Below are positions 1 through 64,000 of a stretch of DNA of 64,000 nucleotides, piece by piece. The DNA is taken from assembly GCF_000192575.1 (NCBI RefSeq), contig NZ_GL876926.1:1-64000 (forward strand), read 5' to 3'. The notes under the pieces were generated by a model. The model did not search any database. It worked only from the letters and a program-made list of their open reading frames with translations, and was not told the DNA's origin. The position numbers and the translations under genes were made by a program. The DNA is from Novosphingobium nitrogenifigens DSM 19370 (lineage in GTDB: Bacteria > Pseudomonadota > Alphaproteobacteria > Sphingomonadales > Sphingomonadaceae). Within the stretch, counting starts at the first letter, position 1. The number at the start of each line of letters is the position of its first letter.

Positions 1-213
1 GTGGCCGAGTTGGGCGCAAGCTACCTGATGGCCGATCTGGGTCTCGCCTACACGCCGCGGCCCGACCATGCCGCCTACCTTGCGAGTTGGCTGGGGGCTT
101 TGCGCCACGATCCCAAGGCGATCTTCAACGCTGCCGCGCAGGCGCAGGCGGCCACAGACTGGATCCACGCGGCGCACAAGGCAGCGGTGACGCCACTGCC
201 GCTGGCAGCATGA
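1..213 (+). CDS. ArdC-like antirestriction protein, C-terminal fragment
   Basis: The gene enters from the left edge of the window, so only about 70 C-terminal residues are visible and the first codon here is not a true start. The tail resembles the end of ArdC/DUF1738 zincin-like proteins, with an AELGA segment, an ADLG segment, a PRPDHAAY..SWL stretch and a following helix of the form AIFxAAxxAQxAxD. ArdC proteins on conjugative elements bind single-stranded DNA and protect incoming DNA from restriction. The zinc-binding motif would lie upstream and cannot be seen. The stop overlaps the start of the next gene (ATGA), which suggests translational coupling. Confidence 0.7.
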   Translation: MAELGASYLMADLGLAYTPRPDHAAYLASWLGALRHDPKAIFNAAAQAQAATDWIHAAHKAAVTPLPLAA

Positions 214-641
214 GGCGCGGCTTGGCTGTCGCCCCATTCTGGCCGGAAGGCGCAAAGGCCGCCTGCCGCGCCATATCTGGCATTCCGCCCGCCGACTGGC
301 TTCCCGCCTATCTCGATCTGGTGGCAGCGATCCGCAGCGGAATGCGGCAAGACATGCGCTCCTTCGATCCCATCCATCGCTGGCGTGGGTTTGAACATCG
401 GGTCCTACTGCGCAACCCTTATGCCGACATCGGCCTGACTTGCCTCGATGGGCAAGCTGCCGTCTGGATCTGCGAGCGGATCGACCGTGACTATCGCATC
501 CGCTGCGAATGGAGCGATGTCTCTGGCCCGGCTCGTCACTGGCTCTCCAGCACCGCGCCGACTTTCGAGGCCACTGCCTGCCGCCTCGACTTTGCCCCAA
601 TCCATCTGCCTGTCGATCAGCCTTGGCTCAAAGCCGCCTGA
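210..641 (+). CDS. Hypothetical protein coupled to ardC
   Basis: 143 residues, starting at an ATG that overlaps the stop codon of the upstream ArdC-like gene. I recognise no family. The protein is rich in Trp, Arg and Cys and has no clear signal peptide or membrane segment. The tight coupling to ardC and the same-strand gene that follows suggest a small ICE maintenance operon. Function unknown. Confidence 0.6.
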   Translation: MRRGLAVAPFWPEGAKAACRAISGIPPADWLPAYLDLVAAIRSGMRQDMRSFDPIHRWRGFEHRVLLRNPYADIGLTCLDGQAAVWICERIDRDYRIRCEWSDVSGPARHWLSSTAPTFEATACRLDFAPIHLPVDQPWLKAA

Positions 642-664
642 TCGTTCGATTTCAGGAGATTCCT

Positions 665-1060
665 ATGACCCGATTGCCTACCTCTGGCGAATGGCTCGAA
701 GGCAGCCTTTGCCGCACCACCGCCGACTGGCCGTTCCACTGGGTTGCGGAGATCACGGCAATTGATCCAGTGTCCGGCAGCTACACCTGCATCGGCACGG
801 TCAGGCAGGCCGGAGCCCGCCGTTATGACGAGGCGCTGGCCAATCTGCGCCTCATGGCGCGTGCGCCTGCGATGCTCCAGATCTTGCAAGCCGTCTCTCG
901 GGTGCTCGACATGAGCGACCCCGACCATGAGGCTTTCGTCGATAGCGCTCCGGATTGCCTTGATGCTCTGCTTCAGCAGCAAGAAGCCCTGCGGGCGTTG
1001 CTGGAGTGTTTCAAGGCGAAGCGCTTTAATTCCATCGTGCGCTTAACGGCAGATCCCTGA
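665..1060 (+). CDS. Hypothetical protein
   Basis: 131 residues. The ATG at 665 follows an AGGAGAT ribosome binding site at about 654-660, which fixes this start over the longer upstream frame. No domain is recognised. The N-terminal half looks beta-rich and the C-terminal half is helical, ending in a Leu/Gln/Glu-rich stretch. It is the last of three same-strand genes and converges on the minus-strand HNH/HEPN cassette 46 bases downstream. Confidence 0.6.
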   Translation: MTRLPTSGEWLEGSLCRTTADWPFHWVAEITAIDPVSGSYTCIGTVRQAGARRYDEALANLRLMARAPAMLQILQAVSRVLDMSDPDHEAFVDSAPDCLDALLQQQEALRALLECFKAKRFNSIVRLTADP

Positions 1061-1106
1061 CTCGGCGGAGGGCGAACATCGACTTCCACCGCAAATTCAC
1101 CAACGC

Positions 1107-2537
1107 CTAGCCGATCTTCGGCGGAGCCTGGCACAGAAGTCGGTACTCGTAGTTGGGCGAGGTATAGTCGATGTACTGGTCTGCCGCGCCGGTGATTCGC
1201 AGCAGTAGGCGCTGGAACACCCCTCTCAACAGCTTCATGTCGCGGATCGCCGCCACCTCCTGCCCCAGAGGGATGGGCGTGCCGTGCGCGGCCATGTTCC
1301 GTCGGCGCCAAGCTGCATCTTCGTCTTTGCCCAGTTCGAGATTCAGGGCAGCCATGACGTTCTTCAGCCGCTGACGCTGATTAATGCCATTAAAGGTATG
1401 CAGGTTGCCTTGGAGGGCATGTTTCGCCTCAATGGAGACGTCGGCGTCCGCAATGATGCCGCTGAGCGCCACCTTAAGCTTCTTCCATTCGTCTGGTGTA
1501 GCCCAGCCTTCACGCACCTTTCCAGGGTTGGCTTTGGTGTAGGCGCTCTGCAGGCCCTCGATGGTCGCGCCAAAGTGCGCGGGCGCCATGTGCGGGGTAG
1601 CGACGCAAGCATGCCAGAAGGCCCAGTGCAGGTTTGCAAGGTCAAGGACGTCGAACGCTGTCACAAACGCCTGGATCGCCCTTGTCAGCTGCGGGGCACC
1701 TAGCTCGTTCAGAAAGCGGTCGCCGAGCGGCGCGAGCTGGAGTGTTTCAATGTCGAAGGCATGGCCGCGAAGGCTGTAGGCGCTTCGCGCTAATGTAGAC
1801 ACGACGTTCCATTCAGCGTCGTAATGGCTTGTTCCGAGATCGACCAAATAAACGCCCATAGCGAATGAGAGGCCCGTGCGGATTTTCTTTCGGAACTCGT
1901 CATCGGGGGTGCCATCGTACACGATGCACCCCGGCTTTCTCGCGCCTGGCCGGCCTTCTCCGTCGAGCGCGCAAACGTAAAAGGTTACCCCATCCACCGT
2001 CACCTTGGCTGTGTTCCACGAGGTGTCGAATCGGTCGTTATCTTTGGCGATGGAGATACCGTCGTTGAGCCAAATTCTCCGAGTTGTGATGGTTCTGGTG
2101 ACAACTTCGGAGGCTGCAGGCCAAGTGTATGGGCTTTTGGGCAGGTTTTCGAGCCAGTCGATGACGTATGCTGCGGGCGCCCCGGAAGGGTTGTTGGTCT
2201 TGGCGATATGAACCTGGGTCAATTCCTTGAGGGGCTGCTCAGTCGCGCCCTTGGCCTGGCGGTACTGGCTGTAGGGAACAATCCCGAAGAATTCCCCTTC
2301 GAGGCCGCCTACGCTGCGGAGTAGCGCTCGCTCGGTAGTCATGCGAACCGTGCCTGGCGGCTGATTGACTGCCGCCGCCGTCGCATTGGGGGGGGCCTCA
2401 GTCTCCAAAATGAGGCGCAGTTTATCGTCCCGTCGGATTGAAAAACTACTGATCGGCTGATGGAGGGGGCCCGGATCGGTGATCTCGAAGAGACCCTTGT
2501 TCAAGATGCGGAGGCATTCCTCCGTCAGGTCGCTCAT
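1107..2537 (-). CDS. HEPN-domain protein, putative abortive-infection RNase
   Basis: 476 residues. The C-terminal third is helical and carries WRRRNMAAHG at residues 410-419. That matches the HEPN RNase signature R-x4-H (R413, H418), with Asn in the usual position after Arg. HEPN proteins of this size with a long N-terminal region (ApeA-like, for example) are RNA-cleaving antiphage or toxin effectors; applying that here is inference. The roughly 350-residue N-terminal region is beta-rich at first and I do not recognise it. The start ATG shares one base with the stop of the upstream HNH gene (TGATG), so the two are almost certainly co-translated. The cassette points against the flanking ICE genes, as an inserted cargo module would. 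Confidence 0.65.
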   Translation of the reverse strand: MSDLTEECLRILNKGLFEITDPGPLHQPISSFSIRRDDKLRLILETEAPPNATAAAVNQPPGTVRMTTERALLRSVGGLEGEFFGIVPYSQYRQAKGATEQPLKELTQVHIAKTNNPSGAPAAYVIDWLENLPKSPYTWPAASEVVTRTITTRRIWLNDGISIAKDNDRFDTSWNTAKVTVDGVTFYVCALDGEGRPGARKPGCIVYDGTPDDEFRKKIRTGLSFAMGVYLVDLGTSHYDAEWNVVSTLARSAYSLRGHAFDIETLQLAPLGDRFLNELGAPQLTRAIQAFVTAFDVLDLANLHWAFWHACVATPHMAPAHFGATIEGLQSAYTKANPGKVREGWATPDEWKKLKVALSGIIADADVSIEAKHALQGNLHTFNGINQRQRLKNVMAALNLELGKDEDAAWRRRNMAAHGTPIPLGQEVAAIRDMKLLRGVFQRLLLRITGAADQYIDYTSPNYEYRLLCQAPPKIG

Positions 2538-3619
2538 CAGCTCGCACCCTCTCGGAAAATCTTAGGTCGGATGAATTCTCCATTGAACGTCAGGAAGCGC
2601 ACGTATCCGGTGGCGATAGCCGCTGCAACCTTCTCCGGGTCCCGCGAGTTGTCCACCGTGATGGCTCTAGCCTCGACGTAGTTTCGGACCGCAAACAACA
2701 AGACCTCCCCAAAGGCCTCGGGGGCGAAGTCCTTGAGCTTTAGCGGTGGCCGCTGGCAGGTGATCATCGCGAATGCTTTGTCGTAGATGAGGGTTGAGAA
2801 GACCGGACGATCAATCAGATCCCGGTTGGCCAAGGCAAACATCGCTCCAATCTCCCGCAGTTGTAGCTCCGAGATGGGCCCGTCGATGACGTCCAGGCGA
2901 TCCGACCAGGCGCTTTCGCCGGCTGTTGAGTCGTTCAACGTGGCCACGATGCCGACTCTCCCGACCCGAACGACCATCGTCTGGTCGTAGCTGAAGTCTA
3001 GATAATCCCAAGCGTCTTGCGTGAGTTCACCGGTGATCTCATAAATCCGCAGCGAGCCGATCACGCCTGGCAACAGGCTGGCTTTGGTGTACGGCGAACG
3101 AACGATGGCATGGAGATGGTGCATATCACCCCAGTCATAGGCGTCACCGACCACCTCAGGCCCAATCCGGGGGTCTTTGTGCAGCCTGACGGAACGGTCC
3201 TTAAGGTGGATCTTGAAGAACAGCAGGGCCAGCCAGATGAAGAGCAATCGAAGCGTTGGCTCATCTAGGCGACGCATCACCGCTTGATAGTCGCCGTCCA
3301 GCAGTTGGGAGATCGGCGTCTCCACTTTATCGCCAAGCAAGCTATTGCAGGCCACGCAACAGGGGACCCGGTAGCCCCGGTAATGGCGACGTTCGCCGGT
3401 GGGTAAGGTGATCTGTTTGTCGAACAGGCCAAACCGTCTGAGGACCCATCGGGGGATGATGTGCTCGTCATTGAACGGCTTGTCCCTCGGTGAGACGCCA
3501 CAAACGAAGCAGGCATCGCCCATTACGATCTCGTCGACGAATTGCTTACAGCTCATCAGGAGGATGCGGCCGTCGTGGCTGACCAACGTCCTGTCACGCT
3601 GTTCTGGGGTATCGCTCAC
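2537..3619 (-). CDS. HNH endonuclease-family protein paired with HEPN gene
   Basis: 360 residues from the GTG at 3619. This start is preferred over a TTG 11 codons upstream because GGAGAAGAG lies just before it. Near the N terminus the HNH zinc-finger nuclease signature is complete: CFVCG (C37, C40), DEHIIPRW (His53) and, after about 35 residues, CCVACNSLLG (C88/C91, Asn92). The remaining 250 residues have no motif I know. HNH proteins of this type cut DNA, and the following HEPN gene would encode an RNase, so the pair combines two nuclease chemistries in one operon. A role in phage defence or as a toxin system is inferred from context. Confidence 0.7.
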   Translation of the reverse strand: MSDTPEQRDRTLVSHDGRILLMSCKQFVDEIVMGDACFVCGVSPRDKPFNDEHIIPRWVLRRFGLFDKQITLPTGERRHYRGYRVPCCVACNSLLGDKVETPISQLLDGDYQAVMRRLDEPTLRLLFIWLALLFFKIHLKDRSVRLHKDPRIGPEVVGDAYDWGDMHHLHAIVRSPYTKASLLPGVIGSLRIYEITGELTQDAWDYLDFSYDQTMVVRVGRVGIVATLNDSTAGESAWSDRLDVIDGPISELQLREIGAMFALANRDLIDRPVFSTLIYDKAFAMITCQRPPLKLKDFAPEAFGEVLLFAVRNYVEARAITVDNSRDPEKVAAAIATGYVRFLTFNGEFIRPKIFREGAS

Positions 3620-3714
3620 GCTAGCTCTTCTCCGACCCACATTTCCGAACAAGCCGAAAGCTCACCCGAAAATTTCGTCAAGCTATCGGTTCGGAATATC
3701 TTCCTGATGCGGCC

Positions 3715-4176
3715 TTACGCAGGCGCTGCCTGCTTCTTCCGTCGCGCCGCCTTGGGCTTCGGAGCCGGTTCTGCTTCGACCACCGCCTTCGGCTTGCGAC
3801 CGAGACCGATCTTCACCGCCAGTTCCTTGCGCTTGGCGGCATAGTCCGGCGCGACCATGGGATAGTCGGCGGGCAGGCTCCAACGGGTGCGATATTCGGC
3901 GGGGCTGATTCCATGGTCGGTCGAGAGATGCCGCTTGAGCATCTTCATCTTGGCCCCGCATTCGAGGCACGCGATCGCATCGGCCTTGACCGATGAGCGC
4001 ACCGAGACGGCAGGCTCGCGCTTCTCTTCCACCGGCGCGGGAGCCTGGCCCAAGCCCGCAAGCGAGGCATAGACCGACTGGATCAGCACGGGAAGTTGGT
4101 CAGCGGCAACGGCGTTGTGGCTGACATGGGCGGAAACAATATCGGCAGCCAGCGTCAGCAGCGTTTCATCGGCCAT
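3715..4176 (-). CDS. MucR/Ros-family zinc-finger transcriptional regulator
   Basis: 153 residues from the ATG at 4176, preceded by GAGGACG. It has the typical MucR layout. A helical N-terminal part runs from ADETLLTLAADIVSAHV through SVYASL. Next comes the prokaryotic C2H2 finger, with CLECG, then LKRHLSTDHG and SPAEYRxRWSLPADYPMVAPDYA. A basic low-complexity tail of Lys, Ala and Pro ends the protein. MucR proteins bind AT-rich DNA and act as global or silencing regulators in alphaproteobacteria. An ICE-borne copy could silence element genes or adjust host expression; that role is inferred. Confidence 0.92.
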   Translation of the reverse strand: MADETLLTLAADIVSAHVSHNAVAADQLPVLIQSVYASLAGLGQAPAPVEEKREPAVSVRSSVKADAIACLECGAKMKMLKRHLSTDHGISPAEYRTRWSLPADYPMVAPDYAAKRKELAVKIGLGRKPKAVVEAEPAPKPKAARRKKQAAPA

Positions 4177-4247
4177 GGAAATAACGTCCTCATCCGTTCG
4201 GTGACGGCACATGCATAGCGTAATATTTCCCAGTCACGAGGGGGCAA

Positions 4248-4499
4248 TCAGGCAATACCCCCAACAAATCCCTTCGTTTCGCCGCGATGGGGCAGCGCGA
4301 GGCGCATCGCGCCTTTGCAGCCACGTTGCTTGCATCGGGCACGGGCCTGCACTTCCGACAACCACAGGTGCCCGAAATCGCCGAGCGCCAGCAATTGCGC
4401 TGGAGTCACGAAGCGCACCTTGCCGCAGTTGCGACAAGTGAGCTCAAGCCGCGCGCCGGCATCGAGGTCGCGCAACTGGATGGCATCGAGCCAACTCAC
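4248..4499 (-). CDS. Small Cys-rich putative zinc-binding protein downstream of Y-polymerase
   Basis: 83 residues. The GTG at 4499 overlaps the TGA of the polymerase gene (GTGA) and has GGAGG upstream, so this start is well supported. Four cysteines, in CRNCG and in CKQRGC, suggest a zinc ribbon. The protein is otherwise unknown to me. Translational coupling to the SOS-controlled polymerase suggests co-regulation by DNA damage. Confidence 0.7.
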   Translation of the reverse strand: MSWLDAIQLRDLDAGARLELTCRNCGKVRFVTPAQLLALGDFGHLWLSEVQARARCKQRGCKGAMRLALPHRGETKGFVGGIA

Positions 4500-5743
4500 C
4501 AGTTGTCCTCCGCTTCTGGAATGCGCGTGTAGCTGATCTTCGATCCGACATTGCCACCGGCAGGCGGTGCCCAAGGACCAACGCTCACCACCGTCTGGCC
4601 GAAGCGGGAATTGAGACCATCCATTGTCCGGCTCAACGCTTCGCAGCGCTGCCGCTCCTTGTCGTCATTGGCGAACAGATCGGGCTGTCGCGCCGTATCG
4701 AGCGTCAATTCGCCCAGCGTCACGCTCACCCGCATGATCTTGGTCATGGGCGGGATCACCGCCGTCACGCGTTCCCACAACTCGTTGAGCGCGGCGAGAA
4801 TGGCCATGTCGTCTTGAACCTCGCCCAAGGGGGCGACGTTCCCCCAGCCGCGTTCGAAGCCCTTGACCCAGAGATAGAGCGCCGAGGCATAGAAATTGGA
4901 TCGCCGCATTCGCCGCGCGGCCTTCACCAGCAGCAGGCGGGTAATGGCGCGGGCATCATCCAGACTGCGCTGGTCGGGCGGCAGCACACGGGCATGGCCG
5001 AACATATTCCGCTCCGTCTCAGGCGCCTCCACGGCATAGCCATGGAGCGCATACCACAGTCGTTCCCCCGTCACGTTGCGCCAGATCGCCCGCATCTGCT
5101 TGGGCTGTAGGGCCAGCAAGCCTGGCACATCCCCAACGCGGGCCGCGGCAAGTCGCTTGACCATTGATCGCCCGATGCCAGGAATGTCCTCCAGCTTGAG
5201 CCGGGCAAGCTGGGCCGGAACGTCCTCAGGATACCAGATCGTCAGGCCATCGGGCTTCTTCGTGTCGCTGGCGATCTTGGCCAGATGCCGGTTGGCGGCA
5301 AAGCCGATCGAGCAGGTCAGCGTAGCGCCGATGTTATAGCGGATCGTGTTCTTGATCCGCTGGGCCAGATCAGTGGGTTCGCTCCGCTGGGTCTCGTCGA
5401 GCCAGCACGAAACCTCGTCGATCGATTTCACCTGATCCACCGGGATCACCGACCCGATTTCCGAGATCAGGGCATTGTGCGCTCTGCGATAGAGGTCCGG
5501 TTTTTGCGGTACGAGAACGATGTCGCGGCATAGTCGCCGCGCCTCATCGACCATCATGATGTTTTTCACGCCGCGCGCCTTGGCCTCACGCGAACATGCA
5601 ATGATGCAGGTGCGTCCCCCACCGGCATAGGGGATCACGCCAACCGGCCGCCCCCGCAGATGAGGGTCGCGCAATTGCTCGACGGATGCGAAGAATCCAT
5701 CAAAATCAAGGTAAAGGTGTTCAATCGTCGTTGGTTTTCGCAT
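4496..5743 (-). CDS. Y-family DNA polymerase (DinB/UmuC-like), SOS-regulated
   Basis: 415 residues from the ATG at 5743. Catalytic carboxylates are present: LDFDGFFASVEQ near the N terminus, and SIDEVSCWL with the paired Asp-Glu. The helix-hairpin-helix region DIPGIGRSMVKRL follows. The C-terminal little-finger region is variable. Y-family enzymes insert bases opposite damaged template and are error-prone. The family also includes UmuC/ImuB-like members, so I give no symbol. A perfect alphaproteobacterial LexA box lies 35 bases upstream, and a coupled small zinc-binding protein follows. Carriage on an ICE could raise mutation rates or help replicate damaged transferred DNA. Confidence 0.9.
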   Translation of the reverse strand: MRKPTTIEHLYLDFDGFFASVEQLRDPHLRGRPVGVIPYAGGGRTCIIACSREAKARGVKNIMMVDEARRLCRDIVLVPQKPDLYRRAHNALISEIGSVIPVDQVKSIDEVSCWLDETQRSEPTDLAQRIKNTIRYNIGATLTCSIGFAANRHLAKIASDTKKPDGLTIWYPEDVPAQLARLKLEDIPGIGRSMVKRLAAARVGDVPGLLALQPKQMRAIWRNVTGERLWYALHGYAVEAPETERNMFGHARVLPPDQRSLDDARAITRLLLVKAARRMRRSNFYASALYLWVKGFERGWGNVAPLGEVQDDMAILAALNELWERVTAVIPPMTKIMRVSVTLGELTLDTARQPDLFANDDKERQRCEALSRTMDGLNSRFGQTVVSVGPWAPPAGGNVGSKISYTRIPEAEDNW

Positions 5744-5777
5744 GGGCTCCAGCCCGAATCGGGTGAGCCGCAAATGA

Positions 5778-5792
5778 GAACATAATGTGAAC
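5778..5792 (-). promoter_or_regulatory. LexA box (GTTC-N7-GTTC)
   Basis: Read on the minus strand, the site is GTTC ACATTAT GTTC. This matches the direct-repeat LexA operator of alphaproteobacteria exactly. It lies 35 bases upstream of the polymerase ATG, so SOS control of that gene and the coupled small gene is very likely. Confidence 0.88.
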
Positions 5793-5837
5793 ATGTAGGC
5801 AATAGGGCCGCGCCCGAGGTGGCCCAGACCATCGGGC

Positions 5838-5865
5838 AAAAAAATGGCCAGCCCGAAGGCTGGCC
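5838..5865 (-). terminator. Strong intrinsic terminator upstream of the polymerase gene
   Basis: On the minus strand, GGCCAGCC and GGCTGGCC pair around a TTCG tetraloop (hairpin 5846-5865) and are followed by A and seven T. It stands between the SRAP gene and the polymerase promoter with no annotated minus-strand gene feeding it. It may end a short RNA or insulate the SOS promoter. Confidence 0.75.
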
Positions 5866-6043
5866 TTTGGAAAGTTTGGGAGAGGATGCCTGAAAGGCGA
5901 GTTTTATATCGCATTGCAACATGAATTTCGCAAGTGCGGAAAAGATGCTGCCGATTGCCATCCATGCAACGCATGGCGCTGAAAAACCGTATTCAGGCCA
6001 ACGCAGGTTGACAGTCATGCCGCATCACGTGAGGCAAGATCCC

Positions 6044-6670
6044 ATGTGCAACCTTTATCGTCTGAATAAACCTGCCGCTGACATTGCCCACTTGTTTGGT
6101 GTCGAAGCCACCCAAGGCGCCAATTATAGCGAAGAAGTCTATCCCGGTTATCCTGGGCTGGTGATGGCGGGGCGGCGCCTGAAGGTGATGAACTGGGGCT
6201 TCCCGCTCGTCATGACCGGCCGCAACGGTCAGAAACTCAAGCACAAGCCCGTCACCAACGCCCGCGACGACAAGCTGAGCACTGCCTTCTGGCGGGCCAG
6301 TTTTGAAAGCCGCCGCTGCCTGATCCCGGTCTCGGCCTGGGCCGAACCGGAAGGTGAAGCGGGGCAAATGACCCGGACTTGGTATTCCATCCCGAGCGGT
6401 GAGCCATTCGCGGTGGCCGGTCTATGGCGGGCTACCGAGGAATGGGGCGATGCCTACAGCATGGTCATGGTCGAAAGCTCGCCCCAGATATGCGAGGTTC
6501 ATGATCGTATGCCGGTGATCCTTCGTCAGGATCACTGGAAAACATGGATCGAAGGCTCACCACGGGAAGCCTTTGGGCTTTGCCGGACCTGGGAGGATGA
6601 ACTGGCCGTTGAGCAGACCGCGACGCGGTGGGCCGGGCGCGGCCTGATGGGGATGCTGCCGTTCGAGTGA
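6044..6670 (+). CDS. SRAP-domain protein (HMCES/YedK family abasic-site shield)
   Basis: 208 residues. The start is set at MCNLYR because SRAP proteins use Cys2 as the catalytic residue after Met removal. Family motifs are visible: MCNLY at the N terminus, NWGFPLV, NARDD (the conserved NAR-E/D loop), RRCLIPVSAWAEP, FAVAGLW and EVHDRMPVIL with the conserved His. These proteins form a thiazolidine crosslink to abasic sites in single-stranded DNA and so prevent strand breaks. It is divergent from a translesion polymerase, and the two together could protect single-stranded DNA entering during conjugation. Confidence 0.93.
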   Translation: MCNLYRLNKPAADIAHLFGVEATQGANYSEEVYPGYPGLVMAGRRLKVMNWGFPLVMTGRNGQKLKHKPVTNARDDKLSTAFWRASFESRRCLIPVSAWAEPEGEAGQMTRTWYSIPSGEPFAVAGLWRATEEWGDAYSMVMVESSPQICEVHDRMPVILRQDHWKTWIEGSPREAFGLCRTWEDELAVEQTATRWAGRGLMGMLPFE

Positions 6671-6773
6671 AGCATTGCGCCTTCGGGCATCGATCGACAC
6701 TCCCCCATGTGGCGAAGAGTGGAGGTGGAGGCGGCGGTGCGAGCAATTCCGCTCGCCCGAAAGGTTACGCCTC

Positions 6774-7124
6774 ATGCTCACCGACAGCGAACGCTTCGCC
6801 TTCACAGCCCGGCGCATTCACGGCTTTGCCAGCACAGGGAATGCCTATGACGCAACACAGACCGATGATCGGATCGCCAGCGGCGACACGCTGCTGATCT
6901 TGCCGGAGGGTGTTGTCGGCGTGGCCCATTGCTGGCCCTTCGCCGTCACGCAAGCGGCGGGCAAGCTCCATGGCGTTCAACCCAAGGCGCATGAAACGCT
7001 GGGCGACTTCGCCGCCGCTTTCAACCTGACCACCGCCGACATCGAGGCTGCCATCGCGCTGGCCCAAGCGCTCGGCTTCACTATCGATCCCGCGCTGTCC
7101 GCGCTCATTGCGCCCACCGCCTGA
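6774..7124 (+). CDS. Hypothetical protein
   Basis: 116 residues from the ATG at 6774. No known domain. The C-terminal half is Ala/Leu-rich and helical; the N-terminal half mentions no metal or nucleotide motif. A short perfect hairpin (GCGAGC/GCTCGC) lies in its leader at about 6739-6756. It starts a run of same-strand ICE genes. Confidence 0.55.
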   Translation: MLTDSERFAFTARRIHGFASTGNAYDATQTDDRIASGDTLLILPEGVVGVAHCWPFAVTQAAGKLHGVQPKAHETLGDFAAAFNLTTADIEAAIALAQALGFTIDPALSALIAPTA

Positions 7125-7147
7125 CGCCCACCCACCGGAGAACCATC

Positions 7148-7525
7148 ATGCTGACCACCGCCACGTCGGCGGGCGCAGACGCGCGCCTGGAACAGATTGC
7201 CCGGCTCAATGATCGCACTCGCCTTGGCCTCGACCGCAGCGCTCGCATCGTCATCACCCGCAATTGCCTCGAGCGCCTGGCCGAGAGCGAGGGCGCGCCC
7301 GAGGAAACCATCGTGCTGCAAGCCCGCCTTATGGCGGCCTTTCGCCATTGCACCTTCTCGGAAGACAGCCCCGAGCGGGACTTTGCCGCGATCGAGTTTC
7401 TCGGCCGCAAAGTGTGGATGAAGATCGATTATTACGACGCGGCGATGGAATTCGGCTCGGAGGATCCTGCCGATGCCTCGATCACCACGCGGGTGATGAC
7501 CATCCTGCTGCCCGAGGATTACTGA
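7148..7525 (+). CDS. DUF3768 domain-containing protein
   Basis: 125 residues. The pattern matches DUF3768 proteins, which are common on sphingomonad and other alphaproteobacterial plasmids: an IARLND helix near the start, a central F..F...PE.DF segment, and KVWMKIDYYD followed by T.RVMTILLPEDY at the end. The biochemical role is unknown. Its stop overlaps the next start by one base (TGATG). Confidence 0.8.
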   Translation: MLTTATSAGADARLEQIARLNDRTRLGLDRSARIVITRNCLERLAESEGAPEETIVLQARLMAAFRHCTFSEDSPERDFAAIEFLGRKVWMKIDYYDAAMEFGSEDPADASITTRVMTILLPEDY

Positions 7526-7812
7526 TGTGCGGGCAGCTTGTCGTCGACCGCGCCCACGAAAGGTTCGGCGCCGAGGTCACCATCGCCGACCTCGCGCGCC
7601 ATTCCTTTCCCAACTTCAACTGCAACCTCGCCCATATTTACGAGGTCTGGGAAAGGCTTGAGGAAGACTGGTGCTTCGAACTCGACCATGATGCCAGCAC
7701 GCTGGAATATGCCACGGGCGTATCCGCGCGCTTCAAGGACGGCTGGACCCTCCACATCAGCGCCTGGGCTGATTGTTGCGACGGCTCTGGCTGCCGCCAT
7801 TGCCGTGGCTGA
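7525..7812 (+). CDS. Hypothetical Cys/His-containing protein
   Basis: 95 residues, coupled to the DUF3768 gene by a one-base overlap. The last residues contain DCCDGSGCRHCRG, a Cys/His cluster that could bind metal. No family recognised. Confidence 0.55.
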   Translation: MCGQLVVDRAHERFGAEVTIADLARHSFPNFNCNLAHIYEVWERLEEDWCFELDHDASTLEYATGVSARFKDGWTLHISAWADCCDGSGCRHCRG

Positions 7813-7838
7813 CCCCATCCTTTCAGGAGCTTGTCAGA

Positions 7839-8696
7839 ATGCGCTTTCAACCCACCGCCGAGACGCTGGCCATCGTTGCCCGCCTCGGCGGACATTGGAA
7901 TGGCCGCTATGCGCTGGTGCCGTGTCCGGCGCATGAGGATCGCACGCCCAGCCTGTCGATCCGACAAGGGCAGCATTCGATCCTCGTCCATTGCTTTGCC
8001 GGATGCGATGGCGGAGATGTCATGCGGGCCATCCGGCACGTCTTGGGGCATCCGGTCGGCAGCCAGCGCGCTTTGCCTGTGCCAGCCAATGATCGGACCG
8101 CGCCCTTTCAGCGGCTCTGGTCCGAAGGGGTAGCGATCACGGGAACGCTGGCGCACCGCTATTTACGCGAGATCCGGGGCATCACCGTGATGCCGCCCGA
8201 TGTACGGTTCCATCCAGCGTGCCCGATGGGGCCCGGCCCATCGCCCAGACGCCTGCCAGCCTTGCTGGTCGGCGTCTTTCGAGCGCAGCGCGTCATTGCT
8301 ATCCAGCGCCTGTTTTTGGACCCCGTAACCGGCCAGCGCACACATCGTATGATGCTGGGCAATTCGCGCGGTGGAACCTGGCCCGCCAGCTTCGCGGGCG
8401 ACACCATGCGGATTGCGGAGGGCTTTGAGACAGCCTGCGCCTATCGCCAACTCACCGGGCGCGATGCCGGAACCTGCTTTGGACTGCGCAACTTTGCTGG
8501 CTTCGCGGTTGGTTCCGGCAGCCAGCAGGTGATCCTCCTGCCTGACAACGACCATGAGGGAATACAGGCCGCAAGGGCTGCCATCGCTGCATGGCAATCG
8601 CCCGATCAGCCTTTGAGCTTTGAGCGCTGCCCCGCTGGTTTCAACGACTGGGCGGAGATGACACGTCCACCTGTTCACATGTCCACGGCGTCATAG
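7839..8696 (+). CDS. Zinc-finger/Toprim primase-like protein
   Basis: 285 residues from the ATG at 7839, with AGGAG eight bases upstream. The N terminus has a CHC2-type primase zinc finger: CPAHEDRTPSL, then VHCFAGC and DVMRAI. The C terminus has a Toprim fold with RIAEGFETA (catalytic Glu) and ILLPDNDHEG (the DxD-like acidic pair). This is the short primase-like architecture found on plasmids and ICEs, probably used to prime the transferred strand or to modify DNA ends. There is no helicase domain. The last codons lie within an 8-bp-period repeat array, described separately. Confidence 0.85.
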   Translation: MRFQPTAETLAIVARLGGHWNGRYALVPCPAHEDRTPSLSIRQGQHSILVHCFAGCDGGDVMRAIRHVLGHPVGSQRALPVPANDRTAPFQRLWSEGVAITGTLAHRYLREIRGITVMPPDVRFHPACPMGPGPSPRRLPALLVGVFRAQRVIAIQRLFLDPVTGQRTHRMMLGNSRGGTWPASFAGDTMRIAEGFETACAYRQLTGRDAGTCFGLRNFAGFAVGSGSQQVILLPDNDHEGIQAARAAIAAWQSPDQPLSFERCPAGFNDWAEMTRPPVHMSTAS

Positions 8697-8720
8697 GTCC
8701 ACATGTGGACATGTGGGCGA
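8665..8720. repeat. Octamer-period repeat array, 7 units
   Basis: Seven 8-base units begin at 8665, 8673, 8681, 8689, 8697, 8705 and 8713. Most start GTCCAC, GTTCAC, GTGGAC or GTGGGC followed by two variable bases; the fourth is degenerate. The array straddles the stop codon of the primase-like gene, and GTCCACATGTGGAC at 8697-8710 is a perfect palindrome. A period of 8 is not codon-compatible, so the constraint is on the nucleic acid. Confidence 0.75.
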
Positions 8721-8783
8721 TGCCACAGGTCGCAAAGCTGAGAGGGCGATGGGCGGGTGAACCCGAAAGGAAGCTCAAAACCC

Positions 8784-9734
8784 ATGTTCACCGTTCCCAC
8801 TCTACCCGCGCCCAATGCTCTTGCCGATCCAGCCTTTCTGGCCAGCGCCGCTGGTGAAAGCTGGGTCGGAGCACTGGCTGACAATTTCCCGCATACCCGT
8901 TACTGGCGGGACCGCTCCGATTGCTGGTCGCTCAAAAGCCTCAACGCCTTGGCCGCGCGGATCATCGACGCCCGCTATGACGGCAATGCTATCGAGGATG
9001 CCATGGAGGCCGAATTCCCGCCCGCCGAGCCTTACCAGACCTGGTATCACGAGGTGGCGCCGCAATTGCGCTCGTGCTTGCATGAGGCAGACCTCGACGA
9101 AGACAGCGAGGCCATCGACGCCATTCGCTACGCTTGGGAGGATTGTGCCGCCGAGCGCGACGACAGCAGCGTGGCCGATCTCTTCGCCAGCTATGACCGT
9201 TGCGAATTGCTGTTCCGCTTCAGTGCCGAGCGCTGGCTCGATGATGCGCTGGTCTTCTCGCATCGTCCTTGGCCTCAGGCCAGCGAACTTGCCATCACCG
9301 CCAATCTGCAATTCGCGCTTAACAACCTCGGCTACACCATCGGGGAGTTCCGAAAAGCCTGTGGCAACCGCCATCCGGCCGACCGTGCCCTGCCACGACA
9401 TACGCGGCGGCGGCGCGCGCCGATCATCAGCCACGAGCAGCTTGCCGAAATCATCGACAATGCCTGCTCCACCTCATTCCTCTTCTGCCTCTACGCGATA
9501 GTGCCGATCCCGGACCTGATCGCGCTCGACCTCAGCCGCCCTGTCACTTTCGAGAAATGCTGGGTGGCGACGATGGATCCGATCAACGGCACCTTCTTCG
9601 ACGTGCTGGCCAACGGGCCGGTGACGGTGAATCCGGAGGATGGGCGCTTTCTGTCTGGCGGGCATCTGCGTTGGTCACCGGAGAACATCTGTGGCCTGCA
9701 CACACCCTATTACCACGCAGGTATCGAAAATTAA
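8784..9734 (+). CDS. Hypothetical ICE protein
   Basis: 316 residues from the ATG at 8784, with AAGGAAG upstream; a GTG at 8757 is possible but less well placed. The protein is acidic in the middle and I recognise no domain. An RHTRRRRAP basic stretch lies near residue 210. Neighbouring DUF3768, DUF736 and ssb genes mark this as the backbone maintenance region of the element. Confidence 0.6.
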   Translation: MFTVPTLPAPNALADPAFLASAAGESWVGALADNFPHTRYWRDRSDCWSLKSLNALAARIIDARYDGNAIEDAMEAEFPPAEPYQTWYHEVAPQLRSCLHEADLDEDSEAIDAIRYAWEDCAAERDDSSVADLFASYDRCELLFRFSAERWLDDALVFSHRPWPQASELAITANLQFALNNLGYTIGEFRKACGNRHPADRALPRHTRRRRAPIISHEQLAEIIDNACSTSFLFCLYAIVPIPDLIALDLSRPVTFEKCWVATMDPINGTFFDVLANGPVTVNPEDGRFLSGGHLRWSPENICGLHTPYYHAGIEN

Positions 9735-9755
9735 TTACAAATCGACAAATAGAAC

Positions 9756-10229
9756 TTAGAGGGATGGTGGCGTACTGAGCAAGGCAGCCCGCCAGCGACG
9801 GCGAAGTTCTTCGCGATCGCTGTTGAGTTCGGTTTGGCTGTCCGCCCATGCACGCAAATGTGATTTCTTTTTCGCGGCTATCTCTGCCTCTCGGCGCCGT
9901 GCTTTGGCGAGGCATCGGTGACGATGTGCCTCCTTGGCAGTTGCTTTTGCTTCGGCCTCCGCCTGCGCCTGTTCCGGCGTGCGTGCGGGCTTCACCGGCG
10001 CGACTTTTGCAGGTTTGACTTTTTTGGGCTTCGCGATGACCTGCTTCACCGGTGCCTGTCGCTTCGGCGCGACCTTCTGTGCCTGAACGGGCTTTGCTTT
10101 GTGCTTCTTCTTTTTACGCTTGTTGGGCAGCACCTTCATCACGACAGGATCGGGAGCAAGGACGTCACCATATCGCTGCGTTCGGGCGGGGTCGAAAGTG
10201 TAGCCTTTGGAATAATCAAGCTTGGTCAT
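9756..10229 (-). CDS. Lysine-rich basic low-complexity protein
   Basis: 157 residues. A short N-terminal segment is followed by KRKKKKHKAK and then imperfect repeats built from KPxKVxPAK-like words, an acidic-alanine helix and a basic helix rich in Arg. It resembles alphaproteobacterial histone-H1-like or nucleoid-binding tails in composition only. It lies antisense to and between plus-strand genes. Moderately likely to be a real gene; function unknown. Confidence 0.5.
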   Translation of the reverse strand: MTKLDYSKGYTFDPARTQRYGDVLAPDPVVMKVLPNKRKKKKHKAKPVQAQKVAPKRQAPVKQVIAKPKKVKPAKVAPVKPARTPEQAQAEAEAKATAKEAHRHRCLAKARRREAEIAAKKKSHLRAWADSQTELNSDREELRRRWRAALLSTPPSL

Positions 10230-10427
10230 CGATCAGGCACCTTAGCCCTGGCCACTAAAGAGATCGGAAAAAGCATTTCAAATTCAATCAGTTCTGTAAC
10301 AGGCCTTCAAACGCAGTTCAAATGGCCAAATTCCCGACCCTTTATATCTCCCAATGAGAATCGAAGTTAAGGTACTTCAATTCTTTGGTGATGCAAAATG
10401 TAGAAAAGGCAAGCGGGTGGAAGGTAA

Positions 10428-10493
10428 GTGTCATGGGCGCAGGCGCCCAGAGACACATCCCACCCTGCGGCCCCTGGAACGCAAGTCGGGGCC
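10428..10493 (+). promoter_or_regulatory. Structured 5' leader of DUF736 gene 1 (two hairpins)
   Basis: Hairpin 1 is GTGTC/GACAC (10428-10432 with 10452-10456) enclosing TGGGCGC/GCGCCCA. Hairpin 2 is GGCCCC/GGGGCC (10469-10474 with 10488-10493) with a 13-nt loop containing GGAACGCAAG. It ends 19 bases before the ATG. The same layout, with compensatory changes, precedes the second DUF736 gene. Confidence 0.7.
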
Positions 10494-10512
10494 TTTGCCA
10501 AAGGAAGCCCCC

Positions 10513-10893
10513 ATGAACATCGGCACCATTCGCGCCAACGACCGCGGCGCGCTGACCGGCAGTATCGCCACGCTGACCGTCGCCATGAGTTTCGCCCTGC
10601 GCGGCGTGAGCTCGAACCATCCCAATGCCCCACGCTATGAGATCTGCACGCTAAGCCCCGCCGGTGCCGCCGTCCAGGTTGGCGCGCTGTGGGAGCAGAC
10701 CTCGAAGACGACCGGCGAATGCTTCCTCCAAGGCCGCATCGATGATCCCTCGATGACGCGTCCTCTGGCGATCAGCGCCTTTCGCCAGAGCGACGGCAGC
10801 TACAACGTCGCGTGGCTGCGCCCCCAGCGCCGCTCCGGCTTTCGTGTGGCGGCCTCGGCCAACGACAATCCTAATTATATGGACGCGGCCTGA
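10513..10893 (+). CDS. DUF736 family protein, copy 1
   Basis: 126 residues from the ATG at 10513, with AAGGAAG upstream. It begins MNIGTI and has the family's GxL...TL core, PRYEI, VGALWEQ, FLQGRIDDPS and a YNVAWLRP end. DUF736 proteins are small beta-rich proteins common on alphaproteobacterial plasmids and ICEs, with no settled function. It is clearly paralogous to the next gene. Confidence 0.88.
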   Translation: MNIGTIRANDRGALTGSIATLTVAMSFALRGVSSNHPNAPRYEICTLSPAGAAVQVGALWEQTSKTTGECFLQGRIDDPSMTRPLAISAFRQSDGSYNVAWLRPQRRSGFRVAASANDNPNYMDAA

Positions 10894-11049
10894 CGGTTTG
10901 CTCGCGATGCCTCGGGTGATGTTCGCTCGGGGCATCATTTTCCTGCCTGCGGCGCTTGGCGACATGCCGGGACGCTGGCCTTGCTCGTCTCCGGCGGCGC
11001 GGCGCTGGGCGGCCACCGGGCGGGGAAGAGTTGAGGGGATCGAGGATGG

Positions 11050-11115
11050 GTGTCTGGGGCCAAGGGGCCAAAGACGCGAACCAACCTTCGGCACCCAGGA
11101 CGCAAGAGGGTGTCG
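11050..11115 (+). promoter_or_regulatory. Structured 5' leader of DUF736 gene 2 (two hairpins)
   Basis: Hairpin 1 closes with GTGTC/GACGC (11050-11054 with 11073-11077). Hairpin 2 is CGGCACCC/GGGTGTCG (11089-11096 with 11108-11115) with loop AGGACGCAAGA. Total length is 66 nt, as in the first leader, and it ends 20 bases before the ATG. Stem bases differ from copy 1 but pairing is kept; the loop word GGA(A)CGCAAG is conserved. Confidence 0.7.
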
Positions 11116-11135
11116 GGCCAGAGGAGAATACGGCC

Positions 11136-11585
11136 ATGAATATCGGTGAACTGAAGCTCAACGGCGCTGGCGTTTACATGGGCAAGATCCAGACCGCCAC
11201 GCTCGACCTCGTGGTGGGCCTGCGCCCGGTCAATTCCAGCAATGCCGCCGCCCCCAAGTATGATGTGATGGTCCGCGCCAAGAATGGCCAGTTCATCCCC
11301 GTTGGTGGCCTGTGGGAGAAGACGGCGAACAATGGCGGTAGCACCTTCCTTCAGGGCCAGATCGACGATCCCAGCTTCGAGGCTCCGCTGTCGATCGCGC
11401 TGTTCGCGCAGGCCGATGGCGCGCTCAACATCGCCTGGTCGCGACCGCGCCGTCGGGCCGAGGCAGGCTTCGCCGATACGACCGTGATGGGCGCGGCCAA
11501 CGATGGCTTTGGTGCTGGCGATGATGCTCGCCGCGATGCCTCGCCCTTTGGCGATCTCGAACCGGGCCTCGCCAAGGCGGCCTGA
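11136..11585 (+). CDS. DUF736 family protein, copy 2
   Basis: 149 residues from the ATG at 11136, with GAGGAG upstream. It shares MNIG, PKYDV, VGGLWEK, FLQGQIDDPS and LNIAWSRPRRR with the preceding copy, and adds a longer acidic/Ala C-terminal tail. Tandem duplication with the leader included suggests an old duplication of a whole regulated unit. An intrinsic terminator follows. Confidence 0.9.
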   Translation: MNIGELKLNGAGVYMGKIQTATLDLVVGLRPVNSSNAAAPKYDVMVRAKNGQFIPVGGLWEKTANNGGSTFLQGQIDDPSFEAPLSIALFAQADGALNIAWSRPRRRAEAGFADTTVMGAANDGFGAGDDARRDASPFGDLEPGLAKAA

Positions 11586-11614
11586 TCCCAACCTCCAGAA
11601 TGCTTGTTCCTATG

Positions 11615-11646
11615 GGCGGCCCGTCTCGCGACGGGTCGCCTATTTT
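11615..11646 (+). terminator. Intrinsic terminator after DUF736 copy 2
   Basis: GGCGGCCCGT pairs with ACGGGTCGCC around loop CTCGCG, followed by TATTTT. Confidence 0.8.
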
Positions 11647-11649
11647 CGT

Positions 11650-11880
11650 TCAATGCTCGATGGGATCTTCGAGGTCGGGGCGGACCAAATCGACATGGCT
11701 GACGCCCAGCGCCAGCGACAGCTCGTAAAGCGTGATGACGGTCGGATTGCGCCATCCACGCTCCAAATTGCTGAGATATTGCTGGCTGAAGCCAGAACGC
11801 TCCGCGACCTGCTCCTGAGTCAGGCCCCGATCCCGACGCAGGCGCGCGAAATTCCGGCCAACCAGTTTACGCATGTCCAT
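11650..11880 (-). CDS. XRE-family helix-turn-helix regulator
   Basis: 76 residues, nearly all one Cro/C1-type HTH domain: LRRDRGLTQEQVAERSGFSQ, then YLSNLERGWRNPT and LYELSLALG. Such small XRE proteins usually repress their own and neighbouring promoters. An inverted repeat upstream at 11897-11935 is a likely operator. It converges with the DUF736 operon. Confidence 0.92.
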   Translation of the reverse strand: MDMRKLVGRNFARLRRDRGLTQEQVAERSGFSQQYLSNLERGWRNPTVITLYELSLALGVSHVDLVRPDLEDPIEH

Positions 11881-11896
11881 GCGCAGCAGGATCGCG

Positions 11897-11935
11897 ATTT
11901 ACATACTTTGAGTTTATCAACTATAATATGTAAAT
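11897..11935. promoter_or_regulatory. Probable operator of the XRE gene
   Basis: A nine-base inverted repeat, ATTTACATA (11897-11905) and TATGTAAAT (11927-11935), flanks an inner AGTT-TATC-AACT. The AT-rich segment stands out in this high-GC region and lies 17 bases upstream of the XRE start. Confidence 0.6.
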
Positions 11936-12064
11936 GATCTTGCAGAACGATCCCGTCCGCCCCTTCATGCGGCCAATCTGTGTTAAACCTCGGCTTCCCG
12001 AGCGTTGTAACGCTAGTCTGCTAATCTGCACTTGTCAGAACTGCCCTGCCAAAGGCCTCCTATC

Positions 12065-12247
12065 ATGAACGATCACCGCATTCCGCTCACGCAAGCCGAC
12101 TATCAGGCGATTAATGCCTCGCTGTCCGAGATAAAGTGCCGGCTCTCTGACGCTGGGGATCTGCTTGCAGCCATGCATATCGATCATGCGCTGCAATGCC
12201 TTGATCCCGAAAACCCGCTCAACCCGCAGGCCGCCGCTCAGGCCTGA
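12065..12247 (+). CDS. Small hypothetical protein
   Basis: 60 residues, largely helical (ADYQAINASLSEIKCRLSDAGDLL). The ATG at 12065 is chosen because the residues upstream of it look non-coding. No family recognised. Confidence 0.5.
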   Translation: MNDHRIPLTQADYQAINASLSEIKCRLSDAGDLLAAMHIDHALQCLDPENPLNPQAAAQA

Positions 12248-12780
12248 TCTATCAAAACACAGCTTGCACGGCTGTTGTGGCGCGCCCGTTCCGTCTCGAA
12301 TGGGTGCAGCATCGCCGATGACAGCCAGTCGCCCGATACTGTAGCGGGCGAACGCTTTCCGGTCGGGCGAGGCCTTGGGTGCAATACTGTGGGTCGGGGG
12401 CCAAGCCATGCTCAAGACCTCTTGCCTGGCGACCACGGAGCGGCGGCACAGGGGCAAGTGCGGGCAAGCAGGCTCTTGGCAGTGCCAAGCACGGCACCTG
12501 ATTTCGGGGCAGCCCGACAGCAAAGCACAACCTTGGTCACACATCTCCGGGCAATCTGACCGGCAAGCCATCCCGCCAGAGAAGGGATGAACACTACGCC
12601 CGCGCGGGACCGTCGCAACCCCCATTTGTCGACCGAGTTCTTCGCTGCGCTCAGGCCCGCACCACTCGAAAAATGGAGGTTCCCCTACGCTGCGCTCCGG
12701 TGCGGCGGCCCCTCAATCGCGGGCTGCGCTTTAGTTCATCCCGGCGGGAAAGGCTCGCCGGTAAGATCTGGAGACTTCCC
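12248..12780. other. Long leader/intergenic region upstream of ssb
   Basis: About 530 bases with no gene I can support. It contains CTTGGCA-G-TGCCAAG (12475-12489), several GGGCAAG-like words at 12450-12560, and a hairpin CCGGCG/CGCCGG (12741-12761) just before the ssb ribosome binding site. Reading frames here are Cys-rich or low-complexity and look non-coding. Confidence 0.5.
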
Positions 12781-13110
12781 ATGAACAAGGTTTTCCTGTC
12801 CGGCCGCATCACCTCCGACATCAGCCGCTTCGGCACCGACAGCAAGGGCGGAGTCAGCTTCACCCTCGTCACCAGCAGGCCGGTCATCAAGGACGGCCAG
12901 GTCGTCAAGGGCGATGATGGCTACGCCGAAACCTACGACCAGTTCCACACCATCAAGGCCTTCAACGGCCTCGGCAAGTCGATCGCCAACCACAAGAAGA
13001 AGGGCGACAAGCTGATCGTCACTGGCGAGATCCGCTACACCCGCAACGAGAAGGACGGGCGGACCTACTACAACACCGAGATCGTCGCTGACGAGATCGA
13101 GTTCATTTGA
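12781..13110 (+). CDS. ssb: Single-stranded DNA-binding protein
   Basis: 109 residues from the ATG at 12781, with GGAGA upstream. It has the OB-fold start MNKVFLSGRITSDI, then FTLVTSRPV and a basic middle KKKGDKLIVTGEIRYTR, ending YYNTEIVADEIEFI. It lacks the acidic C-terminal tip (DDDIPF) used by cellular SSB to recruit partners, which is usual for shortened plasmid forms. It probably coats the transferred single strand. A strong terminator follows. Confidence 0.88.
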   Translation: MNKVFLSGRITSDISRFGTDSKGGVSFTLVTSRPVIKDGQVVKGDDGYAETYDQFHTIKAFNGLGKSIANHKKKGDKLIVTGEIRYTRNEKDGRTYYNTEIVADEIEFI

Positions 13111-13117
13111 CCGAGAC

Positions 13118-13147
13118 GGGCGGCCCCACGGGCCGCCCTTTCTCTTT
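13118..13147 (+). terminator. Intrinsic terminator after ssb
   Basis: Perfect nine-base stem GGGCGGCCC/GGGCCGCCC with loop CAC, then TTTCTCTTT. Confidence 0.9.
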
Positions 13148-13160
13148 CGGGAGCAAGCCC

Positions 13161-13490
13161 ATGTTTTACACCTCGGCCTTCGATGAATTCGCCTGCGTCC
13201 CCTGCGGCATCACCGTCACCAACCCCGCCATGGTCGCCCGTATCCGTGCCCAAGCCGCTGCGATGAGCGATTACGAAATCGCCGCCCATCTCGGCAATTC
13301 CATCGCCTCTTCAACCGACGCCGCCCACGCCCTTGCCTGGGAGCAAAGCCAGCTTGGCGAAGCCAGCGCCGAGACGCTGGTCGATGCTGAATATTTCGAG
13401 GAACTGGTTGCCGCCTGGAGCCTGATCGCCAGCGAGCGCGGCATCGATAGCCTCGACGGTCTACTCATCGATGTGGTGGCGGTGCATTAA
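13161..13490 (+). CDS. Hypothetical protein
   Basis: 109 residues from the ATG at 13161. It starts 14 bases after the ssb terminator, so read-through or a promoter within the terminator is needed. N-terminal FACVPCG could be a half zinc site. The rest is helical and acidic. No family recognised. A perfect terminator follows. Confidence 0.6.
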   Translation: MFYTSAFDEFACVPCGITVTNPAMVARIRAQAAAMSDYEIAAHLGNSIASSTDAAHALAWEQSQLGEASAETLVDAEYFEELVAAWSLIASERGIDSLDGLLIDVVAVH

Positions 13491-13497
13491 ACCGATA

Positions 13498-13522
13498 GGG
13501 GTGCCGCAAGCGGCACCCCTTT
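13498..13522 (+). terminator. Intrinsic terminator
   Basis: Ten-base stem GGGGTGCCGC/GCGGCACCCC with loop AA, then TTT. Confidence 0.85.
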
Positions 13523-13553
13523 GATGTGAGCGATGATCAATCTGTTTCTTGAA

Positions 13554-14366
13554 TCAACTCAAGGAATGGCAGCCATGAACAGTGGCCTGAAGCTGAATGT
13601 CTTCATACAAAGGCCCCATATCGTCGAGGCGATAGAGCCCGACATTGGCTTGATCGAACTGCTCCTGGACAGCGTGATAAAAGCCATTCGACTGCTGGGA
13701 GAAATCGCCGACGACAACCAACTTTTTACGTGGTCCGTCTGCAAAATGCTTCCAGATCATGCTGCCTTCCATCGCACGCTTGCCGGCCTCTTTGAGGCCG
13801 TCCATCGTCTGCGCTGGCAAGCGCATACCGTCGATGAGGTTATAGCACCCGTTCTGATAGCCATATGGCACGTTGATCGAGAGGTCGTATTCCGGCAGCG
13901 CAATCTCTGCAGGCTTTTCGAGCAAATTATCAACGCCATGCCGGATGAAAGCTTCTCGCAGCTTCCTCCTGATCTGTGGCTCGCGACGAACCGGATCCTG
14001 ATCGCCAACCAGCGCATTGAACAGCTCGTCGAAATCCTCCGCTGCATCCGTAACCAGAACCGACTGGAGCGGCGAAAGGCGGATTTCGTTGGCGCGACGC
14101 GCAGCGAATTCCTCAAAGCCAGAGCCATCGCGATCTTGGCTGAATTGCTCAAGCAGGCGCGACCGGAACGAGGCCTTCAGAGAATCGAGATGGGGCTTGG
14201 ATTGCTTACCAAAAAGCCGCTCGACGCGCGACTGACCATTAGCAAACCGAACGTCGAAAAAAGGCAACTCCGGCACCATCAGCAGCAAGCCAATGTTGAC
14301 GAACTCCAGCCGCTCCGGGACCGGACAATATTGCACAAGGGCGTATTTCCCTTGATATTTTGACAT
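13554..14366 (-). CDS. DUF3037 protein, partner of HipA-like kinase
   Basis: 270 residues from the ATG at 14366. GGAGG overlaps the upstream stop codon, so it is translated right after the HipA gene. The N terminus KYALVQYCPVPERLEFVNIGLLL is the DUF3037 signature. The rest is helical with charged stretches. DUF3037 genes are regularly paired with HipA-like kinases, and the pair is presumed to act as a toxin-antitoxin or phage-response module; which protein is the antidote is not clear from sequence. Confidence 0.85.
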   Translation of the reverse strand: MSKYQGKYALVQYCPVPERLEFVNIGLLLMVPELPFFDVRFANGQSRVERLFGKQSKPHLDSLKASFRSRLLEQFSQDRDGSGFEEFAARRANEIRLSPLQSVLVTDAAEDFDELFNALVGDQDPVRREPQIRRKLREAFIRHGVDNLLEKPAEIALPEYDLSINVPYGYQNGCYNLIDGMRLPAQTMDGLKEAGKRAMEGSMIWKHFADGPRKKLVVVGDFSQQSNGFYHAVQEQFDQANVGLYRLDDMGPLYEDIQLQATVHGCHSLS

Positions 14367-14376
14367 GTCCGGCCTC

Positions 14377-15189
14377 CTAAACACCCAGCTGCCCCTGAGG
14401 GACGAGCGCTGAGATAACATATTCTTCCACTCGCGCAGCGCGGTTAATAATTTGTTGTGCCCATCGTTCGCGAACCGCCTGGGTCGGACCCCACGGATGC
14501 GGGACGGCCGCGATTATCTCCAACACCTGTGCTTCGTCAATGCTGGCAATGGTCGCGCAGGCTGCGCGCAAGCTCGCCTCGTCAATATAGGGCCGAAACT
14601 CTGGAAATGCACCATACACCCCGGAGTCATCGACAAAGTGGTCCCCCTGCAGGTCGGTTTCGAGCTCGGCCACCATGAAGCAGTGGGTATGATCGAAAGC
14701 CATAAGCTCATACCAGCCCCTGCTTTTGCGAAACATGAGATTGTCGCGATTGGGGAGTTGCTCAGCGTGATCAGGCGGTGGGCACCGATCCGGATTACGG
14801 ACCCAGGTGTCAAAAGCGATCAGCAAAGAAAGGTCGCTTCGTCTACGAAGCCGGCCCAAGCAACTGCCTTCCGCATCGGCGGTAATGACCATTCCTTGGT
14901 CTTTTGAAATGAAGGCAGGCCCCATTCCAAGTCGCCTGCCACTCAATGTATTGATCTCCAGATCCTGCAAATCGATGATAGCAAAGGGCGGCACGGATAA
15001 GCCCACCAGTGAAGCGAGCTCTGAGCCAACCAATTCACAGGCAAGCGATTCGTCGCCTTGCCTGTTTCCCATGCCCTTGAGAAATCCATTGCCCGCATCG
15101 GTGGCTACATGGACAACTTCCGTGCTGCTCTTAAATTGAGCAATCACGCGTTTTATAAATGTAGGCTGCCAGTCCTGTCCGCATCGCAT
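14377..15189 (-). CDS. HipA-like kinase (DUF3037-associated)
   Basis: 270 residues. It shows the HipA-type kinase order: an N-terminal FLKGM (probable ATP-lysine region), SLACELVGSELASLVGL, then LLIAFDTWVRNPDR, whose Asn-Asp pair with the following RDNLM matches the catalytic and metal-binding loops, and MAFDHTHCF. It is shorter than E. coli HipA and lacks its N-terminal subdomain and a HipB partner. HipA kinases phosphorylate translation factors to stop growth; the target here is unknown. No obvious ribosome binding site precedes the ATG, so the start is less certain. Confidence 0.8.
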   Translation of the reverse strand: MRCGQDWQPTFIKRVIAQFKSSTEVVHVATDAGNGFLKGMGNRQGDESLACELVGSELASLVGLSVPPFAIIDLQDLEINTLSGRRLGMGPAFISKDQGMVITADAEGSCLGRLRRRSDLSLLIAFDTWVRNPDRCPPPDHAEQLPNRDNLMFRKSRGWYELMAFDHTHCFMVAELETDLQGDHFVDDSGVYGAFPEFRPYIDEASLRAACATIASIDEAQVLEIIAAVPHPWGPTQAVRERWAQQIINRAARVEEYVISALVPQGQLGV

Positions 15190-15707
15190 GGCGCATAGGT
15201 GAAGGACTATACGTTGAAGTCAACGCAGTTAGGCGAAAATGCGGGATTCTTCCCACGGTTTTGCAGGTGTTTCGTTCTGGTCTCTATCATTGGATGCTAA
15301 CGCCTGACCGCCGAGGCGGTCACCGCGCTCTATTCCGCCCAAAACCCTGACGGGCTCCGGGCTCCACCGAGCCCCATGCGGGTCTCGGCCCATTCGGGTG
15401 ACGATCGACTGGCGCGGGGCGCTTGGGGCACCGTAGCGTACCCCTGAAACCAACAATCTCTCTCTCGTAGTCCTAGCATGGCAAGCTGGCCGGGCGCTTG
15501 TGCAAGGATGCGCGGTGCCCCCAATTTTGCGGCGGGCGTGCCCACCACAAAATCGGCTCCCCCACGCCCCGCTGGCGCGGCGTCAACCGGGTTCCGTCCG
15601 CTGCGCTCCCAGCTTCCCGGCCAACGTCCCTGACAAGCTGGTCCTGCTCGCCCTCTGACCTCCCGTCATCACGAGGATGACGAACAAGAAGCCTTCTGGA
15701 GGTCACC
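15190..15707. other. Hairpin-rich region upstream of the DUF2493 gene
   Basis: About 500 bases with no supported gene. Hairpins: TGACCGCC/GGCGGTCA (15305-15322), GGGCTC/GAGCCC (15359-15374) and ATTTTG/CAAAAT enclosing GGGC/GCCC (15524-15553). The region may be a long structured leader for the gene at 15708. AGCCTTCTGGAGGTCACC supplies the ribosome binding site (GGAGG at about 15698-15702). Confidence 0.5.
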
Positions 15708-16667
15708 ATGACGCAAGCATTCGCCAATTTCGAAGCCCTCTCTGCTTTTTACCGCGAGCAGATCGAAGTCCCCGGCTTTGACACTGCCTTCACCGAGCAA
15801 GGCAGTATGGCGCAACTCTCCGTCCACGACGAACCCGCCGCCACCGACATGCCCGACCCGCAGGTTGCGCGCGGGGCGATGGAAATGGTCATCGGCACCG
15901 TCTTCGATCTCTTCCGTGGCACCCGCATGGAGGAATTCGGCCAGGACATCGTGTGGGGTATCGTCAACAGCTTCCACGTCACCTCGCAGCGCATCGAGAA
16001 GCGCGAGGACGAAGCCACCAGGAAGCTGGGCGACATGGCCCGCGCCTTTGACCCTTCCGAAATCTACGCCGTCGAACTGGAAGAGACCCAGCGCATCGCC
16101 CAGACGCTGATGGACTGCCGCGAGGCGATGGAAGCCATGCGCGACTACGCCGGCGAGATCTACCGCGTCGAAACTGGCCGCCCGTTCTCGACGGTCAAGG
16201 GCACCCGCGTCTCCTCCGGCCTGACCGCCAGCCAGATCGACGCCCGCGACTTCCTCGCTGCCCGCGCTGCCAAGCGCCGCGAAGACCACGCGCCCACCGG
16301 CCCGGTGGTGATCTTCTCCGGCGGCACCGACTGGCACGACCACGAACTCCTCTGGCAGGCCCTCGATGAAACCCACGCCCGCGTGCCCCACATGATCCTC
16401 GCCACCACTGCACAGCACAAGGGCTGCGACCAGATCGCCCACGCCTGGGCCGCCGCGCGCGGCGTCAAGACCGTCCGCTTCACCCTCAACCGGGCACTGG
16501 GCAAGCGCGCAGGCTTCGTCCGCAACGAGCAACTGATGAACCTTAAACCGGTCCACGCCATCGTCTGCGAAGGCTCGGGCCTCCAGTCCAATCTCTTGAG
16601 CCGCGTGCGTGAGGCGAACGTGCCCCACCACGCTTTCGCCCAACGCCACCAGCGCGTCGCTGCCTGA
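15708..16667 (+). CDS. DUF2493 / SLOG-superfamily protein
   Basis: 319 residues, preceded by TGGAGG. The last 120 residues form the DUF2493 domain: VVIFSGGTDWHDHELLWQALDET, ILATTAQHKGCDQIAHAWAAARGV and KRAGFVRNEQLMNL, i.e. a Rossmann-like nucleotide-binding fold of the SLOG (YspA-like) group. The N-terminal two thirds are helical. These proteins are frequent on alphaproteobacterial plasmids and ICEs. SLOG domains bind nucleotide-derived ligands, so a sensor role is possible but unproved. Confidence 0.9.
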   Translation: MTQAFANFEALSAFYREQIEVPGFDTAFTEQGSMAQLSVHDEPAATDMPDPQVARGAMEMVIGTVFDLFRGTRMEEFGQDIVWGIVNSFHVTSQRIEKREDEATRKLGDMARAFDPSEIYAVELEETQRIAQTLMDCREAMEAMRDYAGEIYRVETGRPFSTVKGTRVSSGLTASQIDARDFLAARAAKRREDHAPTGPVVIFSGGTDWHDHELLWQALDETHARVPHMILATTAQHKGCDQIAHAWAAARGVKTVRFTLNRALGKRAGFVRNEQLMNLKPVHAIVCEGSGLQSNLLSRVREANVPHHAFAQRHQRVAA

Positions 16668-16673
16668 CGCTTT

Positions 16674-16710
16674 GGAGGGCGCCGCATCTGCGGCGTCCTC
16701 CTTCTCTTTT
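16674..16710 (+). terminator. Intrinsic terminator after DUF2493 gene
   Basis: Twelve-base stem GGAGGGCGCCGC/GCGGCGTCCTCC with loop ATCT, then TTCTCTTTT. Confidence 0.9.
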
Positions 16711-16854
16711 CCGATGGCAGGACGCACGCGGACGTAGAGGTGGGACAAGCCCACCTCATACCGCGCGCGTGTTGGAAACGGCGTGGAATACCAAGCTGGC
16801 CACAAACCCACATTTGCGGTAATGATGGTTTGTTGTAATCGCCAAGAGGTCGAC

Positions 16855-17109
16855 ATGAGCCGCCTGACTATCGACATTACCAGCCAACAGCACCAGAGCC
16901 TGAAGGCACTGGCTGCCCTTCAAGGTAAGACGATCAAGCAATATGCGCTCGAACGCCTGTTCCCCGCTGATGCCAGTGGCGATCAGGCTTGGCGTGAATT
17001 GCAAGCGCTGCTGGGCGAGCGCATCGAACAGGGCTTGGCCGGACAGACCTCGGCGCTGAGCATCAATGCCATCGTTGATCAGGAATTGGGCACGGGCCAA
17101 GCCTCTTGA
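16855..17109 (+). CDS. ParD-like antitoxin
   Basis: 84 residues. The N terminus SRLTIDITSQQHQSLKALAALQGKTIKQYALERLF fits a ribbon-helix-helix/Phd-like DNA-binding antitoxin. The C-terminal half would wrap the toxin. The stop overlaps the toxin start (TTGA). It probably represses its own promoter together with the toxin. Confidence 0.82.
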   Translation: MSRLTIDITSQQHQSLKALAALQGKTIKQYALERLFPADASGDQAWRELQALLGERIEQGLAGQTSALSINAIVDQELGTGQAS

Positions 17110-17423
17110 GCCACACCTATGTTCTGACTGCGGCGGCCGAGGCTGATGTCAGGTCAATCGTCCGCTACACACGCCAGCAATGGGGCGAGGCGCAGGTCCG
17201 CGCCTACATGGCCAAGCTCGAGCAAGGCATCGCGCGTCTCGCCCAAGGCTTGGGTTCCCATCGAGAGATGAGCGATATGCACCCCGGCTTACGGATGGCC
17301 CGCATTGAGCATCACTATGTTTTCTGCCTTCTCCGTGGAAATGATCCGCCGCTGATCGTCGCCATCCTGCACGAGCGGATGGATCTTATCCAACAGCTCG
17401 GCGACCGGTTGTCTTTGGACTGA
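17106..17423 (+). CDS. RelE/ParE-family toxin
   Basis: 105 residues from a TTG start overlapping the antitoxin stop. ParE-type features: LTAAAEADVRSIVRYTRQQWGEAQ, a helix YMAKLEQGIARLA and a beta-rich end with RIEHHYVFCLLR...IVAILHERMD. ParE toxins poison DNA gyrase; RelE relatives cut mRNA. The sequence favours ParE. It would stabilise the element by post-segregational killing. Confidence 0.88.
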   Translation: MSHTYVLTAAAEADVRSIVRYTRQQWGEAQVRAYMAKLEQGIARLAQGLGSHREMSDMHPGLRMARIEHHYVFCLLRGNDPPLIVAILHERMDLIQQLGDRLSLD

Positions 17424-17623
17424 GCCGCCGTGCCCCTAGCGCCTGTCGGCGACTGGGCGGTGAGCAGGAACCCGGTCATTGGCAGACAACCTCAAGCATC
17501 TACGATCATTCTGAATTGCCCTGTTCCTGAAGGGACTGGCAGCACACCGAACGCGGAGGGCCGCAGATACATAAGGCCGACCGTCTGAAAAAATAAACAG
17601 CATTGTCTGATGGTTAGATCGCG

Positions 17624-17669
17624 TTGCACACTGCTGCATCCTTGCAACGGCTGTTGCAGCAGGGTGCAA
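17624..17669. repeat. Large inverted repeat in presumed oriT
   Basis: Arms TTGCACACTGCTGCA and TGCAGCAGGGTGCAA pair over 15 bases with one mismatch, around a 16-base spacer that itself contains TTGCAA. Relaxases of the MobF family bind such hairpins beside nic. Confidence 0.7.
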
Positions 17670-17694
17670 GATGGCGATTGTTCATCCAAATTCA

Positions 17695-17761
17695 TGCAGT
17701 ACGCTGCAAATTTATCCTAAGTTACTCTAGAATAGTCCTATTTTCGATGCAGTCTACTGCA
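17695..17761. promoter_or_regulatory. Paired TGCAG-N4-CTGCA operator-like sites
   Basis: TGCAG-TACG-CTGCA at 17695-17708 and TGCAG-TCTA-CTGCA at 17748-17761 start 53 bases apart, close to five helical turns. They share the TGCTGCA/TGCAGCA core of the upstream inverted repeat. They are likely sites for the RHH protein encoded just downstream. Confidence 0.6.
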
Positions 17762-17876
17762 ACGCCTTTACGCTCTCGAGTGGCGAATGACAGCGTCTGA
17801 AGCTTGAATTCCAGCCACTCAAGCGGTAGATTGCCTAGGCGATAACTGAACCGGCCTCTGCACAAAGAGAAGCAGA

Positions 17877-18167
17877 ATGGCCGACTACATTCCTATCGGC
17901 GTCAGCATGACAGCGCGGCAGGCTGAACGTCTTCAAGTCCTTGCCGAGAAGCAGGGCACGTCGATTTCCGAAACGACCCGCAACCTCATCAACATTGCCC
18001 TGCCCTTTGCAGAGCGCGGTCATGGTTTCGACTTTCCTCGTCTCATCACCATGATCGAGTTCAACACACTTGTCCTCGACGCCCTGCTTCAAAAGGCATC
18101 GCCAGAGGACGCTGACCGCCTGCTCGACCTCGCCATCGAACACGCGAAAAAATACCATGCCGCGTGA
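17877..18167 (+). CDS. Ribbon-helix-helix relaxosome accessory protein (TraY-like)
   Basis: 96 residues. The N terminus YIPIGVSMTARQAERLQVLAEKQGTSISETTRNLI is a ribbon-helix-helix DNA-binding pattern. The C-terminal helix is charged. It lies between the presumed oriT and traD, and its 3' end overlaps the traD start by 11 bases. That position suits an oriT-binding accessory factor and autorepressor; the assignment rests on context. Confidence 0.7.
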   Translation: MADYIPIGVSMTARQAERLQVLAEKQGTSISETTRNLINIALPFAERGHGFDFPRLITMIEFNTLVLDALLQKASPEDADRLLDLAIEHAKKYHAA

Positions 18168-20601
18168 CGGGGACATTCGCTTCGACCGGCGCCCAGTCGC
18201 GGTTGAGCATGAATCGGCGCGCGGCGAGATCGTCCGCAACGTCGGGGCCTTCACCCGTGGGTCGCAGCTCATCCGGCTACGCTACATGATGATGATGGAG
18301 GGCTTGCGCTGGCCCGTCCTGGCAGCAGTCCTCAGCTTCAGCCTGCTGTTGGTCCTGCTGCTGGCGCTGCTGATGCGAGAGCATGAGGTGCAACTCGTCG
18401 AGATGCGGATCTTTGCCGACCTGTGGGATCTGGTCGATCTCGATCCCGGCCACAGCGTCAATCTGACGCTGCCCGACGACAGCATCGTACCCATGACCAT
18501 CGGCGACGTGCCTGACTATCCCGATGTCGCGCAGGCCTGGACCAAATTCGTCCGTTGCATGATCGTAGCTCTGGCCGGATCGCTCTTCTTCAGCGGCCCA
18601 CTGGCGACCTGGTTCGTCCGTCTGTCGCAGAAGATCGGCGTCGACATCCTCAGGGAGCGGCACGAGCGCGGCGCGATGCTGGTCAGCGCCGAAGTACTGG
18701 ACGGCGAGATCGAGGCCCACAACGCTGCCGAATTCGCCCTCGAACTGGCCGAGCGTCACCCAACCATGGTGGCTGAACGTGTCGCTGCGGCGACCATCGC
18801 TGAGCGTGTCGCGCTGGGCCTGCATGTGCCCTACGCCATGGCGGGCATCGCCTATCCCTGGCGGCTCGAACAGACCCACGCCATGCTGATCGGCACCACC
18901 GGCGCAGGCAAGACGACCCAGCTCCGCAAGCTGGTGACCGAGGCGCGCGAGCGGGGCCAGCGCTGTGTGGTTTTTGACCTCACCGGCGCCTTCGTCGAGG
19001 CCTTCTATGAGGAAGGGCGCGATCATATCCTCAACCCCATGGACCAGCGCTGCCCGCCCTGGACCATCTTCAACGACTGCCAGAATTACGCCGATTACAT
19101 CTCGGCGGCGGCTGCCTTGATCCCCAGCGACGGCGGCAATGCCGAGCCCTTCTGGGCCATGGCGGCGCGGACGCTCTTTGTCGAAATGTGCGTGAAGCTC
19201 GCGGCCTCGGGCGAGACCACTAATGGCGCCATCGCCCATCACCTCATGTCGGCCGACCTCAAGGCGGTCCATGCCAAGCTCGCCAACACCATCGCCAGTC
19301 CGCTGACAGCGGTCGAGGCAGCGCGCATGGCGGAATCGATCCGCGCGGTCTTCAACACCAATGCCCAGGCCATCCGCTTCCTTCCAGACCCCGTGGCGGG
19401 TGGCGCGGCACCGTTCTCAATCCGGCGCTGGGTGCAGGAGGATCCGGTGCCGGGCTCGATCCTGTTTATCACCTCGACCCATACCGATCTCACGCTTAAC
19501 CGCGCGCTGCTCACGCTCTGGATGGATCTGGCGGTCAATGCGCTGATGGGAATGCCGCGCACCCGTGATTTGCGGATGTGGTATCTCTTCGACGAGGTCC
19601 ACGCGCTTCACCGGATGCCGGCAATCGAGCATGGCTTGCAGACCGCCCGCGGCTTTGGCGGGGCCTTCGTGTTGGGCATGCACAGCTTCGACAAACTGGC
19701 GGAAACCTATGGCGAGGAAGGCGCGATCAATCTGGCCTCGCTGGCCCGCACCAAGCTGATCCTCGCCACCGCCGACAAGAACACCGCCGAGGTCTGCTCG
19801 AACTTCATTGGTTTCCGCGAAGTGCGTGAGACGGACGAGGCCTATTCGATCGGCGCAAGCCGGTCGCGTGATGCGGCCACCATAACGCCGCGCACCGAGG
19901 TCAAACCGCTGGTCATCCCGGATGATATCATGAACCTGCCGTCGCTCCACGGCTATGTGAAGTTTCCTGAAGGCTTTCCGGCAGCACGCATCCGCCTCCT
20001 CTGGCGTGATTATCCCAAGATCGCTGAACCCTTCCTGCGCAAGACCGACATGCAACTGGCTGCTTACGTTCCCCGAGGCGGCGGGGACGACGAGGAAGCG
20101 GACGCGGGCGGTGATGGTGGGCCGGCGCCCGTCGTCGGTGCGGGCGAACAGGCCATGGCCGAGCCGGAATCGGCGACGAGTGAGCCGGATGCGGCAACAG
20201 AGCGCCCGGCACCTGACGTTGCCGATCCGCGTGAAATGACCTCTGCAGAGGCTCAGGCGGACACGCGCGCTGAAGAAAAATCCCCGGCCAAGACCGATGA
20301 CGATGCCCCGACTGCATCCAACGACGGCAGCAGTCTGCGTGACAGTTTGCGGGGTTCGAGATCGCCAGGTGGACGTGAGAGTTCGGGCACGACTCGTGAT
20401 GACAAGGGCAAGGAGGATCAGGCATCGGGATCCAGGCCCACCGGTCCCTCATCACCCCAGCGCCGCGAACAGCAGATCACCATTGAGGAACGCACCGGCC
20501 AGTCATTTACCGACCCTGCCGAAAGGCACCGCCACCACCCGACCCCAGTGGACCGTGACCCAACGCTTGGTCTCGGTGACGATATGGATATGGGGTTCTG
20601 A
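18157..20601 (+). CDS. traD: Type IV coupling protein TraD
   Basis: 814 residues from the ATG at 18157. Two N-terminal membrane segments (near residues 48-70 and 130-150) are followed by the DNA-pumping ATPase: Walker A GTTGAGKTT at about 245-252 and Walker B MWYLFDEVHAL at about 475-484. The last 170 residues are Asp/Glu/Pro/Ser-rich and disordered, as in F TraD, where the tail contacts the relaxosome. It brings the relaxase-DNA complex to the secretion channel at the inner membrane. Confidence 0.95.
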   Translation: MPRDGDIRFDRRPVAVEHESARGEIVRNVGAFTRGSQLIRLRYMMMMEGLRWPVLAAVLSFSLLLVLLLALLMREHEVQLVEMRIFADLWDLVDLDPGHSVNLTLPDDSIVPMTIGDVPDYPDVAQAWTKFVRCMIVALAGSLFFSGPLATWFVRLSQKIGVDILRERHERGAMLVSAEVLDGEIEAHNAAEFALELAERHPTMVAERVAAATIAERVALGLHVPYAMAGIAYPWRLEQTHAMLIGTTGAGKTTQLRKLVTEARERGQRCVVFDLTGAFVEAFYEEGRDHILNPMDQRCPPWTIFNDCQNYADYISAAAALIPSDGGNAEPFWAMAARTLFVEMCVKLAASGETTNGAIAHHLMSADLKAVHAKLANTIASPLTAVEAARMAESIRAVFNTNAQAIRFLPDPVAGGAAPFSIRRWVQEDPVPGSILFITSTHTDLTLNRALLTLWMDLAVNALMGMPRTRDLRMWYLFDEVHALHRMPAIEHGLQTARGFGGAFVLGMHSFDKLAETYGEEGAINLASLARTKLILATADKNTAEVCSNFIGFREVRETDEAYSIGASRSRDAATITPRTEVKPLVIPDDIMNLPSLHGYVKFPEGFPAARIRLLWRDYPKIAEPFLRKTDMQLAAYVPRGGGDDEEADAGGDGGPAPVVGAGEQAMAEPESATSEPDAATERPAPDVADPREMTSAEAQADTRAEEKSPAKTDDDAPTASNDGSSLRDSLRGSRSPGGRESSGTTRDDKGKEDQASGSRPTGPSSPQRREQQITIEERTGQSFTDPAERHRHHPTPVDRDPTLGLGDDMDMGF

Positions 20602-20604
20602 CCG

Positions 20605-23600
20605 GTGCTGTCGGTTGCCTCGGTTCGGTCAGCAGGCGGCGCTGCCAACTATTTCGCGAAGGACGACTATTATGTCGGCGAGCACGCCAGCGAAGTGAGC
20701 GGCTGGGGCGGGCTGGGCGCAGTGGAACTGGGCCTTTCCGGCGAGGTCGAGAAGCAGGTCTTTGAGGATCTCCTCAAGGGCAAGCTGCCCGATGGCGAAC
20801 AGATCGGCGATCCCGAGCGGCGGCGCGCTGGGCTCGACCTGACCTTCTCGATGCCCAAGTCAGCCAGTGTGTTGGCCTATGTCGCGGGCGATGAGCGCTT
20901 GCTTGCAGCCCACATGCAGGCCGTTCGTCAGACGATGGGCTGGGTCGAGAAGACTTTCGCCGAAGGGCGGACCTATGTCGACAACCCCAAGGGCGATCCC
21001 CTTCGCACCGGCCATTTGACCTATGCCATGTTCCAGCACGATACGAGCCGCAAGCTTGATCCGCAGGCCCATATTCATGTGGTGGTCGCCAATCTCACCA
21101 AGGTCGCGGGCAACTGGCAGGCGCTGTTCAACGACGAACTCTGGAAGAACAACTCGCTGATCGGCAGCGTCTATCACGCTGCCTTGCGGACCATGGTCGA
21201 AGAGCTTGGCTATCAAACCCGGCAGACAGGCAAGCACGGCCAGTTCGAGATCGAGGGCGTGCCCAAGGCGGTGCTGACGGAGTTCAGTCAGCGGCGCGAA
21301 GACATCCTCGCCAAAGCCGCCGACCTTGGCCGCGACGGGCGCAACCCCGAACTCCTTCGGGAAATCACCAAGCGCACGCGCGACGACAAGATCAATCTCG
21401 ATGATCGCGATAGCCTCCGCGCGGAATGGGGGGAGCGGGCAGCGGCGCTAGGGTTTGACGGCAAGGCAGTGGTTGCCGAAGCCGAGGCGCGGGAAACGCA
21501 AGGATCCCAGAAGCAAACCGCCTTTGATGCCCTACGGCAGGTCGCGAGCGTTGCAGCCCAATGGGCAGAAGGATTGCGGGAGTGGCTGAAGCCTGGCGAC
21601 CCCTTGGTGACCAGCGGCATGGCGCGGTTGGCATTGTCAGCGACCGAGATCGGTACGGAAATGGCTGTGGCTTCAGCGATCCGCATCCTGGGCCAACGCG
21701 AGGCAGCTTTTCCGATCCACGAGATCTCTCGAACGGCGCTTGATCTGGGCATCAAGGGGGTGACCATCGAGGCCGTCGAGGCGCGAGTTCGCGTTCTGGC
21801 TGACAAGGGCCAGTTGGTATTCGGGACATCGGGTCGCCCTGATCGCAGTGTCACTCACGTCACGACACCAGAGCATATCGCGGAGGAGCGCCGCCTCCTT
21901 GAGGGGATCGACGCTGGTCGGGAGATTGCTGGCCCGGTGCTGAGTGCGAGCGATGCCGCCAAGCGATTGCAGGTGCATTCCGGCGATCGCCCCTTGAGCG
22001 GGGAGCAATTGGATGCCGGTATTCTGGCCCTGTCCAGCAGTGACCGTACCGTGGTGATCCAAGGGGTTGCAGGGGCGGGCAAAACCACGCTCATTTCAGC
22101 GATGGCCGAGACAGCCAAAAGCGAAGGGCGACAGGTTCTGGGATTGGCGCAGGCCAACACGATGGTCGAGATGCTGAAAAGCGAGGCCGGGATTGAGGCG
22201 CAGACAGTTTCCTCCTTCGTGAACCAGCATCTGCGCGCTGCCCTGGCAGGCCAAGGCGAGGCTTATGAGGCTTCGCGAGCCGCCCTCAAGGATACCATGC
22301 TGGTGCTCGACGAGGCCTCGCTAGTGGCGAACAAGCCGATGAATGACCTTGTGACCATTGCCAATCGCCTCGGCCTTGATCGCTTGGTGATGATTGGGGA
22401 CCGCGCCCAATTGCAGCCGATCGATGCCGGCAAGGCTTTTTCCCTGATCCAGCAGCACAGGCCTGCGATGGCGCAGCTTGATGTCAGCCACCGCCAACGC
22501 ACTGAACATATGAAGGCTGTGGCATCCCTGACGCGAGGCGGGCATTTCAAGGATGCTTTCGAGGTTCTGGGCGAGCGGGTGGTCTCATCCGGCGCGGATT
22601 TTCGAGAGGTGGCCGCACGCAAATGGCTGGAACTTTCGGCCGAGGATCGTGAAAAGACGGCGCTCTATGCTTCGGGGCGCGGGACACGCGCTCATCTCAA
22701 TGCGCTGGTGCAGGATGGGCTCAAGGCCGAAGGCAGCTTGCGCGGTGAAGGCCTTGCCCTTTCGCGTCTGGAAAGCGTCAATCTCACCCGCGAGGAAATG
22801 CGCTATGCCAGCCATTACCGGAGCGGCCAGGTTCTGGAAGTGATCGGCCGAGACCGCCCCGCCGGGCTTGAGCGCGGAACCTATGATGTGGTTGGCGTTT
22901 CCGCCAAGGGCGTCGTCAGCCTCCGTGACGCGGAGGGCAAGCGGGTCCGGTTCCGGCCTGATCGCCTTGATCCGACTGACAAGCGGGACCACCTGGCTCT
23001 GTTCGAACGCGAGACCTTGCGCCTTCATGAAGGCGACCGCATTCGCTGGACTGCCAATGACAAGGCGCGAGGCTTGTTCAATTCCGCCTCGGCCGATGTA
23101 GTCGCCATCAAACGTGATGGTGTGGAGGTTCGCACAAGTGAGGGTGTGAACATCGTGTTGGCCCACAGCGACCGGATGCTGTCCCGCCTTGGCTTGGCTT
23201 ACGCGATCAACATGCACCAGGCGCAGGGCATGACCACCGATCAAGGCATTGGCGTCATGCATTCGGCCGAGCGACACTTGTCAAACCAGCGACTGACGCA
23301 TGTGATGGCTACCCGCGTGCGAGACGACCTCACGATCTATACAAATGATCGCGACGCGTTGCTCCGGTCCATTCAAGCCAATCCCGGAGACAAGGCCAGT
23401 GCGCTTGAGCTCGCAGGGGCATCGGCGTTTCCAAATCAGTCGCCGGCGCCTGAAGGTCTGCGCAAATCGCCTTCGCCCAGTTCAGCGGCCGATCGGGCCG
23501 ACCAATTCGCGATTGATATTAAGACATTGCGGGGGGAGCGCGCCAAGCCCGAGGTCGGTAAGAAGCCTGCGTTGGCCCATGTCCCTGAGAAAACCATCGA

Positions 23601-23613
23601 ACTGGGTTTGTGA
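20605..23613 (+). CDS. traI: MobF-family conjugative relaxase/helicase TraI (TrwC-like)
   Basis: 1002 residues from a GTG three bases after traD. The N-terminal relaxase domain has NYFAKDDYY (catalytic tyrosines) and FQHDTSRKLDPQAHIHVVV (the three-histidine metal site). From about residue 480 a RecD-like helicase follows, with Walker A GVAGAGKTT, LDEASLV (motif II), GDRAQLQPI (motif III) and a C-terminal YAINMHQAQGMT. The length is close to TrwC of R388 (about 970) and much shorter than F TraI. It nicks oriT, stays bound to the 5' end, and unwinds the transferred strand. Confidence 0.97.
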   Translation: MLSVASVRSAGGAANYFAKDDYYVGEHASEVSGWGGLGAVELGLSGEVEKQVFEDLLKGKLPDGEQIGDPERRRAGLDLTFSMPKSASVLAYVAGDERLLAAHMQAVRQTMGWVEKTFAEGRTYVDNPKGDPLRTGHLTYAMFQHDTSRKLDPQAHIHVVVANLTKVAGNWQALFNDELWKNNSLIGSVYHAALRTMVEELGYQTRQTGKHGQFEIEGVPKAVLTEFSQRREDILAKAADLGRDGRNPELLREITKRTRDDKINLDDRDSLRAEWGERAAALGFDGKAVVAEAEARETQGSQKQTAFDALRQVASVAAQWAEGLREWLKPGDPLVTSGMARLALSATEIGTEMAVASAIRILGQREAAFPIHEISRTALDLGIKGVTIEAVEARVRVLADKGQLVFGTSGRPDRSVTHVTTPEHIAEERRLLEGIDAGREIAGPVLSASDAAKRLQVHSGDRPLSGEQLDAGILALSSSDRTVVIQGVAGAGKTTLISAMAETAKSEGRQVLGLAQANTMVEMLKSEAGIEAQTVSSFVNQHLRAALAGQGEAYEASRAALKDTMLVLDEASLVANKPMNDLVTIANRLGLDRLVMIGDRAQLQPIDAGKAFSLIQQHRPAMAQLDVSHRQRTEHMKAVASLTRGGHFKDAFEVLGERVVSSGADFREVAARKWLELSAEDREKTALYASGRGTRAHLNALVQDGLKAEGSLRGEGLALSRLESVNLTREEMRYASHYRSGQVLEVIGRDRPAGLERGTYDVVGVSAKGVVSLRDAEGKRVRFRPDRLDPTDKRDHLALFERETLRLHEGDRIRWTANDKARGLFNSASADVVAIKRDGVEVRTSEGVNIVLAHSDRMLSRLGLAYAINMHQAQGMTTDQGIGVMHSAERHLSNQRLTHVMATRVRDDLTIYTNDRDALLRSIQANPGDKASALELAGASAFPNQSPAPEGLRKSPSPSSAADRADQFAIDIKTLRGERAKPEVGKKPALAHVPEKTIELGL

Positions 23614-23726
23614 CCTGTCCTGGCATGATGATCAGAAGTCTAGCACCGGTCGGTTAGGACCACCTTCTCCCGGTTCTGGCAGCACATCGGCACCTCGGAA
23701 GATGCTGCTCCACTGACGCTGTCGAA

Positions 23727-23912
23727 CTATGCCTCGTCGATCAGCTTTTGAATTTTCCCAATGGGCGTGTCGTCGATGGGGCGGATGGTTTCACCGCAGG
23801 TCGGGCACTCCACTGTTCGCCCCAGGCGCATAGTTTTGTAGCTGACGTTGAGATCGCCGCCGCAGACAGGGCATTCGGTTTGAGCCCGGATGTCATCGAG
23901 TTCATGTGCCAT
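23727..23912 (-). CDS. Small zinc-ribbon protein
   Basis: 61 residues with two CxxC knuckles: CPVCGGDLNVSY and CPTCGETI, the classical zinc ribbon. Function unknown; it could be a small regulator. It is convergent with traI and divergent from the gene at 24107. Confidence 0.75.
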   Translation of the reverse strand: MAHELDDIRAQTECPVCGGDLNVSYKTMRLGRTVECPTCGETIRPIDDTPIGKIQKLIDEA

Positions 23913-24106
23913 AGACCAGCATATACACCCATTGCGATCCTATTACAAAGTTCGCGGCAATTCTTGGTCAAAACAAGCAGCGACAGCATCAAAGCTCGTA
24001 TTCTGCTTTATCGCGACCAGTTTGCACGGCTTTCCGCCCTGCTTCTGGCAGCAAACCAATCGTCAATTTGTTTGAGTTTTGTTCTCTTTTGACGTAACTT
24101 GGCGCC

Positions 24107-24454
24107 ATGGATGACGAGCACGAAATCGCCCAACTCAAGGCTCAGGTTGAGAAGTTGACTGCTGAGAATGCAGCCTTGCGCGAGGCTGGCTTCCGTGGGT
24201 CGAAGGCCGAAGCGCTGATGGCGCTCGAGTACGACCGCATCCCCACCTTCCTGAAGAGCCATCAGGCTGTTGCCTGGCAGCGGAAGATCGCCACGGCGGT
24301 GATGATTGTCGTGCCGGTAATCTTGGTTGCGGTTGCTGTGTTTGGGGGGCTTTATGCCTATCGGGATCATCAGCAGCAGTTGGAGAGCCATGCAGCTATG
24401 GATCGGGTCGCGGATGAATTTCAGTCCGATCCCGGATTTAAGCCTCACAAATAA
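24107..24454 (+). CDS. Coiled-coil single-pass membrane protein
   Basis: 115 residues. A heptad-rich N terminus (IAQLKAQVEKLTAENAALREA) is followed by a hydrophobic segment, AVMIVVPVILVAVAVFGGLYAY, and a short charged tail. It converges on traG. It may be an ICE membrane protein such as an exclusion or T4SS accessory factor; no family recognised. Confidence 0.65.
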   Translation: MDDEHEIAQLKAQVEKLTAENAALREAGFRGSKAEALMALEYDRIPTFLKSHQAVAWQRKIATAVMIVVPVILVAVAVFGGLYAYRDHQQQLESHAAMDRVADEFQSDPGFKPHK

Positions 24455-24467
24455 GCTGTACTGAGGC

Positions 24468-27245
24468 TTATTGTGTATCGCGTTTGATCCTTTTGTCTTC
24501 GACATCCGTAGCGGCACTTTTCCGCGCGAATGTCGCCCTGGCTGCTGCGTCATCACCAGCAACTTCAGTGGCCCCCCTCTGAATTGCTGCTCTGGCAACA
24601 TCATCGCCCGGCGCATGATGGGGCGTGTCCGATCCACCTCCCGGGCCCTGGGACGCGTGGCGGGCCGCTGATCCTGCGCTACGGCGACCCTGCGGTCGAG
24701 GCGTTGCATGTGGCATGGAAAACTCAGCGGGCGCTGGCACGGCACCCATCGCCGCAGCCGGATCCACCAGACCCGCCCGAACCGGCGCCAAGCCCTCGGC
24801 CGCATATTGCTCCAGAATGCGCCCGACGATCATGTTACGGACTTCGCGCTGATGGGGGGATGGTGTGGTGTTGGTGAGTGATGGCGCGCCCAGATCGCGG
24901 AATTCAGGGCTTGCCGCCATTTCGGCATAGCGCGAGGCAATGACCTGGCTCATGTCGTCGGAGATCTGGTAGCCGTTGCTGCGCGAGAGCGAGGCCATAC
25001 TTTCGAGGCGGGATCCGACCTCGTCGGAGCGGGTTGCCTGCCGCTCCAGTGATTGCGCCTCGGAAAAGTCGCGCTCGATGGCGTGGCGCTTTTCAGAAAA
25101 GTTCTCGATGCGGTGGAAGGTGCCATCACGCCAGTAGCCGCCATCGGTGAGCGTGATGTCCTGCCCATTGGCATGGTAGCGCGTGACGTTGCTGCCCTGG
25201 CTTTGGCTGAGGCTGTCGCTGGTGCCATGGGCTTCCTGATCGCCGGTGGTTTTCGTCCACCGATGATCCCATGTTCCGCCTGCCGAGGCGCCCACCTCGG
25301 CGCCCAGCACCTTTCCGCCGACACCCGCCTTCGCGCCCGCATTGATCCCAAACGTGTTGGTCTCGGAATGGCCCAGCGAGCGGCCCGAAGTAAGGTTCTC
25401 GCCAATCGTGCGGTTGGTGCCGGTATGCTGCTTGGAATCGGTCCCCTGCCGATCGGACAATGTGGTGGTGTTCCCGCCCTGACCGCCTGTCGCCCCTTCA
25501 CTGCCGCTCGCACGGCGCGAGCCAGACGATAGGCTGTCGAGGGTGCGCATTCCGTGGCTCCAGCGCTCGGCCGAGGTCTCCCGCAGCGCATTGGCGCGCG
25601 TGTGATATTGCGCGCCGGTCTGCTGAAGATTGCCAGTGACGCTTTGCATCTCGCTGGCCGAGAAGCCGAAACGACTGATGCCTTGCGAAGTGTTGTAGAC
25701 GGTCGAGCCGTCGGCCATCGTCGAGGTGATCGTACCATTGTCCCCGCGCATGTTGACCTGCGGGATCGGGCTGGCCGAGACGGTCCAGGTGGGCGCGGTG
25801 TTGACCTGATGCCCGGTCACGTTCTGGAACTGGCTGTTGCCATAGGCATAGTTTCCGGTGGTGCGCTCGACGGCGGCAGCCTCGGCCGCGTGCATCGCGG
25901 GCGCCAGCATGGCGGTGGTGTTGGACGCGATGGACATGGCGCCCTTGGCCATACCGGCGGCCATGACCGGCACGAACATCAAGAGGTAGCCAGCCAGCGT
26001 TTCCATGTTCTGGTTGACGGAATCGATACCCACCATCGTGGCCATGGTCATGCCACTCGGCGCGAGCGCGGAAAGCTGGGCCGCCGAATATTGCGTGATG
26101 AACATGTGGAGCACAGCATAGATCGGTCCCCAGGATGCAAGATAGAAGAAGCCCGTGAGGTAGCCCTTCAGCAGCGCCGGCCCGGTCTGCGGAAACAGGA
26201 AGAGCGGGAAGACCACCGGAAACATCGCATAGAAGACGATGGTGAGCACGAGGTTCAGCACCGGCACCCAGGTCATCGCCTGCCGCGCCGCCGAGATATA
26301 GCTGTTTTGCGCCTGAACATCGGCATGAAGCGCGGCGAAGGTATCGCCTCCGCCCGATCCGAAGTTGGCCCGCGCTTCCATGAAGGCGTTCACCAGAGAG
26401 CGCTGCTGAAAGATGGTCTGCGCGCTCATCGAGGTGCCGCCATAATAGGCCTGCGCCATGGTGGGTAGATCACTCTTGAGTTTGGCCACTGCGCTGGCGG
26501 CAGACAGGTTAGGATAGAAGGCGGGCGCCGCTGAGTTGATCCCAGCGGTGGTCAGGGCCGGATAGGCCTGAACAATGGCCTGATAGGCGCTCTGGCAGCC
26601 GATGATCGAGGCTGTGCCTCCACCGGCGGGGATCCATGTGGTCGAGCGCGCCGGCGAGCCCGGGCCGATGGCGGAGAGCAGGTCGGGCGAACTGGCCAGC
26701 GTCGACCAACCATTCCCTTGGCCGAGCAGGATGTCATAGAAGGTGCATTGGGCCAGATAGCCCTCGACATTGGCCTTCATGATCGGATCGGCGATCGTGA
26801 ACTGGCTGGTCAAATCGTTGAGCCGAGTGGGATAGATCATCCCGCCCGCGCTATAGGTCAGCGCCAAGGGCATGGTGAAGACAGTCTCGGCTGTCTTGGT
26901 CAGCCAGTTGTTCACTTGGCTCGAAAAGCTGGCGACCATAGCAAGGCCGATTGGCACATTGGCCACCGCGCCATTGCCCACCGTCGGGTTGATCGTGTCG
27001 GAGACGACCACCGTGGTCGTGGGCACGATCATGCACATGTACATGGCGGTCGCCGAGAGGAACCAGTGTAACAGCACCCGCCAGTTCAATGAGAAGGCCA
27101 TCACCAGCAGGCTGTAGCCGAGGCCCATCACCAGCACGACTTGCAGCATCGAACGGAAACCGCCGCCACCTGTCCAGGCGGCGACGGCATTCAGCACGTT
27201 GACGATATACTGACCGCCCCCGCTGGTGATGAGATTGACGGTCAT
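24468..27245 (-). CDS. traG: F-type mating-pair stabilisation protein TraG
   Basis: 925 residues. The N-terminal 450 residues hold several membrane segments (around 35-75, 340-375, 410-440) typical of TraG. The C-terminal half is a long, soluble, Ser/Thr/Gly-rich region with GTNRTIGENLTSG and coiled stretches. In F, the N-terminal part assembles the pilus with TraH and TrbC and the C-terminal part supports mating stabilisation and entry exclusion. It is the last gene of the tra operon. Confidence 0.93.
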   Translation of the reverse strand: MTVNLITSGGGQYIVNVLNAVAAWTGGGGFRSMLQVVLVMGLGYSLLVMAFSLNWRVLLHWFLSATAMYMCMIVPTTTVVVSDTINPTVGNGAVANVPIGLAMVASFSSQVNNWLTKTAETVFTMPLALTYSAGGMIYPTRLNDLTSQFTIADPIMKANVEGYLAQCTFYDILLGQGNGWSTLASSPDLLSAIGPGSPARSTTWIPAGGGTASIIGCQSAYQAIVQAYPALTTAGINSAAPAFYPNLSAASAVAKLKSDLPTMAQAYYGGTSMSAQTIFQQRSLVNAFMEARANFGSGGGDTFAALHADVQAQNSYISAARQAMTWVPVLNLVLTIVFYAMFPVVFPLFLFPQTGPALLKGYLTGFFYLASWGPIYAVLHMFITQYSAAQLSALAPSGMTMATMVGIDSVNQNMETLAGYLLMFVPVMAAGMAKGAMSIASNTTAMLAPAMHAAEAAAVERTTGNYAYGNSQFQNVTGHQVNTAPTWTVSASPIPQVNMRGDNGTITSTMADGSTVYNTSQGISRFGFSASEMQSVTGNLQQTGAQYHTRANALRETSAERWSHGMRTLDSLSSGSRRASGSEGATGGQGGNTTTLSDRQGTDSKQHTGTNRTIGENLTSGRSLGHSETNTFGINAGAKAGVGGKVLGAEVGASAGGTWDHRWTKTTGDQEAHGTSDSLSQSQGSNVTRYHANGQDITLTDGGYWRDGTFHRIENFSEKRHAIERDFSEAQSLERQATRSDEVGSRLESMASLSRSNGYQISDDMSQVIASRYAEMAASPEFRDLGAPSLTNTTPSPHQREVRNMIVGRILEQYAAEGLAPVRAGLVDPAAAMGAVPAPAEFSMPHATPRPQGRRSAGSAARHASQGPGGGSDTPHHAPGDDVARAAIQRGATEVAGDDAAARATFARKSAATDVEDKRIKRDTQ

Positions 27246-27255
27246 GAGGCTGATC

Positions 27256-28686
27256 TCACTGAAGGGGGTGCTGGCCGAGCGACCTCTCGAACTGGAGGGC
27301 GGCGGTCATCTGTGGGGACATGGTGTTGCGCAGCGTGGCCTCGATACGGATCGTTCGCTCGAGGATCTGCTCGGTGCGGGTCAGCCGCTCGGAATTATGG
27401 ACCACCTGCGCGTCCAGCGTTTTGGTCACATCGCGGAGCTGATCCTGCCACTGCTTGAGGGTCAGCGGATCGGCGTTCTGGAAGGAAGATTGGCCGTCAG
27501 TCACGAGTCTGTAGAACTGGCCGACGATGGTTTCGAGCAGGTCGACCGAGGTGATCTCGGCCAAGCTGGAAATGTCAGCCGAGTTCATGCCGCCAAAGCT
27601 CGCCGCAGCGTTCACCACCATGATCTTGTAGAGCGGGATTGTGGTGGCGCCGAGCAGGCCGATCTCCTCGGAGGTCAGTTGCTGGTTGCCCTGGATGCGC
27701 CCGGCAATGTCGATCAGCAGGTTGTAGACCCGCGTCTTGAGCGCATTGGCTGTGCTGACCGACAGGCTGGTCTGCGAGGGGTTGAGGCACTTGTCGGTGG
27801 TGTCGCAGGCATAGACGGTGGCGCTGTTGCCACCATCGAGCAGCGCGGTGATGAGCGCCGGATCGCCTTGGCCCAGAAACTTGAAGGTTGGGCCTTGCGT
27901 GTCGCTGGTGCCGGGCTGGTAGATCACCGTGCCGACAAGGCTCATCAGGTATTGTTTGAAGGCGGTGTCGAAGCTTGGGTATTTCTGGCTCAGCATTACC
28001 CAAGTGTAATTGTAGGGTCCGGCCGGAATCGTGCTGTCCGAGTTGCCCTTGATGGTCGAGCTTTGGCTGCCTCCTGTGCCGCAGCCCTGCTCGGACGATG
28101 CCCAGTCAGAGAAGACGCCCTGGCTGTTGCCGATAATCTTGCAGAATTGGCTGTCGCGCGCGCCCACCATACCGGCAAGGCCTGCTGCCACCTGTTGGCC
28201 TGCCTGACAGGCGTCGAGGCTGTGCTGGGTGAACTGCTGGACCTTCTGCATCATCTTCTCGATCGATGTGCCGATCTGTGAGGAGATGGCGTTGATCGCG
28301 AGGTCAAAGACGAAGGCCAGCGCGCCATTGGCGGCCGCCTTCATGGCCGCGACGATCTGGTCGGTGTTGATGAAGGAAAAGCCGCCGGTGAAAATGTCGA
28401 TGCCGCCGCAGCCGGCCTTGACGCTGGGCATCTGGAGGGAGCCCAACTGATAGGTCGTTTGCGCCGGGAAGCGCACCCAGAGGTTGCCGCCCGAGTAATA
28501 GCCGCCCTGTTGGCCGTTATAGGCAACCGGGCCAGTGGCATTCGCCGCCCCGCCAAGGTTCGAGAAAAACGAATTGAGCTGGCCATTCACATCAGCCTGC
28601 GCGGTCTGGACGCAGAGCAGATTGCCCAGCGCCAGCACAGCGAGGATGCGGGCCAGCCAATGGCGGATCGCATGGGGCCAGCGCAT
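27256..28686 (-). CDS. traH: F-type pilus assembly protein TraH
   Basis: 476 residues. A signal peptide (ILAVLALGNLLCVQTAQA) is followed by the TraH start DVNGQLNSFFSNLG, GCGGIDIFTGGFSFIN and a C-terminal coiled segment (VVHNSERLTRTEQILERTI). TraH is periplasmic/outer-membrane associated and works with TraG in pilus assembly. The ATG shares one base with the traF stop (TGATG). Confidence 0.95.
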   Translation of the reverse strand: MRWPHAIRHWLARILAVLALGNLLCVQTAQADVNGQLNSFFSNLGGAANATGPVAYNGQQGGYYSGGNLWVRFPAQTTYQLGSLQMPSVKAGCGGIDIFTGGFSFINTDQIVAAMKAAANGALAFVFDLAINAISSQIGTSIEKMMQKVQQFTQHSLDACQAGQQVAAGLAGMVGARDSQFCKIIGNSQGVFSDWASSEQGCGTGGSQSSTIKGNSDSTIPAGPYNYTWVMLSQKYPSFDTAFKQYLMSLVGTVIYQPGTSDTQGPTFKFLGQGDPALITALLDGGNSATVYACDTTDKCLNPSQTSLSVSTANALKTRVYNLLIDIAGRIQGNQQLTSEEIGLLGATTIPLYKIMVVNAAASFGGMNSADISSLAEITSVDLLETIVGQFYRLVTDGQSSFQNADPLTLKQWQDQLRDVTKTLDAQVVHNSERLTRTEQILERTIRIEATLRNTMSPQMTAALQFERSLGQHPLQ

Positions 28687-29615
28687 CAGAAGTCGCTCCC
28701 CGGTTTGACGCTGGTGAGATAGAAGATGCGTTGCAGCACCTCATCCTCGGCCATGATGCCGTAACCGATAGGGATCGGCTTCTTGAGATAGGTGTCGAAG
28801 AGCACGAGCGCCGGCACCTGACCGCCTTCTAGCCCCATCTTCTCATACTGGCCCTGATTGACGACAAAGCGCGGAAAAGCGGGTGTCGGGCCGCCATCCA
28901 TCGAGACCGGCAGGACCGAGAGGTGATATTTGTCCGAGAGCGTGCGGACGATGGGCGAGAACACCTCGCAGGCCCCGCAGGACGACGAGTAGAAGAAGAA
29001 CAGCCCATAGCGTTCCGACAGCGATGAGATGACGGCCTCACGGTCGGTCTTGCGCTGGGCGAGCCATGCCGTCTTGCCCAGCGTGCTGACCGGGCGCTGG
29101 AGCGTGTAATCGAGATCGGGGTGCTGCCAGATGGCCCGCTCCCAGACATCGGCAAAGGTCGAGGCGCGGTCGAGTTGCTCGCGCTGATAGCGGACATAGG
29201 CGATAATATTGTCCGAGGTCGGCTCGAGGATCGCCTTGGCCTTCAGCTCCTCAAGCCGCGCACCGATCTTGTCGAGCTGCTGGCGGTAGGTCGGCGATGC
29301 CGAACCGGGGCTGGTCGTGGGCGCGCTGGGCTTGGCCTTCGGGCGTTCGCAGTAGAACCAGGTGCCCAGCTTGCGCTCGCCGCAATAGAAGGGATCGCCG
29401 GTAACGGTGAACGTGTCCACAAGTTCACCTGTGGCCTTGTCCGCCTGTTCACGCGTGGACGGGTTCACATCCTCACGATTGGACATGTCCTCCTGGTCCA
29501 GTGTGGGGCTGGCTTGCGGGCTGTCCATCGCCATGAGCGGGCTGGCCGCAAGAAGACTTACGCCAGCGAGTAAGGCGGCGAACGTGGCGGTGATCGGGCG
29601 TGAGGCTTTGCGCAT
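28686..29615 (-). CDS. traF: F-type periplasmic thioredoxin-fold protein TraF
   Basis: 309 residues from the ATG at 29615, four bases past the traN stop. Signal peptide to about residue 30, then a disordered stretch at about 36-67 that overlies an 8-bp-period repeat, then DPFYCGERKLGTWFYC. The thioredoxin fold has an intact active site, SSCGACEVF. F-plasmid TraF lacks this CxxC, so this one may be a working oxidoreductase helping the Cys-rich TraN, TraU and TraH fold. Confidence 0.93.
   Translation of the reverse strand: MRKASRPITATFAALLAGVSLLAASPLMAMDSPQASPTLDQEDMSNREDVNPSTREQADKATGELVDTFTVTGDPFYCGERKLGTWFYCERPKAKPSAPTTSPGSASPTYRQQLDKIGARLEELKAKAILEPTSDNIIAYVRYQREQLDRASTFADVWERAIWQHPDLDYTLQRPVSTLGKTAWLAQRKTDREAVISSLSERYGLFFFYSSSCGACEVFSPIVRTLSDKYHLSVLPVSMDGGPTPAFPRFVVNQGQYEKMGLEGGQVPALVLFDTYLKKPIPIGYGIMAEDEVLQRIFYLTSVKPGSDF
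29415..29510. repeat. Octamer-period repeat array inside traF, 12 units
   Basis: Twelve 8-base units start every 8 bases from 29415 to 29503. Most begin GTCCAC, GTTCAC or GTGGAC/GTGGCC, with three degenerate units near the end. The array codes for TraF residues of about 36-67, but its period is not a multiple of three, so translation cannot explain it. It uses the same words as the array at 8665-8720. Confidence 0.8.
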
Positions 29616-29619
29616 GGCG

Positions 29620-31533
29620 TCAGGATCCTTGACCATGGGTTTGGTAGTAGGCTTGGACCTTCTGCTGGATCTGGGCGGAGGTCTGGAGCGAGGCGGGCAG
29701 CGACACCGCGCTGGTGAAGTCGGCAAAGACTTCCGCGAAATCCATCTTGGAGAGGTCGAGCTTGGAGAACTGGTCGACGGTAAAGCCGGTGCAGGTCGGC
29801 GATTGCGGGCTCCCGAAATCCAGCCCCAATTGCGCGCGGCCCTGTTCCTGGATCACACGGGCAAGCTTGGACTGGTAGCAGCAGTAGCTCTTGCGCATGG
29901 TGGTGCAGACGAAGAGCGCCTTTTCCGAGCAATATTCGCCGACATAATGGCACAGGCCCATGCGGTCTTTGACGTCGAGTTGCATCTCCTCGCCCGAGCA
30001 CATGAAGAGCGGCAGGAACTGGGTCACAAGGCCCAGCAGCATGGCCGGATTGCCCGAGGCGAGGCCGATGGCGGCCGTGGCGGCCGCCGCGCCCGTCAGC
30101 AGGCCGGAAACCTTGCCCGCACAGCAATTGACGAGGCCGAAGAGCGGCTTGTGGCAGCCGGTGGCATCGCCATCGAAGATCGTCAGGTTGTTGGCGTCGA
30201 ATTGCTGCTTGGCATCCTTCATCGCGTTCATGGCGACTAAGGTTTTGGCCAGATCAGGCGCCGGCGAGGTCGGAAGCTGGGTGCAGCTTCCATCGATGCA
30301 ATAGACGTCCCCGCTGCACGAATAGGCCTGGGTGGTCTGGCTTGTCGCCGGGGTCGTGCATTTGTAGACCTCGCTTTTGACCTGACAGGCACCCATCTGC
30401 GGGCTGTCGAGGCAGACCTCGTGGTCGAAGCTGCAATTGTTCTTCGCCGATAGTGTTGCGCAGTCGTTCGCATTCGAGAGCGTGCTGCACTGGTAGCTGG
30501 CCTGCCATTGCCAACAATCGTGCGTGACCGGGACGCCGTTGATGGTTCGCGTGGTGGGCGAGGCATCGACGCAGACCTGGCTGGGTTGCATGCAAGTCTC
30601 GCCGGTCGGCAGGGCTTTCAGCTTGGCCTGACAGTCGGCATTGTCGACGCTCGAGCCCTGATAGATCTGGATCGGCCCGACATAGGCCGCGCCTGGCACA
30701 CCCGGAGCCAGATCCTGCGGCGGAGGCTCGAAGCAGAGCGTCGTGTGATTGATGCAATAGGTCTTCGAGGCACTCGCGCCGTAATTGGTCTGCGCGCCGC
30801 AATTGTAGGTCGTGTCGGTCTCGGTGAAGACCATGCCGAGGCCCGCGCCGGGCGGCCAGTTGGTGACCGATGGCTTCTTGGTCTGGTTGACCTGCGTGCA
30901 GGAAGATTGGCTTGCAAAGCTGCCACAGTCGGAGACCTCGCCCCAATAGAACGTGCCGCCGGTGTTGGGGTTGTAGATGTCCCATTCCGAGGTGTGGCAG
31001 GTATATTGGTAGGCGCTGGTGAACTGGTTGGTCCAGCCAATGGTGCAGGAGAAGCTGCTGTCTGTCTCGGCGGTCCCGATGTGGCAGGAATCGTAATAGG
31101 TGCTGCTCGTGCCGCTGCTGGCCGGAATGGGCTGGCAATTGCCCTGTGAACTCCCCACTATCCCGGTGTAGCTCGTCGGGCTGCTCTCGACCTGCTTGGC
31201 GCTCGAGAGGCCAAGGCTCGAGGCATCGACCACTGGTCGGTTCGGGTTGGTGACGATGGCATAGGGCTGCGAGGTGACTGCGGCGACCGCACCGTCCCCT
31301 GCAAGGCTGTTCGGGTTGGACAGATACTGGCCTTGCGGCAGATCGGCACCGCCATAGCCGGGCACGGCATTGGGCGCGGACTGGCTGGTGACATTGCCGG
31401 TGACCTGGCCCAGCAACTGGCTGGCGATCGCACTGGCAGCAGCCTTGGGATCGACGGTCTGGGCAGCGAGCGGCGCACCGGCGAGCAATGCGCGGCAAGC
31501 CAATCCCACCAGCAAAATCGCGCGGCCCCTCAT
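29620..31533 (-). CDS. traN: F-type mating-pair stabilisation adhesin TraN
   Basis: 637 residues with a signal peptide ending LAAQT. It has many cysteines in the central and C-terminal region (CQWQASYQCSTLSNANDC, LFGLVNCCAGKVSG, YCCYQSKLARVIQEQGRAQLG), the TraN pattern, including the conserved LFGLVNCC and CCYxSKLARxIQEQGR blocks. TraN sits in the donor outer membrane and binds a recipient receptor. The variable N-terminal part probably sets receptor choice. It overlaps trbC by ATGA. Confidence 0.94.
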   Translation of the reverse strand: MRGRAILLVGLACRALLAGAPLAAQTVDPKAAASAIASQLLGQVTGNVTSQSAPNAVPGYGGADLPQGQYLSNPNSLAGDGAVAAVTSQPYAIVTNPNRPVVDASSLGLSSAKQVESSPTSYTGIVGSSQGNCQPIPASSGTSSTYYDSCHIGTAETDSSFSCTIGWTNQFTSAYQYTCHTSEWDIYNPNTGGTFYWGEVSDCGSFASQSSCTQVNQTKKPSVTNWPPGAGLGMVFTETDTTYNCGAQTNYGASASKTYCINHTTLCFEPPPQDLAPGVPGAAYVGPIQIYQGSSVDNADCQAKLKALPTGETCMQPSQVCVDASPTTRTINGVPVTHDCWQWQASYQCSTLSNANDCATLSAKNNCSFDHEVCLDSPQMGACQVKSEVYKCTTPATSQTTQAYSCSGDVYCIDGSCTQLPTSPAPDLAKTLVAMNAMKDAKQQFDANNLTIFDGDATGCHKPLFGLVNCCAGKVSGLLTGAAAATAAIGLASGNPAMLLGLVTQFLPLFMCSGEEMQLDVKDRMGLCHYVGEYCSEKALFVCTTMRKSYCCYQSKLARVIQEQGRAQLGLDFGSPQSPTCTGFTVDQFSKLDLSKMDFAEVFADFTSAVSLPASLQTSAQIQQKVQAYYQTHGQGS

Positions 31534-32288
31534 GGCACGCGGTCCAGATTGGCCAGCGCTTGCTTTGCAACCATCGCGCCAGGGCCATGGCCTTGCGCGA
31601 TGGTCTCGAGCGCGAAATGGGTGGTGACGTTGCCAGCGATGCGGTCATAGGGCGTCGGGCTGCTAGCGCAGTCTTCGCCCGAGCAGAGGTCGAAGCTGGA
31701 CGAAGCCGCGACATAGGTGGGCACCGCCTCAATGCCAAAGGCACGGAAAAGCCGCGGATCGATGCTGACATGAGCGCCGGACGTATCACCGATGGCCTCA
31801 TGCAATGCGGCCATGAAGGGCTTGGGACCACCGGGCGAGAACCCCCTGAAGACCACCATGCCGCCCGCCTTGGAAACGTCGGCAATCATTCGTTTCAGGG
31901 ACTCGGGCGGCATCGACAGGCTGGCAAAGGCAATCAGCATCGGGGCAGCTTGCGGGGATGGCGCCATGCTGTGGCCAGCGTCCGCCACCAGCGCGTCTAG
32001 ATCGATCGGATCGCCTGTCGGGTTCACCTTGGCCCGCGCTGTCGCTTCGGATTTCACCCTGGCCTGAGAACTCTCAACCAATGCGGCCATGTCGTCGGCC
32101 AAATCGGCGTTGGCCTCGGCCTGATGGCCGAGGACTTGATCCACAAATTGACCGAGGTTGCGGGCATGGGCCTGCGCTGCCTTGTTGATGGCATCGAGAT
32201 TGAGACCATCGACCGTGGTCTGGGCCAGCACCGTGCCGACACCGCCGAGGGTGACCAGAGAGCCGAGCAACAGGAGAGATTTGCGCAT
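31530..32288 (-). CDS. trbC: F-type pilin-assembly protein TrbC
   Basis: 252 residues from the ATG at 32288. Signal peptide, then a helical region, then the TrbC core LIAFASLSMPPESLKRMIADVSKAGGMVVFRG and DPRLFRAFGIEAVPTYV, a thioredoxin-like fold without CxxC. Together with TraW it forms a periplasmic complex needed for pilus assembly; in some plasmids the two are fused. Confidence 0.94.
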   Translation of the reverse strand: MRKSLLLLGSLVTLGGVGTVLAQTTVDGLNLDAINKAAQAHARNLGQFVDQVLGHQAEANADLADDMAALVESSQARVKSEATARAKVNPTGDPIDLDALVADAGHSMAPSPQAAPMLIAFASLSMPPESLKRMIADVSKAGGMVVFRGFSPGGPKPFMAALHEAIGDTSGAHVSIDPRLFRAFGIEAVPTYVAASSSFDLCSGEDCASSPTPYDRIAGNVTTHFALETIAQGHGPGAMVAKQALANLDRVP

Positions 32289-32302
32289 CTTTGACCCTCC
32301 CA

Positions 32303-33388
32303 TCAGAACGCGCAGCAATTGCGCTTGCGCCAAAGGAGGTAGCCCACATCCTCACCCACCACCGGATAGGTGTGCGAGGTGATCTGGACGGCTGTCGATC
32401 CTCCGGGAGGCTGGCAGGCATAGCGGCCTGAGGTGGCCGCGACCGGATTGACCATTTGCAGCCGGTATTGCTGCTTACGCATGATCGGCATGATATATTT
32501 GCCGCAGAGGCCCTGATCCCCCATCGTGCCCCAGGCCAGCGCGGTGCGGTGCATCTTGAAGACCATGCGCTCGGCCGCAAGCCGCATCGACTGGTCCATC
32601 GTATCGTTGTTACCGATGTTGCCGGTCATCGGGTACATCGAGCCATTGCAGCCTGCGCACCAGAAGAGTTGGTCGAGCGGCAGCGCGGCGGTGGCGGCGA
32701 CGCAATCGGCAGCACAAGCGACCTGCGCCAGCGGAAAATCGAAGACCACGGTCTCGGGATAGACCAGCGCAGCCAGCGTATCGTCGTTCCAGGTCGGGTC
32801 GATCTCGGTCATATAGGCCAGATCGAAGGAGGCGGATTCAAAGCAGATGAAATCTCCCAGCAGTTCGAGCAGATAGAACAGCGGGTAGACGTAATAATGT
32901 GCCTGATACTGGGCGCTCATCTGCGTGTTGCCGCCCTTCTGTGAGGCGGTCGAGACATGGCCGTTGCCCACATACATGCCAGGATTGATCGTCAGCCCGC
33001 CAAGGTTGGGGAAGCAGAAGGGCTTGGTCGTCACATCGATAAGGCGCACCGGCTCCCAGAAGCCGAAGGACAGGCCCGGCCGGATGCCGCAGAGGCATAC
33101 CGGCAGGCTGGGGTTTCCAGGGTCGGGCTTGTCGCTCGGCCAGAGGTCGAAACCACCGATCGAGAGCGGGAAGAAGCAATCCCAGCAGATGTCGGTGATG
33201 GGATTGGGGAAATGGCCGTGGCAAGTAGGCGAGCCTTGCGCCTGCGCCACTTGCGCCGAACCCAACGCCAGGCTGGCGGCGAGCATCGCCCAGAATTTGC
33301 CCATCCGACGGGGAGCGCGGCGCGCTGCCTTGCCGGAGCGTAGCCCACGCCCAAAGCGTTGCCAGAAGACAGGGCGGATGCGCTTCAT
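32303..33388 (-). CDS. traU: F-type conjugation protein TraU
   Basis: 361 residues from the ATG at 33388, overlapping the traW stop. A basic leader precedes a signal peptide (MLAASLALGSAQVAQAQ), so an internal Met at 33304 is a possible start. TraU signatures: CHGHFPNPITDICWDCFFPLSIGG, then LPVCLCG and FCFPNLGG, and many cysteines. TraU is periplasmic and is needed for DNA transfer more than for pilus growth in F. Confidence 0.95.
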   Translation of the reverse strand: MKRIRPVFWQRFGRGLRSGKAARRAPRRMGKFWAMLAASLALGSAQVAQAQGSPTCHGHFPNPITDICWDCFFPLSIGGFDLWPSDKPDPGNPSLPVCLCGIRPGLSFGFWEPVRLIDVTTKPFCFPNLGGLTINPGMYVGNGHVSTASQKGGNTQMSAQYQAHYYVYPLFYLLELLGDFICFESASFDLAYMTEIDPTWNDDTLAALVYPETVVFDFPLAQVACAADCVAATAALPLDQLFWCAGCNGSMYPMTGNIGNNDTMDQSMRLAAERMVFKMHRTALAWGTMGDQGLCGKYIMPIMRKQQYRLQMVNPVAATSGRYACQPPGGSTAVQITSHTYPVVGEDVGYLLWRKRNCCAF

Positions 33389-34047
33389 CGGCGGTCTCCC
33401 GGCCGTTCTCCGGTTTGCGGCAGCGCCACTTCGCGGATGTCGAGATGATCGCCCTGCTGGACGAGCAGCGCGGGCGTGTGGGCGATGCCGAACTTGCCCG
33501 TGAGGCTGCCCATCTGGTCGAAATAGAACCGGCGCTGGGTTGCCTTCATGAGATCGGTAGGCGAGCCTTTGACCAGCACGATCCAGAGCTTGTCCGGTGC
33601 GCCCTGGCGCATGGCCCACTCGCGCTCAGCCGAACTGTCCCCATCGATGAAGGCGAAGCTATGCGCGAGATTGAGATGGCCCAGCGGATTGAAGCGCTGG
33701 CCCTGCGCGGCAATCAGATTCCCGCGTGCATCGCGGATGTCCTGAGAGAGTGTGACACTGGGATCGAAGCTCCAGCGCCTGTCGCTAGTGGCAGGCGTGA
33801 TCCCCGTCACCGCGTGGGGCCGGCGCACGCTGGCCTGTGCCGCCTCGACAAAGCGCTGGTTCATGGCATCGAGTTTGCCGTTCTGCCGCGCGGCCTCGAG
33901 GCGTGCCTTGATGACCGCGAGCAGATCCGGCTCGGCAATCGACCAAGTCGGGCCAAACGTCCCGAAATCGCGGGCGCTCGCCATCATCGGCACCGAGCCG
34001 ATCCCAAGCACGGCGAGCAGGATCGAGGCGGGACCGGCGCGCCTCAC
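33385..34047 (-). CDS. traW: F-type pilus assembly protein TraW
   Basis: 220 residues from a GTG overlapping the upstream stop. Signal peptide, then RDFGTFGPTWSIAEPDLLAVI, the TraW start, and later RQGAPDKLWIVLVKG and GKFGIAHTPALLVQQG. Periplasmic partner of TrbC. Confidence 0.93.
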   Translation of the reverse strand: MRRAGPASILLAVLGIGSVPMMASARDFGTFGPTWSIAEPDLLAVIKARLEAARQNGKLDAMNQRFVEAAQASVRRPHAVTGITPATSDRRWSFDPSVTLSQDIRDARGNLIAAQGQRFNPLGHLNLAHSFAFIDGDSSAEREWAMRQGAPDKLWIVLVKGSPTDLMKATQRRFYFDQMGSLTGKFGIAHTPALLVQQGDHLDIREVALPQTGERPGDRR

Positions 34048-34586
34048 AGGATCGGCGTCCCGATGCCGATCAACCGGTCGCGGCAGACAAAGCCGATCGC
34101 GGCATAGCGGCTGTCGAACCCGTCCCTGTGCGGGCTTCCGGCATAGATGCAGCCCGGTGGGATTGTGCCAAGCGGGCCGGGGCGCAGATCTTCGCCTTGA
34201 TGGGTCTTGGGCTTCAAGTGGGCGATGGTCTTGCCATTCACCCGCACGGCGTCGCCTGTGCGGGTGACGACATCGCCCGGCACGCCATAGGTGATCTTGG
34301 CGAAGGGCTTGGGATCAGCCCCGAAATGCTTGACGACCAGCGGATCATGGCCGGGTGCGAAAACGACATAGTCACCGCGAGCGGGAAAGCGCCCGGTCTC
34401 GACCAGCAGCGCCCAGTTGGGAAGCGATTCGCTGGCGTTGATGAGGAAGGCGTGGTGGTCGTGCCAGTCCTTGAGTGCGGACCAGCCAAGCGCTGCGCCG
34501 CCGATCAGCGCCATGCCGCCGAGCTTGAGGCGCCACGACGACGCGCGCGGTGCCGCGACTGGCGCAGCTTCACTTGCTGCTGCCAT
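34044..34586 (-). CDS. S26-family signal peptidase (RP4 TraF-like)
   Basis: 180 residues from the ATG at 34586. One membrane segment, then INASESLPNWALLVE (catalytic Ser before Leu-Pro), ARGDYVVFAP, VVKHFGADPK (catalytic Lys) and GVPGDVV. This is the S26 family used by RP4 TraF to mature and cyclise pilin. F itself has no such enzyme, so its place here suggests extra pilin processing. The start overlaps trbI by 17 bases. Confidence 0.9.
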   Translation of the reverse strand: MAAASEAAPVAAPRASSWRLKLGGMALIGGAALGWSALKDWHDHHAFLINASESLPNWALLVETGRFPARGDYVVFAPGHDPLVVKHFGADPKPFAKITYGVPGDVVTRTGDAVRVNGKTIAHLKPKTHQGEDLRPGPLGTIPPGCIYAGSPHRDGFDSRYAAIGFVCRDRLIGIGTPIL

Positions 34587-35106
34587 GGTCGGCTCCCTTG
34601 GCATCGAAGAACTGCTGCATCTGCACGGCGGGGCTCTGAGATGAGGCCGGCTTGGCCAGGCTGGCCGTGACCTCGTCGCGGACCTGGGGCGTGATGTCGG
34701 GGACATCGCCGGCGACGACGGCGTTGCTCAGCAGTAGGACTTCGCCTTGCGCCGCGTGGCGAGCGACCGCGAGGTTGAGCGCCTTGATGTAGGCGCCGGT
34801 TTCCGCCGTGATCTGGTCAGGTGTGGCGCCGCTGCGGGCCTCGGCCTGGACATAGTCCCGCACGAGGTCGGCCAGTGCCACTTTCCGGATCGTGGTCACG
34901 CGCTGCTCGAGGCCGAGCAGCTTGTGCGTGGTCCAGCTTCCCCAGAGCAGGCAAGCGCCGGAAAGGCCCATGGCGAGGATCTGGCGGCGATTGCTGGCAA
35001 GGAAGGCCACCAGTGAGCGGCGCCTGCCGGTCACGGCAGCAGGCGTGGGAATTGCTTTGAGCCCCAAGGGCAATTCTCCCTGCGGCAGCGGGTTGTCATC
35101 GTGCAT
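34570..35106 (-). CDS. trbI: F-type inner-membrane protein TrbI
   Basis: 178 residues from the ATG at 35106. A single N-terminal membrane segment (ILAMGLSGACLLWGSW) is followed by a periplasmic helical domain including VALADLVRDYVQAEA, VAVARHAAQ-like repeats and VLLLSNAVVAG. It fits TrbI, which influences pilus outgrowth and retraction in F. Confidence 0.85.
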   Translation of the reverse strand: MHDDNPLPQGELPLGLKAIPTPAAVTGRRRSLVAFLASNRRQILAMGLSGACLLWGSWTTHKLLGLEQRVTTIRKVALADLVRDYVQAEARSGATPDQITAETGAYIKALNLAVARHAAQGEVLLLSNAVVAGDVPDITPQVRDEVTASLAKPASSQSPAVQMQQFFDAKGADHGSSK

Positions 35107-35449
35107 CGGAGGGTTTCCCTTTGTCGGAGGCGTCCTCGAAGGCCCGCGCAAAGCCGCCGCGGCGGAAGAAGGTGACAGTCAACAGGATCGCGAAGAAGCC
35201 GATAATGACTTGGCTGTCGAACTGGTCGCGGCGGATGGCGTTGGCCGCGACATAGCGGTCTGCGAGATTGGCGAGCTGCGCCATGGTGACGGGCAGCGAG
35301 AAGTCGCCGATCGCAAAGAGGATCAGTGCCAGAACGCCAGCAGCCGCCAGCACATTGACGGCAAACCAACCTGTCAGGCGCAGAGCGCAAGCCGCCACCG
35401 CGCCCCAGTTGATGGAGGTGGATTTGGTGCCGGAGCGCCGCGGGGTCAT
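35096..35449 (-). CDS. Small membrane protein within tra operon
   Basis: 117 residues with two hydrophobic segments (FAVNVLAAAGVLALILFAI and VIIGFFAILLTVTFF). It overlaps both neighbours (traC by ATGA, trbI by 11 bases), so it is part of the operon. I do not recognise a named Tra family. Confidence 0.75.
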   Translation of the reverse strand: MTPRRSGTKSTSINWGAVAACALRLTGWFAVNVLAAAGVLALILFAIGDFSLPVTMAQLANLADRYVAANAIRRDQFDSQVIIGFFAILLTVTFFRRGGFARAFEDASDKGKPSDAR

Positions 35450-37992
35450 GGCCGTGCTCCCTTGGAGCTACGATCAAGGCCGTAAGCCACGCATTCGATG
35501 GCCTCGGCCATGGTGGCGCCGCGCGCGACTTCGGCCTCGATCCGGGCATAGACGGCGGGGCTCGACGAATAGAGCGTGCCTGAGAAGGGATCGAGCACGA
35601 GGCGGCAGACGGTCTGTGTATCCGGGCCACGGATCAGCAGGTCGGAATATTCCGTGCCGTTGCGTTTCAAGGAACGCAGCAGCGCGTCGGTGAAATTGTC
35701 CATCTCGAAACGGTCGGACTTGCGGAAATCCGCGATGGTCTCGGGCTTCTGCTGGAGCACCAGCATCCAGTCGGAGTTTTCCAGCGCTGCCTTCGAGCCG
35801 CCCGACTTGTAGAAGTCATTAATTGACTGGGTCGCGGTGATGAGCGAGGCGCCATATTTGCGGCAGGTGCGCGAATAGGTCTCGACGAAATCGGCCATCG
35901 CGCCGCCCTTCAGCATCGCCCAGGCCTCATCGATGATGAGAGCCTTCGGGATCTGCCGGTCGAGCTTCCTCATCGTCTGCGAGGCAACGAACATGATCGA
36001 GGTCAGGACGACGCTGCGCAGTTCCTCGCGCGAGGAGAGGTCCGACAGCTCGAAAACCGTCAGATCGGCTGAGAGGTCGAGATTGGTGTCGCCAAGGAAG
36101 AACGGGCCATAGGTGCCGGCTTCCGAGAAGGGCAGCAGTGCTGTCGCCAGATCGTCCGCCTGAGGGTGACCGGCATCGCGCAGCGCAGCGATGATCCCAT
36201 CGACCGTGCCCTCGCGCGCCTTCTCGTTCCATACGGCATTGACCGCGGCATCAATCAGCCCGCGCTCGGTGTCGTTGAGGCGGTTCTCGTAGCGGGCCAT
36301 CTGGCTGATGATGGCTTTGAGCATCGCGAGGCAGTCGACGAGATAGTCCTCGTCGCCCGCCGCCAGCTCGAGATCGATCATGCGGAACGGGTTGATCGAG
36401 ATGCCGGACGACAGCTTGAACTCGGTGAATTTGCCGCCCAAGGCTTTGGCCATATGCTCGAAGGAGCGGCCATCATCGATGACTATGGTCTTGGCGTTGA
36501 CCCCGGCAAGGCTCGCGGTCAGGTCCTGAAGCAGCACTGACTTGCCCGAGCCTGATTTACCAGCGATCGCGACATTGTGGTTGCCGGCATTGTTCTGGAA
36601 AGGCGACCAGAACTGGGGCTGACCGCGCCGCCCGATGAACAGCAGGTGCGGGATCGCCCCACCATTGTATTCGCCCTGGACTGGGGCGAGCGCCGCCACA
36701 TTGGCCGAGAGCACCGTGCGGAAGCGACGCATCCGCATGAGATCGCGCGACAGGCCATCGGCCAGCGTCAATGGGAAGGATGCGAGCAGCCCGCCGGTCT
36801 GGAGATAGGTCTCGTCGATCAGATCCCAGCCAGCGGCCTTGTAGATCGCCTTGAGGGTGCGCTCATTCACATCGCCCCGGCCAAGCGGCGAGACCATTGT
36901 GACGCTGTAATAGATCTGGACCAGCTTCTGCCCCAGACGGACCTGCGCCTGGACATGCTCCCATTCAGCCGATTGGGTCTTGAGGCTGGGGACGAGGCGC
37001 GCAGCCTTGCCATCGGCTAACGCCGTGGTGCGGGTGAACTTCCAACCTGCCTTGGCTTCGGAGGTTTCGGCCGAGGGGATGATCCCTGCGATCGACTGGA
37101 GCACCGGGCACGGCAGGCAGAGCTTGGGATTGAAGATGTCGCCGATGACCTTTTGCGTGTCCCATGGCGCCCAGCGTTCGGGAAAATAGCGAACCGACAT
37201 GGTCCGCACATCGAACTCGTGCGGGCTCATATCGGCCATCTCGGGCGCGCCATCGATCACAAGCCCTGAGGGGCGCAGCGAGGGCGCTTCAAGCACCAGC
37301 CGGTCCTTCTCGACACGGGTGACGAGATCGCGGCGGATGCACTGCTCGTTGATCGGATCGAAAGGGCTGTAATCGGGCGCATCATCGCCAGCGCCCGTCG
37401 CGGGGCAGACCACATCGTCGATGAAACGGATGAGTTCGGTTGGGCTGAAGATCCGCGTCTTGACGTTGATCGAGTCGAGCGCCGAGGTGATCCCGTCGCG
37501 GATGCCAAGCAGTGTCTCGGTATCAACGCCCGAACCCGCGCCAACCCCCACAGCAAAGAGCACGCGGAACTGGCGCAGATGGAAGGGGCCATCGGTGGCA
37601 AGCGATGCCCAGGCCCCGCTACGCAGCAAGTCGAGCCGGTACCGCGCCAGCTTGTTGAAGACCGCGCCGGCGCGGACGCGGGGCAAGGCCCACTCTTGCA
37701 GCTTCTCGGCGATCCGGGGGCTGGCGTAATTGATGATCTGGAATTCGCAGCCGGCCACCAGCACATCGGAAATGATCGAGGTCAGAATGTCGCCGATGCG
37801 CTCATCGGCCCCCATGAGCGGGGCTAGTTCGAGGATGAAGCCCTTCGAGCGGGTGAGATGGAAGATCTGCGTTTCGGCGGCATAGGCGCGGTAGCCGAGG
37901 AAGCTGGCGAGCATGGGCACATCGCGCGTTTCTGCGCGATGTTCGGGCGCCTCACTGTCGCCGGTGACAAGTTCGATGAGCCGGGCGAGCAT
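35446..37992 (-). CDS. traC: Type IV secretion ATPase TraC (VirB4 family)
   Basis: 848 residues. The C-terminal ATPase domain has Walker A AGKSGSGKSVLLQD at about 476-489 and Walker B PKALIIDEAWAML, followed by SLITATQSINDFY. The N-terminal domain contains SVTMVSPLGRGDVNE and IPHLLFIGRRGQPQFWSPF, typical of TraC. It powers pilus assembly at the inner membrane. Confidence 0.96.
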   Translation of the reverse strand: MLARLIELVTGDSEAPEHRAETRDVPMLASFLGYRAYAAETQIFHLTRSKGFILELAPLMGADERIGDILTSIISDVLVAGCEFQIINYASPRIAEKLQEWALPRVRAGAVFNKLARYRLDLLRSGAWASLATDGPFHLRQFRVLFAVGVGAGSGVDTETLLGIRDGITSALDSINVKTRIFSPTELIRFIDDVVCPATGAGDDAPDYSPFDPINEQCIRRDLVTRVEKDRLVLEAPSLRPSGLVIDGAPEMADMSPHEFDVRTMSVRYFPERWAPWDTQKVIGDIFNPKLCLPCPVLQSIAGIIPSAETSEAKAGWKFTRTTALADGKAARLVPSLKTQSAEWEHVQAQVRLGQKLVQIYYSVTMVSPLGRGDVNERTLKAIYKAAGWDLIDETYLQTGGLLASFPLTLADGLSRDLMRMRRFRTVLSANVAALAPVQGEYNGGAIPHLLFIGRRGQPQFWSPFQNNAGNHNVAIAGKSGSGKSVLLQDLTASLAGVNAKTIVIDDGRSFEHMAKALGGKFTEFKLSSGISINPFRMIDLELAAGDEDYLVDCLAMLKAIISQMARYENRLNDTERGLIDAAVNAVWNEKAREGTVDGIIAALRDAGHPQADDLATALLPFSEAGTYGPFFLGDTNLDLSADLTVFELSDLSSREELRSVVLTSIMFVASQTMRKLDRQIPKALIIDEAWAMLKGGAMADFVETYSRTCRKYGASLITATQSINDFYKSGGSKAALENSDWMLVLQQKPETIADFRKSDRFEMDNFTDALLRSLKRNGTEYSDLLIRGPDTQTVCRLVLDPFSGTLYSSSPAVYARIEAEVARGATMAEAIECVAYGLDRSSKGARP

Positions 37993-37998
37993 GGCGCG

Positions 37999-38682
37999 TC
38001 AGTTCCCCTGCGGCGGGAAGGTCGCCGCGTTGGTCTTCGCTTGCGTTGGCTGGGGGGCCGGAGGCTTTGGCGTGCCGGGCTGTTCTTGGGGCTGGTTCAG
38101 GATCGCCTTCACCTTGTCCTTGATCGCCGCGACCGGATCGCCGGGAGTGATCGGAGCGGCGGCGTCTGCCTTGGGCTTTGCTGGCATCGCTGGCTTGGGT
38201 GACGGATCCATCAGCGCCATGTCGGGAGCCAATTCTGCAAGGGAGAGCAGGCTCATTTCGGTGCCTGTGCCCATGGCTTTCGCGTCGAGCGACGCGCTGG
38301 ACAGCTCGGAAGCAAGCGGCGCGTCGACGGGGACAAAGCCGGTGGTGCGGGGATGGAGGCGGCCTGAACCATCGCGCCAGGGCAAATAGACAATTTTGAG
38401 CACCGGCCGAGCTGGGCCGACAAAGGTCCATGCCTTCTTCTCCTTGGGATTGGTGGATGCTTGAGTCCCGCTGGCAGCGGTCTGGCCATCGGGCGCGGGC
38501 GCGTTTTTGCTGTCGGCCTCGGCGTCGATCGCGTGGATGGCGCTGTCATCGATGGTGGTCGATGGCGCGCAGGTGCCGCGCGGCGCGCTGCACACGAAAC
38601 CGCCTTTGACGTTGGAGTGGAACAGCGAGCAACCGGCCAGCGGCATCAGGCCGAGCGCGGCGATGATCGGGGACATGCGCAT
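37999..38682 (-). CDS. traV: Outer-membrane lipoprotein TraV
   Basis: 227 residues. The N terminus ends in the lipobox LAGC, then HSNVKGGFVCSAPRGTCAP, the TraV two-cysteine motif. The C-terminal half is Pro/Ala/Lys-rich and disordered. TraV anchors the TraB-TraK channel to the outer membrane. Confidence 0.92.
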   Translation of the reverse strand: MRMSPIIAALGLMPLAGCSLFHSNVKGGFVCSAPRGTCAPSTTIDDSAIHAIDAEADSKNAPAPDGQTAASGTQASTNPKEKKAWTFVGPARPVLKIVYLPWRDGSGRLHPRTTGFVPVDAPLASELSSASLDAKAMGTGTEMSLLSLAELAPDMALMDPSPKPAMPAKPKADAAAPITPGDPVAAIKDKVKAILNQPQEQPGTPKPPAPQPTQAKTNAATFPPQGN

Positions 38683-38685
38683 GGG

Positions 38686-39546
38686 TCAGGCGCCCCCCTT
38701 GAGCCAGCTTTCGAGGAATTCGCGCGGGCGGAAGCCCAGCAACACCGCGCCATCCTCACGGACCAGCACCGGCGTGCCGGTGAAGCCATGGGCACGGGCG
38801 AAGGCCTCGTTGGCGTCGAGGCCGCTGGTGTCGCAGGCGTGTTTCGCGACATCCTGATCGCCATAGGCCCGCTCCACGGCAGTAGCCTTATCCTCGGCGC
38901 AGATCACGGCTTCGGAAATCGCCCGCGTGCCGAGGATCGAGATCGGCCGCTCGGTAACGTGCGCGCCCATGGCCTTGAGGGTCTGGTGCAGCGCGCGGCA
39001 ATAGCCGCAGTGAAAGTCGCTGAAGACCGTGACATTAGGCGCACTGGCATTGCCACTACCCCATTCGATGGCCCCATTGGCCGGAAGGCTTGCAAGGCTC
39101 ACCTTTTGAGCGGGAGCCGACGCCACCGCAGATTGGGGATGCGAGGGCGCAAGGCCTGCGCTCTCTGTCTCTTGCGCCTTTGCCGATGCGGCGGCGCCGA
39201 CCAGCATATCAGGATTGATGGCCAGCAGGCGCGCGGCCGTCAGATCTTGATGCGTCTCCATGTCATAGATCCGCCCGACGATGAGGTAGCGGGCTGAGGG
39301 ATCGATGTAGAAGAGGTTGGCGCCAGCCTGCACCTCGCAGATGCCCGGCACATGGGCGCAATCGACTTTGGTGACGGCGGTGCGCGGTAGGCGCTGGGTC
39401 AAAGCCCGCATCGCTGCCGCATTCCTCGCCAGAGCAGGACGAGCGCGCGTTGCCGTCGCGGCGCGGGCCTCGGCAATGGTCGGCAAGGTGCTCAGGGCAA
39501 GCCCGAGCAAAGGTAGCAGGCGCAGAAAGGATCGGGAGTGAGACAC
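38686..39546 (-). CDS. DsbC-like thiol:disulfide interchange protein
   Basis: 286 residues from the GTG at 39546, with AAGGAA upstream. Signal peptide, an N-terminal dimerisation-like domain (VCEVQAGANLFYIDPSARYL-type segment), then a thioredoxin fold with active site DFHCGYCRAL and a cis-Pro region GTPVLVREDG. DsbC homologues are frequent in F-type tra operons, where they isomerise disulfides in TraN, TraU and TraH. Confidence 0.92.
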   Translation of the reverse strand: MSHSRSFLRLLPLLGLALSTLPTIAEARAATATRARPALARNAAAMRALTQRLPRTAVTKVDCAHVPGICEVQAGANLFYIDPSARYLIVGRIYDMETHQDLTAARLLAINPDMLVGAAASAKAQETESAGLAPSHPQSAVASAPAQKVSLASLPANGAIEWGSGNASAPNVTVFSDFHCGYCRALHQTLKAMGAHVTERPISILGTRAISEAVICAEDKATAVERAYGDQDVAKHACDTSGLDANEAFARAHGFTGTPVLVREDGAVLLGFRPREFLESWLKGGA

Positions 39547-39560
39547 GCGAGGGGTTTCCT

Positions 39561-40913
39561 TCAATTGCGGATGAAGACGCCGTCGAGGAACACGACCTCG
39601 ACATCGAGGCCGGTCGGCATTTCGACGACAGGCTGGTATTGCTCGGCGCGCTCGATCAGATATTTGGAGACCATGTCGCCGGACTGGGCGACGCCCTGAC
39701 CAAGCCCGCCCTGGGCGATGTCCGACGGCGAGAGCGTCGAGCGCTGGCCATTCACGCTGACCGTGGGCGAGGTCAGATAGGCCGAGGAATTGGTCGAGAA
39801 GCCGCGCCCGAAACCGCCCAGCACACCGGCGATGAAGGCCTGGCCCACCAGATTGCCCGAGCGGTTGACCACGCGGCCGCGCACGCCGGTCTTGCCGCCA
39901 AAGGCGATGAAGCCCTTGACCTCGCTCACCGCGACTTTGCCGCCCGGCTGCGGGCAAGTCATGCGCTGGAGCTTCACATAGACCTTTTCGGACGAGAGAT
40001 CGGCGAGCGCCGCGCCATTGACCATGCAGCCAACGATGTTGGTTTTGAGCAGCTTGCCTTGAGCATAGACCGAGCGCGCGGGGCCGGTGATGCGCAGCAC
40101 GACGGGCAGCGGATCGGTCTGGCTCTTTGTGTTGGTCGTGGCATCGACGCCCACCACCACCTTGGCTGTCGCGATCGAATTGGGCGGCAGATAGTTCTCG
40201 CTGTCGGTGAATTGGGTCGTTTTGCCGGGCACCATGCGCGTCCCCGTCCCGCCTGTATCGCCGCCGAAGGACAGTAGCTTCACTTCGCTCGAACGTGGCG
40301 TGCTGGCCGGATCGATGGCAGCGCGAGCCGGATCCCCAGTGGGCTGCGCCAGAGGCGACCCGCTGGGAATCGAGGAGGACCGCTGATAGGTCGGCGGTGC
40401 GCCCGTTCCATAAAGCGCGCTTGGCCCGGCGGTCGCCCTCTGCATTTGGGTCGAGAGCGCGGAAATCTGGGACCGGAGCTGGTCGTTCTCGGTCTGATAG
40501 GCCGAGAGCACCTTGGAGCCATCGGTCTTGAGTGCCTGGTTCTGGCCCTGCAGATCCTCGATCTGTTTCTGGAGCTGATCGAGGCGGACGGAATCACCCT
40601 GCAGCGTCTTGATCTGGTTGCCCTGCGTGTTGAGCTGGTTCTCCGAGAGGGCCATCCATTCCTTGTCGGCCATCGAACGGTTGACCATGTCGTCGGTCGA
40701 GATCTTGATCGCCTTGGGATCGTCCTTCTTGTCCGCGCTGCCCGTCTGGGGCGTGGGCGAAGCCAGGATCCACCACATGCCGGCCATCACCAGCACACCC
40801 CCCAGACCCCACATGGCGATCTGCTGGCGTCGGCGAGTGACGGCATTGCGGGCGAGGTCATCGGTGCCGGGGGCTGCTGTGGCGGGACCGCCTTGCGTGG
40901 TGGGCGCGCTCAT
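39561..40913 (-). CDS. traB: T4SS channel protein TraB (VirB10 family)
   Basis: 450 residues. One N-terminal membrane segment (IAMWGLGGVLVMAGMWWIL), then a coiled coil (residues of about 90-150: LDQLQKQIEDLQGQNQALK), a Pro/Ser spacer, and the VirB10 beta-barrel domain with VPGKTTQFTDSENYLPPNSIATAKVV and VRGRVVNRSGNLVGQAFIAG. It spans both membranes as the channel core with TraK and TraV. Confidence 0.96.
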   Translation of the reverse strand: MSAPTTQGGPATAAPGTDDLARNAVTRRRQQIAMWGLGGVLVMAGMWWILASPTPQTGSADKKDDPKAIKISTDDMVNRSMADKEWMALSENQLNTQGNQIKTLQGDSVRLDQLQKQIEDLQGQNQALKTDGSKVLSAYQTENDQLRSQISALSTQMQRATAGPSALYGTGAPPTYQRSSSIPSGSPLAQPTGDPARAAIDPASTPRSSEVKLLSFGGDTGGTGTRMVPGKTTQFTDSENYLPPNSIATAKVVVGVDATTNTKSQTDPLPVVLRITGPARSVYAQGKLLKTNIVGCMVNGAALADLSSEKVYVKLQRMTCPQPGGKVAVSEVKGFIAFGGKTGVRGRVVNRSGNLVGQAFIAGVLGGFGRGFSTNSSAYLTSPTVSVNGQRSTLSPSDIAQGGLGQGVAQSGDMVSKYLIERAEQYQPVVEMPTGLDVEVVFLDGVFIRN

Positions 40914-41752
40914 GGCTGACCTCCCGCATCGGCGCTGCGCTGAACAATGAAGGCCGTGGTTGCTTCACCGGGGGCCAGTCGCGGGTTGGTGATGCTCACA
41001 GCGATGGCGTCAGCAGGCGCAACCTTGTCCTCGCTCAGGACGCCGGGCTTGTTACCGCGGTTGGTGATCTTGAGCAGCTTGCCGGTGTAGGAGGCCCCCA
41101 CATATTGCCCGACCATCTGGACGAGGAGCGTGTCGATTTTGACTGGCACCAGCGCGCGCCAGGTGATGTCGAAGCCTTCAACCGGCTTCTGGGCGTACAT
41201 GGCCGCGATTAGGCGGGCCGAGGCGTCCTGCGCCGAGAGGCCAGCGGGCCATGTCTCGCCGACCGGGCGCGGATGCTCGACATCGGCATTGGCGATGAAC
41301 ACCTGCCGGGCGTCCGAGCCGCCGACGGCGCAGGTGAATTTGTAGACGAAGCCTTTGCGCGTCGTCCCGAAGAAGGAGATGGTCGGCTTGGAAAAGCCAT
41401 TGGCGACGGAGAGGTAGATGTCTCCGCGTAGCGGCTCGTTGACCACCTGAAAATCGTCGGCCGGATTGGTCGCCTGCACCTTGGAGACCGAGGCGAACTG
41501 GTCATCCTTCAGCGAAATGCGGGTCAGATCTTTGGCCGAGGCCTCGCAATGGACCGTGCCATTGTCGGCCACCAGCAGCGTCTGATCGGCATAAGCGGGT
41601 GCCGCACTCGCAAGGCCGACGCCGATGAGGGCGATGCCAAGGGCGCGCTCAGCCCGCCAAAGGCGCGGGGCAAGGCTTGCCCCTGCCGACAATTCCAGAA
41701 TGGCCATGAAGGAAAACCCTTGTGGGATGGCGCCGGGGAATGGGCCGCTCAT
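40910..41752 (-). CDS. traK: T4SS secretin-like protein TraK (VirB9 family)
   Basis: 280 residues from the ATG overlapping the traE stop. An internal Met (41707) closer to the signal peptide is possible. Signal ending AAPAYADQ, then the TraK pattern with LTRISLKDDQFASV and GDIYLSV...FFGTTRKGFVYKFTCAV. It forms the outer-membrane core ring with TraB and TraV. Confidence 0.92.
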   Translation of the reverse strand: MSGPFPGAIPQGFSFMAILELSAGASLAPRLWRAERALGIALIGVGLASAAPAYADQTLLVADNGTVHCEASAKDLTRISLKDDQFASVSKVQATNPADDFQVVNEPLRGDIYLSVANGFSKPTISFFGTTRKGFVYKFTCAVGGSDARQVFIANADVEHPRPVGETWPAGLSAQDASARLIAAMYAQKPVEGFDITWRALVPVKIDTLLVQMVGQYVGASYTGKLLKITNRGNKPGVLSEDKVAPADAIAVSITNPRLAPGEATTAFIVQRSADAGGQP

Positions 41753-42312
41753 GGCGTTTCCTCCGGCTTGGCAATCATCCCGAAGCCTTTGAGCTTCAGG
41801 GAGACGCCGTTGTAGGTCCAGGTGAAGCGGAAGGTGCGATGCTCGGAGGTCACCTCCTTGGAGGCGACCACGGTGTGGAGCGTGCCGCCCACCGTGCTGG
41901 TCAGCTTGTCGGGATCGACATGCATCGCATCGGGCGTGAAAAACTGGGTGATCTGCGAGCCTTGCTGCTCGGCCACCACTTTCATCAGTGCCTTCTTGAC
42001 CTCGCCGCGGGCTTGCTCGTCGGTTACCTCAAGGATGGAATCCATCCAGTAGGTCAGGCTTTGGGGCGAGCGGTTGAGGGCAACCATCGCCACATCGCGG
42101 GTCACCATCTCAAGATAGTCGGGCGAGACCTTGGCGCTGCTTAGCGTGAGCGGGGTGCGCAGGGTCGGCACCAGCACGACCTCGCGATCTTTGTGTCCGG
42201 CAGAGACCACGCTGCCGACCGCGACGAGGCCCAGAACCAGCGATAGCAGCGCGAGGCCGTTGCGTTGGCGCAGGATGCTTTGCGATTTGTCGTGGGCGAG
42301 ATCGATGTCCAT
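41749..42312 (-). CDS. traE: T4SS protein TraE (VirB5/8-like)
   Basis: 187 residues with one N-terminal membrane segment (LALLSLVLGLVAVGSVVSA) followed by a periplasmic domain that includes VSPDYLEMVTRDVAMVALNRSP, a TraE family signature. It is part of the inner-membrane assembly platform. Confidence 0.93.
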   Translation of the reverse strand: MDIDLAHDKSQSILRQRNGLALLSLVLGLVAVGSVVSAGHKDREVVLVPTLRTPLTLSSAKVSPDYLEMVTRDVAMVALNRSPQSLTYWMDSILEVTDEQARGEVKKALMKVVAEQQGSQITQFFTPDAMHVDPDKLTSTVGGTLHTVVASKEVTSEHRTFRFTWTYNGVSLKLKGFGMIAKPEETP

Positions 42313-42313
42313 C

Positions 42314-42598
42314 TCAGCCCGCCAACACGCGAAGATGGGACGGCGGGAAGCTCTTCATGGCGAAAAACTCGCCAGGAAGGTGCCAGTATCCAAAATGCAG
42401 GATCCAGGCCATCGAGCGTCCGGCGCGGAGTTTGCGATAACCGAACCAGGCCACGGTGGAGAACACCAGCCCGATGACGATATGCGAAGCCAGAATGCCC
42501 CAGATGAAGGGGGTGACCATCACCAGGAACTCATCCAGCGTCCAGAACCCGATGAGTTCGGGGTCATCCAGATGTTTGGGGATCGCATAGCGTTCCAT
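42314..42598 (-). CDS. traL: T4SS protein TraL (VirB3-like)
   Basis: 94 residues: IPKHLDDPELIGFWTLDEFLV, two membrane segments, and the conserved FGYWHLPGEFFAMKSFPPSHLR ending of TraL. Inner-membrane pilus assembly factor. It starts the run of short intergenic spacings toward traE. Confidence 0.95.
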   Translation of the reverse strand: MERYAIPKHLDDPELIGFWTLDEFLVMVTPFIWGILASHIVIGLVFSTVAWFGYRKLRAGRSMAWILHFGYWHLPGEFFAMKSFPPSHLRVLAG

Positions 42599-42690
42599 CG
42601 CTGCCCGCCGTCACAAGAGTTTGTGGGGGATCGGGCCGGTCTGCGCGGGGGTGTGGGAGGGGCAAGTTCCCCGCGCAGCCGACCTTCTCG

Positions 42691-43014
42691 TCAGATGGTC
42701 GCGGTGACCATCGCGGTGACGATCGGCACGCCCGTGCCAGCGGCAACGCCCGTGCCGACCGGCACGGCAACCTGCGCCAGCGAGAAGCGACCGGAGGCCA
42801 GGCCGACGATGCCGCCAGCCAGGCTCAACACGGTGATCACCTTGCCGCCCGAACCGGACAGGAAGTTGGTGAACTGCGTGAGCGCGGTGTTGAACGAAGT
42901 GTCGGTGCCGGCAAAGGCGGCGCCCGGGCCGAGTATGGCCGCCGCCACCACAGCGACACCGAGATAGGGCAGGATCGAGGCGCGCTTGGGCGCCGGCAGA
43001 GCAAGGGACGTCAT
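42691..43014 (-). CDS. traA: Conjugative pilin precursor (TraA-like)
   Basis: 107 residues from the ATG at 43014. A signal peptide ends at AAFA-GT, giving a mature pilin of about 71 residues with two hydrophobic segments (VITVLSLAGGIVGLAS and VAAGTGVPIVTAMVTA) and a short basic loop between them. First gene of the tra operon. The S26 peptidase in the same operon may process it. Confidence 0.85.
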   Translation of the reverse strand: MTSLALPAPKRASILPYLGVAVVAAAILGPGAAFAGTDTSFNTALTQFTNFLSGSGGKVITVLSLAGGIVGLASGRFSLAQVAVPVGTGVAAGTGVPIVTAMVTATI

Positions 43015-43308
43015 GGGGTAAGTCCTTTCGAGAGGGCCAGGAATGATTTGCTTCCTGTGCCGATCCGAAGGCTCCGCCAGACGGGGACTCACCGACAAGG
43101 TGGGTCCCGCCAAATTGGCGCTAAATCAAGTAAAATTCCAAGGCCGGGCGTATGCTCGACTCGATTCGGCCCAACAGGTGTGTGGGAAGCGCCCAGTCGC
43201 GGGCGAAACAAGACGGGGCTTGTTTCAATCTCGCGCAAGGGTGGGCGCTCAGCGCCCATTATCGGGCTGAAATCATGGGGCAACAGGAGATTGATATGGG
43301 GGCAGGCC
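43015..43308. other. Divergent regulatory region: tra operon / regulator gene
   Basis: About 290 bases between traA and the divergent gene at 43309. It holds two inverted repeats, GAAACAAG/CTTGTTTC (43205-43226) and GGGCGC/GCGCCC (43243-43257), and must contain the tra operon promoter. I could not place a convincing -35/-10 pair. Confidence 0.55.
43205..43226. promoter_or_regulatory. Inverted repeat, candidate tra operon operator
   Basis: GAAACAAG and CTTGTTTC form a perfect eight-base inverted repeat with a six-base spacer, about 190 bases upstream of traA and 83 bases upstream of the divergent regulator-like gene. Confidence 0.5.
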
Positions 43309-43698
43309 ATGAAAGAGGATCAGATAAGGGATAATCATCAGCCGCGATCTCAAACCGCACATCGCCTGAAAATGAGCCCGGCGGCGTTTCGCGCGCTTAG
43401 CTTGGCGCTGCACAATCTCTCGTCGCGCGAGCTTGAGCTTTGCTCGCCCAGACGCCTGCTGACCACAGTGCTGTCCTCAGCGAAAGAAGAGATATTTCAC
43501 ATTCCTCTCAATGTGTTGGATGGAATTTGCCATCACGACGCGCTGATAGGCGAGGTGCCGATCAACATCCGGGTCGATTCCAAAATCAACGATCGGCTGC
43601 GTGATTTTCGCGATGAGGCTGGCCGCCGTCTCGGCCGATCGGTCAGCGTGATCGAGGCGATCAACGCTTGTGCCCATGTGATGAACAAGGGTCTTTGA
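43309..43698 (+). CDS. Putative DNA-binding regulator divergent from tra operon
   Basis: 129 residues from the ATG at 43309. The C-terminal part, VPINIRVDSKINDRLRDFRDEAG with SVSVIEAINACAHVM, looks like a ribbon-helix-helix or short-helix DNA-binding module. The position opposite traA suggests control of the transfer genes. No named family. Confidence 0.6.
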   Translation: MKEDQIRDNHQPRSQTAHRLKMSPAAFRALSLALHNLSSRELELCSPRRLLTTVLSSAKEEIFHIPLNVLDGICHHDALIGEVPINIRVDSKINDRLRDFRDEAGRRLGRSVSVIEAINACAHVMNKGL

Positions 43699-43785
43699 GC
43701 CAAAGCAACGACATTGCCTGAAACTTGACAAAAGTCGCCCTCCCGCGCCGGTTATGGTTAACGCCGCAGCGCGCCGAGGAGAACT

Positions 43786-44292
43786 ATGACTGAGCCTATC
43801 AATCCCAATGATGACTATACTTTAGTATCCCAGGAGCGGGCGGCCTTGGTATCTGAGGTCCCGGTTTCTGGGAGCCATTGCGCCTTGCTTCGGGACCGAA
43901 TCAACCGCGATGGCCGGTCAATGGCAGAAATCGCATCGCTGGCGGGGATGAGCCGCCGCCAGCTTGGTCGTCTCCTAGACGGCCAGAAGCCTTTGCGGCT
44001 CGTCGATCTCAAGCGGCTCTCAGCTATTGTCGGGATCGATGCCGCAAAGGCGGTCATTGCCATTGAGGTGATCGGTGATTGGAGCGCCTATGATGAGCCA
44101 GTGCTGGAGATCCTCATCCGGATGCTGGCACCCGTTTTTAAGAAGGTGGATGCCAGCGCCGATTTCCCGATGGAGCCTTTGTCGGTGGCCGCCGAAGAGA
44201 AGTTCACGTCGTGGCTCGCCGACATTCTGATCACCAATCAGAAGCAGATCCGACAGCGCCGCGATGAGTTCATAAAGCTGCCCACGCTCTGA
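43786..44292 (+). CDS. HTH (XRE-like) regulator
   Basis: 168 residues, with a GAGGAGA ribosome binding site. The central helix-turn-helix has MAEIASLAGMSRRQLGRLLDGQKPLRLVDLKRLSAIVG. N- and C-terminal parts are unknown. Probably regulates the tra region; it is co-directional with the gene before it. Confidence 0.75.
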   Translation: MTEPINPNDDYTLVSQERAALVSEVPVSGSHCALLRDRINRDGRSMAEIASLAGMSRRQLGRLLDGQKPLRLVDLKRLSAIVGIDAAKAVIAIEVIGDWSAYDEPVLEILIRMLAPVFKKVDASADFPMEPLSVAAEEKFTSWLADILITNQKQIRQRRDEFIKLPTL

Positions 44293-44510
44293 AAGCCCCT
44301 CGGCCCGCACAATATGGGCAAACGGTTGCATCTCCCTCGGGTCGCCGCAGCCGCAACGAATTGAGGAGTGCCAGACTATTCGCGAAGCGGCATAGGCGTC
44401 GCAAGCTGCCGCTGCAGATCGTGTCCCGGGACGTGGTGTAGGATCTGGCGGGTGGTCACCGTGCTTTTCGGATAGGTTTGGGTTGCGAAGCTCGAACCTG
44501 GAGAACCACG
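44293..44510. other. Tail of the lytic transglycosylase gene and IS left end
   Basis: No intact gene. Minus-strand codons for the last ten residues and stop of the transglycosylase lie at 44376-44408. Next come the 8-bp target duplicate (44409-44416) and the IS left end from 44417. Confidence 0.7.
44409..44416. repeat. 8-bp target-site duplication, left copy
   Basis: CCGCTGCA directly abuts the left IS end and recurs at 45781-45788 abutting the right end. Confidence 0.9.
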
Positions 44511-45780
44511 ATGACCGCTTCCATGATGCACCTGCGCGCGCTGGTCGAGAAGGCCCCTGACGCGGATATTTTGCGCGAGATGATCTCGTTTGCCGCCGGG
44601 CGTTTAATGGAGATGGAGGTCGGCGGCTTGACGGGGGCGGGCCACGGCGAGAAGTCCACTGATCGGCTTGTCCAGCGCAACGGCTATCGCGACCGCGACT
44701 GGCAAACCCGCGCGGGAACGGTGGAACTGCGCATCCCCAAGTTGCGCAAAGGCAGCTATTTTCCCGGTTTTCTGGAGCCGCGCCGGATGGCCGAGCGAGC
44801 GCTGACGGCGGTCATCCAGGAGGCCTATGTGCATGGCATCTCGACCCGTTCGGTCGATGACCTGGTCAAAGCGCTCGGCATGGACGGCATTTCGAAGAGC
44901 CAGGTCAGTCGCCTGTGCGAAGAGCTCGACGAGAAGGTCAACGCCTTCCTCGAACGCCCGATCGAGGGCGACTGGCCGTACCTTTGGATCGATGCCACCT
45001 ATGTCAAAGTCCGCCAGAACGGCCGGATCGTCTCGGTCGCGGTGATCATCGCGGTGGGCGTCAATAGCGACGGTCGCCGCGAAGTGCTGGGCATGGACAT
45101 CGGGCCATCCGAGGCAGAACCCTTCTGGACCGCCTTCCTGCGCAAGCTGACGCGCCGGGGCCTGCGTGGGGTGAAGCTGGTGATCTCCGATGCTCATGAA
45201 GGCATCAAGGCGGCGGTGTCCAAGCTGCTGTGCGCAACATGGCAGCGTTGCCGCGTCCACTTCATGCGCAATGCGCTCGCCCATGCTGGCAAGAGTGGCC
45301 GGCGCGTCGTCTCGGCATTCATCGGCACCGCCTTTGCCCAGGACACGCCTGAGGCAGCCAGCCAGCAATGGCGTTCCGTCGCCGACCAGATGCGCCCAAA
45401 GCTCCCGAAACTGGCGACTTTGATGGACGATGCCGAACCCGACGTGCTGGCCTACATGACCTTCCCAAAGGAACACCGCGCCAAGTTGCACAGCACGAAT
45501 CCCATCGAGCGCCTCAATGGCGAGATCAAGCGCCGCACCGAGGTCGTGGGCATCTTCCCCAACGAGGCTGCGATCACCCGCCTGATTGGTGCCATTCTCA
45601 TGGAACAGTCCGACGAATGGGCCGTCCAGCGCGGGCGCTACATGTCCCTTGAAACCATGGCGCCGGTGAGCGACAATCCCATCGTCATGCTCTCGGCTGT
45701 GACCGGTGCATGATCGGCTCAAGCTGATGCCGAAATTGGCGGTGGCCCAGATAAGCTACACCACGCCGCGGGACACGATC
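44417..45780 (+). mobile_element. Complete IS256-family insertion sequence (1364 bp)
   Basis: Terminal inverted repeats of about 25 bases begin GATCGTGTCCCG at each end and agree at 23 positions (left 44417-44441; right 45756-45780). An 8-bp duplication, CCGCTGCA, flanks the element, and one transposase fills it. The intact ends and duplication indicate a fairly recent insertion. Confidence 0.92.
44511..45713 (+). CDS. IS256-family (Mutator) transposase
   Basis: 400 residues from the ATG at 44511, with GGAGAA upstream. Family motifs: [46 protein letters not shown] with the first catalytic Asp, [13 protein letters not shown] with the second, [13 protein letters not shown], and [27 protein letters not shown] with the catalytic Glu. 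Full length with no frameshift, so the element is probably active. Confidence 0.97.
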
Positions 45781-46518
45781 CCGCTGCATGGTCACCAGAA
45801 TGCTCGAGACGTAGTGAATGGTCTCGGTGATGCGGGGCACCCGGCCTGTTGCCCGTACGCGGCCTGCGCCAGCATTGTAGGCGGCCAACGCTAGGTCAAA
45901 GCGGCCGAATTCATCGAGCAAGCCGCGTAGATAACGGGCCCCGGCACGCATGTTCTCACGCGGATCCAGGATGTTGCGAACTCCCAGAATACGAGCGCTG
46001 GCCGGCATAAGTTGCGCGAGGCCAGTCGCGCCCTTGGGGCTGATCGCTATAGGGTTGTATCGACTTTCCTGGATGATGAGGGCGTCGAACAATCGAGCGG
46101 GCACGCCCGCCTCGCAAGCGGCGGCTACCATACTCGAATACCATACGGCGCGACGGCGCTCGGCCTGGCCTGGCAGTTGCGGACTGGGTACATAAGGCTC
46201 TGCCAAACAAGGCATCGGATCAGTGGGCAGTTCGTCGCGGAGGGTTTTCTGCCGTCGCGAAGCTGGGATTGCCCGGCGCGGTTTTTGACTGCCATCCGCC
46301 ACGGGCAGTTTGTGCTCAACCATGCTGGTGAAATCGTCCAGTAGCAATGAGGCAGCACTACCATGCTTCCCATCATGATCGGGGACACGGAGGGCAAACG
46401 ACTGGAACTTGCCTGCTGAACTGTCAAAGTTCTCCAGGGTGACACTCTGCGCGGCGAGCATCGACGGGTAAGCTGAAGAGCCGATCATAGCGGCAAGCAG
46501 CAGAAATCTAAATTTCAC
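45685..46518 (-). CDS. VirB1-like lytic transglycosylase, 3' end replaced by IS insertion
   Basis: 277 residues as it now reads, but the IS begins at 45780, so residues after codon 246 come from the IS. Removing the IS and one target copy restores a gene ending QLATPMPLRE and a stop at 44376-44378, i.e. 256 residues. The protein has a signal peptide, then a soluble lytic transglycosylase domain: [13 protein letters not shown] (catalytic Glu), [12 protein letters not shown] and [14 protein letters not shown]. Such enzymes open peptidoglycan for the secretion channel. Only ten residues are lost, outside the catalytic core, so activity may remain. Confidence 0.9.
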
Positions 46519-46631
46519 AGTCCCGATCTTTCAATCGGGCCCAATCCGGTTATCGCGCTGCTAGTCTCGGATAAATAGTCTCTGGGGGCAAGGCTGGAGC
46601 GCCCACTTTACCGCAGGCGCCCCACATATCA

Positions 46632-49337
46632 TCAAATCTTGGTGCCGTAACGGGCGACAAGACCCGCCAAAGTTGCGTTCTCGGTTACAGCTTGGTCAGT
46701 TATCAAGGCATATTCCCAAGGTTTGCCATCCCCTTCTGCCGCAAATTCATTGGCATGTTTGATCCACTCGGCGGCAGCTCTCGCCTTTTCCTTGACAATG
46801 GGATCGTCCATTTCCCGCTCAGCCTTGATCTCTGCGATCAGTTTCCGATCGGAAAGCTCAACGACGAAATCCGGTTCGTATGGCTTACCTGGCTGGTATT
46901 CGATGCGGAATTGATTGCGCGCCGGCTTGAGCCAACGGATCACGTCCTTCTCAAATTCGCTGTCGATCAAAACGGCAAACCGGCGCTCAGGATCAGAATG
47001 GAATTTGTGAAATTTGTAAGGGCTCTTTTGCCCCCCACGAAACGTGTATCCCGGCGTTGCTGAAAGTGGATTAGCGGCCTCTGTCAGCAGTAGCGATTTG
47101 GCAGGTGAATACGCAATATTCTGGGGTTCAAGACTGCGGAAAGACCGAACCTTGGTTGCGCGATATTCTGCCGGTGTCTGCCGGTAATGTTGCTTCATTT
47201 GGACCATGATGCGCTGCGCCAAGGCCTTGCCCTGGGCCAGCGCGACATTTTCGACATCGTCTTCACTTTGCAGGTAGCTGCGCAAGTGATCCACCATTTG
47301 CCCCGCCAGCTTATACAGCAGGTCGGCCTGGCTATCATAATCGACCTCAGGATAATCCATGAGGAAGCGCACGATGTAATTCTCGATCCGATCCTCTCGT
47401 GGTCCATCCAGGGCGCGCGCTAGTTCGCGCTGGGTTTGATCGCGCAGATTTCGTACCAGCAAGCGATCCGAGATAGGCTGGAACCGAATGTCGCTGATCC
47501 CCGAAAGGTCAAAATCCTCGAACCAGAAATTGACCTCACGGCTTGGCAGAACGACGATTTCTGGAATTTCGATGCTGTTATCGGCGATGCTGGCGGTCAC
47601 GACAGCGACCAGTTGATCGACATCAGGCTGGACGACAATGCCCTCCAGCGTGCCCTGTCGAGCCTTTGAAATCCGGCGAACGTCCTCAGCAATACGCTTT
47701 TGGACTTCGGGGCTTTTCAATTCCTTGTGGCCACCCTTGAGCTCGCGCTCATACTTCTCGCGGATAAGATCGATGGTCAACTGAGCGACCTGTCGGTCTT
47801 CGGGTGTTTCAAAGATGACCGGCGCTAGTACTTCGCGAACCTTGTCGTCGTCATCAGGAACCTGAGGGGCTGAGCCAGTCAGCGCGGCCTCGAAAGCCGT
47901 GGGTACAGTCAGCACCGTCTGTGGCGCGGTGGTGATGTCCCCCCCTTCGCCGATCGTGTATTCCTTGATCTGGACGATCGAATCCGCTTCGCGTGCCTTC
48001 TTGATGACCTCGTCAAACCGATCATGCGCGATCACGGTTAGTGTATCGACCGCCTCGTTCCCCGTCCGCTCGCCGTAGGGCAAGCGCAGACCACGCCCAA
48101 GCGTCTGCTCGGTCAGGATGTCTGACGCTGAAGCACGCAGCGGCACGATTGTATACAGGTTGGTGACGTCCCAACCTTCCTTCAGCTTGTTGACGTGGAT
48201 AACAATATCGGTGTCGCCAGCTTCTTCCAGACGAACCAGACGCGACATGGCATCGTCGCTTTCCTCACCCTTCAGGTTTGAGTGAACTTCGATCACGCGC
48301 CCCTTATAGGCCCCCTTGAAGAACTCCTCGCTCTCGATCCGCGCCTTCAACTTGCCTGCATGGGTTGTGTCCTGCGCTACGACGAGCATGAAGGGGAACA
48401 CCCGCTTACGTCCGGTCTGCCGGGCATAAAGCTCCAGTTCGGTCTTCACGAACTCATGATAATGAACCCCGTCCTCAAGCATGATGGCTTCAAGGCCATC
48501 AGGGTCATAGTCTTTGGGATTGAAGTCGGCGCGGGTCGCAACCGCAGGCTCCTTTACAAAGCCATCCGCCATGGCGTTGCCCAAGCCATAGTTGAAGATG
48601 ACGTTGCGGAACTCTTTGTTGGTCCCCACCGCTTTCGGCGTTGCGGTCAGTTCGAGACCCAACTTGGGATTGAGTTCGAACAGGGTCTTGGCCCCAGCCT
48701 TGGCGCGATAGCGGTGCGCCTCGTCCATCAACAGTACCAGATCGGGCAGCTTTGACAGGTAGTCGAAATAGCTGTCGCCCAGGGTCTCCCGGAAGCTACG
48801 GATTTTTCCGCCTTCCTTGTTGATCTTGTCGACGTTGAAGATGTTGATGATCGCCTCTGAGCCGAACAGGTCGGCGCCGCGAATGCCGCGCCCTTCCTGC
48901 CACGTATCGCCGGTGACGATCACCGGCGGCGTCTGGGCGAATTGCGAGATACCGCGGAACACGTATTTGGGCGAGGATTGCTTGGAAAAATCGGCAATCA
49001 GCTTGTCATAGATCGTGGTGTTCGGCGCCAGCACGAAGAAATTCTTCGAGCGGCCGGACAGATAGAGATAGGCAATGAAGGCCCCCATCAGACGTGTTTT
49101 GCCCACGCCTGTGGCCAGCGAAAAGCAGACCGACGGGAACTCCCTCTCAAAATCGGCAACGGTCGGGTATTGGGCTTTGATCGCCTCCAGCAACGCCACC
49201 GGATCGGTCTCAGCGCTGAAGTCCATATGGCTCAGCACATCCCCAAGGATCGACAACGAGTTTTCCTGCGGCGCGCGCAGTGAAAGGCGCTGGGCAATCT
49301 GACGCCGGATGCGGGCTTCGTTCACCGGCTCACTCAT
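46632..49337 (-). CDS. Type III restriction-type helicase-nuclease Res
   Basis: 901 residues from the ATG at 49337, overlapping the mod stop. Walker A ATGVGKTRLM at 75-84, motif II LMDEAH, LTATP, then helicase motif VI LTEQTLGRGLRLPYG. The C terminus has a PD-(D/E)xK-like nuclease site: YEPDFVVELSDRKLIAEIKAE. This is the layout of type III Res proteins, which cut DNA after ATP-driven translocation in complex with Mod. It ends the operon. Confidence 0.9.
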   Translation of the reverse strand: MSEPVNEARIRRQIAQRLSLRAPQENSLSILGDVLSHMDFSAETDPVALLEAIKAQYPTVADFEREFPSVCFSLATGVGKTRLMGAFIAYLYLSGRSKNFFVLAPNTTIYDKLIADFSKQSSPKYVFRGISQFAQTPPVIVTGDTWQEGRGIRGADLFGSEAIINIFNVDKINKEGGKIRSFRETLGDSYFDYLSKLPDLVLLMDEAHRYRAKAGAKTLFELNPKLGLELTATPKAVGTNKEFRNVIFNYGLGNAMADGFVKEPAVATRADFNPKDYDPDGLEAIMLEDGVHYHEFVKTELELYARQTGRKRVFPFMLVVAQDTTHAGKLKARIESEEFFKGAYKGRVIEVHSNLKGEESDDAMSRLVRLEEAGDTDIVIHVNKLKEGWDVTNLYTIVPLRASASDILTEQTLGRGLRLPYGERTGNEAVDTLTVIAHDRFDEVIKKAREADSIVQIKEYTIGEGGDITTAPQTVLTVPTAFEAALTGSAPQVPDDDDKVREVLAPVIFETPEDRQVAQLTIDLIREKYERELKGGHKELKSPEVQKRIAEDVRRISKARQGTLEGIVVQPDVDQLVAVVTASIADNSIEIPEIVVLPSREVNFWFEDFDLSGISDIRFQPISDRLLVRNLRDQTQRELARALDGPREDRIENYIVRFLMDYPEVDYDSQADLLYKLAGQMVDHLRSYLQSEDDVENVALAQGKALAQRIMVQMKQHYRQTPAEYRATKVRSFRSLEPQNIAYSPAKSLLLTEAANPLSATPGYTFRGGQKSPYKFHKFHSDPERRFAVLIDSEFEKDVIRWLKPARNQFRIEYQPGKPYEPDFVVELSDRKLIAEIKAEREMDDPIVKEKARAAAEWIKHANEFAAEGDGKPWEYALITDQAVTENATLAGLVARYGTKI

Positions 49338-51018
49338 CGCCAGCCTCCCCGCCGAACAGGTCCATGGCATCGGGCTTGGCCTTGCCGCCGCGCCGGCCCT
49401 TCTTCGGAGCTTCATCCTCCGTAGGCTCGCCATCCTCCTCGGCCATGGGCAGGTTCTGGATGTTCAACGAATAGTCGTCACGGCCCCATTCGCACTTTTG
49501 CAAGATCGAGGTCGGGATCTTCACCAGGGTCAGATTGTCAAAGGCATCGGCCCTCGTATCGAACGCCTTGCAGCAAATCAGGAGGCTGCGGTCCGGGCCA
49601 ACATCATGCGCGATTTTAGCGCAGGCATCATGGGTCAGCGCCTGCGTCGTCACATAGATGAAATCGGTCTCCGTCGAGTGGCCGTGCCGCCAATATTCCT
49701 GCGGATCTTCGGCGGGAGCGTAGGTGAAGCCCATATGCTTGCACATGGCTTCGGCCAGCATCGCCGGATTGTAATCCTTCGCGATCACCCAGTTCCCGTA
49801 CTTGTCTTGCTCAAGCAGCGAAGGGGCTAAAGTGAAGTATCGGAAGCCGCCACCCCCCTTCCAATCAACTATCTTACTTACGCCACCTTGGTCAATTCCA
49901 TCCACTACCTTAACAAGGCGCGGCATTATGTGCGTAGTCGCGTGATCCCCAATTTCGACCATAATCCAGCGCCGTCCCATTTTATGGGCCACTGCTCCCG
50001 TCGTCCCAGATCCTGCAAATGAATCCAAAACAATATCCCCAGGACGAGTTGCTACCTCGAGAGCTCTTTGGACGATTTTCTCAGGCTTTGGGGTGTCGAA
50101 TGATTTTTCCCCTTCAAAAATCCCCTTCAGTTCTGCGCTCGCATTCCGTGTGCTGCCCGCAAAATCGTAAGGCCACCATGTCTGAGGAACGACACCATCC
50201 TTCACTTCGCTAAGAAATTTCTTCTCAACCGGGAAATCTGCATCCCCATCCTTGCCCCAATAAATTCTTTTTTCAGACTGAAGCTTGGTAAGCTCAGCGG
50301 GAGGACGACGCCAGGAACTACCTTTCGGTGGCCAAACATCTCGTCCAGCATCATTGGTCAGGGCATAATAATCCCTCTCGCGAAATTCAGCGCGCGTCAA
50401 AGGAGTGCCAAGCCACGCTCCTCGTGGATCATTGTCTGGGTTTTTATAATTTGCTACCTGCTTTTCACTTCGCGGTATCAAATAAGGCCTCCAAATCGCT
50501 GATTTTTTGAAGACCAACACCATATTGTGCGTCTGCGCAATCGTAGACGCATTGTTTCCTGGAGTATCCTTTGATTGCCATACAATATTGGATACGAAAT
50601 TTTCTCTACCAAAAATTTCGTCGCAAAGAATTTTCAGATAGTGAGATTCGTTGTCATCAATAGTAATCCAAAGTGAACCATCATCACTAAGCAAATTCCT
50701 GATTATTTCGAGGCGATCCCTCATCAAACTAAGCCAAATTGAGTGCTCAACACCGTCATCATAATGTGTGAAAGCAGACCCAGTATTATATGGAGGATCG
50801 ATAAAAATACACTTCACCTTGCCAGCATAATCCTGCTCCAGCGCCTTGAGCGCGAGCAAGTTGTCGCCCTTGATCAGCATATTATCGAAGATGTCGCCCT
50901 CACGCCGCACTTGTGCGTGATAGCTCTTCGAGGGGTCCTCGATCAGAATACGCGGCTCCAGCTTAGGGCGTTCATCCTTGCCGGGCCAGGTCAGTTCAAG
51001 CTTGGTCTTTTTGGTCAT
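49330..51018 (-). CDS. Type III-type DNA methyltransferase Mod
   Basis: 562 residues from the ATG at 51018, 20 bases after the preceding stop. Motif IV FIDPPYNTG precedes motif I VLDSFAGSGTTGAVA, the beta order of adenine-N6 Mod enzymes. A variable target-recognition region lies between. The C-terminal tail is Lys/Glu-rich with GGKAKPDAMDLFGG. It methylates one strand of the recognition site and provides specificity for Res. The target sequence cannot be read from the protein. Confidence 0.93.
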   Translation of the reverse strand: MTKKTKLELTWPGKDERPKLEPRILIEDPSKSYHAQVRREGDIFDNMLIKGDNLLALKALEQDYAGKVKCIFIDPPYNTGSAFTHYDDGVEHSIWLSLMRDRLEIIRNLLSDDGSLWITIDDNESHYLKILCDEIFGRENFVSNIVWQSKDTPGNNASTIAQTHNMVLVFKKSAIWRPYLIPRSEKQVANYKNPDNDPRGAWLGTPLTRAEFRERDYYALTNDAGRDVWPPKGSSWRRPPAELTKLQSEKRIYWGKDGDADFPVEKKFLSEVKDGVVPQTWWPYDFAGSTRNASAELKGIFEGEKSFDTPKPEKIVQRALEVATRPGDIVLDSFAGSGTTGAVAHKMGRRWIMVEIGDHATTHIMPRLVKVVDGIDQGGVSKIVDWKGGGGFRYFTLAPSLLEQDKYGNWVIAKDYNPAMLAEAMCKHMGFTYAPAEDPQEYWRHGHSTETDFIYVTTQALTHDACAKIAHDVGPDRSLLICCKAFDTRADAFDNLTLVKIPTSILQKCEWGRDDYSLNIQNLPMAEEDGEPTEDEAPKKGRRGGKAKPDAMDLFGGEAGDE

Positions 51019-51038
51019 AACAATGCGATAGCGCCTTC

Positions 51039-52619
51039 TCAGTCGATTGTCTCGCCCGCGGTGGGAGTTTTGAACGGCAAGCCCAACCTCTTGGCCTTGC
51101 TGATAACGGCATTGCGGCTCGTGCCGCCCAACACTTCGGCAATCTGGGCTGCCGAGTGCCCGGAAAGCCACAACTGCCTGAGCATCTCCACCCGCTTTCC
51201 CGACCATGGGCCGCCATCGGTATCGTCAGACCAGCCATTGCCAATCACTGCCGCTGACGCCGCCATTCGCCGGTCCAGCAACTCCAATTCCCTGCGTGTC
51301 GCAGCCTGCGCCTCTTGATTGGCAAGGAACTTCCGCGAACCGGGGAAAAACTTCTTACTGTGCTCGATCAAATCTTCGAGTTCCGCGGCGAGCATGGCCC
51401 GCTTGACGGCCAGATCATCGCCGATCGCGGGCACTGCATGGGGCTTAATGATCGCGATTGAAGGCTTTTGCGGCGGCGTCTGTTCCGAGGCGCTCAACCG
51501 CTTTGGCAGGCCGAGCCGATAGGCTTTGCCGATCACTGCGTTTCGCTTGACCCCGCCCAACGTGCGGGCAATCTCATCAGCAGAAATGCCATCGGCCCAC
51601 ATCTGCTTCAGCGTCGCCAGCCTTGTCGGCGTCCAAGTTCCATTGGACTGATCGACCGTCTGCGGAGTTGGAGATTGTATCGCTACCGTTTCGCTCTTGG
51701 ATGGCGCGGCACTGACTGGATGAGCAGCCGGCGATGGCTTGGTGGCACTCTGAGGATCATCGGATGGGTCAATCTGTTTCGCTGCTTCCTTCGCTGCATT
51801 AGCGCGAAGAGCGGCACCGACTTTTGCGAGGACCGATTCGGCATCCTCAATTGGCGCCTCCGCCTCGGGTGCTGCCGGCGCGTAGAAGCTGCCCTCTATC
51901 CATGTCGGAGCAATGTCCCGCTCAGCTCTGGGATAACCTGAACGCCAACGGACCATGTAGAGCGGCTCAACCTCAATGAGCACATCCGTTCGGCGCCAAA
52001 GCAATTCTTCTTGGGCTTCGGCGCGGCGACGCAAGGCACTACGCTGGTCAACATAACGGGCAAGCAGATTGTCATTTTCTGCCTCAAGGTCAGCAATCAC
52101 AGCGTTGAGCGCGATTTGGGCCTCTATGCTGGTATCTGGCCGGCGCCGTCTCTGTCGCAAAACACCGATTTGATGATCCAGTTGCCTGGACTTCAGCTTC
52201 ACGGTGCGATCAAGCGCTTCGATCTCACGCTGAGATTGCTCATAAAACGCCCCCAGTTCCGCGTTTGTGGATCGTTGCCAGCGGGCATAGAAGGCGCCCT
52301 CTTCCTCACAGAGCATATCGTCCAGGATCTGAGGCGGCTCTTCGTAGCAATAATCGAGGCTACTCCATGAGCATTGCGTCAAGTGCAGGGCTCGCCAGGA
52401 AGGGATGACATTGTCCCGATCATCGCAGGCGACGATCAATGTCCGGCTCAAAATGTCCCGTTCACTTTGGATAGTCGCCTGGGCTGCCAGAAGCCAGCCA
52501 CGCTGCCCACGAAAGGCAGCGACATGCTTCCAGTCGCCTTCATAGGAACTGAAATCGAGTTCGAGGCTGATCGGGACCTGACCAATCTCGGGAATCATGG
52601 CGTTATGCAGCCATCGCAC
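51039..52619 (-). CDS. Coiled-coil protein with two GcrA-like DNA-binding modules
   Basis: 526 residues; an internal Met at 52598, just after the helicase stop, is an alternative start. Residues of about 120-210 are coiled coil and end in VEPLYMVRW. Two GcrA-type helix-turn-helix modules follow, at 329-374 (WTPTRLATLKQMW...RNAVIGKAYRLGLPKR) and 472-517 (WSGKRVEMLRQLW...RNAVISKAKRLGLPFK). They are separated by a disordered linker and a charged helix. GcrA binds promoters at GANTC sites methylated by CcrM. Finding two copies inside a restriction-type operon is unusual; a role in reading host methylation is inference. Confidence 0.85.
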   Translation of the reverse strand: MRWLHNAMIPEIGQVPISLELDFSSYEGDWKHVAAFRGQRGWLLAAQATIQSERDILSRTLIVACDDRDNVIPSWRALHLTQCSWSSLDYCYEEPPQILDDMLCEEEGAFYARWQRSTNAELGAFYEQSQREIEALDRTVKLKSRQLDHQIGVLRQRRRRPDTSIEAQIALNAVIADLEAENDNLLARYVDQRSALRRRAEAQEELLWRRTDVLIEVEPLYMVRWRSGYPRAERDIAPTWIEGSFYAPAAPEAEAPIEDAESVLAKVGAALRANAAKEAAKQIDPSDDPQSATKPSPAAHPVSAAPSKSETVAIQSPTPQTVDQSNGTWTPTRLATLKQMWADGISADEIARTLGGVKRNAVIGKAYRLGLPKRLSASEQTPPQKPSIAIIKPHAVPAIGDDLAVKRAMLAAELEDLIEHSKKFFPGSRKFLANQEAQAATRRELELLDRRMAASAAVIGNGWSDDTDGGPWSGKRVEMLRQLWLSGHSAAQIAEVLGGTSRNAVISKAKRLGLPFKTPTAGETID

Positions 52620-55485
52620 TTTCGGGGCGACTTGAACCAGCAGCCACTGTCCACCGCAGCGTGAAAAGCGGCTGAATCGTTGGCTTCTGATTCAACTGGT
52701 CGGCAAATTCATCAAGCATGTCCTCAACTTTTCGTCGGGCGTCTTTGCGGCGCTGGAATTTGGAAAGCTTGATGTCATCAACCTCGTTCTCCATCCGCTT
52801 GATTTTTCGTGTAATTTCAATCTTGTCCTGCATAGAGGCATCAGCCGCACGCTTCTGCTTTTTCAAGTCTTTGATCTCGGCTTCCAGCGCAGCAATTTGC
52901 GCATCGAGTTCGACCTCAACGTCCGCTGCATACCGATCGAGCCGGTCACTCTCTGCCTCAAGCCATGCCTCATTTTCCTTGAATACGCGGTCAGAAAAGC
53001 TGCCAAAAAGCCCATCTCGGATGCCCGAAAGGCGTGGCTCGTCCGGTTGCTGAGTTTCGACACCCAGATCATCAGCGGGGGCAAGAAGCAATTGATCGGC
53101 CACCTCGGCCTTGATCGGTTTCCCATGGTCATCAACACATGCGATCAGCAATTCTTCCCGCAGGGCATTGGCGGACGGCATCACCGCCTTGAACACCTGC
53201 ATCCAACCGGACTGCCCCACAAGACCACGAGCGGCGCCAAGCTGGCCGCCATATGGGAAGCTTTCCGGCTTGAACCGGACCTTGACAATCTGACCGGTGT
53301 GATCGCGGCTTTTCGCGGCTTCGACCAACTCGGCGCCCAGCCCTTCGTTAACTCGAAAAAACTGCCAATCACGTTCGTCTGCTTGTGGCCACTCGGTCGT
53401 GTAAGTCTGGCCGTTGATCGTGAAGACTTCCGAACCTGGATGATCGAATTGCGCGTTGGCAAGCTCGGCATGGGCTACCATGAGTAGCCGTTGGCGATAT
53501 TCCGGAACGACGCGCTGCAATTCCTTACCGCGATCCTGAAGCTTTGAAACGACGGTAGCATCCATCTCGCCAAGCAACTTGTTGCGCGCGGCTTCAAATG
53601 CTGCATCGATATGATCTTGAATGCGAGATTTTAACTCGTTGAATTCAAACTCGATTTGATCCGGCGTCCGCCCCTCTTGGACGATACGCAAGACTTCCTT
53701 CTCGAAGTCAACGCCGCTCATCAGAGTGCCGAGAACCTCGTCGCTGGCACCAAAAACGCCTTCAAACAGATGGAACTTTTCACTCAAAAGTTCATGGATG
53801 CGCTGCTCGGTCTGATTGGTGAGATCGAGCATGTTGACGACAGTGACGTCGATCTTTTGCCCATACCGATGGCATCGCCCAATACGCTGCTCCACACGCT
53901 GTGGATTCCACGGTAGGTCGAAGTTGACCAGCAACGAGCAAAATTGAAGATTGATACCTTCAGCGCCGCTCTCGGTGGCGATCAGGATTGCCTTCTCGTC
54001 GCTTTTGAAAGCTTCTACGATAGCCGCCTTCATATCGGCGCTCTTCGAACCGGAAACCTTGTCCGTCCCTTTATGGCGGGCGAGCCATTCAGCATAAATC
54101 CGACGACTTTCGTCATCAGAATTGGAGCCATTCATCAACACGACCTTGCCTGCATAGCCGTGCGTATCCAGCAAATCCCGAAGGTAACGCTGGGTTCGAA
54201 CGCTTTCAGTAAAAATTACTGCCTTTCTTGTGCCGCCCTTCGCATGGATCTCATCCATGACCTGCGGCAGACGCTTGAGCAGTTCCTCGCCCTTGGCATT
54301 CTTGGCAATGGATTGGGCAAGTGCAAGATAGCTTTGCAGCTCAAGGATTTCCGCCTCGATCATCTCAGGCGTGATATGGACATCATCGTCCTCATCTTGG
54401 TCCTGATCGGATTCCTCGATTGTCGTACCAAAATCCTCAATATCATCCGTCATGCTCAAGGATGCAGCTTTTCGACGCTGCAACCGCTCAATCAGTGCTT
54501 CGAGATATTTGGCAACTGCGAAACTTGAGGAACCCAAGATCTTCCGAACTTGCAAAACGACCAACTGGTTAGCGCGGTCCCCATATGAAACTGTATCCGT
54601 GCGTTTCAAAAAAGTCGAAAGCTGCTCATAGAGATCTCGCTCCGGCTGCGAGGGATCGAAATGAAAAGTCTTCGCATTTCGCTTCGTGAAGCTGATGTGA
54701 CCAGCTTCCTGCACCTGCCGCCTCAGCGACCGGTGACAAATGGGCTTGAGCCTGTCGCGGAGAACGTCCAACGCTGCTGACGATGCGCCACTACCTGCAT
54801 ATTGTGCCCGAAATGCATTTTCGCCGCCAAAGTGCTCATCATCAATTATTGAGATGATGCCGTATAGCTCCATCAATGAGTTCTGAAGCGGCGTTGCGGT
54901 TAGCAGGATCTTGAAGTGATCCTGCAGGGCATCTTTGAGGTCTTTCGCTCGGGCAGAGCCCCCCTTGCGATAGACGTTGCGAAGGCGATGAGCTTCATCG
55001 AAAACCACCAAATCCCAGCGGACTTGTCGCAAATCATCAGCTTTCCGGGCGGCAAATTCATACGAGACGATGACAATGCCATCCACAGCTTCGAACGGTC
55101 GGCGATTTCCAGCCTGCCGTAACGCACGATAGGTGGTCGCTTCGATGATCTCGCTGCGAAGCGAAAATTTCTCGTAGAGTTCTTGCTGCCATTGCTTTCG
55201 AAGCGAGGCGGGAACAATCAAAATCATTCGCCGCCGATGTTCGGCCCAGCGCTGTGATAGTACCAAGCCGGCCTCGATGGTTTTGCCCAAACCGACTTCA
55301 TCTGCCAGCAGCACCCCCTTTGAAAGCGGAGACTTGAGCGCAAACAGAGCTGCGTCAACCTGGTGAGGGTTCATCTGAACTCTTGCGGAGGTCAATGACC
55401 GTGTAAATGCACTATCATCGACACCTGCCAGGGTGATTTTATGAGCCTGATAATGCGCTTGAAGAGAAGTGTACAAAGCTCTCAC
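52603..55485 (-). CDS. SNF2-family helicase of defence operon
   Basis: 960 residues from the GTG at 55485. Helicase motifs: LLADEVGLGKTIEAG, VVFDEAHRLRN, ILLTATPLQNSLMELYG, then ESGAEGINLQF, LLVNFDLPWNPQRVEQRIGRCHRYGQ. The layout is RapA/HepA-like. A C-terminal coiled coil of about residues 850-935 ends PTIQPLFTLRW, which resembles the end of the coiled coil in the next gene. SNF2 translocases occur in several defence systems, DISARM among them, but I see no DrmA, DrmB or DrmC here. The next gene overlaps its 3' end by 17 bases. Confidence 0.92.
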   Translation of the reverse strand: MRALYTSLQAHYQAHKITLAGVDDSAFTRSLTSARVQMNPHQVDAALFALKSPLSKGVLLADEVGLGKTIEAGLVLSQRWAEHRRRMILIVPASLRKQWQQELYEKFSLRSEIIEATTYRALRQAGNRRPFEAVDGIVIVSYEFAARKADDLRQVRWDLVVFDEAHRLRNVYRKGGSARAKDLKDALQDHFKILLTATPLQNSLMELYGIISIIDDEHFGGENAFRAQYAGSGASSAALDVLRDRLKPICHRSLRRQVQEAGHISFTKRNAKTFHFDPSQPERDLYEQLSTFLKRTDTVSYGDRANQLVVLQVRKILGSSSFAVAKYLEALIERLQRRKAASLSMTDDIEDFGTTIEESDQDQDEDDDVHITPEMIEAEILELQSYLALAQSIAKNAKGEELLKRLPQVMDEIHAKGGTRKAVIFTESVRTQRYLRDLLDTHGYAGKVVLMNGSNSDDESRRIYAEWLARHKGTDKVSGSKSADMKAAIVEAFKSDEKAILIATESGAEGINLQFCSLLVNFDLPWNPQRVEQRIGRCHRYGQKIDVTVVNMLDLTNQTEQRIHELLSEKFHLFEGVFGASDEVLGTLMSGVDFEKEVLRIVQEGRTPDQIEFEFNELKSRIQDHIDAAFEAARNKLLGEMDATVVSKLQDRGKELQRVVPEYRQRLLMVAHAELANAQFDHPGSEVFTINGQTYTTEWPQADERDWQFFRVNEGLGAELVEAAKSRDHTGQIVKVRFKPESFPYGGQLGAARGLVGQSGWMQVFKAVMPSANALREELLIACVDDHGKPIKAEVADQLLLAPADDLGVETQQPDEPRLSGIRDGLFGSFSDRVFKENEAWLEAESDRLDRYAADVEVELDAQIAALEAEIKDLKKQKRAADASMQDKIEITRKIKRMENEVDDIKLSKFQRRKDARRKVEDMLDEFADQLNQKPTIQPLFTLRWTVAAGSSRPESAMAA

Positions 55486-55509
55486 CCACTTGAAAAATCA
55501 GATAAATTC

Positions 55510-55911
55510 TTATTTCTTCGACCAAAACCGAAATAATGAAATTCGGCCAAATTTCCCCTCCGCCCTATCTATAAGCCATATCGGCAAAAGGAGCGAGATG
55601 AAGATAATTGATATGGTTTTGATTTCAAATATTTTTGAAAAGTAGGCGATGATCAAGGCAAATAAGGAGAGTGATGCAATTAACAAAACTGTGCGCTTGG
55701 CGAAGGCCAAGCTTTGGGGAATCTCTTCAAACGTGAGGAAGTGCATTTCTTTCACACGCTGACGCTCCGCATCAAGCTCTGCCTGCTTGCGACGCATTTC
55801 TTGCCGAAGCTCAAATCGATCGGCCATCAATTTTTCAATTGGAGGATTCACTTCCTTCAAGGCCACAAGCAAGCGCTCATCAGTAATCGATGTCAGTCGA
55901 TCTTCAATCAT
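55510..55911 (-). CDS. Small coiled-coil membrane protein in defence operon
   Basis: 133 residues. Helical N-terminal 60 residues (LMADRFELRQEMRRKQAELDAERQRVKEM) precede two membrane segments (TVLLIASLSLFALIIAYF and IISIIFISLLLPIWLI-like). It starts one base after the regulator's stop. Membrane proteins in defence operons are often effectors; this one has no known family. Confidence 0.7.
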   Translation of the reverse strand: MIEDRLTSITDERLLVALKEVNPPIEKLMADRFELRQEMRRKQAELDAERQRVKEMHFLTFEEIPQSLAFAKRTVLLIASLSLFALIIAYFSKIFEIKTISIIFISLLLPIWLIDRAEGKFGRISLFRFWSKK

Positions 55912-55912
55912 A

Positions 55913-56305
55913 TCAAGCGCTCAACGCAAAAATTTTCTCACTCATCGCAGGACTGATCTCGCCATGCTCAAGAAGATATTGAAACAAGGCCCCCCCGAGC
56001 TTGACCAAAGCCTCTTTTTCGACATCGTCACCGCCGCGACTTAGATAAGTCCAAGCGGTTTCTATTGAGCGCGCATATGCTTCATCGAGGCCGGCTTGAT
56101 CCGGTCGGCCCTCACCAGTCAAAACCCATGCAGCGCTTACCTTATAGCGCTCTGCGAAGCCCAGAATGACGCTGGCAGGCGGCTCTCGCAGCCCCTTTTC
56201 ATAATTCACCAGCGCCCCGTGCGAAATCCCAAGCTCCGAGGCGACATCGGCTTGGTTCAGGCCGAGTGCCTTTCGGATCTCCAGAATTCGCCCTCCGATG
56301 CTCAT
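55913..56305 (-). CDS. XRE-family regulator, first gene of defence operon
   Basis: 130 residues from the ATG at 56305, preceded by AAGGGGA. The N-terminal HTH is RILEIRKALGLNQADVASELGISHGALVNYEKGLREPP. The C-terminal helical part may sense or dimerise. It probably controls the operon; palindromes at 56339-56352 and 56373-56396 are candidate operators. Confidence 0.9.
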   Translation of the reverse strand: MSIGGRILEIRKALGLNQADVASELGISHGALVNYEKGLREPPASVILGFAERYKVSAAWVLTGEGRPDQAGLDEAYARSIETAWTYLSRGGDDVEKEALVKLGGALFQYLLEHGEISPAMSEKIFALSA

Positions 56306-56338
56306 CCAAAAATTCCCCTTCCAAGGGCCTTGACGAAT

Positions 56339-56352
56339 CTCACATATGTGAG
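56339..56352. promoter_or_regulatory. Perfect palindrome CTCACATATGTGAG
   Basis: A 14-base perfect palindrome 34 bases upstream of the XRE start in an AT-rich segment; likely operator of the defence operon regulator. Confidence 0.65.
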
Positions 56353-56372
56353 TTAACACACTTATGTAAACT

Positions 56373-56396
56373 TTTTACAGATGAATGTCTGTAAAA
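56373..56396. promoter_or_regulatory. Inverted repeat TTTTACAGA-N6-TCTGTAAAA
   Basis: Nine-base perfect arms with a six-base spacer. The word TTTACAGA recurs just past the integrase gene (57714-57721), so this may be an integrase arm-type or excision-factor site as well as, or instead of, an operator. Confidence 0.6.
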
Positions 56397-56509
56397 TACA
56401 ACAGGAGATGCGCTCATGCAAACAGTGCTTTTGCGTGTGCTTCGATGTGCGGCCTGCCTTCATCGAGCGTCGAAATGCGGCTCGCGACTGCCAGTATTGG
56501 AGCCCTGAA

Positions 56510-56716
56510 ATGACTTCACGCCGCAGATTGGTGCCATTGGCAGAAATTCAGCAAGCCTATGACTGGTGGACCAGCTTGGGCCACACGGCCGCTGGCGTCG
56601 ACATTCGCGCCGATGGCGTCACCTTCATCCCCCCGACCACCCAACCAGTTGGAAGTGCATTCGATGCGTGGAAGGCAAAAGACCAGGGTCGTGACCGGAC
56701 TGCACATAGTCGGTAA
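56510..56716 (+). CDS. Small protein preceding integrase
   Basis: 68 residues from the ATG at 56510. It begins MTSRRRLVPLAEIQQAYDWW, a helical, basic start reminiscent of small excision or regulatory proteins, and its 3' end overlaps the integrase start. No family recognised; a recombination directionality role is possible. Confidence 0.55.
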   Translation: MTSRRRLVPLAEIQQAYDWWTSLGHTAAGVDIRADGVTFIPPTTQPVGSAFDAWKAKDQGRDRTAHSR

Positions 56717-57710
56717 GCGATCTGCCAAAGGCTGCATATGGTACGTCTATGCGTGGCGTGGCGGGCCCTGCATCCACAAGGCATTTGGCGAGCGGCCGGT
56801 GGTCGATCTGGCCCTCATCATGAAGGCAGAGAAGGCCCGTTCCCCAACCAAGGGGGCACTTGCAACCCTTGACGATGTTCTGGATCGCTATCGCCAAAGT
56901 CCCGAATTCTCAAAATTGGCCGAGAGCACCAAGCGAGATTACCGTCTGTGGCTGGATCGCATCAGCGAAAAATTCGGCCAAGCGCCAATCGCTGCCTTTG
57001 AAGATCAGCGCATGCGCACCGAGATCATCGATTGGCGCAACACGTGGGCAGATCAGCCGCGCACCGCCGACAAAGCAAGCGTCACAATGGCCACCGTTCT
57101 TGGCTGGGCGCAGGGCGAAGGCATCCTCCCGGTCAACATTGCGACTGGGATTCGACAACTCCATCATGTCAACAAAGCCGACCAAATCTGGGAGGACAGG
57201 CACTGGGAGGCCATGCGAGGCAGCAAGGACAAGAATGGTCGCTCCCTCTATTCCGACCACCTGGATCGCGCCCTGCGCCTTGCGAGCCTAACCGGCTTGA
57301 GATTGGGAGATCTGGTTCGCGTTGCCTGGGAAGACGTAGGAGAAAAGGCCATCATCCTGACCACCCGAAAGCGCAAAGGGCGAGCCATCATACCAATCCT
57401 CCCTGACCTTCGCGGGTTGCTAGACTCCATTGGCACTGGGGCAGGCCCAATCCTGAGAAACAGTCGCGGCGAGCCTTGGACCGAAAGCGGACTGGGAAGC
57501 GTGTTCCAGAAGGCCAAACCTGATGGCTTCGACCGCACCATGCACGACCTGCGTGGGACCTATGCAACCTGGCTCGCCATGCGCGGGCTGACCGATGAAG
57601 AGATCGCGCGAACCATTGGCTGGACGGCCAAACGGATCAGCGAAATTCGCAGCCGATACGTCGATGAAGCACGTGTCATTGTGTCGATGGTGGAGCGCCT
57701 CAGCGCCTAG
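56691..57710 (+). CDS. int: Tyrosine-type site-specific integrase
   Basis: 339 residues from the GTG at 56691; an ATG at 56664 is an alternative. A SAM-like core-binding domain (residues of about 55-150) is followed by the catalytic domain: SLTGLRLGDLVRV (first Arg), RTMHDLRGTYATWLA (His-x-x-Arg) and IGWTAKRISEIRSRYVD (nucleophile Tyr). The second conserved His is not seen as such. The gene runs toward and ends 69 bases from the 3' end of tRNA-Met, as expected for an ICE integrated there. Confidence 0.93.
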   Translation: MTGLHIVGKRSAKGCIWYVYAWRGGPCIHKAFGERPVVDLALIMKAEKARSPTKGALATLDDVLDRYRQSPEFSKLAESTKRDYRLWLDRISEKFGQAPIAAFEDQRMRTEIIDWRNTWADQPRTADKASVTMATVLGWAQGEGILPVNIATGIRQLHHVNKADQIWEDRHWEAMRGSKDKNGRSLYSDHLDRALRLASLTGLRLGDLVRVAWEDVGEKAIILTTRKRKGRAIIPILPDLRGLLDSIGTGAGPILRNSRGEPWTESGLGSVFQKAKPDGFDRTMHDLRGTYATWLAMRGLTDEEIARTIGWTAKRISEIRSRYVDEARVIVSMVERLSA

Positions 57711-57712
57711 CG

Positions 57713-57731
57713 GTTTACAGAGTTTGTAAAC
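57713..57731. repeat. Inverted repeat GTTTACA-N5-TGTAAAC near att end
   Basis: Perfect seven-base arms directly after the integrase stop. It shares TTTACAGA with 56374-56381. Candidate arm-type integrase site or short hairpin; no T run follows, so not a terminator. Confidence 0.55.
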
Positions 57732-57778
57732 TGGCCCTGATCTGGAGGGATCGCGATGGACCTAAGTTATTGTTTTTA

Positions 57779-57821
57779 TGGTAGCGGAGGAGGGACTCGA
57801 ACCCCCGACACGCGGATTATG
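57779..57821. other. Presumed element attachment site within the tRNA-Met 3' half
   Basis: The integrase gene ends on the 3' side of the tRNA, and tyrosine integrases of ICEs usually recombine within tRNA 3' ends, keeping the tRNA intact. The crossover core should be an identical repeat at the other end of the element, which is outside the window, so its limits cannot be set. Confidence 0.5.
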
Positions 57822-57855
57822 ATTCCGCTGCTCTAACCAGCTGAGCTACTCCGCC
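57779..57855 (-). tRNA. tRNA-Met (CAT)
   Basis: 77 nt including an encoded CCA. The acceptor stem pairs GGCGGAG with CTCCGCT. The D-arm contains AGCTCAGCTGGTTAGAGC. The anticodon loop is ATCATAA, with CAT at 57819-57821 flanked by GCGGA/TCCGC, and the T-arm contains GGTTCGAGTCC. The body looks like elongator tRNA-Met. Confidence 0.95.
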
Positions 57856-58008
57856 ACATGGGCCGCTTTTGGCGCTTCGGATCTATCCTCGTCGCCGGGC
57901 AGGCCGCGCTCTTAGGCGGGTGGGGCGACGGGGTCAATCGGGTTTTTTGGTATTTTACGCAATATTCTGGCGGGGCTGTGGAAAACGTGGAGCCCCTTGC
58001 GGAAAGTG

Positions 58009-58041
58009 CCCCGGAACGGCCGGTATGGCGGCGTTCCGGGG
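58009..58041 (-). terminator. Hairpin after the TonB-dependent receptor gene
   Basis: Ten-base stem CCCCGGAACG/CGTTCCGGGG just downstream of the receptor stop. There is no clear T run, so termination strength is uncertain. Confidence 0.6.
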
Positions 58042-58048
58042 CGGGGTA

Positions 58049-60505
58049 TCAGAAGCGGTTGGAGAACTTCAGGCCGAAGATGCGCGGCTTGATCGTGTAC
58101 GTGCGGGTCGAGTCCGAGCACACTTCGATCGCGCAGAAGGTGTTGCGCGACAGCTGACCGCGCTTATCGGCGATGTTGTCGATGTAGAACTGGACGCTCC
58201 ACTTGTCCTTGCTGATCCCGGTCGAGAAGTCGACGCTGGTAAAGCCCGGAACGTCGCCGAGCAGCGTGTCCTTGAGTGTGTCGAGGTTCGACGTCGACGA
58301 GGACTGGTGGTTCGCTGCGAACTGCAGGAACGAGCCGAGTTCACCGATCTTGTACTCGTAACGCGCCTGGATCTGGCCCTTGAAGCGCGGCTGGCGGGGC
58401 AGGCGGGTGCCCTTGGCAGCAGCGGTCTTGTCCGCGTCGCCGGCGCACGAGCTGAACTGCTCGGTGCTGCCGGACGAAGTGAGAGCGCAGAAGTCGGTGG
58501 CGAGCTTGGCGTCGTTGTACGAGCCCGAACCCGACAGCGAGAAGCCGCCGAAGCGCAGGTCGAAGTCGGCTTCGATACCATAGACGCGTGCGTCGCCCGC
58601 GTTCAGGGTCAGGCCGTTGCCGTTGTAGCCGACCGGGACCACGAAGTATTGAACGCCCTTCCACTTTTCATAGTAGGCGGCTGCGTTCAGGCGGAAGTGG
58701 CGCCCCCAACCGGTCTTGAAACCGATTTCGAAGTTGGAGAGCGTATCGGCCTTGTACGGATGGTCCGGCGCGATGGTGTTGCTGCCACCCGGACGGAAGC
58801 CCGTCGAATAGGTGAAGTAGACCATCTTGTCGGGGCGGATCTGGTACGAGACGCTCGCCTTGTGGGTTTCGCCGCCTTCGCTGTAGGGGTGCGCCACCGA
58901 GACGTTGTCGCAAGCTTCGAGGCGCGGTGCGGTGAAGGGGACGGCGCAACCTGCATCCTGTGCGGTCGATGCCACGCCTTCAAAGCCGATGGCCTTGTTC
59001 TTGGCGCGGAACAGGCGGACGCCGCCGGTGACTTTGAGGTTGTGGACGACTTCGTAGGTGCCTTCGGCGAAGAGCGCGTAGTCCTGATAGGTGCGATCGA
59101 CTTCGGTCAGATAGAAAGCGTCACGACGCAGGTAGGACTGCTGTCCGTCGGACGAGCCGCTGATGCCGGCGATCGAGTAATCTTCGTTGATGCTCTTCTT
59201 CTGCCACTGGTAGAAACCGCCGACAGTCAGGCTGAACGGCCAGGACTTGGGCACCGAGATGCGCACTTCCTGCGTGAACTTGTTGTAGGTGTTGTCGCCG
59301 TGGTATTCCTGCGTCGGGTTGATCGTCGACCCGTCGCTGTTGTGGAACCAGATCGACGAGGTGTTGCCCGGCGTGTCGTAGGCGACGGTGTAATAGGTGT
59401 AGTCGTTCGAGTTCTTGATCCGGCGGTGGAAATAGCCGGTCGAGGACACCACGTCGAAATCGCCCACCTTGCCGTTGATGGTCAGCGCGGCCTGCATCCA
59501 CGCGTCGCGGTTTTCGGTCGGGCTGAAGTCATGCACGGCAAGGTCGCCGACCTTGGGGTCGTAGTTGAACGAACCCTTGGCATCGAGATACTGGTAGACG
59601 TACTGGGGCATGAAGGTCCAGTCGCCTTCCTGAACCAGGACCGAGATGCGGCCGCCGTATTCGTCGACGGTGTTGAAGTTGTTCTGCGCCACATTGCGGT
59701 TGTTGATCGTATAGCTGCCGGTCTGGCTGTAGCCGCTTTCGCTCGAAGAATCGGCGCCATAGATCGGGTAGGTGTGCGTGGCGGGCTTGTTGTCGATGTA
59801 GCCGCCCTGGTGGTCGTAGAAGCCGACGATGCGCACGGCGACGTTGTCCGTCACCGGGATGTTGAGGAAGCCTTCGTCGACGGTGCCGAAGCCACCCTTG
59901 TCGTACTTGTTGCCTTCGATGTCGAAGCCGCCCTCGATCTTGCCGAGCTTGGGCTTGTTGGTGATCAGGCGCAGCGTGCCCGACAGCGACGAAGAACCGA
60001 ACAGCGTACCCTGCGGACCCGAAAGCGCTTCGACGCGCTGCATGTCATAGACGTGCACTTCGGGCATGCGCCCGGCGGTCGTCAGCGGGATTTCGTCGAG
60101 ATAGATGCCGGCAACCGAAAGCTGCGAGGTGTCGCCCGCGCCTTCGCTGTCGAACGAGATGCCGCGGAAATAGAGGTCCGAACGACCCGGGCCGAGCGAT
60201 GCGAAGCTGACGCTGGGGAGCAGGGCGGCATAGTCCGCGAAGCTCTGCACCTGGCGCTGTTCGAGCTTTTCGGCGCTCAGGGCCTGAAGGCTGATCGGAA
60301 CCTTCTGAATGCTTTCCTGACGGCGGGTCGCGGTCACGACGATTTCGCCCAGCCCCTGCGACTTGGCGCTTGCTTCGGTCGCCGGATCGGCGGGAACCGA
60401 CGAGGTTCCTTCCTGCGCATAGGCGGCGATCGGCGCGAGAGCGGTCAGGCTCGTGGCGGCGCCCAGAAGCCACTTGCGGGCCTGTCGGTGATGTGAACGG
60501 TACAT
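58049..60505 (-). CDS. TonB-dependent outer-membrane receptor
   Basis: 818 residues from the ATG at 60505. Signal peptide to about residue 30 (ALAPIAAYAQ), a TonB-box-like GLGEIVVTATRR, the plug domain (VPISLQALSAEKLEQRQ...AGIYLDEIPL...VEALSGPQGTLFGSSSLSGTLRLITNKP), and a beta-barrel ending FGLKFSNRF. It fits the sphingomonad receptors that import varied organic ligands. The substrate is unknown; the polyamine genes next door are only weak context. It is the first host gene past the element. Confidence 0.95.
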   Translation of the reverse strand: MYRSHHRQARKWLLGAATSLTALAPIAAYAQEGTSSVPADPATEASAKSQGLGEIVVTATRRQESIQKVPISLQALSAEKLEQRQVQSFADYAALLPSVSFASLGPGRSDLYFRGISFDSEGAGDTSQLSVAGIYLDEIPLTTAGRMPEVHVYDMQRVEALSGPQGTLFGSSSLSGTLRLITNKPKLGKIEGGFDIEGNKYDKGGFGTVDEGFLNIPVTDNVAVRIVGFYDHQGGYIDNKPATHTYPIYGADSSSESGYSQTGSYTINNRNVAQNNFNTVDEYGGRISVLVQEGDWTFMPQYVYQYLDAKGSFNYDPKVGDLAVHDFSPTENRDAWMQAALTINGKVGDFDVVSSTGYFHRRIKNSNDYTYYTVAYDTPGNTSSIWFHNSDGSTINPTQEYHGDNTYNKFTQEVRISVPKSWPFSLTVGGFYQWQKKSINEDYSIAGISGSSDGQQSYLRRDAFYLTEVDRTYQDYALFAEGTYEVVHNLKVTGGVRLFRAKNKAIGFEGVASTAQDAGCAVPFTAPRLEACDNVSVAHPYSEGGETHKASVSYQIRPDKMVYFTYSTGFRPGGSNTIAPDHPYKADTLSNFEIGFKTGWGRHFRLNAAAYYEKWKGVQYFVVPVGYNGNGLTLNAGDARVYGIEADFDLRFGGFSLSGSGSYNDAKLATDFCALTSSGSTEQFSSCAGDADKTAAAKGTRLPRQPRFKGQIQARYEYKIGELGSFLQFAANHQSSSTSNLDTLKDTLLGDVPGFTSVDFSTGISKDKWSVQFYIDNIADKRGQLSRNTFCAIEVCSDSTRTYTIKPRIFGLKFSNRF

Positions 60506-60894
60506 TGAAGAAACCCCCTCGGTCCGTGCTGACTGCATCCCTTGCGTTCCGTTCGCCCAGTGGTGAGCGTTCGATCGCGTCGATTGAAATAACATCCTGT
60601 TTTAAAGGCTGTTTCCAATCAGGGATCACAGACTGTCCCGCCGACATCACCTTGGATGTATCAAATTGTCAAACGCCTTGTTGAGATCACGCCATCAAGC
60701 GTGCCGGTGTGTTCAAAAAGTCACGGGTTTCAGGCGGCGTTTTGTCGGTATTTTTGCGGATATTGTGGCCTCTTGGGCACGCCCGGCGGTAACGCGCAGA
60801 CGCATGCGGCCCCTGGGGTGGGGGCCGCATCGGTATCATCTGTGATCTTTATTGAGATCGAAAGCCTTGCGAAACCGGCTTCGGAAGGCTGTGA
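60506..60894. other. Intergenic region: receptor promoter and potD-like 3' end
   Basis: About 390 bases without a gene. It must carry the receptor promoter. A hairpin at 60805-60831 serves the upstream polyamine operon. I see no other feature. Confidence 0.6.
60805..60831 (-). terminator. Hairpin downstream of the polyamine-binding protein gene
   Basis: Ten-base stem ATGCGGCCCC/GGGGCCGCAT, loop TGGGGTG, 63 bases past the stop codon. No T run follows on the minus strand. Confidence 0.6.
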
Positions 60895-61959
60895 TCAACC
60901 GGCGCGAACGCGGGTCATCGCGTCTTCGTAGGCAGCTTGGACTTGTAGCCCTTTGTACCGGGAGTATTCGCACTTCGCGAGCGCGTCGGCCGGAGGGAAG
61001 ATCACCGGGCTGTCGCGATAATCGGGCGGCATCAGGGCAAGGGCTGCCTTGTTGGGCGTCGGATAGCGAATCGTTTCGGCGATGTGCGCGCCGTTGTGCG
61101 CGTCGAGCACGAAATTGATGAAGGCGTGGGCAAGGTCGGGATTGGGCGCGCCCTTGGGAATGCACAAGCCGTCGCTGGCCAGAATGCCGCCTTCCTTCGG
61201 CACGACGAAGGCCAGATCCTTGTCCTCGCGCATCACTTGCGCAATGTCGCCGTTGTATTCGATGACAAGGTCGATGTCCCCGCCCAGCAGCAGATCCTGT
61301 CCGTTGTCGTCGTGGAACGTTGCGATGTTGGGCTTTTGCTTGAGCAGCATGGCCTGAACCCGCGCGATCGTTGCCGGGTCGGCGGTATTGGCGGGAAGGC
61401 CGAGATACTTGGTGCCGATCTCGAACAGTTCGCTCGCTTCGGCAAGCAGGCCGATCCGTCCCTTGTATCGATCGGAATCGAGCACCCATTTCCAGCTGTC
61501 GGGAACACCGTCGACCTTGGACTTGCGATAGCCGATGCCGGTGACGATCCAGGTATAGGGCACCGAGACCTTGCGTCCCGGATCGAACGGCGGGTTGAGA
61601 AAGCGCGGGTCGATATTGGCAAGGTTGGGCACTTTGGCATGGTCGATGTCGGCCAGTGCGCCGATCTGGTGCAGCCGTTCGACGAAGTCGTTGGACGGCA
61701 CGATCACGTCATAGCCGGGATTGCCGTCACGCAGCTTGGCGAAAAGCTCGTCATTGTTGGCAAAGAGGCTGATGTTGACGTGGGCCCCTGCCGCCTTTTC
61801 GAAATCCGGCAGGGTGTGTTTGCCGATGTACGTGTCCCAGGTGTAGAGATTGAGCGTCCGTCCGCCACGATGCGAACAGGCACCCAGCGCCCCGGTGAAG
61901 CTGATGCCGATCCCGGCAAGGCCGATATCCTTGAGGAAATTGCGGCGTGATCGCTTCAT
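60895..61959 (-). CDS. Periplasmic polyamine-binding protein (PotD/PotF family)
   Basis: 354 residues from the ATG at 61959. The N terminus SRRNFLKDIGLAGIGI is a twin-arginine signal and GALGAC a possible lipobox. The mature part is PotD-like: LNLYTWDTYIGKHTLPDFEK, YDVIVPSNDFVERL, a central hinge, and GDIDLVIEYNGDIAQVM. These proteins bind putrescine or spermidine for an ABC transporter, whose other genes are not in view. It lies 82 bases after the synthetase gene, so probably one operon. Confidence 0.93.
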   Translation of the reverse strand: MKRSRRNFLKDIGLAGIGISFTGALGACSHRGGRTLNLYTWDTYIGKHTLPDFEKAAGAHVNISLFANNDELFAKLRDGNPGYDVIVPSNDFVERLHQIGALADIDHAKVPNLANIDPRFLNPPFDPGRKVSVPYTWIVTGIGYRKSKVDGVPDSWKWVLDSDRYKGRIGLLAEASELFEIGTKYLGLPANTADPATIARVQAMLLKQKPNIATFHDDNGQDLLLGGDIDLVIEYNGDIAQVMREDKDLAFVVPKEGGILASDGLCIPKGAPNPDLAHAFINFVLDAHNGAHIAETIRYPTPNKAALALMPPDYRDSPVIFPPADALAKCEYSRYKGLQVQAAYEDAMTRVRAG

Positions 61960-62041
61960 CGATCGGAGGCTCCCTTGTCGTCTTGTGCTGTCCTGCGGTC
62001 GCGCCCCCTCGACGCGACCGTTTGTCGCCATGAGCAGGAAT

Positions 62042-63385
62042 TCAGGCCTTGAGCAACAGGTGGTCGCGCTCCCACGAACTGATGACTTCGTCATAAGCGG
62101 ACAATTCGTTCATCTTGATCTCGTAAAAGGCGCGGATGAAGCCTTCGCCGAGCAATTCCATGACCGGTTCGCAGGCCATCATCTGTTTAAGCGCGGCATC
62201 GAGATTGCGCGGAAGCGTGCGTTCCTCGAGATAGGCGTTGCGGGTGATGAGGGGCAAGGGTTCGATCCGGTCGCGCAACCCGATGAAGCCTGCGGCGAGG
62301 CTTGCTGCGATGGCGATATAGGGATTGCAATCGGCGCCGGGCAGGCGGTTTTCGATCCGGGTATTGGCGATATTGCTGACCGGGATGCGCAATCCGCACG
62401 AACGGTTGTCGTGGCCCCATTGGACATTGATGGGTGCGCTGTGGGCCGGGCGCATGCGGCGGAACGAATTGACGTTGGGCGCAAAGAGCGGCGCGATTTC
62501 GGGAAGGTAGCGTTGCAGGCCGCCGACAAAATGGCGGAAATCCTCGGTAATGCCTGCTTCCGTGCCGAACAGATTGATACCGCGATCATTCTGGGCGGAA
62601 ATGTGCAGGTGCATGGCGCTGCCCGGCTGGGATTCCATCGGCTTGGCCATGAACGTGGCATAGACGCCGTGCTTCAGGGCGACCTGGCGAACAATGCGCT
62701 TGAAGATGATAACCTGATCGCACAGCGCGACAGGTTCGCCGTGGTTGAAATTGATCTCCAGCTGCGCGGTCCCGCTTTCGTGGATCATCGTGTCGAGCTG
62801 AAGCGAGGCGGTTTCCGAGTTGTCGTAGATTTCCTCGATGATGTCCTCGTACTCGGTCACCGATTCAAGGCCGTAGGGCTGGGGCGAACTTTCCGCGCGG
62901 CCCGAGCGCCCGCGCGGCGGCTGGATCGGCAGGTCGGGGTCCGGATTGATTTCGGTGAGATAGAATTCGAGTTCGGGTGCGACCACCATGGTCCAACCGA
63001 TATCCGAAAATCGGTCGAGTATGCGTTGCAGGACATAGCGGGGGGCGATTTCGAAGGGGGTGCCGTCGCGGTGCAACGCATCGGCGACGACGAATGCGGT
63101 TGGCGTGCGGAAGCCCGGTGCGACGCAGATCGAGCGCAAGTCAGGCTGCAGGGTGACATCGGGGTCGCGATAGAGGAAGTCGTCGGCGTCGGTATCGGCG
63201 TAATCACCGGTGATGGTGACAGAAAAGACGCTGGAGGGCAGGCGCAGGCTCATGTTTCCGACCGATGAGAGGAACTTGTCGGCGGGAAAGACTTTGCCGC
63301 GCAGAACGCCGTTGATGTCGGGCACGATGCATTCGACTTCGCTGATACCTTTGGCGCGGATCCATTCGGCGAATTGCTGGGTCAT
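62042..63385 (-). CDS. puuA: Gamma-glutamylputrescine synthetase (glutamine synthetase family)
   Basis: 447 residues, the usual length for PuuA rather than glutamine synthetase I (about 470). GS-family motifs: VPDINGVLRGKVFPADKF, VVAPELEFYL, AQLEINFNHGEPV (metal-binding Glu), FMAKPMESQPGSAMHLHIS, and NVQWGHDNRSCGLRIPVS with NRLPGADCNPYIAIAASLAAG. It links glutamate to putrescine using ATP, the first step of the Puu catabolic route. The neighbours fit this role. Confidence 0.9.
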   Translation of the reverse strand: MTQQFAEWIRAKGISEVECIVPDINGVLRGKVFPADKFLSSVGNMSLRLPSSVFSVTITGDYADTDADDFLYRDPDVTLQPDLRSICVAPGFRTPTAFVVADALHRDGTPFEIAPRYVLQRILDRFSDIGWTMVVAPELEFYLTEINPDPDLPIQPPRGRSGRAESSPQPYGLESVTEYEDIIEEIYDNSETASLQLDTMIHESGTAQLEINFNHGEPVALCDQVIIFKRIVRQVALKHGVYATFMAKPMESQPGSAMHLHISAQNDRGINLFGTEAGITEDFRHFVGGLQRYLPEIAPLFAPNVNSFRRMRPAHSAPINVQWGHDNRSCGLRIPVSNIANTRIENRLPGADCNPYIAIAASLAAGFIGLRDRIEPLPLITRNAYLEERTLPRNLDAALKQMMACEPVMELLGEGFIRAFYEIKMNELSAYDEVISSWERDHLLLKA

Positions 63386-63436
63386 GATGTGTGAACTCGG
63401 TTGGATTCGTCGGTCGGTTTCGGGGGCGTGTGTCGG

Positions 63437-64000
63437 TCAGATCCGGTCGCGCAGAGCAAAGAAGCTCATGGCCGCAACCAGTGTCGGCCAGCGCAGCCAG
63501 CGCCCCCCGGGGAAGCGAGGCGCGGGCAGGAGGCGCAGGCAGTCGAACGCGGCATTGCCCCGTCCGCTCATCGCTTCACCCAGTGCCGCGCCGAGGAAAG
63601 GCGCGAGAACGACGCCAAGGCCGGAATAGCCGCTCAGCGACCAGAGGCCAGGACGAACTTCTCGGGCACAGGGAAGGCGGTAAGGCGTGATGGCAAGCGT
63701 CCCGCCCCATGCATGGGCAAGGGGAACACCCGCCAGTTGCGGATAGATGCGTTCAAGATGCGGTCGCACAAATCCCGCGATATCCCGGGGAAACCGGTAG
63801 CCATATGTTTCACCGCCGCCGAACAGCAGGCGATGGTCGGGTGTAACACGGAAATAGTGGACCACGAAACGGGAATCGGAGACCGAGTGGCCGCCCGCGA
63901 TCAGGCGCGCGGCAAGCACGGGATCAAGTGGCTCGGTCGTGGCGATATAGTTGTTGATGGGCAGGACACGGGCGTCGATCTCACCCAGCAGACCCTTGGC
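63437..64000 (-). CDS. puuB: FAD-dependent gamma-glutamylputrescine oxidase-like protein (partial)
   Basis: The gene runs off the right edge; the last 187 residues are visible. They include INNYIATTEPL, SDSRFVVHYFRVTPDHRLLFGGGETYG and YSGLGVVLAPFLGAALGEAM, the DAO/PuuB substrate and FAD-cap region. PuuB oxidises gamma-glutamylputrescine after PuuA. The N-terminal dinucleotide-binding motif would be beyond the window. Confidence 0.85.
   Translation of the reverse strand, partial: AKGLLGEIDARVLPINNYIATTEPLDPVLAARLIAGGHSVSDSRFVVHYFRVTPDHRLLFGGGETYGYRFPRDIAGFVRPHLERIYPQLAGVPLAHAWGGTLAITPYRLPCAREVRPGLWSLSGYSGLGVVLAPFLGAALGEAMSGRGNAAFDCLRLLPAPRFPGGRWLRWPTLVAAMSFFALRDRI

Follow-up and report, generated by a model that had tools for sequence, protein, structure and literature searches.

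Why a gene inside a restriction-type operon should carry the DNA-binding domain of a cell-cycle regulator is the question raised by a locus in the first 64,000 nucleotides of contig NZ_GL876926.1 of Novosphingobium nitrogenifigens DSM 19370, a stretch that was analysed whole and is here called the window. GcrA is a sigma-70 cofactor and cell-cycle regulator that binds promoters methylated by CcrM, the alphaproteobacterial cell-cycle methylase, which methylates GANTC. An earlier note on this DNA, made from the letters alone, had described two GcrA modules (residues 329-374 and 472-517) fused to a coiled coil in a restriction-type operon, had known of no description of such a fusion, and had suggested that it could tell host from foreign DNA or tie restriction to the cell cycle. 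The observation is confirmed and its interpretation is partly supported: Pfam finds both modules at coordinates within 3 residues of those claimed, an AF2 model bears out the coiled coil (helices 91-151 and 158-202, ATG numbering), family searches identify a SNF2-like ATPase, Mod and Res in the operon, and no description of the fusion was found in the open-licence literature searched.

The open reading frame (51039-52619, minus strand) encodes 526 aa from a GTG, and an ATG at 52598 is the likelier start, which gives a product of 519 aa (51039..52598) that we refer to as the accessory adaptor. Its N-terminal half (51939..52598), characterized by BLASTP, hhalign and AF2, consists of beta strands and an antiparallel coiled-coil hairpin; it is followed by GcrA-type module 1 (51507..51638; residues 328-371, GTG numbering), a conserved helical segment with an FFPGSRK motif that is seen in the AF2 model (51240..51425), and GcrA-type module 2 (51078..51209; residues 471-514, GTG numbering), all on the minus strand. 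Module 1 occurs at this locus only and module 2 is common to five relatives. The AF2 model, built from 8 sequences, has a mean pLDDT of 73 and a low pTM of 0.38, and places three-helix domains at both module sites, where the means over 10-residue blocks are 72-92.

The C-terminal modules are GcrA-type DNA-binding domains. The adaptor matches the Pfam family GcrA (PF07750) in two stretches (111.6 bits, with the cut-off at 26.9; E 5.9e-32), and when the whole genome was searched with this family both stretches were above the cut-off (E 8.3e-17 and 6.3e-14), which excludes chance. With phmmer, GcrA entries alone (2 distinct sequences) were matched among PDB sequences at E<=1. Comparison of folds agrees with the claimed likeness to GcrA: the PDB structure that Foldseek ranks first is 5yiv, the DNA-binding domain of GcrA on methylated dsDNA (probability 1.00, 62% identity in 45 aligned columns, 0.8 A, TM 0.95 on the target), and ranks 2 and 3 are also GcrA. 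The E of this match, for a short domain in a 519-residue query, is 3.7e-3, and no match was as low as 0.001; it covers one of the two modules because one alignment is given per chain. No unrelated HTH of comparable fit was present among the best 50 of 416 Foldseek matches. Homeodomain-like HTH families were rejected as an alternative identity, with HTH_23 (18.1 bits) and HTH_20 (16 bits) below their cut-offs, against 111.6 bits for GcrA over the whole protein. Phage families also match the modules, the best being phrog_16311 of unknown function (55.7 bits, two stretches), more weakly than GcrA.

What the adaptor shares with GcrA, by sequence and by fold, is the DNA-binding domain, whereas positions 91-148 of the GcrA profile (sigma-interaction) are unmatched in the adaptor and matched in the genome's own GcrA, and the adaptor scores 103.9 bits with the NCBIfam GcrA model (cut-off 280). 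Its DNA-binding domains are situated in the middle and at the C terminus, unlike the N-terminal domain of GcrA, are fused to a coil domain that resembles the tail of the SNF2 ATPase, and differ from GcrA at near-invariant positions. Since the sigma-interaction domain is unmatched, sigma-70 co-activation by the adaptor is unlikely.

Conservation within the modules was assessed against 34 true GcrA domains, comprising a non-random set of 30 (the best-scoring loci of 149 Sphingomonadaceae genomes), the genome's own GcrA, that of Caulobacter and two plasmid-borne ones. Conserved positions, i.e., those kept in at least 90% of these 34 domains, number 29 of 44 and are defined by the same domains, which by construction keep 27-29 of them; the window modules keep 24 and 23, and the modules of relatives 21-23. 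In the recognition helix, R32, A34, V35, I36, K38 and R41 are retained in all seven modules and N33 in six. Changes relative to true GcrA affect E5 (5/7 modules), I7 (6/7), S21 (7/7), Q22 (6/7) and H40 (7/7), and as S21, Q22 and H40 are conserved in 94%, 97% and 100% of the true domains, their change means that module specificity may differ. Mean identity to true GcrA is 56-60%, compared with 79% for true GcrAs among themselves. Identity is 55% between the two modules and 64% between module 1 and the GcrA of Caulobacter, on which grounds a recent plain duplication of module 2 was rejected. A tree of the 44 residues, too short to decide module origin, groups module 2 with four relatives (support 90, the fifth, L019, being unresolved) and places module 1 beside the GcrA of Caulobacter and a plasmid-borne one (support 78).

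The N-terminal half, in turn, points to the neighbouring gene. BLASTP aligned it to the C-terminal domain of the adjacent SNF2 ATPase at 25% over 210 columns (E 8e-8), and profile-profile comparison with hhalign, run without a coiled-coil control, aligned it to this SNF2 tail over 200 columns (97.8%, E 8.4e-13) that span the beta region and the final strand, beyond the coil. The AF2 models of the two proteins, compared by the order of their elements, share the succession of a strand, two long strands, a helix, a hairpin of two long helices and a final strand, with an extra strand before the hairpin in the SNF2 model only. Almost all VIA-align matches are to the coil hairpin (Z 9-11), and they are uninformative on the beta part. 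Judged by the sequence profile, with the models in support, the SNF2 ATPase's C-terminal domain was duplicated to give the N-terminal half of the adaptor; carrying a copy of its neighbour's tail, the adaptor would most simply be a partner of this ATPase. The duplicate went unmentioned in the earlier note and is new here.

The operon is read from the minus strand in the order HTH gene, small protein, SNF2-like ATPase, adaptor, Mod and Res. The HTH repressor-like protein (55913..56305, minus strand; HTH_19, E 3.5e-12) is likely a local regulator. Upstream of its gene, a perfect 14-base palindrome (CTCACATATGTGAG) is found at 56339-56352, and a GANTC site (GATTC, 56335-56339) starts at the palindrome's last base, with one base shared; the two together (56335-56352) are a possible methylation-sensitive operator. 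The small protein (55510..55911, minus strand), encoded upstream of the ATPase gene in the same direction, has a probable membrane stretch by eye and matched no family above cut-off in the family searches. The SNF2-like ATPase (52603..55485, minus strand; 960 aa) is DrmD-like according to family searches, and the adaptor ATG lies 4 nt past its stop. Mod, a Type III DNA methyltransferase (49330..51018, minus strand; PADLOC MTase_III, E 6.6e-213), shows the motifs DPPY and FAGSGTTG on inspection of its sequence, and its end is overlapped by Res, the Type III restriction subunit (46632..49337, minus strand, start inferred; PADLOC REase_III, E 8.2e-235), in which GVGKT, DEAH and PD-(D/E)xK-like motifs are recognized by eye.

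The region also bears signs of mobility. A tyrosine integrase (56559..57710, plus strand; PF00589, E 4.7e-8) marks the end of an element and adjoins a tRNA-Met (57779..57855, minus strand) at the upstream end of the operon region; this tRNA is the probable insertion site, and a second copy of its end was not found within the window. In 2-kb blocks, the GC content is 50-58% across 46-58 kb and 58-66% in the other blocks. Conjugation families (TrwB, TrwC, TraG, TraH, TraC and TrbI) were recognized in six of the ten proteins scanned elsewhere in the window, at 18-41 kb, and the operon therefore looks like the cargo of an integrated conjugative element. Beside the operon, at 44478-46518, a Mutator-family transposase ORF (plus strand) and a lytic transglycosylase ORF (minus strand) overlap at 45685-45713.

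With a Mod of Type III kind and a Res helicase-nuclease both recognized by PADLOC, the operon appears to be a Type III restriction-modification system with an extra ATPase, of the Eco86II kind, and restriction as well as one-strand methylation of an asymmetric site are predicted for it. Type III systems in which mod is preceded, on its 5' side, by the gene of an additional SF2 helicase-like ATPase have been described, among them Eco86II (E. coli NCTC86) and BspHIV, and this ATPase accompanies Mod and Res in over 500 genomes (Murray et al. 2021, PMC8259958). The extra ATPase of Eco86II is reported as not required for methylation and of unknown role, and the authors infer that it is also not needed for cutting, because none of its peptides was present in the active fraction (PMC8259958). 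The window SNF2 protein is 38% identical over 989 columns (613 bits) to an NCTC86 SNF2 protein whose gene is directly 5' of a mod-like gene and a helicase gene, and which we infer to be the extra ATPase of that system. The window differs from Eco86II in that its SNF2-mod slot is taken by an adaptor gene with GcrA modules, and the Res of NCTC86 is not recognizably similar to the window Res. E. coli TUM1881 resembles the window in Mod (60% in two blocks) and Res (43%) and differs in that Abi and AIPR genes fill the SNF2-mod slot.

Two other defense systems invite comparison. The window SNF2 protein is DrmD-like (NCBIfam 631 bits, PADLOC DrmD 638.3 bits), as in DISARM, but remains below the NCBIfam DrmD cut-off of 950. 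Among the matches listed, DrmA, DrmB and DrmC are the best PADLOC family of none of the six operon-region proteins, the one DrmA match falling on the SNF2 protein (153.7 bits vs its 638.3 for DrmD), and the other operon proteins best match Mod, Res, HTH or no family; membership in DISARM was rejected on the sub-threshold DrmD score and on the ranking of DrmA/B/C. As for MADS, no MAD models are among the NCBIfam matches listed for six window proteins; the related core in E. coli has an HTH gene labelled MAD1, the sole MAD label there.

Relatives of the adaptor come from three sources. Scanning 84,980 species genomes for a pattern yielded 57 candidate stretches, of which seven were confirmed as loci; a profile run against 397 Sphingomonadaceae genomes detected the coil half in five, two of them new loci; and a plasmid added one further locus, so that, with duplicates merged (L012 with L021, L013 with L017), 11 distinct loci including the window are available, all from Sphingomonadaceae. 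At 5/397 Sphingomonadaceae genomes, the coil family is rare. An initial family search with the N-terminal half matched 5/298 genomes, G212 and G215 through SNF2 tails only, and a class-wide search matched 2/385, namely this genome and a marginal match inside the coil (E 6.3e-4). The mid helix plus module, used class-wide, matched 237/385 genomes; among the matches listed, the window's own is the only one to start before model position 45, and the rest are GcrA domains. A pattern scan of viral contigs yielded seven stretches and no adaptor relative, and a search of phage records with the adaptor yielded one record with a GcrA-like stretch only.

In all 11 loci the adaptor gene is immediately next to an SNF2 gene, at a distance of about 5 nt or less. 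Two GcrA modules are found in the window only, one C-terminal module in five loci (Sphingopyxis sp. 2PD, L017; Sphingomonas psychrolutea, L018; a MAG, L019; Sphingobium lactosutens, L020; Novosphingobium sp. HII-3, L023) and none in the other five (L021, L022, L030, L085, L086). A single C-terminal module is thus the usual state among bearers, and the tandem is not general. Sel1 repeats are present in one of the five module-free loci and neither domain in four; L085 (8597-10447, minus strand), from the window's own genus, has the coil domain fused to four Sel1 repeats in place of GcrA modules, with a C-terminal CxxC..CxxC ribbon-like stretch by eye, and L086 consists of the coil domain alone (about 254 aa). 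The reading frame is intact in all six bearers, and across them module 2 has the highest mean pairwise identity of all segments (63%), followed by stretches of the N-terminal half (55%, 51% and 56%), the mid helix (45%), the C tail (40%) and the linkers (27% and 20%). Because five of the 11 loci do without a module, the operon core does not need one.

Several further features of these loci deserve mention. A motif like DLPKASPxLRKLA precedes the mid helix in six of eight coil proteins (alignment columns about 315-335) and is absent from the window adaptor, in which module 1 occupies that region. Between adaptor and mod, Pfam identifies DUF3800 at L021 (10233-10973) and Bro-N at L022 (10076-10960), and at L018, a locus with a GcrA module, an ORF in the same place (6218-7117) has a start like that of the L021 gene by eye. 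In Sphingopyxis sp. 2PD, a reverse-transcriptase-like gene by eye (L013, 3595-4530) is directly upstream of the SNF2 gene.

Beyond the coil family, 12 of 50 plasmid records matching the ATPase were read, including the coil-family plasmid L030. A methyltransferase and a Res-like helicase gene are downstream of SNF2 in ten of these; a Thioclava stretch has neither, and a Hymenobacter stretch has the methyltransferase and no Res before the stretch ends. Occupants of the SNF2-mod slot include an AAA ATPase accompanied by DUF4276, AIPR together with VapC, Abi and a PLD-like ORF, and the slot can also be empty; given this variety, the GcrA adaptor is one occupant of an accessory slot. The PLD/NgoFVII-like ORF, on a Roseomonas plasmid (L033, 11745-12899, plus strand), is absent from the gene table. 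In two sphingomonad SNF2-Mod-Res operons without adaptor (L014 and L015), the slot is filled by what looks by eye like the gene of an AAA/SMC-like ATPase, and L014 has one more gene, of 599 aa. The core of the operon is already described, a point that the earlier note also missed, and its new part is the duplicated-tail adaptor with GcrA-type readers.

Whether there is a CcrM mark to be read was addressed in the same genomes. A full-length CcrM homologue is present in this genome (626 bits) and in all nine other coil-family genomes covered (598-619 bits; the L030 host was outside the set), scores that are below the NCBIfam CcrM cut-off of 830, which the Caulobacter control run with the same tool likewise did not reach. 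These homologues presumably methylate GANTC. They are present in coil-family genomes with or without a GcrA module, so that their presence does not discriminate. GANTC is depleted relative to a dinucleotide expectation, with nine sites observed vs 48.2 expected in the operon and 44 vs 210.8 in window positions 1-46000, about one fifth in both. Zymomonas mobilis belongs to the same order as the window's genome. In that organism, 99% of GANTC sites are methylated (PMC8432527). From the CcrM homologues, the GANTC depletion and the methylation in Zymomonas, it is very likely that methylated GANTC exists in the host and is sparse, which does not imply that the modules read it. Among phage records, 165 matched CcrM, none covering 80% of the query.

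We propose that the adaptor binds into the SNF2/Type III complex and bears an exchangeable tether, in the window a GcrA-type reader of CcrM-marked DNA, an account that we consider as apt to be right as wrong. The N-terminal half, originating from a duplication of the SNF2 tail, probably docks onto the ATPase or its partner, and the GcrA-type modules, by their fold and conservation, would bind DNA. Their target is most likely the CcrM site GANTC in its methylated state, with about an even chance, and reading of this mark is plausible given the CcrM homologue and the largely kept recognition helix; the GcrA proteins of Caulobacter, Brucella and Sinorhizobium bind best to fully methylated GANTC probes (PMC3667746). 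The adaptor would thereby tether the SNF2/Mod/Res machinery to CcrM-marked DNA, and the tether would be replaceable, relatives having one GcrA module, Sel1 repeats or nothing recognized. As to direction, we speculate by preference that the adaptor labels the host's DNA as self, where it would hold back restriction or favour modification; the mirror image would be recruitment to attack marked phage DNA. This account is favoured by the GcrA domains, the SNF2-tail homology, the SNF2-adjacent gene in 11/11 loci and the standing of module 2 as best conserved segment, and disfavoured by the changes at S21, Q22 and H40, the module-free loci, the rarity of the family, the apparent dispensability of the Eco86II ATPase and the low pTM. 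A more far-reaching version, tentative and somewhat doubtful, is that a restriction system reads a chromosomal epigenetic mark made by another enzyme, with modules on a SNF2-tail scaffold that bind CcrM-methylated GANTC, perhaps hemimethylated and newly replicated. The modules would then let the Type III machinery recognize the host's DNA, or show it at which time in the cell cycle to act, and the scaffold would serve as a common mount for interchangeable sensors (GcrA, Sel1 or none).

The evidence just cited can be read in other ways. The adaptor could hold and its modules be a general or differently specific DNA tether, independent of GANTC and m6A, as the systematic changes at E5, I7, S21, Q22 and H40, the lower identity to true GcrA (56-60% vs 79%) and the replacement of the GcrA tether by Sel1 repeats would suggest; however, six of seven modules retain the R-N-A-V-I-x-K-x-x-R core and no other segment is as well conserved as the module, and we regard this reading as unlikely, if worth serious attention. 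Module numbers of zero, one or two across 11 loci might instead mean that the modules are functionless, neutral passengers of a shuffled mobile element, which is scarcely credible when, within one set of proteins, module identity is 63% and linker identity 20-27%, and when frames are intact in 6/6 bearers.

Homology to GcrA, together with the GANTC site at 56335-56339 that shares a base with the palindrome upstream of the HTH gene, could also make the adaptor a transcription regulator that ties operon expression to the cell cycle or to methylation by CcrM. Positions 91-148 of the GcrA model, which cover sigma interaction, are unmatched, though, and the 400 bp upstream of the SNF2 gene contain GANTC in 4/6 module-bearing loci and 2/5 others, with no positionally conserved site upstream of the operons among the 11 loci; for these two reasons, transcription control is rated minor, and the suggested link to the cell cycle is not supported. 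An adaptor that duplicates the SNF2 tail and is encoded within the operon suits a subunit better, and the operon already has its own HTH gene, so we rate such a regulator as improbable. Less probable still is a built-in brake, in which the duplicated tail competes with or inhibits the SNF2 ATPase and the GcrA domains only localize it: the homology of the N-terminal half to the tail and the relative made of the coil domain alone (about 254 aa) would fit, but a cooperating subunit is equally compatible with them.

If the modules of the adaptor do read CcrM marks, a restriction system would take its self/non-self cue from the host's cell-cycle methylase and not only from its own Mod. The adaptor also offers a handle on the role of the extra SNF2-like ATPase in hundreds of Type III systems (PMC8259958), as a probable natural partner built from the ATPase's own tail could serve as a bait protein or a genetic switch.
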